From Flavobacteriales bacterium (lineage in GTDB: Bacteria; Bacteroidota; Bacteroidia; Flavobacteriales_E; Vicingaceae), in contig JABWCF010000019.1 of assembly GCA_013359255.1 (NCBI GenBank), positions 1 through 51,568 on the forward strand: 51,568 bases of DNA, given 5' to 3'. Positions 1-51,568 of the stretch are shown here, in pieces (positions within the stretch are counted from its first letter, which is position 1; every line of letters begins with the position of its first letter). The position numbers and the translations under genes are program-made. The notes under the pieces were generated by a model. It was not told the DNA's origin. It did no database searches and was given only the letters and a program-made list of their open reading frames with translations.

Positions 1-15
1 CGAGAAGCCCTGACC

Positions 16-99
16 GATAGAACGCAACGAAGCGTTGTGGAAAAGAGATCCCGACCGGTGGGAGGGTCTGCTTTTCCGGAGTAAGGGTTGCGTTCTATC
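16..99. repeat. Long imperfect hairpin (REP-like element)
   Basis: The 13-base arm GATAGAACGCAAC at 16-28 is exactly complementary to 87-99. Inside it, 39-51 pairs with 64-77 (GGAAAAG with CTTTTCC, continued by AGATCC with GGGTCT, one bulged G and one wobble pair), leaving a GC-rich tip. It is much richer in G+C than its surroundings and lies just past the 3' end of the minus-strand gene at 118. It could act as a transcription end or RNA-stabilising structure, or belong to a dispersed repeat family; only one copy is visible here. The 15 bases before it may belong to the same element, cut by the window edge. Confidence 0.6.
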
Positions 100-117
100 T
101 TGTTGATTGCCGCAATA

Positions 118-1875
118 CTACTTAATCATTGTAATATTTCCTTTTTTATTCAGCACTTCCGCATTTAAAAAAGTAACCTTAAGGGTGTAGGCATATACCC
201 CCGAGTTTTGTAGTTTACCTTTGTAGGTTCCATCCCAACCAACTTTTATATCGTTGGTATAAAATACTTGTTCACCCCAACGGTTGTAAATAGCCAGTTC
301 TATTTCCTTAACATTCTTGCCTCCTAAAATTCTGAGTACATCGTTTAACCCATCGCCATTCGGTGAAAAGGCAGTGGGCAAGGCCAACTCTCCTATCGGT
401 ATTTCTGCAATAGTATCATTTGGTTTTGGTGGCTTGGGTGGTGGAATATATTTATCGAGTTTCCAGATGTACATATCTTTTTTTCCGTTGGTGGTTACAG
501 TATGTCCGTCAAAGTCGGCCGTAAATTCAAAATAGCCTACAACATACGTATTACCATAAATATCGGTACATACATCGTTCGAGTGGTCATCGTTAGAGGT
601 GGAGCAACCTCCCTTTTTTGCCCAAAGCCATTCTCCACTGCTATCCATTTGTGCCACGTAGGCTTCGGTATTTGTATCTATTGGCACTTCTATTGACTGG
701 AATCTTGTGGTATCGCTAATTTCACCGGTAGTAAAAATATTAAATTCCTTATCCACATGCATTTGATAGGCTTTGTCTTTTCCTGCACTGCGTGCTCTGG
801 AAGCCCAAATCCAACTGCCGTTATTGTTTAATTTAGCCACAAAAATATCGCGTTTGCTTTTGTGCTTTAAACTATCGGAACCAAAATCGGCAGGGTTAAG
901 GTATTCTCCGCTTATGTACACATTGTTATCATTATCTGTGGCTATTCCATTTCCACGGTCGTCTTTATTGCTGCCTGCTCTTTTAGCCCATTTAAAATTT
1001 CCGTCTGTATCTAATTTTACAACAAACACATCGTGTTCTCCGCTACTGGTTAGCTGAAAAGAGCCGTAAGTGCCTGTACCTTTAAAGCCTCCGGTAACAA
1101 ACACATTTCCGTTTTTATCAACCGCTAGGCGGTTATCACGTTCATTATCTACTCCGTCAAATTGCTTAGCCCATAAAAAATTACCGGAGGGATCTAGTTT
1201 TGCAACGTAGGCTACGCTCAAAGAATCGCTAACCCATTTTGGGTTATTTAGAATAATACCTCCAAAATCGGCCGTAGTGTTAGACCACCACCCGGTAACA
1301 TAAATATTTCCGCTAGGGTCTAAAGCTACATCGTAGCAATGGTCGTCTCCTTCGGCTATCCATCGGTTAAACTCAAAACTCCACCACCAACCACCGGAGA
1401 TATTGCAACCAAAGGTTTTAGCAAATTGCCAATCGCCATTACTATTTAATTTTACTAAAAAAGAATTATCGTATCCAGTACCTCCTACTGTAAAACTGCC
1501 AAAGGTAGCGGTGGTCCAAAAAGTGCCGGTAGCATATACATTTCCGGCTTTATCAACATGCATTCCCATTATTCTGTCATCGTAGTAGCTGCCGCCCGTT
1601 CTAACCCAAATCCAGTTTCCGGCTGTATCCATTTTACCAATAAAAATTTCTTTATCCGTTGGGCTACCACTTGTACTTGTGTAGGTTGTTCCATTTATTG
1701 TTATAGAACCGTTAAAGTATCCTCCCACATACACAAAACCAAGCGAATCGGTACCTACATTTGTAAATTTATCGGAATTGATTCCTCCAAAACTTTTTAC
1801 CCAAATGGTATTTTGGCAAAGCAGCAAGGGTGCTGTTAAAGTAAAAAAGGAAACAAACAGAAGAAATTTTTTCAT
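118..1875 (-). CDS. Secreted beta-propeller-repeat protein with T9SS type B (gliding-motility) C-terminal domain
   Basis: The reading frame opens at 1917 with GTG, but residue 15 of that frame is an ATG followed directly by a good signal peptide (MKKFLLFVSFFTLTA, cleavage near LLCQN), so 1875 is preferred as the start. The body is built of roughly 45-residue repeats of the form D..GN.YVTG.......FG......G..D.FVVKLD..GNF.WAK, the pattern of SBBP/NHL-like beta-propeller blades. After a proline-rich linker (PPPKPPKPND) comes a C-terminal domain starting at PTAFSPNGDGLND and holding YNRWGEQVF, W.G and GVYAY. This is the type B sorting domain of proteins exported by the type IX secretion system. 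The protein is expected at the cell surface or released. The ligand or role of the propeller is not evident. It ends next to the hairpin element at 16-99. Confidence 0.9.
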   Translation of the reverse strand: MKKFLLFVSFFTLTAPLLLCQNTIWVKSFGGINSDKFTNVGTDSLGFVYVGGYFNGSITINGTTYTSTSGSPTDKEIFIGKMDTAGNWIWVRTGGSYYDDRIMGMHVDKAGNVYATGTFWTTATFGSFTVGGTGYDNSFLVKLNSNGDWQFAKTFGCNISGGWWWSFEFNRWIAEGDDHCYDVALDPSGNIYVTGWWSNTTADFGGIILNNPKWVSDSLSVAYVAKLDPSGNFLWAKQFDGVDNERDNRLAVDKNGNVFVTGGFKGTGTYGSFQLTSSGEHDVFVVKLDTDGNFKWAKRAGSNKDDRGNGIATDNDNNVYISGEYLNPADFGSDSLKHKSKRDIFVAKLNNNGSWIWASRARSAGKDKAYQMHVDKEFNIFTTGEISDTTRFQSIEVPIDTNTEAYVAQMDSSGEWLWAKKGGCSTSNDDHSNDVCTDIYGNTYVVGYFEFTADFDGHTVTTNGKKDMYIWKLDKYIPPPKPPKPNDTIAEIPIGELALPTAFSPNGDGLNDVLRILGGKNVKEIELAIYNRWGEQVFYTNDIKVGWDGTYKGKLQNSGVYAYTLKVTFLNAEVLNKKGNITMIK

Positions 1876-2022
1876 TATTTTTTGTGTTCTAAACATTGAA
1901 AAACTTTGCTTTTTCACGAAACAAAGCCTTGTTTATCTTGGATTAGACGTAATTTGCAAAAATGGGTTGCTTAATTTTTAAGTCTTAAACTTAGCCTCTA
2001 TTAATAAAACAATCTGTATCTA

Positions 2023-2427
2023 CTATTTGCCTAAACAGGCCTTTACTTTTCGTTGGTGTTCGGCCTGTTGATCTTTTGATACAATATTTGCAGAAAGAAT
2101 TTTTTTACACTCTCCATTTACCAGGGCACTCATTTCTTTTTGTATGACTTTTATTTCTTCATCGGTTTCTGCATCCATCATTTTATTGTTGAGAGCTTCT
2201 TGCTTTTTTACACATTCACAAAAGGGCGGACCTGTTTCTTCGGGCTCTTCTGTTTTTTGGGCTTCTATTAGTTCCTGCATTTCTTTCTCCTCTGTTTCTA
2301 ACGCACTTTCTTCTTTTGTAACTCCTAAAGAATCATTGTTATTTGTGTTCTCGTTTTCAGAGCCATCGTTATTACCCGAACATGCCATAAACAAAGCAAG
2401 ACTGAAAAAAATAAAAATGTGTTTCAT
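2023..2427 (-). CDS. Small lipoprotein, acidic, function unknown
   Basis: A longer frame starts at 2442, but the ATG of codon 6 (2427) is directly followed by a lipoprotein signal, MKHIFIFFSLALFMAC, with the lipobox cysteine as acceptor. Next comes a low-complexity acidic N/E/S-rich stretch (NNDGSENENTNNND), usual for surface lipoprotein tethers. A predicted helical domain follows with four cysteines, two in FCECVKKQ, one in NGECKKIL and one in KVKACLGK, a spacing that could give two disulfides. No family is recognised. It lies downstream of the alpha/beta hydrolase at 2449 on the same strand, with about 20 bases between, so the two are probably co-transcribed. Confidence 0.75.
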   Translation of the reverse strand: MKHIFIFFSLALFMACSGNNDGSENENTNNNDSLGVTKEESALETEEKEMQELIEAQKTEEPEETGPPFCECVKKQEALNNKMMDAETDEEIKVIQKEMSALVNGECKKILSANIVSKDQQAEHQRKVKACLGK

Positions 2428-2448
2428 ATTAGAAATATTCATAATTAT

Positions 2449-3219
2449 TTAAAAACCAAATTTTTTGTGAAGCCAATTTTTTAAAATAGTGTTAAACTCT
2501 GCTGGTCTTTCCATCATGGGGGCATGTGCACATTTATCAATCCAGAACAATTCACTATCAGGAAGCATACGATGAAAATCTTCGGCAACTTCGGGTGGAG
2601 TAATTTTATCGTCTTTTCCCCATATTAAACAAGTAGGGACAGTTATTTTAGAAATTTCGTTTGCAAGATTATGCCTAATGGCCGATTTGGCAATAGCCAA
2701 CACGCGTATCAACTTGTTTCTGTCTTTTATTATTTCATGAACCTCTTCCAGCAATTCATCGGTAACCATTGCCGGATCATAAAAGGTTACTGCCACTTTT
2801 TTTCTAAGGTATTCTTTATCTTCTCTACGAGGAAAAGAGCCTCCAAAAGCATTTTCGTATAGCCCAGAGCTTCCAGTTAGAATCAGTGAATGAATACGAT
2901 TGGGCTTATTCAAATAATAAACCATTGCCACATGCCCTCCTAAAGAATTTCCAAGCAGAATTACATCGGTATAATTCTTATACTCCATAAAACGCTCTAT
3001 GTATTTAGAAAGTGTTTTTACACCTGTTTCTAGTAATGGCAGAGAATAAAGGGGCATTATAGGTACCACTATTTTATACTTTCCCGAAAAATCATTTATT
3101 AAATCCGAAAAATTACTCAAGGCTCCAAACAAGCCATGAAGAACAACTAGGGGACGACCTTCGCCTATTTCTAAATATTCAAACTCTCCTTCTTTTTTAA
3201 TACAATCCTTGTAGTTCAT
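2449..3219 (-). CDS. Alpha/beta hydrolase
   Basis: This 256-residue protein has the full layout of a single-domain alpha/beta hydrolase. HGLFGALSNF near residue 30 is the oxyanion-hole region, and GNSLGGH near residue 93 is the nucleophile elbow with the catalytic serine. WGKDDKITP carries the acid Asp, and DKCAHAPMMERP carries the catalytic His. There is no signal peptide, so it is cytoplasmic. Families with this pattern include 2-hydroxymuconic semialdehyde hydrolase-like C-C hydrolases and esterases; the substrate cannot be read from the sequence. A TACATTTG motif at 3238-3245 lies about 18 bases upstream of the ATG and fits a Bacteroidota -7 element. It is the first gene of a likely two-gene unit with the lipoprotein at 2023. 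Confidence 0.9.
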   Translation of the reverse strand: MNYKDCIKKEGEFEYLEIGEGRPLVVLHGLFGALSNFSDLINDFSGKYKIVVPIMPLYSLPLLETGVKTLSKYIERFMEYKNYTDVILLGNSLGGHVAMVYYLNKPNRIHSLILTGSSGLYENAFGGSFPRREDKEYLRKKVAVTFYDPAMVTDELLEEVHEIIKDRNKLIRVLAIAKSAIRHNLANEISKITVPTCLIWGKDDKITPPEVAEDFHRMLPDSELFWIDKCAHAPMMERPAEFNTILKNWLHKKFGF

Positions 3220-3237
3220 ACACTTCTACATTTTGCC

Positions 3238-3245
3238 CAAATGTA
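3238..3245 (-). promoter_or_regulatory. Candidate -7 promoter box (TACATTTG) for the hydrolase operon
   Basis: On the minus strand the octamer TACATTTG matches the Bacteroidota -7 consensus TAnnTTTG and lies 18 bases before the ATG at 3219. No TTG is present 19 bases further upstream, so this rests on the -7 box alone. A palindrome ACAAATTTGT lies immediately upstream (about 3248-3257). Confidence 0.4.
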
Positions 3246-3434
3246 AACAAATTTGTATAACATTATAAAACCTGCCATTCACCTATTGAAACATAAGAAG
3301 TTATATTATAAACACCCACTCTATTCATCCGTGCTTTTTACTTTTTTTAAAAGGAAATTATAATGCCCTTTCACATTCAAATTTTTATTGTAATGAAACT
3401 ATTTATATGCCTTTGCCGTTCAAAAGTTATTAAC

Positions 3435-3460
3435 AAAGTGGTAAAAAGTGGTAAAAAGTG
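3435..3460 (+). promoter_or_regulatory. MraZ-binding repeats (three AAAGTGGT boxes, 10-bp spacing)
   Basis: Three copies of AAAGTG begin at 3435, 3445 and 3455, as a tandem 10-base unit GTGGTAAAAA, 62 bases before mraZ. MraZ proteins of other phyla bind 10-base-periodic GTGG-containing repeats upstream of their own gene and repress the dcw operon, so this is the expected autoregulatory site. The rest of the 302-base gap (3220-3521) holds the hydrolase promoter, AT-rich sequence and a weak TATTTTTA (-7-like) at 3474-3481. No other gene or RNA is seen in it. Confidence 0.8.
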
Positions 3461-3521
3461 GTAAAAATTCAATTATTTTTACGCCATTAAAAACAAATTA
3501 CCTGATTACAAACTCATTGGA

Positions 3522-3995
3522 ATGTCGAACTTTATAGGCGAATTTGATTGCAAACTAGACCCGAAAGGCCGGTTAATGATGCCTTCCGGATTACGAAAGC
3601 AGCTAGATCCGGCAGCACAAGAGAAGTTTGTAATAAACCGAGGGTTTGAAAAATGCTTGGTACTCTATCCTAAAAACGAATGGGACGGAATAAGTGCCGA
3701 GGTAAACAAACTAAACCAATTTGTTAGAAAAAATAGAGAATTTATTCGGTATTTCTACCGAGGTGCTACTGAACTTTTGTTAGACAACACCGGCCGTTTA
3801 CTTCTTCCTAAGCGGCTTACCGAATATGCAGACATGAATAAAGAAATTGTATTGTTCGCCTACTCAAATCGAATAGAAGTTTGGGATAAAAAGACTTACG
3901 AAAACCTACTTACCGATGAGCCCGATGATTTTGCCCGATTAGCCGAAGAGGTAATGGGAGGCAGCAATAAACAACATGATGCAGATGTATCATAA
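3522..3995 (+). CDS. mraZ: MraZ, transcriptional regulator of the division and cell wall cluster
   Basis: First gene of the dcw cluster. The 157-residue protein contains the two tandem AbrB-like half-domains of MraZ, each with its DxxGR signature: DPKGRLMMP near residue 13 and DNTGRLLLP near residue 87. These assemble into a ring that binds DNA repeats. The three AAAGTGGT boxes at 3435-3460 are the obvious target, giving autorepression. The start ATG at 3522 follows a leader without an obvious Shine-Dalgarno sequence, as is usual in this phylum. The 3' end overlaps rsmH by 20 bases, indicating translational coupling. Confidence 0.97.
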   Translation: MSNFIGEFDCKLDPKGRLMMPSGLRKQLDPAAQEKFVINRGFEKCLVLYPKNEWDGISAEVNKLNQFVRKNREFIRYFYRGATELLLDNTGRLLLPKRLTEYADMNKEIVLFAYSNRIEVWDKKTYENLLTDEPDDFARLAEEVMGGSNKQHDADVS

Positions 3996-4878
3996 AGCCG
4001 TTCTTTTAAAAGAAGCCGTAGAAGCACTCGAAGTAAAACCAGATGGAATTTATGTTGATGCCACATTTGGCGGAGGAGGACACTCAACCGAAATTCTAAA
4101 AAAATTGGAACGCGGAAAACTCTTTGCCTTCGACCAAGATGAAGATGCTCTTCAAAATCTGCCGAACGATGAACGGTTTACATTCATTCCGCAGAATTTC
4201 AGGTTTATGAAGAATTTTTTAAAAGCAGCAGGGGCTGTTCCTGTTAATGGAATTTTGGCCGATTTAGGGGTTTCATCGCATCAGTTTGATGTGGCCGAAA
4301 GAGGATTTTCTACAAGGTACAACGGGCCACTTGATATGCGAATGAATAGAAAGCAACATAAAACAGCTGCCGATATTATAAACTCATACGAAACAAATGA
4401 ACTAATAAGAATATTTAAGCAATATGCCGATATAAATAACGCAAAAAAACTTGCCGAAACTATTGTAAATGCCAGAACAAACAAAAACATAAATACCATT
4501 GAAGAATTGAAAAATGCCATAAAACATATCGTTCCAAAAAGTATTGAAAACAAATACCTCGCTCAGGTTTTTCAAGCTTTGCGTATAGAGGTAAATGACG
4601 AACTCGAAGCCTTGCGTAATCTGCTATCACAAAGTTTAGACATGCTTAAACCAAACGGACGCTTGGTTGTACTAACCTACCATTCTGCCGAAGATAGGAT
4701 TGTAAAAAACTATATGCGTGCAGGCAATTTTGAAGGCGAAATACAAAAAGATTTTTTCGGAAATCCGCTTTCTCCTTTTCGACTCATCAGTAAAAAACCT
4801 ATGGTTCCGAATAAGGAAGAAATTGAAAATAACCACCGCGCTCGCAGTGCAAAAATGCGTATTGCAGAAAAAATATAA
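3976..4878 (+). CDS. rsmH: 16S rRNA (cytosine(1402)-N4)-methyltransferase
   Basis: RsmH (formerly MraW) methylates N4 of C1402 in 16S rRNA, using S-adenosylmethionine. The 300-residue length is normal. The SAM-binding loop DATFGGGGHS is near residue 29, followed by the helical insertion, GILADLGVSSHQFD near residue 94, and the C-terminal YHSAEDRIVKNYM motif near residue 235. The start could be the first ATG (3976) or the fourth codon (3985, MYHKAVLL); both lie inside mraZ. Its stop TAA overlaps the ATG of the next gene by one base. Confidence 0.97.
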   Translation: MMQMYHKAVLLKEAVEALEVKPDGIYVDATFGGGGHSTEILKKLERGKLFAFDQDEDALQNLPNDERFTFIPQNFRFMKNFLKAAGAVPVNGILADLGVSSHQFDVAERGFSTRYNGPLDMRMNRKQHKTAADIINSYETNELIRIFKQYADINNAKKLAETIVNARTNKNINTIEELKNAIKHIVPKSIENKYLAQVFQALRIEVNDELEALRNLLSQSLDMLKPNGRLVVLTYHSAEDRIVKNYMRAGNFEGEIQKDFFGNPLSPFRLISKKPMVPNKEEIENNHRARSAKMRIAEKI

Positions 4879-5258
4879 TGACAGAAAAGGAAATAAAAAA
4901 TAACGAACCTAAAAAAGAAGAAAAAAAATCTTCGGTAACTCGTTCTTTGTCGGGAATATTTACCGGAAATTTTTTAACTAAAAAAAATGTATTAAACCAA
5001 CTGCCTTTCATCTTCTTTCTTTCAGCTATTGGTATAGCATACATTGCTAACGGATACTATGCCGAAAAAACCGTAATAGAACTAAACAAAGTAACTAACG
5101 ATATCAAAGAGCTGCGATCGGAATATATTACGCTAAAATCGGAGCTAAACTTCCGAAGCAAACAATCACAAGTAGCAAAAGCGGTTCAACCTTTTGGAAT
5201 TAAAGAATCGGTAATTCCTCCGGTTAAAATTGTAATATCAAAATCGGATAAAAAATAA
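4878..5258 (+). CDS. ftsL: FtsL-like cell division protein
   Basis: A 126-residue bitopic membrane protein lies between rsmH and ftsI, the position always taken by ftsL. It has a charged cytoplasmic N-terminus of about 40 residues, one transmembrane segment (about 42-60, LPFIFFLSAIGIAYIANGY), then a heptad-like periplasmic coiled coil (VIELNKVTNDIKELRSEYIT). FtsL joins FtsQ and FtsB in the divisome and helps activate FtsWI. Sequence similarity to proteobacterial FtsL is too low to judge by eye, so the call rests on position, topology and size, matching the FtsL-like family of Bacteroidota. Start ATG overlaps the rsmH stop (TAATG). Confidence 0.85.
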   Translation: MTEKEIKNNEPKKEEKKSSVTRSLSGIFTGNFLTKKNVLNQLPFIFFLSAIGIAYIANGYYAEKTVIELNKVTNDIKELRSEYITLKSELNFRSKQSQVAKAVQPFGIKESVIPPVKIVISKSDKK

Positions 5259-5259
5259 A

Positions 5260-7368
5260 ATGACCGAAAAGAAAAAAGACATATTGTGGCGTATTTATTT
5301 AGTGTACATCTCTATACTTCTTTTTGCCGGTGCAGTTATTTATAAGGTGGCTTCCATTCAGTTTTCCGAGGGAGAATATTGGAAAGAAAAATCGAATACA
5401 CTTACCATATCGCAAAGAGATATTGAAGCCGTAAGAGGAAACATATATGCCGAAGATGGTAGCTTATTAGCTACTTCCGTACCCATTTATGAAATACGAA
5501 TGGATGTAAACTCTGATGCCATTACTGATGAAATTTTTAATGAAAATATCTCTGCTTTGGCTGAAAGTTTAAGCAATCTTTTTAAAGACAAAACACCCTT
5601 TCAGTATAAGAGCGAATTAATAAGAGCCCGAACAAAAGGCGAACGCTACCACCTCATTAAGCGAAATGTAAAATATACCGAACTAAAAAAACTCAAAACG
5701 TTTCCTCTTTTCAATAAAGGAAAATATAAGGGTGGTTTTATCTACATACAGCAAAACAGAAGAGTAAAACCATTTAATCTTCTTGCCGAAAGAACCATCG
5801 GATACGACCGGCCGGGAATACAGGCGGTAGGGTTAGAAGGTGCTTATTTAAAACATCTGCGAGGGCAAAATGGAAAAAAATTAATGCAACGCATTACCGG
5901 AAATATGTGGATGCCACTCAACGATGAAAACGAAATTGAACCGCATGATGGCAGCGATATTATTACCACCATCGACATTAATATACAAGATGTAGCGGAA
6001 CATGCTCTACTTACACAACTTCAATTACACGAAGCCGACCACGGTTGTGTGGTTCTAATGGAAGTACAAACAGGAAATATAAAAGCCATCGCAAATCTTA
6101 AACGATTGCCAAACGGAGATTACTACGAAGGATACAATTACGCCATTGGCGAAAGCACCGAACCGGGCTCTACTTTTAAACTGGCTTCGCTTATTTGTGC
6201 TTTAGATGACGGATATATTGACTTAGAAGACATTGTTGACACCGAAAACGGGAAAACCAAATATTACGACCGGATAATGCAAGATTCACACGAAGGTGGT
6301 TACGGAAAAATAAGCATTCAAAAATCATTCGAAGTATCATCAAATGTGGCTATTTCAAAAATCATCACTCAGGCGTATGCTAAAAATCCAAAAAAATTTA
6401 CCGATAAACTTTCTTCTATGGGGCTTTCCCAAAAACTAAACTTAGAAATCTCGGGCGAAGGAGCCTCCCGCATCAAAACCCCCGGAGATAAAGACTGGTA
6501 CGGAACTACACTGCCATGGATGTCTATAGGATATGAACTGAGATTAACCCCACTTCAAATACTTACTTTTTATAATGCCGTAGCCAACAACGGAAAAATG
6601 GTAAAACCAAAATTCGTGAAACGAATTATGAACAAGGGAAAATTAGTAGAAGAAATTAAAACCGAAATAATTAACCCAAATATATGCTCCGAAAAAACCA
6701 TACAAAAAGCAAAACAAATGCTGGAAGGTGTGGTAGAAAACGGAACGGCAAAAAATTTAAAAAATGATATTTATAAAATTGCCGGGAAAACAGGCACTGC
6801 ACAAATTGCAAACGATAAATACGGATACAAATACCAGTCAAAAGTAAGTCATCAGGCCTCGCTAGTAGGTTATTTCCCTGCCGATAAACCTAAATATTCA
6901 TGCATAGTGGTGGTAAATGCTCCCTCCCGAAACGTGTATTACGGAAACTTAGTAGCCGGACCTATTTTTAAAGAAGTGGCCGATAAAATTTACGCCCGAA
7001 GCATAGAAATTCATGAAGAACTAGATAAAAACGTATATGCCTCCACACAAAAAATACCCGTTTCGAAAGATGGTTATGCTGATGACCTGAAACAAGTATA
7101 TGCAGAACTCAACATTTCTACTCCACCCATAAACCATCAATGGGTTTATACAAACGCAAAAGAAAAAATGGTAGATGTTAAAGCAAAAAAAATTACACCT
7201 TCATTAGTTCCCGATGTGTGTGGAATGGGTTTAAAAGATGCTTTGTTCCTACTGGAAAACATTGGGCTTAGGGTAACGTTTAATGGCACAGGGGTTATCA
7301 AAAATCAGTCGATGCCAGCAGGAAGCCGATTTAATAAAAACGATAGTATTCTATTAGAATTAAGCTGA
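5260..7368 (+). CDS. ftsI: Septal peptidoglycan transpeptidase (PBP3/FtsI) with a C-terminal PASTA domain
   Basis: A 702-residue class B penicillin-binding protein. It has one N-terminal transmembrane helix (about 10-30), the dimerisation domain with RGNIYAEDGSLLATS near residue 59, and a transpeptidase domain with SxxK at Ser304 (STFK), an SSN motif, and KTGTAQ at Lys510. The last about 55 residues (PSLVPDVCGMGLKDALFLLE...) form a single PASTA domain, which E. coli FtsI lacks but which is common in Bacteroidota. It cross-links septal peptidoglycan together with FtsW, encoded further on. The gene starts one base after the ftsL stop and ends one base before murE. Confidence 0.97.
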   Translation: MTEKKKDILWRIYLVYISILLFAGAVIYKVASIQFSEGEYWKEKSNTLTISQRDIEAVRGNIYAEDGSLLATSVPIYEIRMDVNSDAITDEIFNENISALAESLSNLFKDKTPFQYKSELIRARTKGERYHLIKRNVKYTELKKLKTFPLFNKGKYKGGFIYIQQNRRVKPFNLLAERTIGYDRPGIQAVGLEGAYLKHLRGQNGKKLMQRITGNMWMPLNDENEIEPHDGSDIITTIDINIQDVAEHALLTQLQLHEADHGCVVLMEVQTGNIKAIANLKRLPNGDYYEGYNYAIGESTEPGSTFKLASLICALDDGYIDLEDIVDTENGKTKYYDRIMQDSHEGGYGKISIQKSFEVSSNVAISKIITQAYAKNPKKFTDKLSSMGLSQKLNLEISGEGASRIKTPGDKDWYGTTLPWMSIGYELRLTPLQILTFYNAVANNGKMVKPKFVKRIMNKGKLVEEIKTEIINPNICSEKTIQKAKQMLEGVVENGTAKNLKNDIYKIAGKTGTAQIANDKYGYKYQSKVSHQASLVGYFPADKPKYSCIVVVNAPSRNVYYGNLVAGPIFKEVADKIYARSIEIHEELDKNVYASTQKIPVSKDGYADDLKQVYAELNISTPPINHQWVYTNAKEKMVDVKAKKITPSLVPDVCGMGLKDALFLLENIGLRVTFNGTGVIKNQSMPAGSRFNKNDSILLELS

Positions 7369-7369
7369 T

Positions 7370-8833
7370 ATGCAGGAATTAAAAGACCTTCTATATAAAA
7401 CAAGAATTGAAGAAATCATTGGGAGTACCCATCTTTCTATAAAAAATATTTCTTTCGATTCCAGAACCGTTAAAACAGATACTCTATTTGTTGCCGTGAA
7501 AGGCGAACAAACAGACGGGCATCAATTCATTTCTTCGGCTATAGAAAAAGGTGCAGTAGCTGTTTTATGCGAAACACTGCCCGATTCCTTAGAAAACAAC
7601 ACCACCTATATCCGCGTAAAAAACAGCGGTGAAGCACTGGGAATAATTGCCTCAAACTTTTATCATAATCCTTCTGAAAAATTAAAATTAATCGGTATTA
7701 CCGGAACCAATGGAAAAACAACCACAGCCACTTTACTCTACAATCTGTTTACCGAATTAGGTTATCGTTGCGGCCTCCTCTCTACCGTTGTAAATAAAAT
7801 TGCCGACAAAGAAATTAAAGCAACACACACCACTCCCGATGCCATTACGCTCAACTACTTGCTCCATGAAATGGTATTGCAAAATTGTACCCATTGCTTT
7901 ATGGAAGTTAGTTCACATGCCGTTATACAAAACCGTATCTCTGGATTAAATTATAGTGGTGGAATTTTTACAAACATCACCCACGATCATCTCGACTATC
8001 ACAAAACATTTGAAGATTACATTCATGCAAAAAAAGGATTCTTCGATTTACTAAAAGAAAATGCCTTCGCTTTAGTAAACAAAGACGACAAAAACAGCAT
8101 GGTAATGTTGCAAAATACCAAAGCAAAAAAATACACCTTTTCGTTAAAATCAATGGCCGACTTTAATGCCAAAATAATTGAAAACCAATTTAACGGAATG
8201 CTTCTGAATATTAATGGAAACGAAGTGTGGACAAAATTAATCGGAGGATTTAATGCATATAACCTTTTAGGTATATACGCTGCATCGGCACTATTAAGTA
8301 TAGAAAAATTAGAAGCTCTAACGGCTATTAGTAAACTCGATGCCGTAGAAGGAAGATTTCAGCACATTAAAACTGATAACGGAATTTCTGCAATTGTTGA
8401 TTATGCCCATACACCAGACGCCCTAAAAAATGTTTTAAATACCATTAAAGAAATAAGAACCGGAAACGAAAATGTAATAACCATTGTGGGTTGTGGAGGA
8501 AACAGAGACAAAGAGAAAAGACCTCTCATGGCAAAAATTGCATGCGAACTCAGCAACAAGGTAATTTTAACTTCAGACAACCCTAGAAAAGAAAACCCTG
8601 AAGATATTATAAATGAAATGAAAAAGGGAGTGGAACCCATACATTTTAAAAAAACGCTTTCCATTACCGACCGCAGAGAAGCCATCAAAACAGCCTGCTT
8701 ATTAGCTCTACCGGGCGATATTATTCTTGTGGCAGGAAAAGGGCATGAGAAATACCAAGAAATAAACGGAGAAAAAATGCCTTTCGATGATTTGGAAATA
8801 CTTAAAAATAACCTGAAAATAATGGAAAAATAA
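7370..8833 (+). CDS. murE: UDP-N-acetylmuramoyl-L-alanyl-D-glutamate--2,6-diaminopimelate ligase
   Basis: MurE adds the third residue of the peptidoglycan stem peptide with ATP in the cytoplasm. The 487-residue protein has the Mur ligase N-terminal domain ([17 protein letters not shown]), the P-loop GTNGKTTT near residue 112, [11 protein letters not shown] near residue 202 and the C-terminal domain with [10 protein letters not shown]. The motif DNPR (SDNPRKENP) near residue 405 is the signature of meso-diaminopimelate-specific enzymes, so the wall is of the DAP type. The stop overlaps the mraY start by one base (8833). Confidence 0.97.
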
Positions 8834-10086
8834 TGCTGTACTACCTATTCGAATACCTGAATCAATTAGATATACCCGGAGCCGGAGTGTTTAAATACAT
8901 CTCGTTCAGAGCCGCTTCGGCTCTTATTCTTTCGCTCATCATATCCATGATTTTTGGAAAAAGAATAATCCGAATGTTACATAAAAAACAAGTAGGAGAA
9001 TCGATTCGAGACCTTGGATTAGAAGGACAACTCGAAAAAAAAGGCACCCCTACCATGGGGGGCTTAATTATTCTTGCAGCCATTATCATTCCTTCCTTGC
9101 TGTTTGCCAAGCTAAACAACATCTACATTATATTAATGATTGTATCTACCATAATGCTTGGACTGATAGGCTTTGTAGATGATTATATCAAAGTGTTCAA
9201 AAAAAATAAAGACGGATTAGCCGGAAAATTTAAAGTAGCAGGCCAATTTTCGGTTGGTTTATTTGCTGCCATTACACTGTATTTTCATCCCGATGTAGTG
9301 GTAAAAAAGAAGATGTATAGCGAAACTGCTCCGGCACATGTTACCATTGAAATAGAAAACGATGTAGAAAAAAAGAAAGTAGAACACTATAATTGGGAAG
9401 AAATAAAATCTACCGTAACCACAATTCCATTTTTTAAAAATAATGAATTTGATTACTCGAAATTACTTTCATTCATAGGAGAAAAGGCAGTAAGCTATTC
9501 TTGGTTTATTTTTATTCCTATTGTAATTTTTATAGTAACGGCTGTTTCTAATGGAGCAAATATTACTGATGGTATCGATGGATTAGCAACAGGCACTTCG
9601 GCCATTATTGGAGCCGTTTTGGCTGTATTTGCTTACGTTTCGGGCAATACCATTTTTGCCGACTACCTAAATATAATGTACATTCCCAACACCGGAGAGT
9701 TGGTAATTTTTATTTCTGCTTTTGTGGGAGCTTGTGTAGGATTTCTTTGGTACAATTCTTATCCGGCACAAGTATTTATGGGTGATACCGGAAGTTTAGC
9801 ATTAGGAGGAATTATTGCCGTTTTCTCTTTAGCCGTTCGAAAAGAACTGCTGATACCTGTTTTCTGTGGAATCTTTTTAATTGAAAACCTTTCGGTAATG
9901 ATGCAGGTAAGTTATTTTAAATATACTAAAAGAAAATATGGGGAAGGTCGCAGAATTTTTAAAATGTCGCCTTTGCATCACCATTTTCAAAAATTAGGAT
10001 ACCACGAAGCAAAAATTGTTTCACGTTTTTGGATTGTAGGGATTATGCTAGCTATACTTTCTATTGTAACCTTAAAACTGCGATAA
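8833..10086 (+). CDS. mraY: Phospho-N-acetylmuramoyl-pentapeptide transferase
   Basis: MraY transfers phospho-MurNAc-pentapeptide to undecaprenyl phosphate, making lipid I at the inner face of the membrane. Recognisable motifs are KKGTPTMGG near residue 72, [15 protein letters not shown] (catalytic Asp pair) near residue 112, [12 protein letters not shown] near residue 242, [12 protein letters not shown], and [14 protein letters not shown] near the C-terminus. At 417 residues it is longer than the about 360 of E. coli. The extra length is a charged insertion around residues 155-200 ([18 protein letters not shown]), typical of Bacteroidota MraY. About ten transmembrane segments are expected. 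Confidence 0.97.
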
Positions 10087-10093
10087 AAGAAAA

Positions 10094-11428
10094 ATGAAAA
10101 ATATTGTTATACTCGGTGCCGGAGAAAGTGGAGTGGGAGCTGCATTGCTTGCCAAAAAGCAGGGGTATAATCTTTTTGTTTCCGACAAAAACAAAATAAA
10201 AGATAAATACAGAAACATACTTATAGAAAATAACATTGCCTTTGAAGAAGAAAAACATACCGAAGAAAAAATTATTACTGCCACAGAATGTATTAAAAGT
10301 CCGGGAATACCCGATAAGTCGGATATAATAAAAATCCTAACCGAAAAACAAATACCCATCATTTCAGAAATTGAATTTGCAGGGCGTTTTACCCGGGCAA
10401 AAAAAATATGTATTACCGGCAGCAACGGAAAAACTACCACCACACTTCTTACCTATCATATATTGAAAAAAGCCGGATTCGATGTGCTTCTTGCAGGAAA
10501 TGTGGGAAAAAGCATGGCCGCTGCCATTGCCGAAAAAGATTACGATTACATTGTAATTGAATTAAGCAGTTTTCAGCTAGATGGAATGTTCCGTTTTAAG
10601 GCCGATGTAGCTATTCTGCTAAATATTACACCCGATCATTTAGATCGCTACAATTACGAATTTCAGAATTACATCGATTCTAAGTTCAAAATTACCAACA
10701 ATCAACATTCTTCCGATGCTTTTATTTATTGCCAAGACGATGAAGTAATACAAAACGAATTAAAAAAAAGAAAGCTGCCAAGCCAACTGTTTCCATTTTC
10801 TATACTGCAAAAAGTAGATTCAGGAGGCTATTTAAATAATCAACATCTAATTATTAACCTAAACAACCCACCCATCAACATGTCTATTCACGAATTAGCA
10901 CTGCAAGGCAAACACAACATCTACAACTCGCTTGCGGCAAGTATTGCCGCACGTTTTCTCGATGTTAGTAAAGAAATTATCAGAGAAAGTTTATCTGATT
11001 TCCAAAACATTGAACACCGTTTGGAATTTGTTGCCAACATCCATGGCATTGAATTTATTAACGATTCGAAAGCTACCAATGTAAACTCTACTTGGTATGC
11101 ATTAGAAAGTGCCACCAAGCCGGTAATTTGGATAGCCGGTGGGGTAGATAAAGGAAATGACTATTCCTCGTTAGCCCCATTGGTAAAGCAAAAAGTAAAA
11201 GGCATTGTTTGCTTAGGAAAAGATAATTCAAAAATTCATGCAGCATTTGATGAAATGATACCTCAGATAGCCGATGTAAGTTCAGCCACCGATGCCGTTC
11301 AATATGCCTATAAAATGGCCAAAGCAGGATTTATCGTTTTACTTTCGCCCGCTTGTGCCAGTTTCGATTTATTTGAAAACTACGAAGACAGAGGGCATCA
11401 ATTTAAACAAGCGGTTAAAAATTTATAA
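10094..11428 (+). CDS. murD: UDP-N-acetylmuramoylalanine--D-glutamate ligase
   Basis: MurD adds D-glutamate to UDP-MurNAc-L-alanine. The 444-residue protein shows the N-terminal Rossmann-like domain (ILGAGESGVGAALLAKK), the P-loop GSNGKTTTT near residue 110, NITPDHLDRY near residue 176, FINDSKATN near residue 314 and the C-terminal LLSPACASFDLFENYEDRG with the family's SPACASFD signature. There are 7 bases between mraY and murD, and a 38-base gap before the small gene that follows. Confidence 0.97.
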   Translation: MKNIVILGAGESGVGAALLAKKQGYNLFVSDKNKIKDKYRNILIENNIAFEEEKHTEEKIITATECIKSPGIPDKSDIIKILTEKQIPIISEIEFAGRFTRAKKICITGSNGKTTTTLLTYHILKKAGFDVLLAGNVGKSMAAAIAEKDYDYIVIELSSFQLDGMFRFKADVAILLNITPDHLDRYNYEFQNYIDSKFKITNNQHSSDAFIYCQDDEVIQNELKKRKLPSQLFPFSILQKVDSGGYLNNQHLIINLNNPPINMSIHELALQGKHNIYNSLAASIAARFLDVSKEIIRESLSDFQNIEHRLEFVANIHGIEFINDSKATNVNSTWYALESATKPVIWIAGGVDKGNDYSSLAPLVKQKVKGIVCLGKDNSKIHAAFDEMIPQIADVSSATDAVQYAYKMAKAGFIVLLSPACASFDLFENYEDRGHQFKQAVKNL

Positions 11429-11466
11429 CCTATAAAAGCTAGGTTTCTGCAAAAAAATATGAGTAA

Positions 11467-11808
11467 ATGAAACATATAACAGAACATATTAACCTGAATT
11501 TTTATACTGCTTCTTCAACCGATTCTATTAAATTAAATGAGCCGGTAATTATCATTACACACGCACCGGATTTGCTTCTAAACTTACTCGAGAAAAATAG
11601 TTTTGAAATTAAATTAATAGTAGATATTGGAGGAAATTTAAATAAGATCATTGAACAAATAAAACCTTATAATCACTGCATCATAGAAGCATCGGAAATT
11701 ACTGAAGCAATAAAAATTGTTAAACTTTTCAACTCGCCCGCAAAGAAAGTAATTTACTTTAATCCGGAAAACGAACAGGAGTATAAAAGTGCTATATTAA
11801 AAAATTAA
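11467..11808 (+). CDS. Small protein of unknown function between murD and ftsW; possible degenerate Mur-ligase C-terminal domain
   Basis: This 113-residue gene is on the operon strand and fills most of the gap between murD and ftsW (38 bases before, 6 after). It has no signal peptide or membrane segment. Its second half (KIIEQIKPYNHCIIEASEIT and onward to KKVIYFNP) can be lined up by eye with the C-terminal domain of the neighbouring MurD (KIHAAFDEMI...DVSSATDAVQYAYKMAK...FIVLLSP): an S/A-x-x-T-[ED]-A helix followed by a hydrophobic strand ending in NP or SP. I infer a remnant or stand-alone derivative of a Mur ligase C-terminal domain without P-loop or catalytic residues. The similarity is weak, and an unrelated small division protein is also possible. 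Confidence 0.6.
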   Translation: MKHITEHINLNFYTASSTDSIKLNEPVIIITHAPDLLLNLLEKNSFEIKLIVDIGGNLNKIIEQIKPYNHCIIEASEITEAIKIVKLFNSPAKKVIYFNPENEQEYKSAILKN

Positions 11809-11814
11809 AAACCT

Positions 11815-12990
11815 GTGCAAGGAATATTAAAATATATTAAAGGCGATAGAGTAATATGGATGGTTACCATATTACTTGCCATTCTTTCTGTACTGGCAGT
11901 ATACAGTTCTATAGTAACCCTTGCCTACAAATACCAAAGCGGAAACACCGAATATTTTTTGTTTAAGCACACCCTTATTTTATTTATTGGCTTTTTATTA
12001 ATGTTTGCAGCACACAATGTTCCTTATAAATACTACTCAAGAATTTCACAAATAGCCATTATTATTGCCATACCCCTTTTAGCTATCACACTACTAACAG
12101 GGGCCGATATAAACGAGGCCAGTCGTTGGCTGGTAATACCGGTTATAAACCAAACATTTCAAACTTCAGACTTAGCTAAATTGGCTTTGCTGATGTACGT
12201 TGCACGTATTCTCTCAAAAAAACAAGATGAAATAAAAGATTTTAAAAGTGCCTTTGTGCCGGTTATGATTCCTATTCTGTTAGTTTGTGGACTGATTTTA
12301 CCCGCCAACTTTTCTACATCGGCCATACTTTTTACAACCTGTTTATTGGTAATGTTTATTGGCCGAATTAATCTTAAATATATTGCCTCTTTAATTGGTA
12401 TTGGAGTGGTAGCTCTTGGTATTTTTGTAGCCATTGTTTATAATTCCAATGATCAGGGCCGAGTAGGAACATGGAAAAAAAGAATTGAAAGTTATGTAAA
12501 CGGAAATTCTGAAGCCAACTATCAGGTGGAACAATCTAAAATTGCCATCGCCACCGGAGGGATTTTCGGAAAAAAACCAGGGAATAGCACCCAACGAAAT
12601 TTTTTACCACATCCGTATTCCGACTTTATTTATGCTATTATTATTGAAGAATATGGGCTTATAGGTGGAGTGGTAGTTTTATTTTTGTATTTAATTTTGT
12701 TATTTCGTGGAGTAAGAATAGCCTCACGATGTAGCAATATATTTGGATCCTTACTGTCTATCGGTCTAAGCTTCAGTTTAGTTTTTCAGGCACTCATTAA
12801 TATGGCTGTAGCCGTAAATTTATTTCCGGTTACAGGTCAGCCTCTTCCCTTGGTAAGCATGGGAGGAACATCTATTTGGTTTACTTGTTTAACACTAGGC
12901 ATTATACTAAGTGTAAGTCGCGAAACCGAAACTGAAAGTAGTGCCGAACTCATCGAAAATAATTCCGAAACAGCCTATGCAACCCATTAA
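11815..12990 (+). CDS. ftsW: FtsW, septal peptidoglycan glycosyltransferase (SEDS family)
   Basis: A SEDS-family polytopic membrane protein of 391 residues that polymerises lipid II at the septum with FtsI. Visible motifs include ASRWLVIP near residue 102, SDLAKLALLMYVARIL near residue 118, the loop ending PHPYSDFIYAIIIEEYGLIGG near residue 262, and GQPLPLVSMGGTSIWFTC close to the C-terminus, all typical of FtsW/RodA. The frame starts with GTG at 11815, six bases after the preceding stop; no ATG lies near the expected N-terminus. The stop is inside murG, a 14-base overlap. Confidence 0.95.
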   Translation: MQGILKYIKGDRVIWMVTILLAILSVLAVYSSIVTLAYKYQSGNTEYFLFKHTLILFIGFLLMFAAHNVPYKYYSRISQIAIIIAIPLLAITLLTGADINEASRWLVIPVINQTFQTSDLAKLALLMYVARILSKKQDEIKDFKSAFVPVMIPILLVCGLILPANFSTSAILFTTCLLVMFIGRINLKYIASLIGIGVVALGIFVAIVYNSNDQGRVGTWKKRIESYVNGNSEANYQVEQSKIAIATGGIFGKKPGNSTQRNFLPHPYSDFIYAIIIEEYGLIGGVVVLFLYLILLFRGVRIASRCSNIFGSLLSIGLSFSLVFQALINMAVAVNLFPVTGQPLPLVSMGGTSIWFTCLTLGIILSVSRETETESSAELIENNSETAYATH

Positions 12991-14080
12991 AATAATAATA
13001 AGCGGTGGTGGCACAGGCGGCCATATCTTTCCGGCTATTGCTATTGCCAACGCCTTAAAACAACTTCAACCCAACACCGAAATATTGTTTGTAGGAGCAC
13101 AAGGCAAAATGGAAATGGAAAAAGTGCCTGCGGCAGGTTATAAAATTATTGGATTGCCTGTAGTGGGTTTACAAAGAAGGTTAACATTAAAAAACTTAAA
13201 ATTTCCCTTTTTGCTTTATAAAAGTTTACAGCAGGCAAAGAAAATTATAAAAGAATTTAATCCGGCTGTAGTAGTAGGTGTAGGCGGATATGCCAGTGGC
13301 CCTATGTTAAAAATAGCCTGTAAAAAAAACATTGCCACCCTTATACAAGAACAAAACTCTTTTCCGGGATTAACCAACCGATTGCTTGCAAAAAAAGTAA
13401 ACAAAATATGTGTGGCTTACCCCAATATGGAAAATTTCTTTCCGAAAAATAAAATTATTCTAACCGGAAACCCGGTAAGGCAAGATATAAGCAACCTCGA
13501 AGCAAAAAGAGCCCGAGGATATGAACTTTTTCAACTCTCGCCTAACCAAAAAACCATTCTTGTTGTAGGCGGAAGCCTGGGAGCAAAAACTATTAACGAA
13601 AGCATTCTCGCAGGTTTAGAAAATTTTTCGAACCATCAAATACAATTAATCTGGCAAACCGGAAAAAGTTTTTACGAAGTTGCTAAAAATGCTACTCATC
13701 AGTATAACAAAAACGGCATTTTCTGTTTCGATTTTATTTCACAAATGGACTATGCATACGCTATTGCCGATGTGGTAGTTTCTAGAGCCGGAGCCATTTC
13801 TATTTCTGAAATATGCCTTGCCGCCAAAGCGGCTATATTGGTTCCTTCTCCAAATGTTGCTGAAGACCACCAAACAAAAAATGCCTTAGCTCTCATCAAT
13901 AATAATGCAGCAGAACTAGTTAAAGACAGCGAAGCGAAGGAGTTGCTTGTAAAAAAAGCCATAGACCTTTTACGTGATGATAACCACTGCGAACGACTTC
14001 AACGCAATGCCTACCGTATGGCATTCAGCGATGCCGCTAACGTAATTGCAGCCGAAGTATTAAAATTAGCAAACCCATGA
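12977..14080 (+). CDS. murG: UDP-N-acetylglucosamine--MurNAc-(pentapeptide) pyrophosphoryl-undecaprenol GlcNAc transferase
   Basis: MurG (GT28) converts lipid I to lipid II at the cytoplasmic face of the membrane. The frame is open from 12941, but the ATG at 12977 (MQPIKIIISGGGTGGHIFPA) is preferred because it puts the N-terminal glycine-rich loop where MurG has it; the upstream part overlaps ftsW. Other motifs are VGVGGYASGPML near residue 88, IQEQNSFPGLTNRLL, VVGGSLGAKTINE near residue 200, and the C-terminal SRAGAISISEIC followed by EDHQTKNAL. About 367 residues, normal for the family. It shares ATGA with murC. Confidence 0.96.
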   Translation: MQPIKIIISGGGTGGHIFPAIAIANALKQLQPNTEILFVGAQGKMEMEKVPAAGYKIIGLPVVGLQRRLTLKNLKFPFLLYKSLQQAKKIIKEFNPAVVVGVGGYASGPMLKIACKKNIATLIQEQNSFPGLTNRLLAKKVNKICVAYPNMENFFPKNKIILTGNPVRQDISNLEAKRARGYELFQLSPNQKTILVVGGSLGAKTINESILAGLENFSNHQIQLIWQTGKSFYEVAKNATHQYNKNGIFCFDFISQMDYAYAIADVVVSRAGAISISEICLAAKAAILVPSPNVAEDHQTKNALALINNNAAELVKDSEAKELLVKKAIDLLRDDNHCERLQRNAYRMAFSDAANVIAAEVLKLANP

Positions 14081-15441
14081 ATCTAAATGCTATTCAAAAT
14101 GTTTACCTAATTGGCATTGGCGGAATTGGCATGAGTGCACTAGCCCGCTACTTTCATTATATGGGCAAATCGGTTGGCGGATACGATAAAACACCTTCTT
14201 CGCTTACCCAAGAGCTACAAAAAGAAAATATTCAAATTCATTTTGAAGATAACATAAATCTTATTCCTGAAAATTTTAAAAATAAAACCAATACACTCAT
14301 TATTTACACTCCGGCTATTCCATTACATCATTCCGAACTAGTTTATTTTAAAGAAAATGATTTTGAAATTAAAAAACGCTCTGTGGTATTGGGAGAAATA
14401 AGTAAACAATACAAAACCATTGCAGTAGCAGGCACCCACGGAAAAACAACTACCTCATCACTGATTGCACACATCTTTAAAGAAGCCGGAAAAAACATCA
14501 TTGCATTTTTGGGAGGTGTTACACAAAACTACAACACCAATTTAATTTTAGATGAAAAGGCCGAATGGTTGATTGCAGAAGCCGATGAATTTGACAAGTC
14601 ATTCCTTACCCTATACCCCGAAATAGCGATTATTACATCTGTAGATGCCGACCATTTAGATATCTACGGAAATGCCGAAGAAATGCGAAAAACATATACT
14701 ACGTTTGCCAATGGCGTTAAAGAAAAACTGATTTTAAAAAAAGAAATTGAATCACAAATAAACATTCCAAGTGCAATCACTTACTCCATTAAAATGCCGG
14801 AAGCTGATTATTTAGGGGAATCTATAAATATAAAAAGGGGGAATTACTTTTTTACCCTTACCCATCATAAGCAAAAAATAGAAAATATTTCAGTGGGACT
14901 TCCTGGCATACACAATGTAGAAAATGCAGTGGCCGCTGCTGCTGCCTGCATAGAAGCCGGCATCAACATAGCCGATGTTAAAAAAGGGATTACCCATTTT
15001 AAAGGAGTAAAAAGAAGATTCGAATACCATATTAAAACAGATTATCTGACTTTGATAGACGACTATGCCCATCACCCTGAAGAATTAAAAAATTGTATCC
15101 TATCTGCCAAAGAGTTATTTCCAAACAAAAAAATTACCGGAATATTTCAGCCCCATCTATACTCACGAACCAGAGATTTTGCAAACGAATTTGCTAAAAG
15201 TTTAGACCTGCTCGATGAATTATTTTTGCTCGAGATATACCCCGCAAGAGAACTTCCCATTGAGGGAGTAAATTCTACGATGCTTCTGAATTTGATGCAA
15301 AACAAAAACAAAAGCTTGGTTGAGAAAGAAAATGTAATAGAAAAAATTACCCAATCGAACATAGAAGTTTTGCTAATCATGGGAGCAGGAGATATTGACC
15401 GGCTTGTAGAACCTATTACCAACGCTTTACTGAAAAAATGA
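14077..15441 (+). CDS. murC: UDP-N-acetylmuramate--L-alanine ligase
   Basis: MurC attaches L-alanine, the first stem-peptide residue, to UDP-MurNAc. The 454-residue protein has the N-terminal GIGGIGMSALARYFHYMG, the ATP P-loop GTHGKTTTSS near residue 119, EADEFDKSFL and SVDADHLDIYGN in the central domain, and DDYAHHPEE and QPHLYSRTRDF in the C-terminal domain. It begins in the murG stop (ATGA) and ends in the ftsQ start (ATGA), so the three genes are translationally coupled. Confidence 0.97.
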   Translation: MNLNAIQNVYLIGIGGIGMSALARYFHYMGKSVGGYDKTPSSLTQELQKENIQIHFEDNINLIPENFKNKTNTLIIYTPAIPLHHSELVYFKENDFEIKKRSVVLGEISKQYKTIAVAGTHGKTTTSSLIAHIFKEAGKNIIAFLGGVTQNYNTNLILDEKAEWLIAEADEFDKSFLTLYPEIAIITSVDADHLDIYGNAEEMRKTYTTFANGVKEKLILKKEIESQINIPSAITYSIKMPEADYLGESINIKRGNYFFTLTHHKQKIENISVGLPGIHNVENAVAAAAACIEAGINIADVKKGITHFKGVKRRFEYHIKTDYLTLIDDYAHHPEELKNCILSAKELFPNKKITGIFQPHLYSRTRDFANEFAKSLDLLDELFLLEIYPARELPIEGVNSTMLLNLMQNKNKSLVEKENVIEKITQSNIEVLLIMGAGDIDRLVEPITNALLKK

Positions 15442-16232
15442 AAAAAATAATATCTATAACATACTGGAGTTTATTGCTTATTGCAATATCTACTGCACTG
15501 GCCTTTTCGGAAAAAGCACAAAACCATTCCTCTGTTCGCTCTCTTAAAATTGATATACATGGATTAAATAAAAATCTTTTTATTGATGAAAAAGATATTT
15601 TACAAATAGTGCAACCCGGTAACGATACTTTTAAAAGCACTTATGCAAATACACTCTCTGTAATGCAACTAGAAAAAAAAATAAATAACATTCCTGCCAT
15701 TAAAAATGCCGAAGTATATAAAACCATAAACGGTGAACTGCAAATTTCTATTGAACAAAGAAACCCCATTGTTCGTATTTTTAATTTAAGCGGAGAAAGT
15801 TATTATATCGATGAAGAAGGCACTCTTATGCCTCTTTCCAATAAATACACTTCGCATGTTTTGGTGGTAAGCGGAAACATAAACGACCGATACGCAAATC
15901 GTTACTCATTAAGTATTACAAACATTTCCGAAAACGATACACTTAAAAATATTTCATTACTTGACGACATTTTTTTACTGGCACAATACATCCACTCCAA
16001 TCCATTTTGGAAAGCACAAATTGAACATTTGTATGTTAATAAAGATTTTGAATTTGAATTGATACCAAGAGTAGGAAATCATAGAATTGTATTTGGTGAT
16101 GCCACACAGATAGATGAAAAATTTAATAAACTGAAGTTTTTTTATAAAAAAGCACTAAACAAAATAGGCTGGAACGAATACAAAACAATTAACATAAAAT
16201 TTAACAACCAAGTGGTTTGTAGCAAAAATTAA
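15438..16232 (+). CDS. ftsQ: FtsQ-like cell division protein
   Basis: A 264-residue bitopic protein with one N-terminal transmembrane segment (about 4-21) and a periplasmic part. That part begins with a POTRA-like domain (VRSLKIDIHGLNKNLFIDEKDILQ), continues with IPAIKNAEVYKTINGELQISIEQRNPIVRIF, and then has the FtsQ/DivIB beta-rich region with YYIDEEGTLMPLSNKY. FtsQ links FtsL/FtsB and recruits later divisome proteins. The position between murC and ftsA supports the call. The start overlaps the murC stop. Confidence 0.93.
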   Translation: MKKIISITYWSLLLIAISTALAFSEKAQNHSSVRSLKIDIHGLNKNLFIDEKDILQIVQPGNDTFKSTYANTLSVMQLEKKINNIPAIKNAEVYKTINGELQISIEQRNPIVRIFNLSGESYYIDEEGTLMPLSNKYTSHVLVVSGNINDRYANRYSLSITNISENDTLKNISLLDDIFLLAQYIHSNPFWKAQIEHLYVNKDFEFELIPRVGNHRIVFGDATQIDEKFNKLKFFYKKALNKIGWNEYKTINIKFNNQVVCSKN

Positions 16233-16233
16233 T

Positions 16234-17505
16234 ATGAGTGAACTTTCAGAAATAATTGTAGGATTAGACATTGGTACTACAAAAATTGTAGCCATTGTTG
16301 GCCGACAAAACGAGTACGGAAAATTAGAAATACTCGGCCTGGGAAAATCCGAATCATTGGGTGTAACACGCGGAGTAGTTACCAACATCGAAAAAACAAT
16401 TCAATCTATAAAAGAAGCCGTTACAGAAGCCGAAGCAAAAGCAGGTGTAGATATACGCATTGTAAATGTAGGCATAGCAGGCCAACACATTAAAAGTTTA
16501 CAACATCGAGGAATTATTATCCGACACAACACCGATGACGAAATTCAGCAAAGCGACATCAACCGCCTGATAGATGATATGCACAAACTGGTAATGTTAC
16601 CGGGCGAAGAAATTATTGATGTGATTCCCCAAGAATACATTCTCGATAACGAACAGGGAATTAAAGATCCTAAAGGCATGGCAGGAGTTCGCTTGGAAGC
16701 AAACTTCCACATAATAACCGGGCAGGTTGCCGCTGCAAAAAATATTTATAAATGTGTAAATAAAGCGGGAATAGAAGTAGAGAATATTATCCTAGAACCC
16801 TTAGCTTCATCTGATGCCGTTTTAAGTTCGGAAGAAAAAGAAGCCGGTGTAGCACTAGTAGATATTGGTGGTGGCACCACCGATTTAGCCATTTTTCAAG
16901 ATGGTATCATCAGACATACTGCGGTAATCCCATTTGGAGGCAACGTAATTACCGATGATATCAAAGAAGGCTGCGGAATCATTAAAAATCAGGCAGAACT
17001 TTTAAAAATTAAATTCGGTTCGGCACTCGCCAGCGAAAGCCAAGAAAATGAAATTGTTTCTATTCCCGGCATAAGAGGTAGAGACCCAAAAGAAATTTCA
17101 CTTAAAAACCTTGCCAATATTATACAGGCAAGAATGGAAGAAATTATTGAGCATGTTTATTACGAAATAAAAAGCTCCGGTTTCGAAAATAAACTAATAG
17201 CCGGAATTGTAGTAACCGGTGGCGGAGCCCAACTAAAACACATTACACAACTTTTTGAATACGTTACCGGTATGGATACCCGCATTGGTTACCCAACCGA
17301 ACATCTTGCAAAAGGAAACTCCGATGAGGTAACAAGCCCCATGTACTCTACTTGCATAGGATTAGTGCTTAAAGGTTTTGAAAAACAAGAAGAAAGTAAG
17401 CCCTCAAAAGAAACTCCGGTTGCCAATCATTCTAAGAAAACAAAAGGAAGCTTTTTTGATAAAATGCTAAACATCGGTCAAAAATTTTTTGAAGACGAAC
17501 AATAA
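16234..17505 (+). CDS. ftsA: FtsA, actin-like membrane anchor of FtsZ
   Basis: The 423-residue protein is an ASKHA-fold ATPase. GLDIGTTKIVAIVG near residue 10 is phosphate-1, VALVDIGGGTTDLAIF near residue 206 is phosphate-2, and IVVTGGGAQLKHI near residue 325 is the adenosine motif, with the 1C domain between. The C-terminal KGSFFDKMLNIGQKFFEDEQ is an amphipathic helix of the kind that attaches FtsA to the inner membrane. It links the Z-ring to the membrane. It starts one base after the ftsQ stop. Confidence 0.97.
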   Translation: MSELSEIIVGLDIGTTKIVAIVGRQNEYGKLEILGLGKSESLGVTRGVVTNIEKTIQSIKEAVTEAEAKAGVDIRIVNVGIAGQHIKSLQHRGIIIRHNTDDEIQQSDINRLIDDMHKLVMLPGEEIIDVIPQEYILDNEQGIKDPKGMAGVRLEANFHIITGQVAAAKNIYKCVNKAGIEVENIILEPLASSDAVLSSEEKEAGVALVDIGGGTTDLAIFQDGIIRHTAVIPFGGNVITDDIKEGCGIIKNQAELLKIKFGSALASESQENEIVSIPGIRGRDPKEISLKNLANIIQARMEEIIEHVYYEIKSSGFENKLIAGIVVTGGGAQLKHITQLFEYVTGMDTRIGYPTEHLAKGNSDEVTSPMYSTCIGLVLKGFEKQEESKPSKETPVANHSKKTKGSFFDKMLNIGQKFFEDEQ

Positions 17506-17533
17506 AACTAATATAAATTAAAATCTGCAAACT

Positions 17534-19153
17534 ATGAAATTTGAAATGCCAAACAACCAAAACACCATTATAAAAGTGATAGGTATTGGAGGAGGAGGAA
17601 GTAACGCTGTAAACCATATGTTTAAACAAGGCATAAACGGTGTAGATTTTATTATTTGCAACACCGACCAGCAAGCACTAGACATAAGCCCCATTCCTAC
17701 CAAAATACGTTTAGGAGGAACACTTACCAAAGGCTTAGGTGCAGGTGCAAATCCCGAAGTAGGAAAAAATTCAGCCATAGAAAGTATTGAAGAAATAAAA
17801 AACTTTTTAGGAAACGAAACCAAAATGATTTTTATAACTGCCGGAATGGGTGGAGGAACTGGAACAGGTGCTGCGCCTATAATTGCCCAAGCTGCCAGAG
17901 AAATGGGCATATTAACGGTTGGCATTGTTACCATTCCTTTTACTTTTGAAGGCAGAAGAAGAAAAATACAAGGTGAAGAAGGACTTGAATCGTTAAGACA
18001 AAATGTAGATACTTTATTGGTAGTGTGCAACGACCGGCTACGAGAAATGTATGGCAACCTGAAAATGTCTGAAGCCTTTGCCAAGGCCGATGATATTCTT
18101 TCGGTTGCTGCTAAATCTATTGCCGAAATAATAACCGTTACAGGATACATTAATGTAGATTTTGAAGATGTACGCACCGTAATGAAAGATAGTGGCACAG
18201 CCCTTATGGGATCAGCTGTTGCAGAGGGTGATGACCGAGCTATTAAAGCCGTTAGTCAAGCACTTTCATCTCCCCTTCTTAATGATAATGATATTACAGG
18301 AGCCAACTATATTTTATTGTACATTACATCGGGTGAAAGTGAAATTACCATGGACGAAATTTCTGAGATTACCGATTATATTCAAAACGAAACCGGCAAC
18401 ACAGCCGATATTATTTGGGGTAACGGAAGCGACTTAAGTTTAGGAAGCAAAATTGGAGTTACTATTATTGCTACCGGATTTGGAAAAAAAGAAGTTTTAG
18501 GTTATACTACCACTCAAGAAACAAAAAAAGTTGTAAGAAATTTAAGTGATGATGTGCCCACTAGTATTACTCAACCCCTTACAGATTTTACTGAAAATAC
18601 TAAAAGCACATCGGAAAACATAAATGAAACAAGCACAGAAACAGAACCCTTTTTGAAAAAACAAACAGAATCCTCTACTTTTAATTTCAAAGAGGAAAAC
18701 ATTACAGAACCTCCAACCAACACTCCCTCAAACGAAGAAAAATCAAATGTGGTTATTTTTAGTTTAGATGACGATACCGATGAAATAAATAAAAAAAGAG
18801 AAGAAACTCTTTTTAAAGAAGAAACACAACCCTCGTTAAACGAAAAACCAGAAGAGATTAAACCGGTTCAAACGCCTGTTTATACTACAAAACTTCCTGA
18901 TGAAGAACAACAAAAAAGAGCTCAGGAAAGAATTTTAAGAATTAAAGCCTTCAGTTTAAAACTTAAATCGCCCAGTGGTTTAAACGATATGGAAAAAGAG
19001 CCTGCGTATAAAAGAAAACAAATTTCGCTTAATGATATTCCTCATTCTTCGGAATCGGATATTTCTCGATATACATTATCTGATGAAAACAACGAGGAAA
19101 AAAAAACACTTCTGAGACCGAATAACCCATTTATTCATGATGCGGTTGATTAA
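17534..19153 (+). CDS. ftsZ: FtsZ, tubulin-like division ring GTPase
   Basis: FtsZ polymerises into the Z-ring at mid-cell. Features are IGIGGGGSNAVNHM at the N-terminus, the tubulin signature GGGTGTGAAP near residue 107, the T7 loop region YINVDFEDVRTVMKDSG near residue 204, then a long variable linker (about residues 330-520) rich in E, T, S and K, as is normal in Bacteroidota where FtsZ exceeds 500 residues. The last residues, LRPNNPFIHDAVD, match the conserved C-terminal peptide that binds FtsA. It is the last gene of the cluster, with a 28-base gap after ftsA and a terminator 18 bases after its stop. Confidence 0.97.
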   Translation: MKFEMPNNQNTIIKVIGIGGGGSNAVNHMFKQGINGVDFIICNTDQQALDISPIPTKIRLGGTLTKGLGAGANPEVGKNSAIESIEEIKNFLGNETKMIFITAGMGGGTGTGAAPIIAQAAREMGILTVGIVTIPFTFEGRRRKIQGEEGLESLRQNVDTLLVVCNDRLREMYGNLKMSEAFAKADDILSVAAKSIAEIITVTGYINVDFEDVRTVMKDSGTALMGSAVAEGDDRAIKAVSQALSSPLLNDNDITGANYILLYITSGESEITMDEISEITDYIQNETGNTADIIWGNGSDLSLGSKIGVTIIATGFGKKEVLGYTTTQETKKVVRNLSDDVPTSITQPLTDFTENTKSTSENINETSTETEPFLKKQTESSTFNFKEENITEPPTNTPSNEEKSNVVIFSLDDDTDEINKKREETLFKEETQPSLNEKPEEIKPVQTPVYTTKLPDEEQQKRAQERILRIKAFSLKLKSPSGLNDMEKEPAYKRKQISLNDIPHSSESDISRYTLSDENNEEKKTLLRPNNPFIHDAVD

Positions 19154-19170
19154 CAAAAAAATAGTTTAAC

Positions 19171-19201
19171 AAAAAAAGCGAAACAGTAGTTTCGCTTTTT
19201 T
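19171..19201 (+). terminator. Rho-independent terminator of the dcw operon
   Basis: GCGAAAC (19178-19184), loop AGTA, then GTTTCGC (19189-19195), extended by A-T pairs and followed by a T run. The A tract before and T tract after make the hairpin usable from both strands, so it may also stop rnr transcription coming from the right. Confidence 0.9.
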
Positions 19202-19303
19202 GTTTCCGAAGAAATCTATAAAATTCTGTTTTGATTACACTACACCCTAACTCTTTTAACTAACGGGAACAGTCCTTTCTGTTATGCTTACTTAAGAGAA
19301 AAA

Positions 19304-21445
19304 CTAGGTTAGTAATACAAAATCGAGTTGTTTACGGGTTAAATCGGCTTTTTTAACCATTACCATAACAGTATCTCCCATACGGTATATATTCTTATGT
19401 CGTTTACCTACTACTTGATAATTCTCTTCATCAAAGACGTAATAATCATCGTCTAAATCGCGTAGTCGTATCATCCCTTCGCATTTATTTTCTAAAATTT
19501 CAACAAATAATCCCCATTCTGTTACTCCGGAAATTACGCCTTCAAACTCCTTCCCTATCTTGTCGCTCATGTACTCTACCTGTTTGTATTTTATAGAAGC
19601 TCTCTCGGCATCGGAGGCTATTTTCTCCATTTCTGATGCATGCTTGCAAAGTTTTTCGTAAACAGCCGAATCAACACTTTGCCCATTTTGCAAGTAATAT
19701 TGCAATAAGCGGTGAACCATCATATCCGGATATCGCCTAATGGGTGAAGTAAAATGCGTATAGTAATCGAATGCCAGTCCGTAATGCCCTACATTTTTGG
19801 TAGAGTAAATGGCTTTGGCCATAGTACGTATTGCTAACTGTTCTACTAAGTTTTGTTCTGTTTTACCACTTACCTCTTCGAGCAGTGTATTAAAAGAACG
19901 AGCTATTTCTAAGTTGTTTTTTAAATTCATTTTGTATCCCAACTTAGACACGAACGAATTAAAAATGCGTAGTTTTTCGGGGTTAGGGGAATCGTGTATT
20001 CTAAATACAAACGTTCGTTTTGGTTTTTTTACACCGGGTTCGGGCTTTGCAATAAGTTCGGCCACCTTTTTGTTGGCAAGCAACATAAATTCTTCTATCA
20101 GTTTATTGGCATCTTTCATTTCTTTCCAATACACTCCAGTGGGTTTTCCTTCTTTGTCTATAGTAAATTTTACTTCCACTTTATCAAAAGCAATGGAGCC
20201 ATTTTTAAACCGTTTGGCTCTTAATTTTTTGGCCAGTTTATCTAACAGTAAAATTTCTTCAGCATATTCTCCTTCTTTATTTTCAATAATAACTTGTGCT
20301 TCTTCGTATGTAAACCTGCGATTAGAATGGATTACGGTTTTTCCAAACCACTCCTTTTTTATATTGGCATTTTCGTCTAATTCAAACACTGCGGAAAAGG
20401 TATATTTATCTTCGTTGGGCCGAAGCGAACAGGCATAATTAGAAAGATTTTCCGGCAGCATAGGCACTACTCTATCTACAAGGTAAACCGAAGTGGCTCG
20501 TTCTTGTGCTTCCTTTTCAATAATACTTTCCGGAGTAACATAGTGAGTAACATCGGCAATGTGAACGCCAATTTCATAATTTCCATTTTCAAGTTTTTTT
20601 ATAGAAAGTGCATCATCAAAGTCTTTTGCATCTAATGGATCTATGGTAAATGTAGGGGTGACTCTAAAATCCTTTCGGTTGACAATTTCATGTTCGGTTA
20701 TAGAAACGTCTAATTTTTCGGCTGCTTTTTCAACTTTTTCCGGAAATCGGTAGGGTAAACCGTACTCGGCCAAGATGGCGTGCATTTCGGCTTCGTGTTG
20801 CCCGGGTTCTCCGAGTACTTCAAGCACTTTGCCTTCCGGATTAGTGGCTCCTTTGGCCCAACCGGTCATTTGCACAATTACTTTTTGTCCGTTTTTTGCT
20901 CCGTTCAATTCACTTAATGGAATAAAAATATCAACGGGCATTCGGTTATCGTCCGGAATAAGAAAAGCGAAATTTTTTGATAACTGAATAATTCCGACAT
21001 ACTCCGTTTTGGTGCGTTTAATGATTTCTATTACTTCTGCTTCGGGTTTGGCACCTTGCCGCTTTGCCAGCAAACGCACTTTTACAATGTCTCCATTAAG
21101 TGCGGTTCGCACAAAACGCGGAGCAATAAAAATATCTTCTTCACTTTCTTCGCAAATTAAAAATGCAGAACCTTTGGCTGTAAGTTCCAAGCGACCGGTT
21201 AGATATGCCGATTTTACCTCGCTCATGCAGTATTTCCCTCTATCGGTTTCTTTTAAAATAGTGTTGTTTTTTAAATCGACTAATATATCGCTTACGAGAT
21301 TTCGGGTAAAAGTATCGCGTATATCCAACACCGCGCATACTTGTTTATAATTGAGCGGATGATTGTTGTTTTTTTTGAATACTTCTAAAATGGCTTGTTT
21401 TAGGGAGTTTTCTATACTGCTCTTTTTTTTCTTTTTACTTCCCAT
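19304..21445 (-). CDS. rnr: Ribonuclease R
   Basis: A 713-residue RNB-family 3'-5' exoribonuclease that degrades structured RNA. Domains in order: lysine-rich N-terminus, winged-helix (about 15-75), two cold-shock/OB domains (about 80-240, with GTA-type turns such as GSAFLICEESEEDIFIAP), the RNB catalytic domain (about 250-590) with the metal-binding aspartates in TIDPLDAKDFDDALS near residue 270, FTSPIRRYPDMMVHR near residue 555, and a C-terminal S1 domain starting near FEGVISGVTEWGLFVEI. Length and order are normal for RNase R. It is convergent with ftsZ. Confidence 0.97.
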   Translation of the reverse strand: MGSKKKKKSSIENSLKQAILEVFKKNNNHPLNYKQVCAVLDIRDTFTRNLVSDILVDLKNNTILKETDRGKYCMSEVKSAYLTGRLELTAKGSAFLICEESEEDIFIAPRFVRTALNGDIVKVRLLAKRQGAKPEAEVIEIIKRTKTEYVGIIQLSKNFAFLIPDDNRMPVDIFIPLSELNGAKNGQKVIVQMTGWAKGATNPEGKVLEVLGEPGQHEAEMHAILAEYGLPYRFPEKVEKAAEKLDVSITEHEIVNRKDFRVTPTFTIDPLDAKDFDDALSIKKLENGNYEIGVHIADVTHYVTPESIIEKEAQERATSVYLVDRVVPMLPENLSNYACSLRPNEDKYTFSAVFELDENANIKKEWFGKTVIHSNRRFTYEEAQVIIENKEGEYAEEILLLDKLAKKLRAKRFKNGSIAFDKVEVKFTIDKEGKPTGVYWKEMKDANKLIEEFMLLANKKVAELIAKPEPGVKKPKRTFVFRIHDSPNPEKLRIFNSFVSKLGYKMNLKNNLEIARSFNTLLEEVSGKTEQNLVEQLAIRTMAKAIYSTKNVGHYGLAFDYYTHFTSPIRRYPDMMVHRLLQYYLQNGQSVDSAVYEKLCKHASEMEKIASDAERASIKYKQVEYMSDKIGKEFEGVISGVTEWGLFVEILENKCEGMIRLRDLDDDYYVFDEENYQVVGKRHKNIYRMGDTVMVMVKKADLTRKQLDFVLLT

Positions 21446-21538
21446 AGTATTTTTGTTCTTGTAAAGGAAGCGAAAAATTGGAGTAGACTCTCATTTATTT
21501 TAAAAAGTAATGAATGACGTACTGTTAAGAATTTACAG

Positions 21539-22705
21539 CTAGTTGTAAAAAGTTTTTTGCTCTTTCTGCATGTTCATGAGCAAAGGGCTGCACCGATAAC
21601 GGTCTTCTTGATACGTATTATATAATTCTCGGAGTTGTGCTACGCAATTTTCTATCCCTAAATCATCTGCCCATTTTAGTAGCCCTTTGGGATAGTTTAC
21701 TCCTTTGGTCATAGCCAATTCAATATCTTCTTTGCTGGCAATTTGTAAATAAAGTGCGTCTACAGCTTCATTGATAAGCATTATTAAAATTCTGTTCACT
21801 ATTTGCTCTGCCAATTTTTTATCTTTATGCGGTTGTTGTTTAACCGCAGAATCGGAATAATCATAAAACCCTTTTCCTGATTTTTTACCTAGCCATCCTG
21901 CTTCTACCAATCGTTTTTGTGTAAAGGAAGGCTTATAACGGGGATCGTAAAAAAAATCTTTAAACACCGTTTCGGTAACCGTATAATTTACATCATGCCC
22001 TATAAAATCCATCAACTCAAAAGGCCCCATTCGGAAACCACCTATTTCTTTCATCGCCCAATCAATGGTCCATATATCGGCTATACCTTCTTCGTAGATA
22101 CGCATCGCTTCTCCATAAAAAGGGCGAGCAATACGATTTACAATAAAGCCGGGTGTATCTTTTGCAAGTACAACCGTTTTATTCCAGTCGGCAATTATTT
22201 TTTTCGATTTTATTACTGTTTCTATTTGCGTTTGCAATGCCGGTACAATTTCTACTAAGGGCATTAAAGGGGCCGGATTAAAAAAGTGTATTCCTATTAT
22301 ACGATTCGAAAATTTACAAGCTGATGCAATAGAAGTTACAGAAAGCGAAGATGTGTTGGTGGCTAAAATACAGGTTGATTCTACAATATTTTCGAGTGTA
22401 GAAAATATTTCTTTTTTTACGGAAAGATTTTCAATTACCGCTTCAATAATTAGTTGGCAGGAAGCCATCTCTTGAAGACTCTTGGCAAAAGTGATTCGCG
22501 AAAAAATAGATGGAATATCTTGTTCACTGATTTTATTTTTTTCGGCTAGTTTTTTTAGTGTATTCAACAAATTACTTTCGGCTTTATTTAAGGCTTCGGA
22601 ATTGGCATCGAATAAAATTACACTATGCCCGGAGGATGCAGCCACTTGAGCAATACCGCTTCCCATAGCTCCTGCTCCTATAATGCCTATAATTTCTTTA
22701 TTCAT
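21539..22705 (-). CDS. 3-hydroxyacyl-CoA (3-hydroxybutyryl-CoA) dehydrogenase
   Basis: An NAD(P)-dependent dehydrogenase of the HCDH family acting on L-3-hydroxyacyl-CoA in fatty acid or butanoate metabolism. The N-terminal Rossmann domain has GIIGAGAMGSGIAQVA near residue 7, the catalytic His region is IIGIHFFNPAPLMPLVEIVP near residue 137, and the HCDH signature is DTPGFIVNRIARPFYGEAMRI near residue 184. At 388 residues it is about 100 longer than single-module enzymes. The extra part (from IVNRILIMLINEAVDALY) is a second copy of the C-terminal HCDH domain, as in PaaH-type enzymes. No other beta-oxidation gene is adjacent, so the exact substrate is open. Confidence 0.9.
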   Translation of the reverse strand: MNKEIIGIIGAGAMGSGIAQVAASSGHSVILFDANSEALNKAESNLLNTLKKLAEKNKISEQDIPSIFSRITFAKSLQEMASCQLIIEAVIENLSVKKEIFSTLENIVESTCILATNTSSLSVTSIASACKFSNRIIGIHFFNPAPLMPLVEIVPALQTQIETVIKSKKIIADWNKTVVLAKDTPGFIVNRIARPFYGEAMRIYEEGIADIWTIDWAMKEIGGFRMGPFELMDFIGHDVNYTVTETVFKDFFYDPRYKPSFTQKRLVEAGWLGKKSGKGFYDYSDSAVKQQPHKDKKLAEQIVNRILIMLINEAVDALYLQIASKEDIELAMTKGVNYPKGLLKWADDLGIENCVAQLRELYNTYQEDRYRCSPLLMNMQKEQKTFYN

Positions 22706-22864
22706 ATCTTTTTATACACTGTATTTTATATTCTTAATCAAATTGCTGTTTTTCCAAATGTAAGAACTAAAAACAAATTCCTTTGTGTTAAATACTTTCT
22801 CTATGTTGCAGTAGAATTTCGTAATACAAACAGGATAGTACAATGTTTCGTAAAATTGCATGAT

Positions 22865-24427
22865 ATGTTATTTCAACATTTTACCAATGAACAAATTTTA
22901 CCGCTTGTTCCAAGCATTTTGCTTTTAATTAGTTCTGTAATTTTTTATACAACAGATAAACATAAAATAAGTTTAGCACTACTACTATTCGCTTCTCTTG
23001 GCTTAGCTTTTTTTATGGCCCATTTAGATCCCTTTTTAAATCTGTGGGACGAGCAATACCACGCCCTTGTTGCAAAAAACATGGCACAAAACCCTTTTAA
23101 ACCCACACTCTACACCAATCCCATACTCGAATACGATTATACAAACTGGGCAGGAAACCATATATGGTTACATAAACAACCGCTTTTTCTTTGGCAAATG
23201 GCTCTTAGTATAAAAATATTCGGAGTAAATGAGGTAGCTGTGAGAATTCCGAGCATGTTGCTTCATGCTTTTACCACCTTTTTAATTTACCGAATAGGGA
23301 ATATTTCACACTCTAAAGCAGTTGCTTATTATGGTGCTTTATTTTTTTCTGTGGCTTATTACCCGCTAGAACTGGTATGCGGTAAATACCCTACAGACCA
23401 TAATGATACTGCTTTTCTTTTTTATGTTACGGCAAGCATTTGGACTTGGTTTGAGTACCAACACACTCAAAAAAAATATTGGCTTATTCTATTAGGCATT
23501 TTTTCCGGTTGTGCTGTTTTGGTAAAATGGCTGGTAGGATTGCTCGTGTACGCCATTTGGCTTATCTCGGTTTCTGCAACAGAAAAAAAGAAGGTATGCA
23601 ATACAAAATTTCTTATTCCTTTTTTTTCTTCTTTATTCATCACTTGTATTGTATTTTTTCCTTGGCAGTTTTTCATCTTCATGCAGTATCCTGCCGAAGC
23701 AAAACACGAATTTAGTTTAAATACCCAACACTTTTTTACTGCTGTAGAAGGCCATACGGGAAATATTTGGTTTCATTTTGATGCTTTAAAAAAAATGTAT
23801 GGTTCGGGCGATTTGGTTCCCTTTATATTATTAGTTGGCATTATACTATATGTCAAAAAAGCCTCTTCTAAACTTTACCGCATTGCTACAATATCTTCCA
23901 TAATAGTGGTTTATGTATTTTACAGTTTGGCTGCTACTAAGATGACAGCCTTTTGCCTGATTGTTTCGCCTTTTGTTTTTTTAGGTTTAGGTTCATTGTT
24001 CCTTACATTTATTTCGAGATTAAAAAAAATAATAACTCCCATACCTCTTCAGAAAATAGCAGAAATTATTTTACTGCTTTCTATTTGCTATTTCCTTTTC
24101 GATTTAAACAGAACGGTAAATTACCACACCCAGCAAAAACCACACGATAATTTTGGCAGAGAAAACGACTTAAGGGAAATGGAACTTATTCATAAATTGC
24201 CCGCTTTACTAGGTCATAAAAAAACGGTTCTTTTTAATGTAAATACCAGTGTAAACGGGCATATATCCGTAATGTTTTACACTCCCTACATAGCCTACAG
24301 CATGATGCCTAATAAAGAACAAATAGAAAAAATAAAACAACAGAATTATCACATTGCAGTTATCAATACGGGGCAAATACCCTCGTTTTTATTGCAAGAT
24401 GAAGAAATAACTAAAATAAATCCTTAA
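22865..24427 (+). CDS. Membrane glycosyltransferase of the ArnT/GT39-like (PMT) family
   Basis: The frame is open from 22625, but its first 80 residues are not hydrophobic and overlap the dehydrogenase gene on the other strand. The ATG at 22865 begins a normal N-terminus (MLFQHFTNEQILPLVP) followed by the first membrane helix. About 520 residues with roughly ten transmembrane segments. The first large periplasmic loop carries LWDEQYHALVAKNM, the acidic catalytic motif of GT-C enzymes that use polyprenyl-phosphate sugars, then HKQPLFLWQMALSIKIFGVNEVAVRIPS, typical of the dolichyl-phosphate-mannose-protein mannosyltransferase/ArnT superfamily. It presumably glycosylates lipid A, a polysaccharide or proteins outside the inner membrane; the acceptor is unknown. 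Confidence 0.85.
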   Translation: MLFQHFTNEQILPLVPSILLLISSVIFYTTDKHKISLALLLFASLGLAFFMAHLDPFLNLWDEQYHALVAKNMAQNPFKPTLYTNPILEYDYTNWAGNHIWLHKQPLFLWQMALSIKIFGVNEVAVRIPSMLLHAFTTFLIYRIGNISHSKAVAYYGALFFSVAYYPLELVCGKYPTDHNDTAFLFYVTASIWTWFEYQHTQKKYWLILLGIFSGCAVLVKWLVGLLVYAIWLISVSATEKKKVCNTKFLIPFFSSLFITCIVFFPWQFFIFMQYPAEAKHEFSLNTQHFFTAVEGHTGNIWFHFDALKKMYGSGDLVPFILLVGIILYVKKASSKLYRIATISSIIVVYVFYSLAATKMTAFCLIVSPFVFLGLGSLFLTFISRLKKIITPIPLQKIAEIILLLSICYFLFDLNRTVNYHTQQKPHDNFGRENDLREMELIHKLPALLGHKKTVLFNVNTSVNGHISVMFYTPYIAYSMMPNKEQIEKIKQQNYHIAVINTGQIPSFLLQDEEITKINP

Positions 24428-24433
24428 AAAAAC

Positions 24434-24883
24434 TTATCCGATATGATATTCGTTCAAATCCACATTTACCATCCAATTGATACCAAACCGATCGGTAAAC
24501 ATTCCAAAATACGCCCCCCAAAAAGTTTTACTCAGGGGCATATTTATTTTACCTTTTTCCGAAAGTGCATTGAACAGGCGGTTCGCTTCATCTATAGAAT
24601 CGGTATTAATAGAAACGGAAAAATTATCGCCTATGGTGGTTACATTTCCAAATGCATCGGAAGCATCGCTACCCATTAAAATAGTTTCTTTACTTATAGG
24701 TAAACCAATGTGCATTATTTTATTTTTTTCGCTATCGGGTATTGCAGGCATGCCCTCTTGCGGAGGCATATCTCCAAATTTACCAACATAAGAAAATTCT
24801 CCGCCAAAAACGGCTTTATAAAATTGAAATGCTTCTTCGCAATTACCATTGAAGGTAAGATAAATATTAACTGTTGTGGCCAT
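24434..24883 (-). CDS. VOC family protein (PhnB/glyoxalase-like)
   Basis: A 149-residue protein with the N-terminal YLTFNGNCEEAFQFYKAVFGG typical of PhnB-like members of the vicinal-oxygen-chelate superfamily. KIMHIGLPISKETILMGSD follows, and the C-terminal half ends FGINWMVNVD. The family includes 3-demethylubiquinone methyltransferase-like folds and metal-dependent lyases, but the PhnB branch has no settled function. It is cytoplasmic and a single gene, convergent with the glycosyltransferase and followed upstream by tRNA-Asn on the same strand. Confidence 0.88.
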   Translation of the reverse strand: MATTVNIYLTFNGNCEEAFQFYKAVFGGEFSYVGKFGDMPPQEGMPAIPDSEKNKIMHIGLPISKETILMGSDASDAFGNVTTIGDNFSVSINTDSIDEANRLFNALSEKGKINMPLSKTFWGAYFGMFTDRFGINWMVNVDLNEYHIG

Positions 24884-24925
24884 TGAATTGGATGGAGTTA
24901 ATGAACGTCATATTGTTTCATTGTA

Positions 24926-24960
24926 ACAAAAAAGGCTTCGGAAAAACCGAAACCTTTTCG
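24926..24960 (-). terminator. Terminator following tRNA-Asn
   Basis: Read on the minus strand, AAGGTTTCGG (24956-24947), loop TTTTT, CCGAAGCCTT (24941-24932) forms a 10-pair stem with one G-T wobble, then a run of T. It lies just after the 3' end of the tRNA. Confidence 0.85.
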
Positions 24961-25034
24961 CTCCTCGAGCTGGACTTGAACCAGCGACCCTCTGATTAAC
25001 AGTCAGATGCTCTAACCAACTGAGCTATCGAGGA
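24961..25034 (-). tRNA. tRNA-Asn (anticodon GTT)
   Basis: 74 bases. The acceptor arms TCCTCGA and TCGAGGA pair over 7 bases with discriminator G. The D arm contains AGCTCAGTTGGTTAGAGC. The anticodon stem TCTGA/TCAGA encloses CTGTTAA with anticodon GTT. The T loop is GGTTCAAGTCC. The 3' CCA is not encoded. A weak TAATATTG with an upstream TTG lies before it on the minus strand (25045-25090) and may be its promoter. Confidence 0.97.
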
Positions 25035-25064
25035 ATTTTTCCCTTAACGGGGGAGCAATATTAC

Positions 25065-25094
25065 TTGTTTCTTTTAAATTATACAATATCTTTG
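25065..25094 (+). promoter_or_regulatory. Bacteroidota-type promoter for the PfkB kinase gene
   Basis: TTG at 25065-25067, exactly 19 bases, then TATCTTTG at 25087-25094. This is the -33/-7 arrangement (TTG-N19-TAnnTTTG) recognised by the primary sigma factor of Bacteroidota. Transcription would start near 25100, a dozen bases before the ATG at 25112. Confidence 0.75.
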
Positions 25095-25111
25095 TCCGAA
25101 AAATATTTTTA

Positions 25112-26044
25112 ATGAGTTTATTAGTCATTGGTACTGTGGCGTTTGACGCTATAGAAACCCCTTTCGGGAAAACAGATAAAATACTGGGTGGAGCAGCTAC
25201 ATTTATTTCTTTGTCATCATCGTACTTTACCAAAAAGGTAAATATCGTTTCGGTAGTTGGGGGCGATTTTCCTCAGGAAAACATTCAACTGCTCAAATCG
25301 CATGGTGTAGATACCGAAGGTTTGCAGGTGTTGGAAAATGAAAAAACTTTTTTCTGGAGCGGAAAGTACCATATTGATATGAACACCCGCGACACACTAG
25401 AAACTCAATTAAATGTGCTTGAAAAATTCAATCCGGCAATCCCGGAAAACTACCAAAATTGTGAGTTCTTAATGTTAGGAAATCTTGCTCCTGCTATACA
25501 AAAGCAGGTAATTAATAATTTGAAGCAAAGACCGAAGCTTATTGTGATGGATACCATGAATTTTTGGATGGAAATTGCTCTTGATGAATTGAAGGAAACC
25601 ATGCAACTGGTTGATGTACTTTCTATCAATGATGAAGAAGCCCGCCTACTCTCTAAAGAATACTCACTGGTAAAAGCAGCACAAAAAATTTTGACCATGG
25701 GACCAAAGTTTTTAATTATAAAAAAAGGAGAACATGGGGCCTTATTGTTTAATAAAAAAGAGGTTTTTTTCGCACCTGCTCTTCCCTTGGAAGATGTTTT
25801 TGACCCCACCGGAGCGGGCGATAGCTTTGCTGGAGGATTTATCGGTCATCTTGCTGCTTCGAAAGATATTTCTTTCGAAAATATGAAGCGGGCAATTATT
25901 TTTGGAAGTGCCATGGCTTCGTTTTGCGTTGAAAAATTTGGCACCGAAAAACTTCAACACTTAACACATTCCGATATTGAACACAGAGTGCAGGACTTTA
26001 TTGATTTAGTTCAATTTGATATAGAACTCGATATAGAATCTTAA
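25112..26044 (+). CDS. PfkB family carbohydrate/nucleoside kinase
   Basis: A 310-residue kinase of the ribokinase/PfkB superfamily. The N-terminal substrate-binding region has GGAATFISLSSSYF near residue 30 and VVGGDF. The C-terminal PfkB signature is DPTGAGDSFAGGFIGHL near residue 232, with the catalytic base Asp in GAGDS. The protein lacks motifs that would fix the substrate. Related genes in this phylum are often annotated as sugar or adenosine kinases, which remains inference. It has its own promoter (25065-25094) and overlaps the convergent lipoprotein gene by four bases at the stops. Confidence 0.9.
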   Translation: MSLLVIGTVAFDAIETPFGKTDKILGGAATFISLSSSYFTKKVNIVSVVGGDFPQENIQLLKSHGVDTEGLQVLENEKTFFWSGKYHIDMNTRDTLETQLNVLEKFNPAIPENYQNCEFLMLGNLAPAIQKQVINNLKQRPKLIVMDTMNFWMEIALDELKETMQLVDVLSINDEEARLLSKEYSLVKAAQKILTMGPKFLIIKKGEHGALLFNKKEVFFAPALPLEDVFDPTGAGDSFAGGFIGHLAASKDISFENMKRAIIFGSAMASFCVEKFGTEKLQHLTHSDIEHRVQDFIDLVQFDIELDIES

Positions 26045-26784
26045 GCGATTTTCTTTAAAACCAAAATTTTTCTCTCGCCCGAATCGTTGAAAGGTCCCGG
26101 AATTAAATTCCCTTCTTTATCTATCAGTTCTATGCGAATGGTATGTATCCCTTCCTCTAACCCCTCGATGTTATATGCCGTCCATTTCTCAATCAAAAAT
26201 TCCATACCATCTATAGTTGCTCTTACTTTTTTTCCGTTTTTATTTAGCGATGTATTCATCAGATAAAAATCAAGAATAACATTTTCTGCATATACAGTAT
26301 CTTTTGGAAGATAATAAAAAAGGTGTTCTTGTTTTTCATTAAATAAACCTAAATCTTCGCCCTGTATGTAGTTTTTAAAAAGATGGGAGTTCTTGTTTTT
26401 ACAACTTACTCCGTTGGGAAGGCACGAAAAAGCAAGCACCACATTGTTCCCTTGCTGCAGTGCAAAAGGCGTATCATGGGTTATTTCATTAAAATAGTCG
26501 TTGTTTATACTAAAAAAAGAATGGGACTCTTCTTCTTTTTTATTCTGAGAAAAAACATACTTGTTTTCGCTTTTTTTATTTACGGTGTAAAGCAAAGGGC
26601 TTTCACAAGAAAATTCTATTTCACTAATACGAAATTCTTTTACCGAATCGGTAACTGTTATAGAATTTACTATTTCTTTTTCTTCCGTTGCTTCTTTCGG
26701 GACTTGGTTGTATTTTTTATCTATGCATGAAAAAAAGAAAACTATACCTGAAAATAAAATTAGATAGGTAAGACTTATTCGCAT
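26041..26784 (-). CDS. Lipoprotein of unknown function
   Basis: The frame is open from 26829, but the ATG at 26784 starts a lipoprotein signal (MRISLTYLILFSGIVFFFSC) and overlaps the preceding gene's stop by 10 bases, so 26784 is chosen. The mature part of about 230 residues starts with a charged linker. Its C-terminal part looks beta-sandwich-like (VILDFYLMNTSLNKNGKKVR, AYNIEGLEEGIHTIRIELID), resembling domains that describe a ligand or glycan-binding fold. No named family is recognised. It is the second gene of a unit with the YceI-like lipoprotein. Confidence 0.75.
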   Translation of the reverse strand: MRISLTYLILFSGIVFFFSCIDKKYNQVPKEATEEKEIVNSITVTDSVKEFRISEIEFSCESPLLYTVNKKSENKYVFSQNKKEEESHSFFSINNDYFNEITHDTPFALQQGNNVVLAFSCLPNGVSCKNKNSHLFKNYIQGEDLGLFNEKQEHLFYYLPKDTVYAENVILDFYLMNTSLNKNGKKVRATIDGMEFLIEKWTAYNIEGLEEGIHTIRIELIDKEGNLIPGPFNDSGERKILVLKKIA

Positions 26785-27416
26785 ATTTTTTGAAGAGTTG
26801 TTTCTATTTGTACCGAAACATCGGGCCAAAGCACACTTTTTCCGTCTTCACCTTTGTGTAATTCGTAACACTCTTTATTTAAAGAGGCTATCGCTGACTG
26901 CCCATTCCAATGGTCCATGTTTATTTCTACTTGTAAACTTACTTTATTTTCCTGTATTGTAAAAACTCCCAACACATTGTGTTCTACATTGTTCATTTTA
27001 ATGAGCACCTCGGCTTCTCCCTTTTCATTTACAGAAACAATTTTCCCTGAAATCTCACTGGTGGCAATCATTTTTCCGAAAAAATAGTTGAGTATTTTTT
27101 GATCTCTTGCTGCATCGTTGGTATTTACCGATGAGGAGAGAATGCGAAAACTTACATTTGCAAAAACATCAAACGGACTAATTGCTCCGTTAGCAACACC
27201 TTCTACAACAACCGAATCGAATGTTCCTTTAACCCCTTTTTTCTCGGTAAATTTATATGCCGTCCAGTTTACATGGGTAGAATCGTGCAGATATGAATAG
27301 GTGCAAACAGGCGGCTGTTGTTTTTCAGTTTGCTCCGTAATCTCATTATTACTCTCTGTTCCACAAGAAATAAATAATAAAACCGAAGCGGCTGATAGTA
27401 TAAAAAATGTTTTCAT
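26775..27416 (-). CDS. YceI-like domain lipoprotein
   Basis: 213 residues with a lipoprotein signal (MKTFFILSAASVLLFISC) and a lipocalin-like YceI domain. HVNWTAYKFTEKKGVKGTF near residue 49 is the usual opening of the family, followed by ANVSFRILSSSVNTNDAARDQKI and the ATSEISGKIVSV, VLIKMNNVEHNVLGVF and VSLQVEINMDHWN strands. YceI proteins bind isoprenoid-type lipids in a beta-barrel; this one is tethered to a membrane. It starts at 27416 and is translationally linked to the following lipoprotein by a 10-base overlap. Confidence 0.82.
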   Translation of the reverse strand: MKTFFILSAASVLLFISCGTESNNEITEQTEKQQPPVCTYSYLHDSTHVNWTAYKFTEKKGVKGTFDSVVVEGVANGAISPFDVFANVSFRILSSSVNTNDAARDQKILNYFFGKMIATSEISGKIVSVNEKGEAEVLIKMNNVEHNVLGVFTIQENKVSLQVEINMDHWNGQSAIASLNKECYELHKGEDGKSVLWPDVSVQIETTLQKICE

Positions 27417-27467
27417 ATTTTGTTACGTTTAAAGTGTAAGCATGTAACAATACAGAACCGGCATTGT

Positions 27468-27983
27468 TTAGTGAAATGAAATGAGAACCTGATTTTTTTC
27501 TACTGCCTGCCCTTGTTTTGCCAGTATTGCTTTTACAGTTCCCTTGCCCGGAGATTTTATGATATTTTCCATTTTCATGGCTTCCAAAATAAGTAGCGTA
27601 TCGCCTTTTTCAACCTCTAAACCCACCTCTGTATTTATTTTAAGAACCAAACCCGGCATGGGTGCTTTTATTTCAGAAACCTTTGCAGAAGCCACATCTA
27701 AGCCTAGTGTTTTAAGTAATTCATCGTATTTATCTTGTACAGTAAATTTGTACGTATGGCCATTTACCGAAATAGTAAAACTTTTTTCATCGTAATCGGC
27801 TTTAATTACTTCTATGTTATACGATTTGTTCCCCTTAATAACATGAAAAGATTTATCTTTTATTTTTATTACATCCCATTCAAAAGGGGTTTCATTTATT
27901 TTCCCACTGACAGAAGAAAAATCTGCAAATGTTATTTTGCTTTTGTTTCCTTTCTCTGATAATATGGTAATTGCTTCTCTCAT
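27468..27983 (-). CDS. Biotin carboxyl carrier protein of an acyl-CoA carboxylase
   Basis: The C-terminal about 70 residues form a biotinyl domain with the attachment motif EAMKMEN; the biotinylated lysine is 34 residues from the C-terminus. APMPGLVLKINTEVGLEVEKGD precedes it. The N-terminal about 90 residues are a beta-rich domain (FEWDVIKIKDKSFHVIKGNK) found in Bacteroidota carrier subunits of acetyl/propionyl-CoA carboxylase. The longer frame from 27992 would begin with TTG inside a promoter-like box, so the ATG at 27983 (MREAITILSEKG) is the better start. Carboxylase and carboxyltransferase genes are not in the window. Confidence 0.9.
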   Translation of the reverse strand: MREAITILSEKGNKSKITFADFSSVSGKINETPFEWDVIKIKDKSFHVIKGNKSYNIEVIKADYDEKSFTISVNGHTYKFTVQDKYDELLKTLGLDVASAKVSEIKAPMPGLVLKINTEVGLEVEKGDTLLILEAMKMENIIKSPGKGTVKAILAKQGQAVEKNQVLISFH

Positions 27984-27989
27984 AATGCC

Positions 27990-27997
27990 CAAAATTA
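27990..27997 (-). promoter_or_regulatory. Candidate -7 box (TAATTTTG) close to the carrier-protein start
   Basis: TAATTTTG on the minus strand fits TAnnTTTG and ends 6 bases before the ATG at 27983. If used, the mRNA would have almost no leader. No TTG is found 19 bases further upstream, so support is partial. Confidence 0.35.
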
Positions 27998-28084
27998 CAT
28001 TTTTTAGTCAATTTTACCGTTTATACAATATTGGTTGGTTAAGAACTGTTTTTTCTGCAATTTTGGTATTCTATACTTTAGTTT

Positions 28085-30739
28085 ATGAATAAAATTTTGT
28101 GGGCATTCGCCCTAACTACCCTAGTATTTGGCTGCAAAACCGGCAAAGTTTCCAACTCAAACACTAACCACACGATAAGTTTGGATACGTTTACCGTAAA
28201 CGCTGTACCTCAGCCCAAGATTTACAACGCTTCTAATACACGAATACACGATTTGCTGCATACCAAACTAAATGTTCGTTTCGACTGGGAAAAACAATAC
28301 ATGCATGGACAAGCTTGGCTGGAGCTAAAACCCTATTTTTATTCTTCCTCTCAACTGAGTTTAGATGCTAAGGGCATGGATATACATAAAGTAACTCTGC
28401 TAGTAGAAAACACCGAAAAAGAATTGTCTTTTACGTACGATAGCCTAAAACTGAATATTACACTCGATAAAGCATATACTGCCAACGAAAAATACACCCT
28501 TTTTATTGATTATACCGCAAAACCGAATGAACTGCCGGAAGGCGGAAGCATGGCCATAAGTAGTGATAAAGGATTGTATTTTATAAACCCAAAAGGCGAA
28601 GACCCTAAAAAACCACGACAAATATGGACACAAGGTGAAACGGAAGCTGCCTCCTGTTGGTTCCCTACTATTGATTCGCCCAACGAACGCTGCACACAAG
28701 AAATTTACATTACCATAGAAAAAGAATTTAAAACTCTCTCGAACGGAATATTAATTTCATCGGTTGATAATAAAAATGGAACCCGAACCGACTATTGGAA
28801 AATGGATTTACCACATGCTCCCTATCTTTTTATGATGGCCATTGGCGACTATGCCGTTGTAAAAGATGCATGGAAAAAAAATGATGGAAAGCCTATAGAC
28901 GTACATTATTACGTAGAAAAAGAATACGAAAAAGATGCCCGTGCCATCTTTGGCAACACTCCGGAAATGCTTTCTTTTTACTCTAACGTACTTGGTGTAG
29001 AATACCCCTGGCAAAAATATCATCAGGTAGTAGTTCGCGATTATGTTTCGGGGGCCATGGAAAACACAACCGTAGTAATACATGGAGAGTTTTTACAAAA
29101 AACCCAAAGAGAAATGATTGATGGTGATAATGAAGATATTGTTGCTCATGAACTTTTTCATCATTGGTTTGGAGATTTAGTTACCTGCGAATCGTGGGCA
29201 AACCTTCCGCTTAACGAATCGTTTGCTACCTATGGAGAATACCTTTGGATTGAACATAAATACGGAAAAGACGAAGCCGACCTACACCTGCAAGGCGACC
29301 TCAGCACATACCTACAAGAGGCAAAAGAAAAACAGGTTAACATGGTTCGTTTCGATTATCCCGATAAGGAAGACATGTTCGACAGCCACTCCTACGCCAA
29401 AGGTGGTAGAATACTACACATGCTTAGAAAATATGTAGGCGATAAAGCCTTTTTTGCCTCTTTGAAACTGTACCTTGAACGTCATAAATTTAAACCGGTT
29501 GAAATGCACGAACTTCGTCTGGCATTCGAAGAAATTACAGGCGAAGACCTGAATTGGTTTTTTAATCAATGGTTTTATTCTAGCGGGCACCCCGATATTA
29601 TAATAGATTACTCGTACAACGAAACTACACGCAAACAATACGTAGTAATCAAACAAAAACAAAATGTTGAAACCACTCCGCTCTATAAAATTCCCCTGCA
29701 AATTGACCTATACAGTAACGGTAAAAAAGACTCTGTAAAAGTAACCTTGGAATTAGCCGAACAAGCCTTTGAATTCGACTGCCCGACTAAACCTGATCTG
29801 ATAAATGTTGATGCACAAAAAATGTTGCTCTGCACGAAACAAGACAATAAAAAATCGGTAGATGAATGGTCGTTTCAGTACCACCATGCCCCCATGTACC
29901 TAGACCGTTATGAAGCGGTGCAAAAACTCTCTAAAAACAGTGATGAGATTTCGGTAAAAACCATGCTCGATGCACTTAACGATGCTCATTGGAACATTCG
30001 TAAATATACCATTCAGAATATACGCAGAGCAGCCAAAGTACAACCCGATAACATAAAAAATAAGCTGATTGAATTGGCTCAAAACGACCCGAAATCGAAA
30101 GTACGGGCCGAAGCTATTGATGTATTAACTCGCCTTTTTCCGGATGCAGATACAAAAGAAATGCTAACCAATGTTCTTAAAAACGACAGTTCGTACAAAG
30201 TAATTTCTACGGCACTGCTGCTAAGCATAGAAAAAAAGAGTGCCGATGAAGCCATGAAATATGCGGCCGGATACGAAAACGAAACCAGTACCACCTTACT
30301 GCTTACCCTCTGCGAAATATACAGCTACAATGCCGATGAAAGAAAAAATAATTTCTTTCTGAATGTTCACTCAAAAATAAATGGGTACGAAAAATTTGCC
30401 TTTACTCAGCATTTTACCCGCTACCTGAAACGCCAACCGGAAAATATCGTATTACTAGGCTTACCCATTATTAAAAATGTAGCCATGAACGAAAATGCAT
30501 GGTGGATGAGACTCTCCGGATTACAAGCCCTTTTAGATCTTACTACTTTTTTCGACAATAAACTAAAAGTTACAAAAGACGAATTAAAAGAAACCCCTGC
30601 CAATTCAGAAAAAGCAGTAGAATTGCATAAAGAAATTAAGACAAGTGAACGTATTTTGGCTGAATTAAAAACCATTATGAAAGAAATAAAAACAAAGGAA
30701 GAAAATACCACCCTTCTGAAGTTTTTAGAAGAATATTAA
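28085..30739 (+). CDS. M1 family zinc aminopeptidase lipoprotein with C-terminal helical (HEAT-like) region
   Basis: 884 residues. A lipoprotein signal (MNKILWAFALTTLVFGC) is followed by the M1 N-terminal beta domain, the exopeptidase motif GAMENTT near residue 323, and the zinc motif HELFHH with His355, Glu356, His359 and the third ligand Glu378 in NESFATY (HExxH-X18-E). RILHMLRKYVG supplies the usual catalytic-domain helices. The part from about residue 590 (DALNDAHWNIRKYTIQNIRR, KSKVRAEAIDVLTRLF) is a series of HEAT-like helix pairs. It probably trims peptides in the periplasm or at the outer membrane. Monocistronic and divergent from the carrier-protein gene. Confidence 0.95.
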   Translation: MNKILWAFALTTLVFGCKTGKVSNSNTNHTISLDTFTVNAVPQPKIYNASNTRIHDLLHTKLNVRFDWEKQYMHGQAWLELKPYFYSSSQLSLDAKGMDIHKVTLLVENTEKELSFTYDSLKLNITLDKAYTANEKYTLFIDYTAKPNELPEGGSMAISSDKGLYFINPKGEDPKKPRQIWTQGETEAASCWFPTIDSPNERCTQEIYITIEKEFKTLSNGILISSVDNKNGTRTDYWKMDLPHAPYLFMMAIGDYAVVKDAWKKNDGKPIDVHYYVEKEYEKDARAIFGNTPEMLSFYSNVLGVEYPWQKYHQVVVRDYVSGAMENTTVVIHGEFLQKTQREMIDGDNEDIVAHELFHHWFGDLVTCESWANLPLNESFATYGEYLWIEHKYGKDEADLHLQGDLSTYLQEAKEKQVNMVRFDYPDKEDMFDSHSYAKGGRILHMLRKYVGDKAFFASLKLYLERHKFKPVEMHELRLAFEEITGEDLNWFFNQWFYSSGHPDIIIDYSYNETTRKQYVVIKQKQNVETTPLYKIPLQIDLYSNGKKDSVKVTLELAEQAFEFDCPTKPDLINVDAQKMLLCTKQDNKKSVDEWSFQYHHAPMYLDRYEAVQKLSKNSDEISVKTMLDALNDAHWNIRKYTIQNIRRAAKVQPDNIKNKLIELAQNDPKSKVRAEAIDVLTRLFPDADTKEMLTNVLKNDSSYKVISTALLLSIEKKSADEAMKYAAGYENETSTTLLLTLCEIYSYNADERKNNFFLNVHSKINGYEKFAFTQHFTRYLKRQPENIVLLGLPIIKNVAMNENAWWMRLSGLQALLDLTTFFDNKLKVTKDELKETPANSEKAVELHKEIKTSERILAELKTIMKEIKTKEENTTLLKFLEEY

Positions 30740-30812
30740 CCCCCTTCTGAATTTCTTACATTTTGCAATAAAAAAAGATTCTACGCGTTGCATGTAGTAT
30801 AAATCAGTTTAT

Positions 30813-31403
30813 ATGCAACACCCTATTTTTCTTTTTCTTTATTGTATTTTTTACTCCGTTTGTACACTCTCGCAAACCGCTAAACCAGATACCGTTGAAG
30901 CACGAAAAGCTTTTGAACTGATAAATTGTGTTAGAGACAATCCCTCTTTGTACGGCAAAAAAATAAATATTGATTTAAAAAACGTGAAAAAACAAAAGGC
31001 TCTTTTCTGGAATACTACTTTAGCTAAAGTAGCCGAAAAAAAAGCACTCGATATGGCCAATAGAAATTATTTTTCGCATACCACACCCGAAGGAAAAGGG
31101 ATTAATATTTTAATACATGAAGCCGGTTATTCCCTCCCTAAAGAATCCATTAAAAAGAAAAATGCAAACTATTTCGAATCCATTGTTGCAGGAGCAAAAA
31201 ACGGAGAAGATGCTGTTTTTTTATTAATTGCAGATGAAAATACACCCAGCTTGGGGCATCGTAAACATTTACTAGGCATAGATAACGGAACACCCTTTAA
31301 CAGTGAACTTACCGATATTGGTATTGGCTATGTACGCTGTTTTAACGAAAACAAATGTAAATACGAAACATATGTTTCGGTTATTATCGCTATGAAAAAA
31401 TAG
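30813..31403 (+). CDS. Secreted CAP-domain (SCP/PR-1) protein
   Basis: 196 residues with an N-terminal signal segment (FLFLYCIFYSVCTLS). The CAP fold is recognised from ALFWNTTLAKVAEKKALDMANRNYFSHTTPEGKG near residue 67, where H of FSH and the later GHRKHLLGID (near residue 152) give the paired histidines of the family, and ESIVAGAKNGEDAVFLL between. Bacterial CAP proteins are exported; their activity is unsettled. The gene ends 33 bases before the partial cysN copy at 31437. Confidence 0.88.
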   Translation: MQHPIFLFLYCIFYSVCTLSQTAKPDTVEARKAFELINCVRDNPSLYGKKINIDLKNVKKQKALFWNTTLAKVAEKKALDMANRNYFSHTTPEGKGINILIHEAGYSLPKESIKKKNANYFESIVAGAKNGEDAVFLLIADENTPSLGHRKHLLGIDNGTPFNSELTDIGIGYVRCFNENKCKYETYVSVIIAMKK

Positions 31404-31436
31404 TATTCTTACGGTTAAACCCGGCAACCAAAGCCC

Positions 31437-31528
31437 TAAATAATCATTCCTGCGGCTACCGTTTCGTTGGTGGCTTCATCTATTAAAATTAAACTTCCGG
31501 TTATGCGGTTGCGGTGGTATTTATCGGC
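31437..31528 (-). repeat. Direct repeat copy A: partial copy of the cysN 3' end
   Basis: These 92 bases match 34014-34105, the 3' end of cysN, with one difference. In the cysN frame they encode ...DKYHRNRITGSLILIDEATN to GMII and would stop at TAG (31436-31438). Similarity continues a few codons further (31529-31537) as PLL with synonymous third-base changes, then ends abruptly. With copy B it flanks the segment 31529-34013. Confidence 0.9.
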
Positions 31529-32540
31529 TAATAACGGGACTTATTTCTTCTTTTGCTTTTTGAGATAGAAACTTATATTTAAATGATACTTCATATGAGT
31601 TAATATATGATAACTTAGAACTAAAAAGAACTATTCCACTACTCAGTAGATAACCCTTTTTGCTCACTATAATTTCGCTGAGATGATTTAGTTTATAACC
31701 AAAATTAAAGCCTAATTCCTTAGGTAATAGTATTTGCAAGAAATCCTCTGCATAGTACGAATGTAATCCAATTTGTCCCCCAACAATCCATTTTTTATTA
31801 CAATAGTATGATGCAAATGAGATGGATTCATCACCCTGTATTCTGAAGTTATTACTATATCTGTTGTTTTGATATTTTAAATAAAAATGAAATGAATTTG
31901 ATTTTTTTAATTGGTAAATATAGTCGAGAGAGAAATTATACCATGTGGGCAAATCATTATTACTATTAATCCAGTACATTTTAGATTTAAATAAATTGGA
32001 TATAGATACACCAATGTTTATTTTATTGATAGACATTATCGTTCCAAAAACCATGGAATAGGTATATCTATTGACTTTCTTTTGATTTGAATCAGAATAT
32101 ATATTTGCATTTTGACTCAATAGTTTAACGACATCAAAATAATTATGTTTAAGATTAATAGAACCCGATGGATAAATAATAAGATTTTCTCGTAGTTGAA
32201 ACTTTCTAGAATACATCGTATAGAGGCCTGTTTCCGACTCAATGAAGTTTTTCGGCCTATAATCTTTTATAATAATTCCAACTCCATTCATCTCTTTTGA
32301 GCCGAATTTATCATTAAATGAAATAGTACTAACAAAAGCCCGGTTGTAAAAATCGCTAAACAATGCCTGATTTAATACTCGCATGTTCACATTTAATATA
32401 CTGCCGTCAATCAAACCTACATAAGACGGGTTAATTAAATCTTTTTGATTATAAAAATCTCTTTCGGTAAAATGGTACAGATACTGTGCAAATACTTCGT
32501 TAATACAAAATAATTTTATAGCTACAAGTACAAACTTCAT
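31521..32540 (-). CDS. PorP/SprF-like outer-membrane protein
   Basis: 339 residues with a signal peptide (ending near NEVFAQ) and a predominantly beta-stranded body. The N-terminal INPSYVGLIDGS corresponds to the INPAYAG-type motif of the PorP/SprF family. Related proteins work with T9SS or anchor secreted proteins at the outer membrane. The last strand SYEVSFKYKF is normal, but the final SPVISR and the stop codon are read out of frame from the partial cysN copy at 31437-31537, so the original C-terminus was replaced or trimmed at the junction. It follows the lipoprotein gene at 32554 by 13 bases and is probably co-transcribed with it. Confidence 0.75.
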   Translation of the reverse strand: MKFVLVAIKLFCINEVFAQYLYHFTERDFYNQKDLINPSYVGLIDGSILNVNMRVLNQALFSDFYNRAFVSTISFNDKFGSKEMNGVGIIIKDYRPKNFIESETGLYTMYSRKFQLRENLIIYPSGSINLKHNYFDVVKLLSQNANIYSDSNQKKVNRYTYSMVFGTIMSINKINIGVSISNLFKSKMYWINSNNDLPTWYNFSLDYIYQLKKSNSFHFYLKYQNNRYSNNFRIQGDESISFASYYCNKKWIVGGQIGLHSYYAEDFLQILLPKELGFNFGYKLNHLSEIIVSKKGYLLSSGIVLFSSKLSYINSYEVSFKYKFLSQKAKEEISPVISR

Positions 32541-32553
32541 TTATAAATTCACA

Positions 32554-33555
32554 TTATCCACATGGAGCAGATGTTTGTTTCCATGACTCAAAGATATAAT
32601 AATTTGTAGTAGCCCAACCCGAACTTCCGTACTTGTATTTATAAATTGATGCTATTTTAAAATAATGTAATCCAATAGTAGAATAATGATATTGTTTTTG
32701 TACATGATAGCTGTTATAAGTAAAATTTGTTTCGTAGCTACTTTGACAAAAATTACACTTTGGCTTTCTTAAGCCATATGCATCTAATTGAAGTATGTAG
32801 TTTGGTGGCACTTGTGAATTACTAACATCATAGAAAGGCCCATTGCTGCCATTATAAGAAATCTGTAGGTGCCACTCGGCCTTTAACTGCGAATAGATTC
32901 CAAAATTGAAATATTTACACCTAAATTGAACTCTATAATACAAGCTATTATATATCAATAAGTTTGTTGGATTAAATTCCTGATATTGTGTTGACCGATT
33001 ACTTTCACCACAACCCCAACCCCACAGACCAAGCGTTTCGAAAACATCTTCGTTATAACTATGCTGCATTATTCTTTGACTTGATGCATAGTTGCCTTCG
33101 ATTAATGAGGTGTAATCAGAGGCGGACATACTATCTGCATTTAAAGAATATAGCAATGTATCATCATGCAGTATTTTAAAGATATATCCTTGTATTTGAA
33201 TAATGCTTCTGTTGTTTAACAATGTGCCTAAAATAAAATCTTTACCGGGCAGCAAAGTGGAATCGTTATTTACATAGCGTCTAAGCGAAGTATAACTATA
33301 CTGATATTCCCAGTTTACTAAGCTATCTATTATTGCCAATGGCAATGAATCAATGTACATTGCAGATAACACATTTACCACCGAATCAAATTCTTCAGTT
33401 GTTTCAAAAACAAGTCTTCCATCGGTCGTTGTAATTCTTGAATTATTCTTAATGTTATTTTCTCCATAACCATTTTGCTCGGCTAATTTCTTCTTACACG
33501 AACCTACTACAATTAATAGTATCACTACTAAGAAGTAAGAGTAAATTTTTTTCAT
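32554..33555 (-). CDS. Large lipoprotein of unknown function
   Basis: 333 residues with a lipoprotein signal MKKIYSYFLVVILLIVVGSC followed by KKK. The mature part has a helical section (ETTEEFDSVVNVLSAMYIDS) and a tyrosine- and asparagine-rich C-terminal part with CNFCQSSYETNF. It is AT-rich, like the neighbouring island genes, and I recognise no family. It is the first gene of a two-gene unit with the PorP-like protein and has a good promoter at 33579-33608. The pairing of a lipoprotein with a PorP/SprF-like protein suggests a cell-surface role. Confidence 0.8.
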   Translation of the reverse strand: MKKIYSYFLVVILLIVVGSCKKKLAEQNGYGENNIKNNSRITTTDGRLVFETTEEFDSVVNVLSAMYIDSLPLAIIDSLVNWEYQYSYTSLRRYVNNDSTLLPGKDFILGTLLNNRSIIQIQGYIFKILHDDTLLYSLNADSMSASDYTSLIEGNYASSQRIMQHSYNEDVFETLGLWGWGCGESNRSTQYQEFNPTNLLIYNSLYYRVQFRCKYFNFGIYSQLKAEWHLQISYNGSNGPFYDVSNSQVPPNYILQLDAYGLRKPKCNFCQSSYETNFTYNSYHVQKQYHYSTIGLHYFKIASIYKYKYGSSGWATTNYYIFESWKQTSAPCG

Positions 33556-33578
33556 AAAAATAGTTTTAAAGTTTAGAA

Positions 33579-33608
33579 CAAAGATACATCATTTTTTAAA
33601 ATGCCCAA
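33579..33608 (-). promoter_or_regulatory. Bacteroidota-type promoter for the lipoprotein/PorP-like unit
   Basis: On the minus strand TTG (33608-33606, within TTTTG), 19 bases, then TATCTTTG (33586-33579): a full match to TTG-N19-TAnnTTTG. It is 24 bases upstream of the ATG at 33555 and lies between this gene and the divergent XRE regulator, which is well placed to control it. Confidence 0.75.
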
Positions 33609-33628
33609 AATATTGGTCATTTGTTTTT

Positions 33629-33904
33629 TTGAATAATTCGACTTTTCCCTCTGTGAAGTACATTCGTAGAGAAAAAGCCATAAAATTAATTGGGAAAAAG
33701 ATTCGGGATATTAGAAAAACTCAGAAAATTACCCAAGCACAATTAGCTTTTGAAGCAGGTATTCCAAGAAATCAGGTGGTAAATATTGAATTGGGAAAAG
33801 TGAATACAAGCATTAGTTCTATAATTGCCATAGCTGAAATTTTAGACGTTCACCCTAAAGAACTATTTGATATTGATTTTAGTGAAAATAAAAAATCTAA
33901 ATGA
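33629..33904 (+). CDS. XRE-family helix-turn-helix regulator
   Basis: A Cro/CI-type DNA-binding protein of about 91 residues. The HTH is IGKKIRDIRKTQKITQAQLAFEAGIPRNQVVNIELGKVNTSISSI (about residues 22-66; first two helices and recognition helix visible), followed by IIAIAEILDVHPKELFDID. There is no ATG: the frame opens with TTG at 33629, or GTG at 33653 (VKYIRREKAIK), which would give 83 residues. It is divergent from the lipoprotein/PorP-like pair within the island and likely regulates them or itself. Confidence 0.85.
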   Translation: MNNSTFPSVKYIRREKAIKLIGKKIRDIRKTQKITQAQLAFEAGIPRNQVVNIELGKVNTSISSIIAIAEILDVHPKELFDIDFSENKKSK

Positions 33905-33949
33905 ACGTAAGTTCAATATTAGGGTTTTAAACTTCCGCGTTTTGTCTAT

Positions 33950-34006
33950 TTCGATATAAATTTTTGCAAATTTTTACTCAAACTAACATCGTTTTGTTAT
34001 ATCGAA
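33950..34006. repeat. 10-bp inverted repeat near the cysN 3' end
   Basis: TTCGATATAA (33950-33959) and TTATATCGAA (33997-34006) are exact complements separated by 37 bases, ending 7 bases before copy B of the cysN repeat. The intervening DNA contains a second AT palindrome around TTTTTGCAAATTTTT. It may be a binding site for a regulator or recombinase, or a weak terminator. Confidence 0.45.
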
Positions 34007-34012
34007 CATCCG

Positions 34013-35278
34013 TTAAATAATCATTCCTGCGGCTACCGTTTCGTTAGTGGCTTCATCTATTAAAATTAAACTTCCGGTTATGCGGTTGCGGTGGTATTTA
34101 TCGGCCAACAGTGGTGCAGTGGTTCGTAAATTTATACGGGCAATATCGTTCATGTTTACCATTTTATTTTCTGTATTTCGGCTTAGGGTATTTATATCCA
34201 TTTTGTAGCGAATATCTTTTACTATGCAACGCACCTCTTTCGTAGTGTGTTTTAATGCATATTTCCCATTCAACACCAATGGTTTTTCATTAAACCAGCA
34301 CAGCATTACATCTATCTCTTGTGTTTGCTCGGGTTGGTTATTTACTCGCACTATCATATCTCCCCTACTAATATCAATTTCGTCATCTAAGGTAACAGTA
34401 ACCGACATGGGAGCAAAGGCTTCTTCCTGCTCGGTGCTTGAGGAATAAATAGATTTTATTCGGGTAGTAAAACCCGAAGGCAACACCATAATTTCTTCTC
34501 CTTTTTTCAGCACTCCGCTGGCCATTCTTCCGGCATATCCACGAAAATCGTGGTACTCGGTGCTTTGCGGGCGTATCACATACTGCACCGGAAAACGGGC
34601 ATCAATTAAATTATGGTCGCCCGAAATATGTATGTTTTCTAGTAAATACATGAGCGTAGGCCCTTGGTACCAGTTCATGGTGGTAGAACGCTCTACCACA
34701 TTATCGCCTTTTAAGGCCGAAATAGGAATGAAGGTAATGTCTTTTACATCGAGTTTGGCACTAAAGGCTTCCAATTCTTTTTTTATTTTTTCGAAAACGG
34801 TTTCGCTGTATTCTACCAAGTCCATTTTGTTAATGCAATAAATAATGTGTGGTATTTGCAACAAAGAAGCAATAAAGGAATGGCGAATGGTTTGCTCTAA
34901 AATACCTTTTCGGGCATCTACTAATATAATAGCAAGATTTGCTGATGATGCTCCTGTTACCATATTGCGTGTATATTGAATATGCCCCGGAGTATCGGCA
35001 ATAATAAATTTACGTTTGGGTGTAGCAAAATAGCGATAGGCTACATCAATGGTAATGCCCTGTTCGCGCTCGGCACGCAGGCCATCGGTAAGCAAGGCAA
35101 GGTTTACATGCTCTTCGCCTTTCTTTTTACTGGCTGTTTCTACGGCTTCCAACTGGTCTTCGAAAATAGATTTGCTATCGTACAACAATCGGCCAATGAG
35201 TGTGCTTTTTCCATCGTCTACGCTACCGGCAGTGGTAAAACGTAATAAATCCATGTTTAAATATCCTTCTTTGCTCAT
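34013..35278 (-). CDS. cysN: Sulfate adenylyltransferase subunit 1 (GTPase)
   Basis: CysN is the GTPase subunit that drives formation of adenosine 5'-phosphosulfate by CysD. The 421-residue protein shows G1 AGSVDDGKSTLIGRLLYDSK near residue 17, the switch region EREQGITIDVAYRYF near residue 70, DTPGH near residue 95, and NKMD near residue 150, followed by two EF-Tu-like beta domains. It is without a C-terminal CysC fusion. It is last in the operon cysC-cysD-(four-helix-bundle)-cysN. Its last 92 bases are duplicated at 31437. Confidence 0.96.
   Translation of the reverse strand: MSKEGYLNMDLLRFTTAGSVDDGKSTLIGRLLYDSKSIFEDQLEAVETASKKKGEEHVNLALLTDGLRAEREQGITIDVAYRYFATPKRKFIIADTPGHIQYTRNMVTGASSANLAIILVDARKGILEQTIRHSFIASLLQIPHIIYCINKMDLVEYSETVFEKIKKELEAFSAKLDVKDITFIPISALKGDNVVERSTTMNWYQGPTLMYLLENIHISGDHNLIDARFPVQYVIRPQSTEYHDFRGYAGRMASGVLKKGEEIMVLPSGFTTRIKSIYSSSTEQEEAFAPMSVTVTLDDEIDISRGDMIVRVNNQPEQTQEIDVMLCWFNEKPLVLNGKYALKHTTKEVRCIVKDIRYKMDINTLSRNTENKMVNMNDIARINLRTTAPLLADKYHRNRITGSLILIDEATNETVAAGMII
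34014..34105 (-). repeat. Direct repeat copy B: 3' end of cysN
   Basis: This is the 3' end of the intact cysN gene; the matching copy A is at 31437-31528. The pair bounds the accessory segment in the way attL and attR bound an element integrated in a gene's 3' end. Confidence 0.9.
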
Positions 35279-35320
35279 TTTGAAATATTGAAATTTAAAA
35301 TTTTTAAATTATTTGTTTCG

Positions 35321-35671
35321 CTACTTTTCTCTCGCAGTTTTTCCGGCTGAAGTAAAAATAGCAGTTAATTCTTTTGCTTCATTTAAGATATTATTAAATT
35401 CCGCTTTATTCTCGTTATATAACTCTTGTATAATTTCAAGCCAAAAACAACACTCATCAGCTTCTTCCTCAACTATTTTTAATTTATTTATAAAATCAGC
35501 TTTCGATTTTGCTCTGCAACATGCCCTATAATTAGCAGCTACAGAACTTGCTGCTTTGATTAATTGATATGAAATTATATCCGTTTCTTTTGTTTTTGGA
35601 AAAGTTCGTAATATTAAAATTGTTTGAATAGCAAACTTTTTAGTTCTGCTTTTTAACTCTTGCTGATTCAT
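35321..35671 (-). CDS. Four-helix-bundle protein (23S rRNA intervening-sequence protein family)
   Basis: 116 residues, all helical. It has ELKSRTKKFAIQTILILRTFP at the N-terminus, SYQLIKAASSVAANYRACCRAKSKADF near residue 38, and KLKIVEEEADECCFWLEII near residue 68, the pattern of the S23/TIGR02436 family. Such genes are known inside 23S rRNA intervening sequences and as scattered stand-alone genes in Bacteroidota; their function is unknown. Here it sits on the same strand between cysD and cysN (42 bases on each side), interrupting the normally adjacent cysDN pair without breaking the operon. Confidence 0.88.
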   Translation of the reverse strand: MNQQELKSRTKKFAIQTILILRTFPKTKETDIISYQLIKAASSVAANYRACCRAKSKADFINKLKIVEEEADECCFWLEIIQELYNENKAEFNNILNEAKELTAIFTSAGKTAREK

Positions 35672-35713
35672 TGGTCTTTTAATTTTAAAATTAAAAATCT
35701 TAACATTTCAAAA

Positions 35714-36619
35714 TCAAAAATACCCTTGCTTCTTCCTGTCTTCCATGGCGGCTTCGCTGCGTTTATCGTCTATACGGCTGCCTCGTTCGGTTACTCTTGT
35801 GGCAGCCACTTCTTCTACAATTTCTTCTAAGGTAGAGGCATTGGAAAGCACCGCTCCGGTACAACTAATATCGCCAATGGTTCTAAAACGCACCTGCATT
35901 TTTTCGGGTTTTTCGTTGGGTTTTAGCGGTATGATATTTTCGTGTGCGTAAATAACACCATCGCGTATAAAACATTCGCGTTGGTGTGTAAAATAAAGCG
36001 AGGGTAATTCTATTTGCTCTAATAAGATGTATTGCCACACGTCCATCTCTGTCCAGTTGCTAATAGGAAAAACCCGAAAGTGTTCGCCAATGTTTTTCTT
36101 TCCGTTAAAAAGATTCCACAGTTCGGGCCGTTGGTTTTTGGGGTCCCACTGTCCGAATTCATCGCGGTGCGAAAAGAAGCGTTCTTTGGCACGGGCCTTT
36201 TCTTCGTCTCTGCGGGCTCCGCCCATGCAGGCATCGAATTTATATTTTTCTATGGTATCTAAAAGGGTAACTGTTTGCAAAGCGTTACGGCTGGCATTAA
36301 AGCCTTTTTCTTCGGTTACTTTTCCGCTGTCTATACTTTCTTGCACTGAACCCACAATAAGGTTTACTCCATTTTTCTTTACCAAGTCATCTCTAAAATC
36401 GAGCGTTTCTTTAAAGTTATGTCCGGTATCTACATGCACTAACGGAAAAGGAACTTTAGCCGGCCAAAAAGCTTTTTTAGCCAAGTGGAAACAAACGATA
36501 CTGTCTTTTCCGCCCGAAAAAAGCAGTGCAGGATTTTCGAACTGTGCAGCTACTTCGCGAAGTACATAAATACTTTCGGCTTCTAATTCTTTAAGGTGTG
36601 TAAGGTGGTATTTATTCAT
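35714..36619 (-). CDS. cysD: Sulfate adenylyltransferase subunit 2
   Basis: CysD is the ATP pyrophosphatase-fold catalytic subunit that adenylates sulfate. The 301-residue protein has the PP-loop SGGKDSIVCFHLAKKAF near residue 36, HVDTGHNFKETLDFRD near residue 63, GGARRDEEKARAKERFFS near residue 133, and the C-terminal RGSRIDDKRSEAAMEDRKKQGYF, which is the conserved tail. It overlaps the cysC stop by 8 bases, so the two are translationally coupled. Confidence 0.97.
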   Translation of the reverse strand: MNKYHLTHLKELEAESIYVLREVAAQFENPALLFSGGKDSIVCFHLAKKAFWPAKVPFPLVHVDTGHNFKETLDFRDDLVKKNGVNLIVGSVQESIDSGKVTEEKGFNASRNALQTVTLLDTIEKYKFDACMGGARRDEEKARAKERFFSHRDEFGQWDPKNQRPELWNLFNGKKNIGEHFRVFPISNWTEMDVWQYILLEQIELPSLYFTHQRECFIRDGVIYAHENIIPLKPNEKPEKMQVRFRTIGDISCTGAVLSNASTLEEIVEEVAATRVTERGSRIDDKRSEAAMEDRKKQGYF

Positions 36620-37220
36620 GCGAATATTGAATTTTTGGCAATAAAAAATGTATTATTTCTTGAACCGTTTCTTCCACATTTCGGCCTTCGGTTTTTATTT
36701 CCAGTGCGGGGTTTTCGGGAGCTTCAAACGGTTGGTGTATGCCTGTAAAATCTTTTATTTCTCCTGCTCTGGCTTTTTTATATAAGCCTTTTACATCGCG
36801 TTGCTCGCAAATGGCTAAGGGAGTATTTACAAAAATTTCGATAAAATCAGATTCGCCAATAATGTTACGTGCCTTTTGACGTATGGCTTTGGTAGGACTT
36901 ACAAAAGAGCAAAAACAAATTACACCTGCCTGCACAAAAAGTTTGGCTACCTCGGCAATTCTGCGTATGTTCTCTTGGCGGTCTTCTTCGCTGAACCCTA
37001 AATTATTGTTAATGCCGGCACGTACATTATCCCCATCTAACAATTGAGTAATAAACCCTTTTTCAAAAAGTGCTTTTTCGAGAGCAATGGCAATGGTAGA
37101 TTTGCCGGAACCCGATAAACCGGTAAACCAAATTACCTTTGCCCTTTGATTCATTAATTTTTCCTTATCGGCACGTTGCAGGGTTTTTTCAAAAATGGGG
37201 TGTATATTTTCGCCTTGCAT
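36612..37220 (-). CDS. cysC: Adenylyl-sulfate kinase
   Basis: CysC phosphorylates APS to PAPS. The P-loop GLSGSGKSTIAIALEKAL is followed by DGDNVRAGINNNLGFSEEDRQENIRR and FVSPTKAIRQKAR, all family signatures. The frame is open from 37241, but the ATG at 37220 (MQGENIHPIFEKTLQRADKE) starts the normal Bacteroidota N-terminus, and the first seven codons of the longer frame coincide with a TATATTTG promoter-like box. First gene of cysC-cysD-orf-cysN. No reductase genes (cysH, cysI) follow, so PAPS may feed reduction encoded elsewhere or sulfation of surface glycans. Confidence 0.95.
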   Translation of the reverse strand: MQGENIHPIFEKTLQRADKEKLMNQRAKVIWFTGLSGSGKSTIAIALEKALFEKGFITQLLDGDNVRAGINNNLGFSEEDRQENIRRIAEVAKLFVQAGVICFCSFVSPTKAIRQKARNIIGESDFIEIFVNTPLAICEQRDVKGLYKKARAGEIKDFTGIHQPFEAPENPALEIKTEGRNVEETVQEIIHFLLPKIQYSHE

Positions 37221-37227
37221 ATTGGTG

Positions 37228-37235
37228 CAAATATA
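37228..37235 (-). promoter_or_regulatory. Candidate -7 box (TATATTTG) of the cys operon
   Basis: On the minus strand TATATTTG matches TAnnTTTG and ends seven bases before the ATG at 37220. TTA rather than TTG is found 19 bases upstream (37257-37255). A transcript from here would be nearly leaderless. Confidence 0.4.
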
Positions 37236-37367
37236 CTCCATAAATTACACCTTGTAATCTTTTCTAAAAAACAGGATTAAAGTTACTTACTCGCTTTAAT
37301 TTTTAATGTAATAGAGAATATTTAAACGCGTTCCTGTATGCTAAAAACCATAGGTAATAATAGTTTT

Positions 37368-37478
37368 TTACTTTGATAAAATTATTTTTTCTTTATGTAG
37401 GTGTTTTCCTTCGTTTAGTATAATAAAATATATACCATCGGCTAATGCAGATATCTCTAGTGAGGTTGTTTTTTCCAT
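37368..37478 (-). pseudogene. Detached T9SS type A C-terminal sorting-domain remnant
   Basis: Downstream of the 313-residue gene at 37489, in another frame, the minus strand encodes TSLEISALADGIYFIILNEG then HLHKEKIILSK and stop (37368-37370). This is the end of a type A T9SS sorting domain (GIYF...KKIILSK). The preceding part of the domain (the VYPNP box and middle strands) is missing. It is most likely the original C-terminus of the 37489 gene, cut off by an internal deletion plus frame change. Confidence 0.7.
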
Positions 37479-37488
37479 TATTCTTTTT

Positions 37489-38430
37489 TCATATACTATT
37501 GTTTACAACTGCCGGTGGGCAAGGTCCATTTCCACAAAGCTCTATTACCATGTGAACAAAGGAGTTTGGCTCATATACTGTACCTGGCAATATATTTATG
37601 GTATTTGCTGCCTTTGTAATTGTTTTAGAGCCAGAGCGAAAATAAACGGGACCAACCGGCTGGGTATTATCGTGGTTTTCGCCTATGGTAATATAATCCG
37701 ATGCTTGAAACAGCATATCGGTATTAAACTCGGTGTTTTGAAATTTCCAATAGGGTGGGCAGGCGTGTTCGTTGAGTTTTAAAATTCGGATATCATCAAC
37801 TTGATAATTTAATGGCAGTTCATCATGATTAAATAATCCAACACCTATGTATTCGTGTTCGGCAAAATGGGTAGTATATTTTGAAATCTTTTTCCATTTA
37901 TTTGTTTCAAGAAATAATGGAGCCATTACAGAACTACTTAAACCACTTTCTATGTTGGAGTAGATATCATCTTTAGTACCACATTGTTTTGGATGATTTT
38001 TGTAAAATTTCAACCCTAATTCAATGTAATTTTGAGAACCCATGTACAAATAATACTCTGTATAATAGTTTATATTTTTTTGAATTTTTTCTTTTAACTT
38101 CCCAATCAGAAACTCACTGTGTCCTCCTCTGCCAATTCTATCTCCTGTCCTTGCCCAATTCACACAAAGATTATCAGATGTGCCAACACCAGGGATCATC
38201 CCATCTAAATTACAATGCCACCCAGGGCGTATTGGATAGGTCCATCCAGGAAAATTATTCCAGTATGCTTTTACATTAGAATAATTATCCGTTGGACAAA
38301 ACCCGTTACCCATAAATAAACAATCAGGATTTATAGCATCTTCAAAACTGCCATTTTCTACAATGTTATTTTGTGCAGAAAGATTATATCCCAAAAACAC
38401 ACAAAGGAATAGTAGAATTTCTTTTTTCAT
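37489..38430 (-). CDS. Secreted surface protein, C-terminally truncated (lost its T9SS domain)
   Basis: 313 residues with a signal peptide (MKKEILLFLCVFLGYNLSAQ). The mature protein starts with NIVENGSFE, common in secreted Bacteroidota proteins with a carbohydrate-binding jelly-roll domain (residues about 20-220, ending VDDIRILKL). The second part (SDYITIGENHD...SGSKTITKAANTINILPGTVYEPNSFVHMVIELCG) resembles the short beta domain usually placed just before a T9SS C-terminal domain. The frame stops at NNSI, and a sorting-domain tail follows in another frame at 37368-37478. As it stands the protein would lack a sorting signal. It is last in the cassette led by the gene at 40062. Confidence 0.75.
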   Translation of the reverse strand: MKKEILLFLCVFLGYNLSAQNNIVENGSFEDAINPDCLFMGNGFCPTDNYSNVKAYWNNFPGWTYPIRPGWHCNLDGMIPGVGTSDNLCVNWARTGDRIGRGGHSEFLIGKLKEKIQKNINYYTEYYLYMGSQNYIELGLKFYKNHPKQCGTKDDIYSNIESGLSSSVMAPLFLETNKWKKISKYTTHFAEHEYIGVGLFNHDELPLNYQVDDIRILKLNEHACPPYWKFQNTEFNTDMLFQASDYITIGENHDNTQPVGPVYFRSGSKTITKAANTINILPGTVYEPNSFVHMVIELCGNGPCPPAVVNNSI

Positions 38431-38442
38431 TTTAACTTGGTT

Positions 38443-39042
38443 CTAAAGTTTAAGACCAATCGTTGCCCCTCCCCATGGAAAAAATTTATAGAAATATTTA
38501 AATTTAACCGTATTGTACCCGTAGAGTAAAAACCCGTTTGCAGTCAATCGCACATACATATTTTTTATGTCTTTTTGCAGTCCTATACCAATCGTTGGGG
38601 GTAATTGTACAGCAGGAATATATTGAATGCCTGCATACGTTCCACCAAAATCTCCGCTTGAACTTAAATCGCCTTGTCTAATTTTTTTTCGCAACTCACG
38701 GTCCCTCGGCTCAGGTCTTTGAAGAATAACAAGTGTTCCAACACTTGAAAAGACTTTTATTTTTTTATTCCCAAAAATACAATTAGCGTTTATAGGAAGC
38801 CCGAATGAATAGCCAAAAGGAAAATATTCAAATCCTATTCTTGCTGACCAAGTGGAATGTTTTTTCTTGTAAAAAATATATTCGTACCCTAGGGAATAAA
38901 CAACAGAGCCTCCCCCCAACTCCAAATTAATACTATGCCTGCTTGGTTTGGGTAAAGTGGGCAGGGTATCTTGAGCTGAGGCAACTAAACCAAAAAAATA
39001 TAAAAAACACAGCAATAAAATATATTTACTTATTTTTTTCAT
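38443..39042 (-). CDS. Small outer-membrane beta-barrel protein
   Basis: 199 residues with a signal peptide (ending VASAQ) and alternating hydrophobic strands with aromatic girdles (SINLELGGGSVVYSLGYEYIF, WSARIGFEYFPFGYSF), ending in an aromatic strand GGATIGLKL. Its opening (QDTLPTLPK...LELGGGSVVYSLGYEYIF) is similar to the 159-residue protein at 46531 (QDTLQTPKQ...FAGTSFLYSVNYERIF), so the two are paralogues, one in each surface-protein cassette. No enzymatic motif is seen. It overlaps the end of the frameshifted leader gene by 17 bases. Confidence 0.75.
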   Translation of the reverse strand: MKKISKYILLLCFLYFFGLVASAQDTLPTLPKPSRHSINLELGGGSVVYSLGYEYIFYKKKHSTWSARIGFEYFPFGYSFGLPINANCIFGNKKIKVFSSVGTLVILQRPEPRDRELRKKIRQGDLSSSGDFGGTYAGIQYIPAVQLPPTIGIGLQKDIKNMYVRLTANGFLLYGYNTVKFKYFYKFFPWGGATIGLKL

Positions 39043-40062
39043 TCTTATTCTGTTGTTTTAAATCCTCTATTTCCTTTTGCTGCTGTATAATGTATAGCGT
39101 TAGCTCTTCTATTTTTTCGAGCAGTTTTACTTGCAACTCCCCTATGCCTATTCCATTTTCTTTTACTTCATTGGCATTGGGCATATTGGGTAAATGGCCA
39201 TGTTGCAGTATATACGTTTCTACCTTGGTAATGGTTTTCAGTTTGTAACTTGTGCTAAACACATAATCGGGAAATGCGGGTATATTTACTTTCCCTTCCC
39301 GAAAATGCACTATACCATTGCCATCAATAACTAATCGGTACTTATCGTTGCCTTGTTTTGTGTTATCTTCCAATACAAATGTGCTCCGTTATTATCTTGC
39401 CCTAGTCGAAGTGAACTGATTAGATTTTGCCCCAGTTGATAATTTATTTCGGCAGGTTGAGATTGGTTGTTAGCTAACAGAATATTCGGTTTAATTGTTC
39501 CGGTGGTGGCAATATGCAATTTATGCGAAGGGGTGGTTGTGCCTATGCCTACTTTATCATCGAACAAGGCATTGCCACCGCTTATGTGTAATTTTCCCAT
39601 GGGCGTTTCCGAACCTACGCCCAAATTGCCATATTGCGGGCATAAAATAATATTTAACTTACCGTTTGTTGTGCTTGTATTATGCCCCCATGCATCTAGT
39701 TTAGGAGCACATAGCGGCATAGGTTCATCATCATTGCTGCCAATATCGCCAATGCTTGTGCCCGATATTTTTCCTTGCTTGTCTATGGTAAGTATTTTCA
39801 TAAAATAACCGGTATCCTTTAGTGCATTAAAATATACTTCGTTGCCTACGTATAAATTTCCACTAACCCGCAAGTTATTATTTACATGAGCCGAATCGGA
39901 AATGGTAAGGCTGCTATCTACGGTTAGGTTTCCGCTTATTTGGCTTTGCCCTATTACTTGAAAATTACAGCTGGGATTATTGGTGCCTACTCCTACAAAA
40001 CCTGTATCGGACAGGGTGTTGGGCAGGTTTTGGCTAATGGCCGAAAGGGTAAATATGCTCAT
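39026..40062 (-). pseudogene. Tail-fibre-like surface protein, interrupted by one frameshift
   Basis: Two frames make one protein: 40062-39331 (start MSIFTLSAISQN) and 39373-39026. The first has VGVGTNNPSCNFQVIGQSQISGN and VGIGTTTPSHKLHI repeats, the trimeric beta-helix pattern of tail-fibre-like Bacteroidota proteins. The second has NIPAFPDYVFSTSYKLKTIT, HGHLPNMPNANEV and a C-terminal coiled coil LLEKIEELTLYIIQQQKE. The frames meet near 39370, where TGGAAGAT would need one more base; the paralogue at 50370-51535 reads continuously there (WSFEDRTKQG). Upstream of 40062 the same frame continues as KISLLCFF, completing a signal peptide, but has no start codon: see the poly-C tract at 40096-40110. 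Confidence 0.8.
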
Positions 40063-40095
40063 AAAAAAGCATAATAAACTAATTTTTAGATAATT
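39901..40095. repeat. Paralogous repeat, copy 1 (5' end of tail-fibre-like gene)
   Basis: These 195 bases match 51374-51568 without gaps and with about seven differences counted by eye. They cover the first part of the tail-fibre-like gene and its leader up to the G-rich tract. Confidence 0.9.
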
Positions 40096-40110
40096 GGGGG
40101 GAGGGGGGGG
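40096..40110. promoter_or_regulatory. Homopolymer tract G6-A-G8 (C8-T-C6 on the coding strand), candidate contingency tract
   Basis: In this AT-rich sequence the run is striking. On the minus strand it lies between an ATG at 40147-40145 and the signal-peptide frame of the tail-fibre-like gene. From that ATG the present tract length leads to TAA after ATT ATC; one additional C would join it in frame to NYLKISLLCFF-MSIF. Slippage could thus switch expression. A TTG-N21-TAACTTTA promoter-like pair lies just upstream on the minus strand. Confidence 0.5.
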
Positions 40111-40256
40111 TAAATGTACCCTTGTTGTTTTTGTGTGGTGTGTGCATGGTGTAAATTTTTATGCAAGTAAAGTTAACGAAATATTTTTGAGAATTGCAAC
40201 TAGTTTAATATGGTAATGAAAGGAATGACTCATTACTTTTTAATCAAGCTAAATCC

Positions 40257-40264
40257 TATCTTTG
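40257..40264 (+). promoter_or_regulatory. Candidate -7 box (TATCTTTG) for deoC
   Basis: TATCTTTG fits TAnnTTTG and lies 19 bases before the deoC ATG. The expected TTG is not found 19 bases upstream, so only the -7 element supports it. Confidence 0.45.
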
Positions 40265-40283
40265 AAACACTTTTTTTTAGAGA

Positions 40284-41195
40284 ATGAAAAAAACAACGAA
40301 TACTCTTTTACCAATTTCTTCTCCTACGGTTGACCAAGTAGGAGTGGAAGAACGCTGTGCCAAGTTTACCTCGCGAAGCATAAAAACAGAAACCAAAATA
40401 CAAGGGCTGAAAATGGTGCTGAGCATGATAGATCTTACCACGCTTGAAGGTGCCGACACCCCCGGAAAAGTAAAACAACTTTGCTACAAAGCCATGCACC
40501 CACACGATGCTGTTTCGGATTTGCCCACTACGGCAGCCGTTTGCGTTTATCCGAGTATGGTAAAGGTGGCTAAAAAAGAATTGGAGGGCAGTGGAGTAAA
40601 AGTGGCTGCCGTGTCTACCGCCTTCCCTTCGGGGCAAGCTCCACTCAATGTAAAAATTGCCGATACCAAGTTTGCTTTAGACCAAGGAGCAGACGAAATT
40701 GATATGGTTATTTCCAGAGGAAAATTTTTGTGCGGGGAATACCAATTCGTTTTCGATGAAATTGCGAAGATAAAGGAGCTATGTGGCAACATTCGTCTTA
40801 AAGTTATTTTAGAAACAGGCGAACTGGGGAGCTTAGATGATGTTCGCAAAGCCAGCGATATCGCCCTATATGCCGGTGCCGATTTTATAAAAACCAGTAC
40901 CGGAAAAATTTCTCCTGCTGCTACCATGCCCGTAACACTAGTGATGTTGGAAGCCATTAAAGATTTTTATTTCAAAACAAATAAAATGAGAGGCATGAAA
41001 CCTGCCGGTGGCATTTCTACCGCTAAAAGTGCATTGCATTATTTGGTAATGGTAAAAGAAACACTGGGCGAAGAATGGCTAACCAACGAATGGTTTCGCT
41101 TTGGTGCCAGCCGCCTGGCAAACGATGTACTGATGCAAATTGTAAAACAAAAAACAGGCATTTACCACAGTGTCGATTATTTTTCTAAAGACTAA
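40284..41195 (+). CDS. deoC: Deoxyribose-phosphate aldolase
   Basis: DeoC splits 2-deoxyribose 5-phosphate into glyceraldehyde 3-phosphate and acetaldehyde. The 303-residue protein has MIDLTTLEGADTPGKVKQLC near residue 48, AAVCVYPSMV, EIDMVISRGKFLCGEY near residue 138, KVILETGEL near residue 173, the Schiff-base lysine in ADFIKTSTGK near residue 199, and KPAGGISTA near residue 240. It is of the longer type with an N-terminal extension of about 30 residues. It is followed after 3 bases by an aldehyde dehydrogenase that could oxidise the acetaldehyde formed. Confidence 0.96.
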   Translation: MKKTTNTLLPISSPTVDQVGVEERCAKFTSRSIKTETKIQGLKMVLSMIDLTTLEGADTPGKVKQLCYKAMHPHDAVSDLPTTAAVCVYPSMVKVAKKELEGSGVKVAAVSTAFPSGQAPLNVKIADTKFALDQGADEIDMVISRGKFLCGEYQFVFDEIAKIKELCGNIRLKVILETGELGSLDDVRKASDIALYAGADFIKTSTGKISPAATMPVTLVMLEAIKDFYFKTNKMRGMKPAGGISTAKSALHYLVMVKETLGEEWLTNEWFRFGASRLANDVLMQIVKQKTGIYHSVDYFSKD

Positions 41196-41198
41196 CTT

Positions 41199-42659
41199 AT
41201 GGCAAAAAATATAAAAACAAAAGAACTAACGGAGTGGAACTATGCTCCTGCACCCGAAAGCAAATCCATTGCAAATATTGCTCCCCGTTACGAGTTGTTT
41301 ATTGATGGGGGATTTGTAAAACCAAGTTCCGGCAGGTATTTTTCTACCATTAACCCTGCCACAGAAGAAAAACTGAGTGAAATTGCCGAAGCCAACGAAA
41401 ACGATGTAGATAAAGCCGTAAAAGCAGCCCGCAAAGCATTTACTATCTGGAGCAAGATTCCGGCTAAAGAACGTGCCAAATACCTTTACCGCATTGCCCG
41501 TATGATACAGGAACGCACCAGAGAATTTGCTGTTATTGAAACCTTAGATGGGGGCAAACCCATTAAGGAAAGTCGCGATTTTGATGTACCCTTGGCTGCC
41601 AATCATTTTTTTTATTATGCAGGCTGGGCCGATAAGTTAGAATACGCCTTCCCCGGAAAAAATCCAAAACCATTGGGCGTAGCCGGACAAATTATTCCAT
41701 GGAATTTTCCCTTGCTTATGGCGGCATGGAAAATTGCTCCTGCCTTGGCTTGCGGAAATACTGTAGTGCTGAAACCGGCCGAAACGACCTCCCTAACGGC
41801 CTTAAAACTGGCGGAGCTTTTTCGCGATGCTGATTTACCCGCTGGAGTAGTAAACATTGTTACCGGAGCAGGAAAAACCGGAGCAGCTATTGTAAACCAC
41901 CCGGGTATTGATAAAATTGCATTTACAGGCTCTACGCAAGTAGGAAAAATCATTCAGAAAGCCATTGCCGGAACCAACAAAAAAGCCACCTTGGAATTAG
42001 GTGGAAAAGCCGCCAATATTATTTTCGAAGATGCTCCCATAGACCAGGCGGTAGAAGGAGTTATAAACGGAATATTTTTTAATCAGGGGCATGTATGCTG
42101 TGCCGGTTCGCGTTTATTTGTGCAGGAAAGCGTTTTTTCCGAAGTAATAAAAAAACTAAAACACCGCATGAAAAGTTTGCAGGTGGGTAATCCCTTAGAT
42201 AAAAACACCGATGTGGGAGCCATCAATTCTAAAGAACAATACCAAACCATTTGCAAGTATTTAGAATACGGAGTAAAAGACGGTGCCGAAATTTTCTTTC
42301 ATTCCTGCGAACTGCCTAAAAAAGGCTATTGGGTTCGTCCTACTTTATTTTTAAATGTAGCCCAATCGCACCGCATTGCACAGGAAGAAATTTTTGGCCC
42401 GGTGTTGGCCGTGCAAACTTTCCGCACCATAGCCGAAGGATTAGAAAAAGCCAACAATACACCTTTTGGCTTATCGGCAGGGGTATGGACCGACAAGGGT
42501 TCCAAAATTTTTAATTTAACTACGAAACTACGTGCGGGTGTAGTGTGGGCAAATACCTACAATAAATTCGACCCCACTTCGCCCTTTGGCGGATACAAAG
42601 AAAGCGGATTTGGCCGCGAAGGCGGATTGCATGGGCTGATGCCCTATCTTACCTTTTAA
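41199..42659 (+). CDS. NAD-dependent aldehyde dehydrogenase, catalytic partner
   Basis: A full-length 486-residue ALDH-superfamily enzyme. IIPWNFPLLMAAWKIAPALACGNTVVLKP near residue 165 and FTGSTQVGKIIQ near residue 247 bind NAD. The general base is Glu266 in LELGGKAA, and the nucleophile is Cys300 in NQGHVCCAGSR. The C-terminal NTYNKFDPTSPFGGYKESGFGREGG is complete. It lies in an operon with deoC, suggesting a role in deoxynucleoside breakdown. With the 292-residue ALDH-like protein at 43860 it resembles the two-domain ALDH16 arrangement split into two genes. Confidence 0.95.
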   Translation: MAKNIKTKELTEWNYAPAPESKSIANIAPRYELFIDGGFVKPSSGRYFSTINPATEEKLSEIAEANENDVDKAVKAARKAFTIWSKIPAKERAKYLYRIARMIQERTREFAVIETLDGGKPIKESRDFDVPLAANHFFYYAGWADKLEYAFPGKNPKPLGVAGQIIPWNFPLLMAAWKIAPALACGNTVVLKPAETTSLTALKLAELFRDADLPAGVVNIVTGAGKTGAAIVNHPGIDKIAFTGSTQVGKIIQKAIAGTNKKATLELGGKAANIIFEDAPIDQAVEGVINGIFFNQGHVCCAGSRLFVQESVFSEVIKKLKHRMKSLQVGNPLDKNTDVGAINSKEQYQTICKYLEYGVKDGAEIFFHSCELPKKGYWVRPTLFLNVAQSHRIAQEEIFGPVLAVQTFRTIAEGLEKANNTPFGLSAGVWTDKGSKIFNLTTKLRAGVVWANTYNKFDPTSPFGGYKESGFGREGGLHGLMPYLTF

Positions 42660-42712
42660 ACTTTTTAACCATAGTGTACCTACAGCCAATAAATAATTTG
42701 TAGGAATTAGAA

Positions 42713-43175
42713 AGATTGCTTCGCTAACGCTCGCAATGACGGCCGAGATTTTGATTCGTCATTGTGAGGGAGGCACGACCGAAGCAATCTGTTTATTTTG
42801 TACTCCGAATTAGAAAGATTGCTTCGCTAATGCTCGCAATGACGGCCGAGATTTTGATTCGTCATTGCGAGGGAGGCACGACCGAAGCAATCTGTTGCAT
42901 TTTACTCCGAATTAGAAAGATTGCTTCGCTAACGCTCGCAATGACGTAGCAAAATTGGAAAGATTGCTTCGGCTCTTTCGTATAAACCGCTTTATTGCCT
43001 CGCAATGACAGCCGAGATTTTGATTCGTCATTGCGAGGGAGGAACGACCGAAGCAATCTGTTTATTTTGTACTCCGAATTAGAAAGATTGCTTCACTGTG
43101 TTCGCAATGACGTAGCAAAATTGGAAAGATTGCTTCGGCTCTTTCGCACAAACTATTTTATTGCCTCGCAATGAC
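42713..43175. repeat. REP-like palindrome cluster, left part (9 units)
   Basis: Three unit types recur. A: AGATTGCTTCGC...CGCAATGAC, 27-28 bases, at 42713, 42816, 42918, 43085. B: 49 bases, AGATTGCTTCGGCTC...CTCGCAATGAC, at 42961 and 43127. C, inverted: GTCATTGCGAGGGAGG...CGAAGCAATCT, 33 bases, at 42758, 42861, 43027. A or B is joined to an inverted C by a constant 17-base spacer (nGCCGAGATTTTGATTC), making a larger inverted repeat. C is joined to the next A by GTTTATTTTGTACTCCGAATTAGA or a close variant, and A to B by GTAGCAAAATTGGAA. This fills 42660-43198; no gene is seen in it. Confidence 0.92.
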
Positions 43176-43186
43176 GGTTAAAAAAT

Positions 43187-43194
43187 TATTTTTG
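43187..43194 (+). promoter_or_regulatory. Candidate -7 box (TATTTTTG) for the GIY-YIG gene
   Basis: TATTTTTG fits TAnnTTTG and ends four bases before the ATG at 43199, so the transcript would be leaderless or almost so. It lies 12 bases after repeat unit B2. No TTG at the right spacing. Confidence 0.35.
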
Positions 43195-43198
43195 CATT

Positions 43199-43495
43199 AT
43201 GGAACGAGGAGGATATATCTACATTATGACTAATAAAAATAATTCTGTTTTGTATGTTGGCGTTACAAATAATCTTCAAGCAAGGGTTTACGAACACAAA
43301 ATTAGAGTATACAAAAAAAGTTTTACAGCCAAATACAACATTGATAAACTCGTCTATTTTGAAGGATTTACATCTATTGATGAAGCTATTGGCAGAGAAA
43401 AACAAATAAAAGCGGGTTCACGACAAAAGAAACTTGATTTAATTAATTCGTATAATCCCGAATGGGAAGATTTATATAATAAATTACAACCGTAA
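43199..43495 (+). CDS. GIY-YIG family endonuclease (URI domain), embedded in palindromic repeats
   Basis: A 98-residue single-domain protein of the UPF0213/YhbQ-like GIY-YIG family. GYIYIM (residues 5-10) and YVG (19-21) give the two halves of the GIY-YIG sheet. Arg29 in QARVYEHK, with His33, is the catalytic helix; Glu67 in AIGREKQIKAG is the metal ligand; NPEW (86-89) is near the end. All expected active-site residues appear present. No other domain is fused. It is flanked on both sides, within about 25 bases, by REP-like palindromes, which suggests that the nuclease and repeats are functionally linked. Confidence 0.9.
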   Translation: MERGGYIYIMTNKNNSVLYVGVTNNLQARVYEHKIRVYKKSFTAKYNIDKLVYFEGFTSIDEAIGREKQIKAGSRQKKLDLINSYNPEWEDLYNKLQP

Positions 43496-43519
43496 TAATT
43501 TATTCTCTCTTTTTTTACC

Positions 43520-43769
43520 GTCATTGCGAGGGAGGCACGACCGAAGCAATCTGTTGCATTTTACTCCGAATCAAAAGATTTCTTTACTGTGTTCACAATG
43601 ACGTAGCAAAATTGGAAAGATTGCTTCGGCTCTTTCGTACAAACCGCTTTATTGCCTCGCAATGACGGCCGAGATTTTGATTCGTCATTGCGAGGGAGGC
43701 ACGACCGAAGCAATCTGTTTATTTTGTACTCCGAATTAGAAAGATTGCTTCGCTAATGCTCGCAATGAC
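43520..43769. repeat. REP-like palindrome cluster, right part (5 units)
   Basis: It continues the pattern of the left part: C at 43520-43552, a diverged A at 43576-43602 (AAGATTTCTTTACTG...), B at 43618-43666, C at 43684-43716, A at 43742-43769, with the same spacer sequences. The gap 43770-43859 before the ALDH-like gene holds nothing else visible. Confidence 0.92.
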
Positions 43770-43859
43770 AGAAAAAGTTTGTGATGTGTTACCTATCCAT
43801 TTCTAAATTTTGCATTTCCACTTTTTACGTACCTTAGCAACCATATATTAATGTGTATC

Positions 43860-44729
43860 ATGAAAAGAATAGAAATACTTAAAACATACAAAATTTATAT
43901 AGGCGGAAAATTTCCACGTACCGAAAGCGGGCGCTATTACAAAGTAAAAAATAAGAATGGCGAACTGCTTGCCAATATGTGCCAATGCTCCCGCAAAGAT
44001 GTAAGAGAATCTGTTGTGGCAGCCCGCAAAGCCTTTGGCGAGTGGAACACGAAAAGTGCTTTCAATCGTTCGCAAATTCTTTACCGCATAGCCGAAATGC
44101 TAGAAAGCCGCAAAGCACAATTTACAGAGGAATTACAAAAGCAAGGTTCTTCCAAAAAACAAGCCGAAGAAGAAGTAATCAAATCTATTGAATGTTTAGT
44201 GTATTATTCGGGCTGGTGCGATAAATACCAGCAAATTTTCAGCAGCGTAAATCCCGTGGCTTCTTCGCATTTTAATTTTTCGGTGCCTGAACCTACCGGA
44301 GTAGTGGGCATTATAGCCAATGAAAATGCTGCCTTGCTGGGAGTAGTTTACTCTATGGCTCCTGTTATTGCCGGAGGAAATACCTGTGTGCTGCTCGCCT
44401 CGGAAAGCAAACCTTTGTGTGCGGTTTCCTTTGCCGAAGTGCTTCACTCTTCCGATGTGCCGGGAGGTGTAATAAATATTCTTACCGGATTTAAAAAAGA
44501 ATTATTGGAACCTGTTGCTTCACACTTAGATGTAAATGCACTAGTTTATTATGGAAATAACCCACAAGAAATAACTGCCATAAAAGAATTAGCCGCATTA
44601 AACGTAAAAAGAATCTTTACCTATTCCGATGTAAAAGAGGAAAGCCCGTATAACATTTTAGATGTACAGGAAATAAAAACCACTTGGCATCCCATTGAAA
44701 ATATTGGCAGTTCGGGAGGAGGGTATTAG
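43860..44729 (+). CDS. Truncated, non-catalytic aldehyde dehydrogenase-like protein
   Basis: About 289 residues (the frame opens at 43851; the ATG at 43860, MKRIEILKTYKIYIGGKF, is preferred). It matches the N-terminal NAD-binding half of ALDH: SRKDVRESVVAARKAFGEWN, EPTGVVGIIANENAALLGVVYSMAPVIAGGNTCVLL and FAEVLHSSDVPGGVINILTG. It lacks the catalytic Cys domain and ends shortly after the second cofactor-binding region in SGGGY. No frame continuing the domain is seen after 44729, and the end is clean. Its size fits the shortened second domain of bacterial ALDH16 proteins. In the deoC context it is probably a partner subunit of the ALDH at 41199, not a pseudogene. Confidence 0.8.
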   Translation: MKRIEILKTYKIYIGGKFPRTESGRYYKVKNKNGELLANMCQCSRKDVRESVVAARKAFGEWNTKSAFNRSQILYRIAEMLESRKAQFTEELQKQGSSKKQAEEEVIKSIECLVYYSGWCDKYQQIFSSVNPVASSHFNFSVPEPTGVVGIIANENAALLGVVYSMAPVIAGGNTCVLLASESKPLCAVSFAEVLHSSDVPGGVINILTGFKKELLEPVASHLDVNALVYYGNNPQEITAIKELAALNVKRIFTYSDVKEESPYNILDVQEIKTTWHPIENIGSSGGGY

Positions 44730-44735
44730 TTCCAT

Positions 44736-46534
44736 ATGCAAGGTGAAAAAAGATATTTACTATTAAAAAAAGAAAAGCATTTACTCTTTATTCTGCTTGT
44801 TACAATTTCTTTTTTTTATCATTCATTTCAAAGAACCGAACGAATAGACTGGGATGTATTCGGCTATTATTTATACCTGCCGGCTAAATTTATACATAAC
44901 GATATTAACCTAGGCAGAAAAACTGAATGGTTAGAACCCGCCATTTCAAAATACAAACTTACCGATTCGTTTTATCAGGCATATCAATCGCCTAGCAGAA
45001 AATATGTTTTTAAATACACCATGGGCATGTCGGTGCTTTATTCTCCTTTCTTTTTTGCAGCCGATGCTTTTGTAAGAAACACTAACCTTTACGAACGTGA
45101 TGGGTTTTCTTTGCCTTACCAAATAGCCATGCGTTTTTTTGTTTTTACCATGATTTTACTGGGTTTATTTTATTTGTACAAAACACTTCGTATTTATTTT
45201 TCTGAAAACAATACTCTGTTTGCACTTTTTTTATTGGTTTTTGGAACCAACTACTACGTGATGTCTTTTGCCGATGGCTTAATGCCGCACCTTTCTTTGT
45301 TTACATTGTTTTCCATTCTTTTATTTTATACTATACAATGGTATCAACAACAAAAAATAAAATTTGCAGCCATTATAGGCGTATGCTTGGGAATGGCGGT
45401 ATTAATTCGTCCTACAAGTGCCGTAGTTGTGCTAATTCCAATTTTATGGGGAGTATATGGAATACAAGCATTCAGCGTAAGAATGCTTTTGCTTTTATCA
45501 AACTTCAGGCAATTACTTATTTTAATTTTACTTGCATTTACGGTACTACTGCCTCAGCTACTATACTGGCATACACAAACCGGAGAGTGGCTTTTTTACA
45601 GCTATCCCGATGAAAAATTAAATTTTTTTAAGCCACATTTGGCAGAGGTTTTTTTTTAGCTATAAGAAAGGATGGTTGCTTTATACTCCTCTGATGGGAA
45701 TTGCCATGATTGGTTTTGTTTTTCTTTATAAAAATTTTAAAAATATTTTCCTGTCTATTTTTATTTTTTTTTAATCAATACGTATGTTATCTCTGCATGG
45801 GATTGTTGGTGGTATGGAGGTTCTTTTGCACACAGAGCATTTGTAGAATCGTATGTTTTTATGGTTTTTCCATTAGCTGCTTTTGTTGAGCATCTTTTCT
45901 TAAAAAGAAATATTATTAATGTGCCTGTTAAAGGTCTCTTTCTTCTTTCTTCTTTCTTTTCCTGAATATTTTTCAGACGGAACAGGCTTTAAGTGGAATA
46001 ATACATACCAGCAGAACAACCAAAGAATATTATTGGAAAGTTTTTTTAAAGAAACATGTTGTTGAAGAAGATAAAATATGGCTGGAGCCCCTACCTTATT
46101 ATTCAACAGAAGAAGACGAACCGGACACAAATTTGTGTACCGTTATTTTTAAGAGTATAAATAATAATGTAGCATTTGAAAATAATAATGCCGAGTTCTC
46201 AGCTTCAGTTTCGTCTACATTAAATGTATATGCAGATTACAAGCAGAAAGTATTTTTACGTTTTACGGCACAACTGGAAAAACTACCCGAAACCACAGCA
46301 CAACCGTTTTTTTTGGTAGGTGCCATTACGGTAAACGGAAAACTTTTCCAGTACCGCAGCAAGGAATTTAATCAAGGTGATTTAGCAAACCATAATGGAC
46401 AAATAGCTTTTACTTTTTTTATACCCCCTCATGTTACGTTATACCCAAGCGAATTGAAATGCTATGTGTATAATCCGAATCGAAATTTTTTGAAAATACA
46501 TTTTTTGAAGGTGGAGACGATTCAACAAAACTAA
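44736..46534 (+). pseudogene. Membrane glycosyltransferase-like gene broken by three small indels
   Basis: One protein of about 600 residues is spread over several frames. 44736-45659 gives RTERIDWDVFGYYLYLPAKF, several membrane helices and VLIRPTSAVVVL, stopping after HLAEVFF in a run of 9 T. The next stretch, SYKKGWLLYTPLMGIAMIGF, is read with one base fewer and stops in a second T9 run near 45773. INTYVISAWDCWWYGGSFAHRAF then runs in the first frame to a stop at 45963. FLNIFQTEQALSGIIHTSRT onward is in the frame of 46133-46534, ending KVETIQQN. The parts assemble in order with no gap, so this is one gene with one +1 and two -1 shifts near T runs. It resembles polytopic GT-C-like proteins of Bacteroidota. 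Confidence 0.8.
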
Positions 46535-47010
46535 AACCAAGCCCCTACTCTAACACCGTAAAAAATAAGAATATCTTTAAAATCGTAATCGTAATAAACG
46601 CTTGGATAAGCTCTTATAAAAAATGAGTTTTTGTGTGTATAATCAATACCCATGTTCATGCCCGATTTAAAGGTATATTCACTTAATTCGATAACCAGCG
46701 AGTTATAAGTGAATGACTGATAAAAAGAAAGTTTTTTGCCCAATAAACTAAAAACGCCCACCGGAACTGAAACAGAATTGTAATTGAATACAGGATAAAA
46801 ATAAGCCCCAAAACCTACCGTTGCTCCTGCCCTGAAATAGTTGGATTGCAAAAAAATACGTTCGTAGTTTACGGAATATAAAAACGAAGTGCCTGCAAAC
46901 TCGGCATGTAGGTTTTGTTTTTTTTGTTTTGGTGTTTGCAAGGTATCTTGCGAAAAAGCAAAGAGAGAAATACTGTATAGAAAACTGACTATGAGTAGAT
47001 GTTTGAACAT
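46531..47010 (-). CDS. Small outer-membrane beta-barrel protein, paralogue of 38443
   Basis: 159 residues with a signal peptide (ending LFAFSQ), then QDTLQTPKQ and a set of amphipathic strands with aromatic ends (FLYSVNYERIFLQSNYFRAGATVGFGAY, FIRAYPSVYYDYDF), closing with GVRVGAWF. Similar in layout and opening to the 199-residue protein at 38443. It is last in the second surface-protein cassette, six bases after GH16, and overlaps the convergent glycosyltransferase remnant by four bases. Confidence 0.72.
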   Translation of the reverse strand: MFKHLLIVSFLYSISLFAFSQDTLQTPKQKKQNLHAEFAGTSFLYSVNYERIFLQSNYFRAGATVGFGAYFYPVFNYNSVSVPVGVFSLLGKKLSFYQSFTYNSLVIELSEYTFKSGMNMGIDYTHKNSFFIRAYPSVYYDYDFKDILIFYGVRVGAWF

Positions 47011-47016
47011 GGGCGT

Positions 47017-48879
47017 TTATTTTAAAATAATTTTCTTTACCGTGCTTTTTGTTTCATTATACAATTGTAAAAAATATATTCCGGTGGCATTGCCGGTTAA
47101 ATCAATGCTTAGATTTTGTTCTTCGATACCTATATTTTTACTGTAAATAATTCTTCCATACATATCGCTTACTTGTACCTTATAAACTGTTGCCGGTTTT
47201 TCTAAACAACGTATGTTTATTACTCCTTTGGCAGGATTGGGGTAAACCACCCACTCTTGGTTTAGTATAACATTCGATATACTGTCTTCCGGTATTTGGT
47301 TCAGTGCATTTACTTGGGCATAGAACAAACTATCTTCGTATGCCTGGTTATTCATTATATTTTGTAAACCTTGCGGTAAATTGTTTCCCGTTCGCAGGTT
47401 TGCTGTATTGCAGTTTTCTATTCTGCCATGAAAGTAAGCTCCTTTTTCTACTTTAAAGCCGGGTTTTAAACTTATTTTATTGGTGGCAACGCAGTGTACG
47501 TATTGCAGGGCATTATCGTTCTTTATGCTACACAAAGGCTCGCCAAAGCAACCGCCTTTGCTTTTTACTATTTGATTACATGGAAACTGGTTGTAATTAG
47601 GACTGCCAATGGTAACCGTTTTACCCAAAATGTGCGTAGGCAAATCCTTGCCATCGCAAAAATTTAAATCGGTATTGCAATTACGTAAAGCGTATATTTT
47701 TACATAATCTATTTCTAAGGATTTGGGTAGTGAACCTATACTAAGAGCTAAATCTGAGTTTATATTGTTGTATGTTGAAAGATTACCATTGTTTTCGGGC
47801 TGGTTGTAGTAACTAAAATTTGTTATATTATGCCCAAATATCAATTTTGACTGTTCGCTCGGGTATGCCCAATTAACTTTTAAAAAAGCAGAATAATTTT
47901 GAACCGCTGCCTGCAATTGCTGTGCATTATTAATAGGGATATAAACCATGTTATTAGGACTAACAACATAATGATAAATTTTATATAGAGGATTCCCATC
48001 TAAAAACCAAACCATTTTATAATCATCCCATAATAAACCCCAAGTATGCCATGAATTATTTAAAATATAAGGAATTGTTTTTTGTGAGTTAGTGAATAAA
48101 TTCAATTCTGCCTTTTCTGATATTTCTGTTCCAAAATTATGGTTCCAAAAATGATATGTCATGTTTACTTTTGAAGATGCTTGTTGCACAGTTATACCTT
48201 GTGGATATAACTCTTTAGGCAAAATATGCCCTCCACGTCCTACCTCAAAAACGTCTATTTCAGTGGTGTTTTCAAAAAACCAAAATGATGGCCATGTATT
48301 TTCAATTTCGGGTAATTTTACACGGGCTTCATAATATCCGTATTTGTAATTATAATTTGTTTCTAAGGCTCCAAAGGAATATTTATGCAATCGCTTATTG
48401 GGTTTTCCGTCACCCATTAATGTATCATCTTTCCAATATTCAATACATTTTAATTCTTGTGGTGGATTTAATTCCTTTGCGATAAGTTTTACACTATTCC
48501 CTGTAAATTCGTAATTATCTAGAAATGCTGCCCAACCTATAAATGCGGGTCCTTTTTTATTATCTACAACCACGTGTAAATCACTATGATTTTGGATTTC
48601 ATGTGGCTGATTCCATTTGTTTTGGTTTAACTGAAAGGCATTAAATTCATCTTCAAAAATTAACTCATAACTATTTTCTTCTATTGCTTGTGGTAATGAA
48701 ATCAGACCATTTGGGATGGTACCGTTATAGAATACTTTTTGCTTATCGTAGGAGTATGCCCCCCACTTAATACTCCCATCTATTAAAAAAACACCATTGT
48801 TTGGTAATGCAGGTTGTGCGTAATAAATTTTTACACAAGCAAGTAAGAGAATAGATAATAAAAGTAACTTAAATTTCAT
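47017..48879 (-). CDS. Secreted GH16-family glycoside hydrolase with T9SS type A sorting domain
   Basis: 620 residues. A signal peptide (ending VKIYYAQ) is followed by a short N-terminal segment, then a GH16 domain from ELIFEDEFNAFQLNQNKWNQ (about residue 75) to LEIDYVKIYAL (about 395). The catalytic signature ExDxxE is EIDVFE, Glu207-Asp209-Glu212, preceded by YGYYEARVKLPE and TWPSFWFFE. A cysteine-containing beta region follows (LKPGFKVEKGAYFHG), then the type A sorting domain VVYPNPAKGVINI...GIYFLQLYNE ending KKIILK. The expected substrate is a beta-glucan or galactan outside the cell. It overlaps the upstream lipoprotein gene by 4 bases. The first part is duplicated at 49454. Confidence 0.9.
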   Translation of the reverse strand: MKFKLLLLSILLLACVKIYYAQPALPNNGVFLIDGSIKWGAYSYDKQKVFYNGTIPNGLISLPQAIEENSYELIFEDEFNAFQLNQNKWNQPHEIQNHSDLHVVVDNKKGPAFIGWAAFLDNYEFTGNSVKLIAKELNPPQELKCIEYWKDDTLMGDGKPNKRLHKYSFGALETNYNYKYGYYEARVKLPEIENTWPSFWFFENTTEIDVFEVGRGGHILPKELYPQGITVQQASSKVNMTYHFWNHNFGTEISEKAELNLFTNSQKTIPYILNNSWHTWGLLWDDYKMVWFLDGNPLYKIYHYVVSPNNMVYIPINNAQQLQAAVQNYSAFLKVNWAYPSEQSKLIFGHNITNFSYYNQPENNGNLSTYNNINSDLALSIGSLPKSLEIDYVKIYALRNCNTDLNFCDGKDLPTHILGKTVTIGSPNYNQFPCNQIVKSKGGCFGEPLCSIKNDNALQYVHCVATNKISLKPGFKVEKGAYFHGRIENCNTANLRTGNNLPQGLQNIMNNQAYEDSLFYAQVNALNQIPEDSISNVILNQEWVVYPNPAKGVINIRCLEKPATVYKVQVSDMYGRIIYSKNIGIEEQNLSIDLTGNATGIYFLQLYNETKSTVKKIILK

Positions 48880-49457
48880 TTTTTGTTGTATATTAAATTC
48901 AAAATGGTACTGTCGGGAACACCTCTTCCGGCCTTTTCACATTGAATAATCATTTCCTCTTTATTTTCATTAGCATAATATTTATGTGTTATAGAAATAT
49001 TTCTTTTTAAATAATCTATTCCCAATATTGACTCCCGATTATATAGAAAAAATTTCGATAGTATATTTCTTCTTTCCTCTATGTAATATTCTTTTTCAAT
49101 TATATTATTCTTATTATCAAAGTAAAGCTGAGGATTTTCTGCGGATTTAAAATATCCTTTTTCTAATAAACGACCATTATTACAAATAACAAATACGCCA
49201 TTATTTTTTATTATGATGTGGTGGTTTGTTATATTGTAATAACTTTCGCCCGGAAAAAAATAGGAAGGGCAGAATAAAGTAGCCCCACCGGGCGAAGTTC
49301 CATATTTTATGCCCCCACATTCCACTATTGTATATCCTCCTACCCATTCCCACTCGCCTACCAATTCGGGGTATTTTTCGCCAAAGGTTTTATCTTTTTT
49401 ACAGGTGGTAAAAAAGATAACGATACCAAAGCTTAGCATAAACCATTTCATATTCAT
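48876..49457 (-). CDS. Lipoprotein of the FGEKYPELVGEWEW family (copy 1)
   Basis: 193 residues with a lipoprotein signal (MKWFMLSFGIVIFFTTC from codon 3, 49451) followed by KKDKTFGEKYPELVGEWEWVGG. Further on come the GESYYNITNHHIIIKNNGVF and GRLLEKGYF strands. It is clearly paralogous to the gene at 49777. The layout suggests a small beta-barrel, lipocalin-like domain as in many short surface lipoproteins (VGEWEW opening); function unknown. It shares 4 bases with both the truncated GH16 copy upstream and the GH16 gene downstream. Confidence 0.8.
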   Translation of the reverse strand: MNMKWFMLSFGIVIFFTTCKKDKTFGEKYPELVGEWEWVGGYTIVECGGIKYGTSPGGATLFCPSYFFPGESYYNITNHHIIIKNNGVFVICNNGRLLEKGYFKSAENPQLYFDNKNNIIEKEYYIEERRNILSKFFLYNRESILGIDYLKRNISITHKYYANENKEEMIIQCEKAGRGVPDSTILNLIYNKK

Positions 49458-49780
49458 GTGTTTGTGTTTTTAAATTGCAGAAATAATTTATTTTGGATTT
49501 CATATGGCTGATTCCATTTGTTTTGCTTTAACAGAAAGGCATTAAATTCGTCTTCAAAAATTAACTCATAACTATTTTCTTCTATTGCTTGTGGTAATGA
49601 AATCAGACCATTTGGGATGGTACCATTATAGAATACTTTTTGTTTATCATAGGAGTACATCCCCCATCTTATGTTCCCATCCAATACATAAATACCGTTG
49701 TTTGGCAGAGAAGGTTGTGTGTAACAATTTTTGATATAAGCGAAAATTAAGCAAACTAACAATAAAAATTTATATCTCAT
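49454..49780 (-). pseudogene. Truncated duplicate of the GH16 gene (N-terminal part only)
   Basis: 108 residues. Residues 1-97 repeat the start of the gene at 48879 (signal peptide, YSYDKQKVFYNGTIPNGLIS, then EDEFNAFLLKQNKWNQP) with few changes; the stretch from about 49490 to 49670 is nearly identical in DNA. After YEIQN the similarity stops and KLFLQFKNTNT follows. The catalytic domain and sorting domain are gone. The four-base overlaps with the two lipoprotein genes are kept, so an internal deletion of a tandem duplicate is the simplest history. Confidence 0.85.
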
Positions 49781-50367
49781 TTTTTATAATATATTAAAGT
49801 TAAACGTCTATCTCCGCCAGTAATGTGTCCTATTTTTGTGGCACTGATTAATAATCTTTCTTCATTTTGTAGGGGGTAATAATAATGTGTGATAAAGATT
49901 TCCTTTTCATTAAAATCAAACAAAGACATATCATTATTGTTAAAATATTGGTTTGTGAATAGATTTCTTTTTTTTATGAAAAGATATGAATTGCGTACAT
50001 ATTTGTTTAATGGATATAGAGAATGCTCATAGATATATTGGCTTGATGAATAATATTCCATTCTTCCTTTTTCCAATAATCTTCCTTTTGAATAAATTTC
50101 AATTACTCCATTTTTTTTTATGTTTGTTGTATGATGGGTAATCCTATAGATACGATCACCGGGATAAAAATATACCGGACAATAAGTATCATAGTGCCCT
50201 CCCGGACCAGGTATTCCAATAGTACATTTTTCTTCGTAATATCCCATTTCCCACTCCCACTCGCCCACTAATTCTGGGTATTTTTCACCAAAGGTTTTAT
50301 CTTTTTTACAGGTGACAAAAGATGTAAAAACAATCATTAAAAAATACAAAACTTTTTTCCTGTTCAT
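49777..50367 (-). CDS. Lipoprotein of the FGEKYPELVGEWEW family (copy 2)
   Basis: 196 residues with a lipoprotein signal (MNRKKVLYFLMIVFTSFVTC) followed by KKDKTFGEKYPELVGEWEWEMG, the same opening as the gene at 48876, then YPGDRIYRITHHTTNIKKNG and GRLLEKGRM. The C-terminal halves have diverged more. Unknown function. Together with the truncated GH16 copy it forms the first unit of a tandem duplication [lipoprotein + GH16]. Confidence 0.8.
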   Translation of the reverse strand: MNRKKVLYFLMIVFTSFVTCKKDKTFGEKYPELVGEWEWEMGYYEEKCTIGIPGPGGHYDTYCPVYFYPGDRIYRITHHTTNIKKNGVIEIYSKGRLLEKGRMEYYSSSQYIYEHSLYPLNKYVRNSYLFIKKRNLFTNQYFNNNDMSLFDFNEKEIFITHYYYPLQNEERLLISATKIGHITGGDRRLTLIYYKK

Positions 50368-50369
50368 GG

Positions 50370-51535
50370 TTATTTGTTTTCCAGTTCGCTTATTCTTTTT
50401 TCTAATTGAATAATATAAAGCGTAAGCTCTTCTATTTTTTCTAATTGTTTTACCATTAGTTTTCCAAGGGCAACGCTTCCGTTTTCTTCTACTTCTTTTG
50501 CCGAAGGAATATTTGGTAAATGTTTATGTTTTTCAATAAACTTTTCAAGTTCTTTTATACTTGTTAAATTATATGTATCCGAAAAAACATAATCGGGAAA
50601 TGCAGGAACATTTACCTCTACTTCTCTTATATACACTATGCCGTTTCCGGCAATGTATAATCTGTGTATATCTGTACCCTGTTTTGTTCTGTCTTCGAAA
50701 CTCCAGGTGGTACCATTTGCATCTTTTCCCATTCTGATTAAACTGGTAAGTATGTTGTTTTGGTAATACATTAAATCGGCATGTAAACCTAAGTTGTTAT
50801 TTAGTTTAATACTTGGAGCAATGTTGCCGAGTGTATTAATATCTAAGGTGGCCGCTGGATTGGTAGTTCCTATTCCCACCCTTCCGGCAGTATTTATACC
50901 ATTTGCAGGCGAAATAAACAGCGTAGGCAAATTACTGTTTGTGCCTAGCATAATGCTATTGGGTATGGTGTTTATGAGTTTAGTGTTTGTTGAAACTCCC
51001 GAACCAATGGTAATGGCCTGTGGTGCATTGCTTGATGTTTCGGTATAATTCCCTAGCGTAATAGAATAATTTCCGTTTGTAAAACTAAACCTCCCCATTG
51101 CCAAAGATTGAAAGGCATACCCTCTGGCGGTCGTTCCAATACCCATGCCTCCGTAATAAGTATTAAAATAGGTAGTGGGGCTTGCCGCAATAGTATTGTA
51201 CGATGAAATGGTATAGAACTATCTCCAATATAAACTAAGCTGTCTCCTAGCTTAGCGGTAATACGGTTTACCCTTAACACATTAGAAAAAGTAGTATCGG
51301 TAATGTATGCGTTTTTGCCTACAAATAAATGTCCGTTTACTCGCAGGTTATTATCTATGCGTGCCGAATCGGAAATGGTAAGGCTGCTATCTACGGTAAG
51401 GTTTCCGCTTATTTGGCTTTGTCCTATTACTTGAAAATTACAGGTGGGATTATTGGTACCTACGCCTACAAAACCTGTATCGGGCAGGGTGTTGGGCAGG
51501 TTTTGGCTAATGGCCGAAAAGGTAAATATGCTCAT
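50370..51535 (-). pseudogene. Tail-fibre-like surface protein, second copy, interrupted by one frameshift
   Basis: Two frames: 51535-51053 (MSIFTFSAISQN, VGVGTNNPTCNFQVIGQSQISGN) and 51146-50370 (from MGIGTTARGYAFQS to LEKIEELTLYIIQLEKRISE). They join near 51204, where the first frame reads DSSIPF and the second can be traced back through SSYNTIAASPTTYFNTYYGG. One additional T in CCATTTCATCG would restore continuity. The paralogue at 39026-40062 is broken at another place. Upstream of 51535 the frame continues as KISLLCFF to the window end, so the true start lies beyond the window. Confidence 0.8.
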
Positions 51536-51568
51536 AAAAAAGCATAATAAACTAATTTTTAGATAATT
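51374..51568. repeat. Paralogous repeat, copy 2, cut by the window end
   Basis: Matches 39901-40095 without gaps. The window stops exactly at the base that precedes the G tract in copy 1. Confidence 0.9.

Follow-up and report, generated by a model that had tools for sequence, protein, structure and literature searches.

CGTC-tagged REPs make up one of two large REP super-families; they have been sorted into four families from five phyla and include dRS3 (CGTC-1) of Neisseria and RPE-6/RPE-4 of Rickettsia (Di Nocera, De Gregorio and Rocco 2013, PMC3733652). In the sections of that paper drawn on here, these repeats have an unpaired CGTC tag at one end (TGTC and CCTC being admitted), AT first stem pairs and stems of 8–9 bp, occur mostly as HH dimers and form clusters in Neisseria (dRS3) and Wolbachia, and REPs are placed mostly downstream of genes. 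According to the same sections, CGTC REPs 'apparently lack a dedicated transposase', and no tyrosine transposase gene flanked by CGTC sequences is reported for the species named. Among the matches listed in our literature searches (open-access, preprints excluded), no later paper named a partner of CGTC REPs, and no bacterial paper in open-access PubMed Central joined GIY-YIG proteins to these repeats; a search with the repeat sequences returned unrelated papers only. The available text of a 2006 phylogenomic survey of GIY-YIG proteins (PMC1564403) contains neither 'COG2827' nor 'palindrom', that of RepRanger (2025, PMC12306157) contains none of 'GIY-YIG', 'nuclease' and 'RAYT', and in that of PMC6006769 'CGTC' occurs in the reference list alone.

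Here we describe a clade of small GIY-YIG nucleases, found in many bacterial phyla, whose genes are placed next to palindromes or between them; the feet of these palindromes are constant (GTC... / ...C) and their self-complementary stem varies. The gene studied probably encodes the cognate nuclease of a REP element with the CGTC tag, an element that spreads together with its palindromes, and its protein is a strong candidate for the enzyme, so far missing, by which the 'orphan' CGTC repeats are spread.

The window, i.e. the whole stretch of 51,568 nucleotides analysed, carries this gene in an array of 1.06 kb. On recounting, we agree with the initial annotation that 14 palindromic units of three types (six A, three B and five inverted C) surround an intact GIY-YIG gene. 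Twelve of the 14 match ATTGCTTC-N5..35-GCAATGAC exactly; C at 42758 and A at 43576 are substituted and fall outside this pattern. The features of the array are as follows.

42713–42740, minus strand: unit A1, GTC tag at its right end (exact pattern)
42741–42757, no strand: 17-base spacer of the A1–C1 pair
42758–42790, plus strand: unit C1, one outer-arm substitution
42816–42843, minus strand: unit A2 (exact pattern)
42844–42860, no strand: 17-base spacer of the A2–C2 pair
42861–42893, plus strand: unit C2 (exact pattern)
42918–42945, minus strand: unit A3 (exact pattern)
42961–43009, minus strand: unit B1, with a long loop (exact pattern)
43010–43026, no strand: 17-base spacer of the B1–C3 pair, which corresponds to the gene-bearing pair but has no gene
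43027–43059, plus strand: unit C3 (exact pattern)
43085–43111, minus strand: unit A4 (exact pattern)
43127–43175, minus strand: unit B2, left partner of the gene (exact pattern)
43164–43185, no strand: left arm of the inverted repeat (22 bases, 95% complementary) that encloses the gene
43199–43495, plus strand: GIY-YIG nuclease gene, 98 aa (PF01541)
43510–43531, no strand: right arm of the inverted repeat (22 bases, 95% complementary) that encloses the gene
43520–43552, plus strand: unit C4, right partner of the gene (exact pattern)
43576–43602, minus strand: unit A5, degenerate
43618–43666, minus strand: unit B3 (exact pattern)
43667–43683, no strand: 17-base spacer of the B3–C5 pair
43684–43716, plus strand: unit C5 (exact pattern)
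43742–43769, minus strand: unit A6 (exact pattern)

The spacer between A or B and the following C, annotated as a constant 17 bases, has this length in four of the five pairs, but in the fifth (B 43127–43175 and C 43520–43552) the nuclease gene stands in its place. The gaps between A and B are 15 bases (3/3) and those from C to the next A are 23–25 bases (5/5); the array is thus composed of A-17-C or A-15-B-17-C modules separated by 23–25 bases. Measured against shuffled sequences, single units are weak hairpins that barely surpass the shuffles, if at all, with folding z values of 0.01 (A), −1.09 (B) and 0.64 (C), and only neighbouring pairs form strong hairpins (z approximately −5); unit A folds into 5 bp followed by an inner 2 bp. 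The strict pattern was found 20 times in the 2.92-Mb genome, 12 of these within the array, and its reversed control was not found (0 matches). In this genome, units lie within approximately 30–340 bases of the starts of contigs C7, C14 and C15; the assembly may therefore break at arrays, so that the unit count represents a lower bound. The genome contains one match to the nuclease family model. That no RAYT is visible holds for the array but not strictly for the genome, which yields two weak matches to Y1_Tnp (the better with E 3.4e-9).

The gene product (98 aa, ATG to TAA) matches PF01541 with an E-value of 1.8e-16. An alignment of 42 family members revealed that Y8, Y19, G21, R29, H33, E67 and N86 are invariant, and all of these except G21 are what we take to be the catalytic residues of a GIY-YIG nuclease. 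The structure was predicted with a pLDDT of 94.3, and its best Foldseek matches were the UPF0213 protein 1zg2 (E 2.6e-4), followed by Slx1 (4xlg; E 7.1e-3, TM 0.59). Slx1, a eukaryotic enzyme, cleaves branched DNA together with its partner Slx4. The nuclease is under purifying selection: dN/dS was 0.03–0.27 in 11 of the 12 pairs that yielded a value and 0.59 in the other, a thirteenth pair being saturated. No NCBIfam family scored above its cut-off, one PHROGs family of unknown function matched, and phage records contained no match to the protein at 1e-8.

A protein scan of the genome collection identified 112 relatives, of which 80 loci were analysed together with the window (81 in total). 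The record titles cover Bacteroidetes, Chlorobiota, Ignavibacteria, Calditrichota, Nitrospirae, Spirochaetes, Deltaproteobacteria, Planctomycetes (Phycisphaerales, Brocadia), Patescibacteria, Zixibacteria, Melainabacteria, Atribacteria and Poribacteria. Units with the arms GTCATTGCGAG/CGAAGCAATCT (up to three mismatches) lie within 1 kb in 71 of the 81 loci, window included (271 units; reversed arms, 0), and a whole-genome search of 18 of the relatives' genomes detected canonical units in 16, with 5–148 in each (reversed control, 0). Reading the flanks of copies in unit-poor genomes revealed other stems at several of them, e.g. GTCATTTCGAG..CGAGAAATCT or GTCATCCTGAA..TTCAGGATCT. The repeat motif of the initial annotation is common beside relatives, but CATTGCGAGG...GAAGCAATCT turns out to be a single stem among many. 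What stays constant is the foot, in the plan GTCA + stem ... stem' + TC and likewise in the CGTC-tagged REPs described in 2013, and the stem itself varies.

The rule GTCA-N4...N4'-TC was set after these flanks had been read, so that loci obtained earlier are not blind tests of it; L191–L210, L231–L290, L321–L335 and L371–L400 were obtained afterwards. Within 500 bp, a unit of this general plan occurs on either side of the gene in 78 of the 81 loci and on both sides in 61, compared with 5–14 and 0–2 for 13 control feet, and only L044, L061 and L091 have none under the strict rule. Homologues are thus repeatedly flanked by units, as had been anticipated. The corresponding figures for 122 Bacteroidota copies from 72 genomes are 108 and 83 (controls, 6–28 and 0–6), and 14 have no unit; these copies were selected by hand from those listed, 40 of them mostly from genomes poor in canonical units, and were reduced from 129 by dropping six duplicates and L150, which has no gene. 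Among the loci obtained after the rule was set, a unit was present at 17 of 20 copies from genomes with no more than one canonical unit (16 with other stems; three without any unit), at 52 of 60 further copies and at 12 of 15 loci from the plasmid collection (controls, 0–4), the dRS3 cluster of N. gonorrhoeae being one of the 12. The 15 plasmid loci were taken from 32 records, 10 of these 15 loci being from Alphaproteobacteria, and the three without a unit under the strict rule are from Novosphingobium, S. meliloti and R. tumorigenes. Relatives from the family of the window genome, also obtained after the rule was set, have a unit in 13 of 17 cases at 90 bits or more (controls, 1–4), and same-family relatives below 90 bits in 2 of 13 (controls, 0–3). 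The narrow motif of the window was rejected as the defining feature on account of the 16 of 20 checked copies with other stems.

An 11-kb region (L406, G413:C1:1480900-1491900) contains 58 unit detections, some of them nested, with at least two stem types and at least three nuclease copies, and on a Planktothrix agardhii plasmid (L321, 17359–20613) the nuclease and its palindromes have a type IIL restriction-modification gene on one side and drmA of DISARM on the other.

In the non-coding DNA of the 80 relatives, the density of units is 7.10 per kb near the gene and 0.78 per kb far from it (55 units in 70.7 kb), i.e. a nine-fold enrichment adjoining the gene. Those 55 distant units, and the position of REPs mostly downstream of genes given in the cited sections of PMC3733652, would fit ordinary intergenic regulators (terminators or mRNA-stabilising hairpins) among which the gene tolerates insertion. 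We judge this very unlikely, because it does not account for the nine-fold enrichment and bracketing on both sides, for the fact that GIY-YIG genes of lower score and Y1 loci show little excess, if any, or for the match between stem and nuclease lineage within genomes (both described below).

The association depends on which enzyme is considered. Copies scoring at least 80 bits against the family model have a unit in 204 of 228 cases, and those below 80 bits in 13 of 37, some of these low-scoring loci overlapping (L164/L175/L404 and L185/L187/L189/L403); the control foot GACA was found at 27 of 228 and 7 of 37, respectively. The excess at high scores, with little below, indicates that the partnership is mainly that of this nuclease clade and not of GIY-YIG proteins at large, which were rejected as general partners on the 13 of 37. 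Long GIY-YIG frames, assigned to UvrC/exonucleases by frame length only and used as a further control, had a unit in 4 of 15 cases, anywhere in approximately 3.2 kb.

Y1_Tnp matches are present in 145 of the 198 Bacteroidota genomes surveyed, that of the window included, and RAYT (Y1) transposases could in principle be the movers of these units, as of GTAG REPs, the GIY-YIG gene being incidental. This is barely credible in view of the loci themselves: in genomes with 4–190 canonical units, a unit occurs at only 3 of 20 Y1 transposase loci (control feet, 1–6 of 20), and RAYTs were rejected as the mover on this background level. Likewise, a genome with more than 400 units (G002, below) has no Y1_Tnp match, and no CGTC-flanked tyrosine transposase gene is reported for the named species in the cited sections of PMC3733652.

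A more distant GIY-YIG group forms tandem arrays at tRNA genes (L401, G620:C9:905400-911200; L402, G623:C2:182900-187100; L403 and L404, both G186). Such arrays comprise 10.2 copies of 457 bases (99% matches) or 7.8 copies of 379 bases (96%), and in the consensus each repeat apparently has a stretch resembling a tRNA 3' end beside the nuclease gene. No CGTC unit was found within 500 bp of them, and they look like a second kind of GIY-YIG element.

To characterize tag and stem, the nearest unit of each locus with at least 14 bases between its stems was used (145 units); GTCA and TC were part of the selection, and this subset excludes compact units with long stems, such as those of Alphaproteobacteria and Neisseria. 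The base before GTC is T in 75 units, C in 50 and another base in 20, in agreement with the CGTC-REP tag, and the stem base after A, which the rule leaves free, is T in 135 of 145, in agreement with the AT stem start. Beyond A and the four pairs, the next three positions are paired in 19, 21 and 37% of units, within the shuffled range, and the fourth in 63% (46% when shuffled); window unit A does not have a stem of 8–9 bp. TC is followed by T in 118 and by C in 23 of the 145 units; the tail is CT in the window and CCA in A. lipoferum, and the published tail is mostly CCA. In N. gonorrhoeae, a relative of the nuclease (39% identity) lies among dRS3-type units.

Among the 198 Bacteroidota genomes, the gene is present in 106, in up to 11 copies, and the canonical unit in 80; in the family of the window, 26 of 29 genomes have the gene somewhere. 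The gene and at least two canonical units occur together in 47 genomes, the gene with fewer than two units in 59 of its 106, such units without the gene in 10 and neither in 82 (odds ratio 6.5, p 1.3e-7). A comparison made within families, for which E 1e-25 served as the cut-off for the gene, gave an odds ratio of 6.3. A larger set drawn via G198, a MAG titled Limnohabitans, has the gene in 206 of 395 genomes and apparently comprises the same Bacteroidota genomes, so that it is not independent. The proposed link between repeat number and the gene is therefore visible as an association (47 of 106 genomes with the gene and 10 of 92 without have at least two units), but a strict dependence is contradicted by G002. 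Neither of the two results named as refuting in the initial annotation was obtained: repeats are not equally abundant in genomes lacking the nuclease, and most homologues of the gene do not stand apart from repeats.

G002, a single contig of 3.9 Mb, contains 421–456 units by two patterns, and neither a small GIY-YIG gene nor a Y1_Tnp match was found on the whole contig. At the places listed, nearly all units are of a few almost identical forms, and 8 of 21 inspected units stand in inverted pairs with approximately 14 bases between them. Either the nuclease has been lost recently, or it acts from elsewhere, or another enzyme does the work. In this genome (L407–L436), tandem half units (CGTCATTGCGAGG plus several bases) precede many units, as if tag-side repeats pile up at the outer end; a pile-up of half units with another stem is also seen in the Planktothrix locus L321.

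We compared stem type with nuclease phylogeny using a tree of 103 of 123 rows, from which partial genes and copies without a unit had been dropped; each copy was labelled with the stem of the majority of its units, ties being decided by the nearest. The 17 stem types require 53 label changes on this tree, compared with a mean of 75.5 and a minimum of 67 in 1000 shuffles. When labels were shuffled within genomes, which holds host and composition fixed, the mean was 64.6 and the minimum 58, and none of 2000 shuffles reached 53. In 15 multi-copy genomes, comparison with the nearest foreign copy showed a shared stem in 23 of 52 cases, and comparison with the remaining copies of the host genome in 17 of 160. 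Both nearest units have the same stem at 38 of 83 copies (shuffled, 7.4 and at most 17). Enzyme and repeat thus co-vary, even among copies of one genome.

Several sites are informative on mobility. In A. lipoferum, the nuclease gene and two dimers (dimer-gene-dimer) lie between sufB and sufC, and A. oryzae, A. ramasamyi and strain B510 (94.5–95.5% identical) have a short sufB–sufC gap with no units or gene. The Azospirillum records listed besides A. lipoferum, 11 with these three, cover 69–74% of the stretch (1.57–1.71 kb compared with 2.2 kb). The lack of the whole block in these relatives points to insertion. A single site on Sphingobium plasmids exists in three states, namely with the gene or its remnant between two palindromes (L330 and L342–L344), with a solo palindrome (L339 and L341) and with neither (L340). 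At L339, the solo palindrome is made up of the outer halves of the palindrome pair that flanks the gene in relatives, and may be a scar of gene loss or an ancestral target. The view that the window array, which separates two ALDH genes, arrived later is supported by two genomes of the same family (G636 and G620) and the more distant G663, in which the ALDH frames abut. The congener G610 has a single unit pair without the gene after ALDH1, and ALDH2 is on another contig, with a half unit remaining upstream of ALDH2 (L366 and L367); the array may have been a rearrangement point there. In Shinella, a locus of 79% identity lacks the gene and has diverged too far for boundaries to be drawn, and no empty site was found for R. 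tumorigenes among the best 20 of 473 records. Inverted repeats are present around the gene, and the flanks of empty sites are too diverged for a target-site duplication to be read.

A nuclease that makes the repeats and one that homes into them both fit most of these data. The three states of the Sphingobium site, the many units and missing gene of G002 and the gene-free pair at the window's site in G610 would all be in keeping with the nuclease being a parasite that homes into pre-existing CGTC REPs moved by something else. We regard this as unlikely: it leaves the within-genome match of stem and lineage unexplained, unless homing is stem-specific, as well as the absence of both the dimers and the gene in the relatives of A. 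lipoferum, and Y1, the one other enzyme examined as a mover, is at background level. Purifying selection and the Slx1-like fold would also suit a host-useful resolvase of REP cruciforms, found near them by linkage and with no role in spread; the patchy presence of the gene (106 of 198 genomes, up to 11 copies) and its presence or absence at single sites suggest a mobile element rather than a housekeeping gene, and make a resolvase of this kind quite improbable.

The partnership of nuclease and repeats is strongly supported by proximity, co-occurrence and stem co-variation, but it does not extend to strict dependence, since G002 has hundreds of units and no gene. From these sequence comparisons we infer that the nuclease cuts or moves the repeats. 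It would recognize the foot and stem of its own palindromes as hairpins or cruciforms and nick or cut there, a mode of action that we think most likely because the predicted structure matches UPF0213 1zg2 and then Slx1. The gene and palindromes might then spread together through repair of the break with an element-bearing copy, in a homing-like manner, or, alternatively, a cut fragment might be released and re-joined. Palindrome pairs and arrays without a gene would be its non-autonomous derivatives, in the way that GTAG REPs are considered to derive from RAYTs. More broadly, the whole superfamily of CGTC REPs, with dRS3 and the Rickettsia RPEs among them, may be products of an unrecognized class of mobile elements, the only gene of which is a stem-specific GIY-YIG nuclease. 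This would be a second REP-making system beside RAYTs, evolved independently and relying on hydrolytic cuts and their repair rather than on HUH chemistry, in which every nuclease lineage is adapted to a hairpin stem of its own; we hold this generalization to be evenly balanced between true and false. The origin of CGTC REPs has now become testable, as they bracket, in many phyla, a gene whose lineage predicts the stem better than chance. If the nuclease acts on the repeats, dRS3, RPEs and many unnamed intergenic palindromes would share one mechanism, and REP systems would have arisen on at least two occasions, from unrelated enzymes; this would also make available very small nucleases whose hairpin specificity can be read.

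Compared with known systems, the present units share with published CGTC REPs an unpaired CGTC/TGTC tag, an AT stem start, inverted pairs and sometimes large clusters; they differ in having a GIY-YIG partner, more stems and a wider range of phyla, and the window stems are 5 bp followed by mismatches whereas those published are 8–9 bp. Free-standing and 98 aa long, the nuclease has the catalytic domain and apparent mobility of GIY-YIG homing endonucleases of the I-TevI kind, but it lacks a second Pfam domain and lies among palindromes, and no intron or intein was noticed. UPF0213-like small GIY-YIG proteins and Slx1 are its nearest folds, although GIY-YIG proteins below 80 bits show little palindrome excess. 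REPINs are two-palindrome units, and the two-palindrome units of the window array resemble them. We know of no strand-transfer chemistry for GIY-YIG enzymes. The present system has in common with RAYTs and GTAG REPs a small nuclease bracketed by tagged palindromes and a repeat-specific enzyme, and differs from the RAYT system (REPtron) in that the enzyme is a GIY-YIG rather than an HUH/Y1 protein and the tag is mostly (T/C)GTC rather than GTAG.
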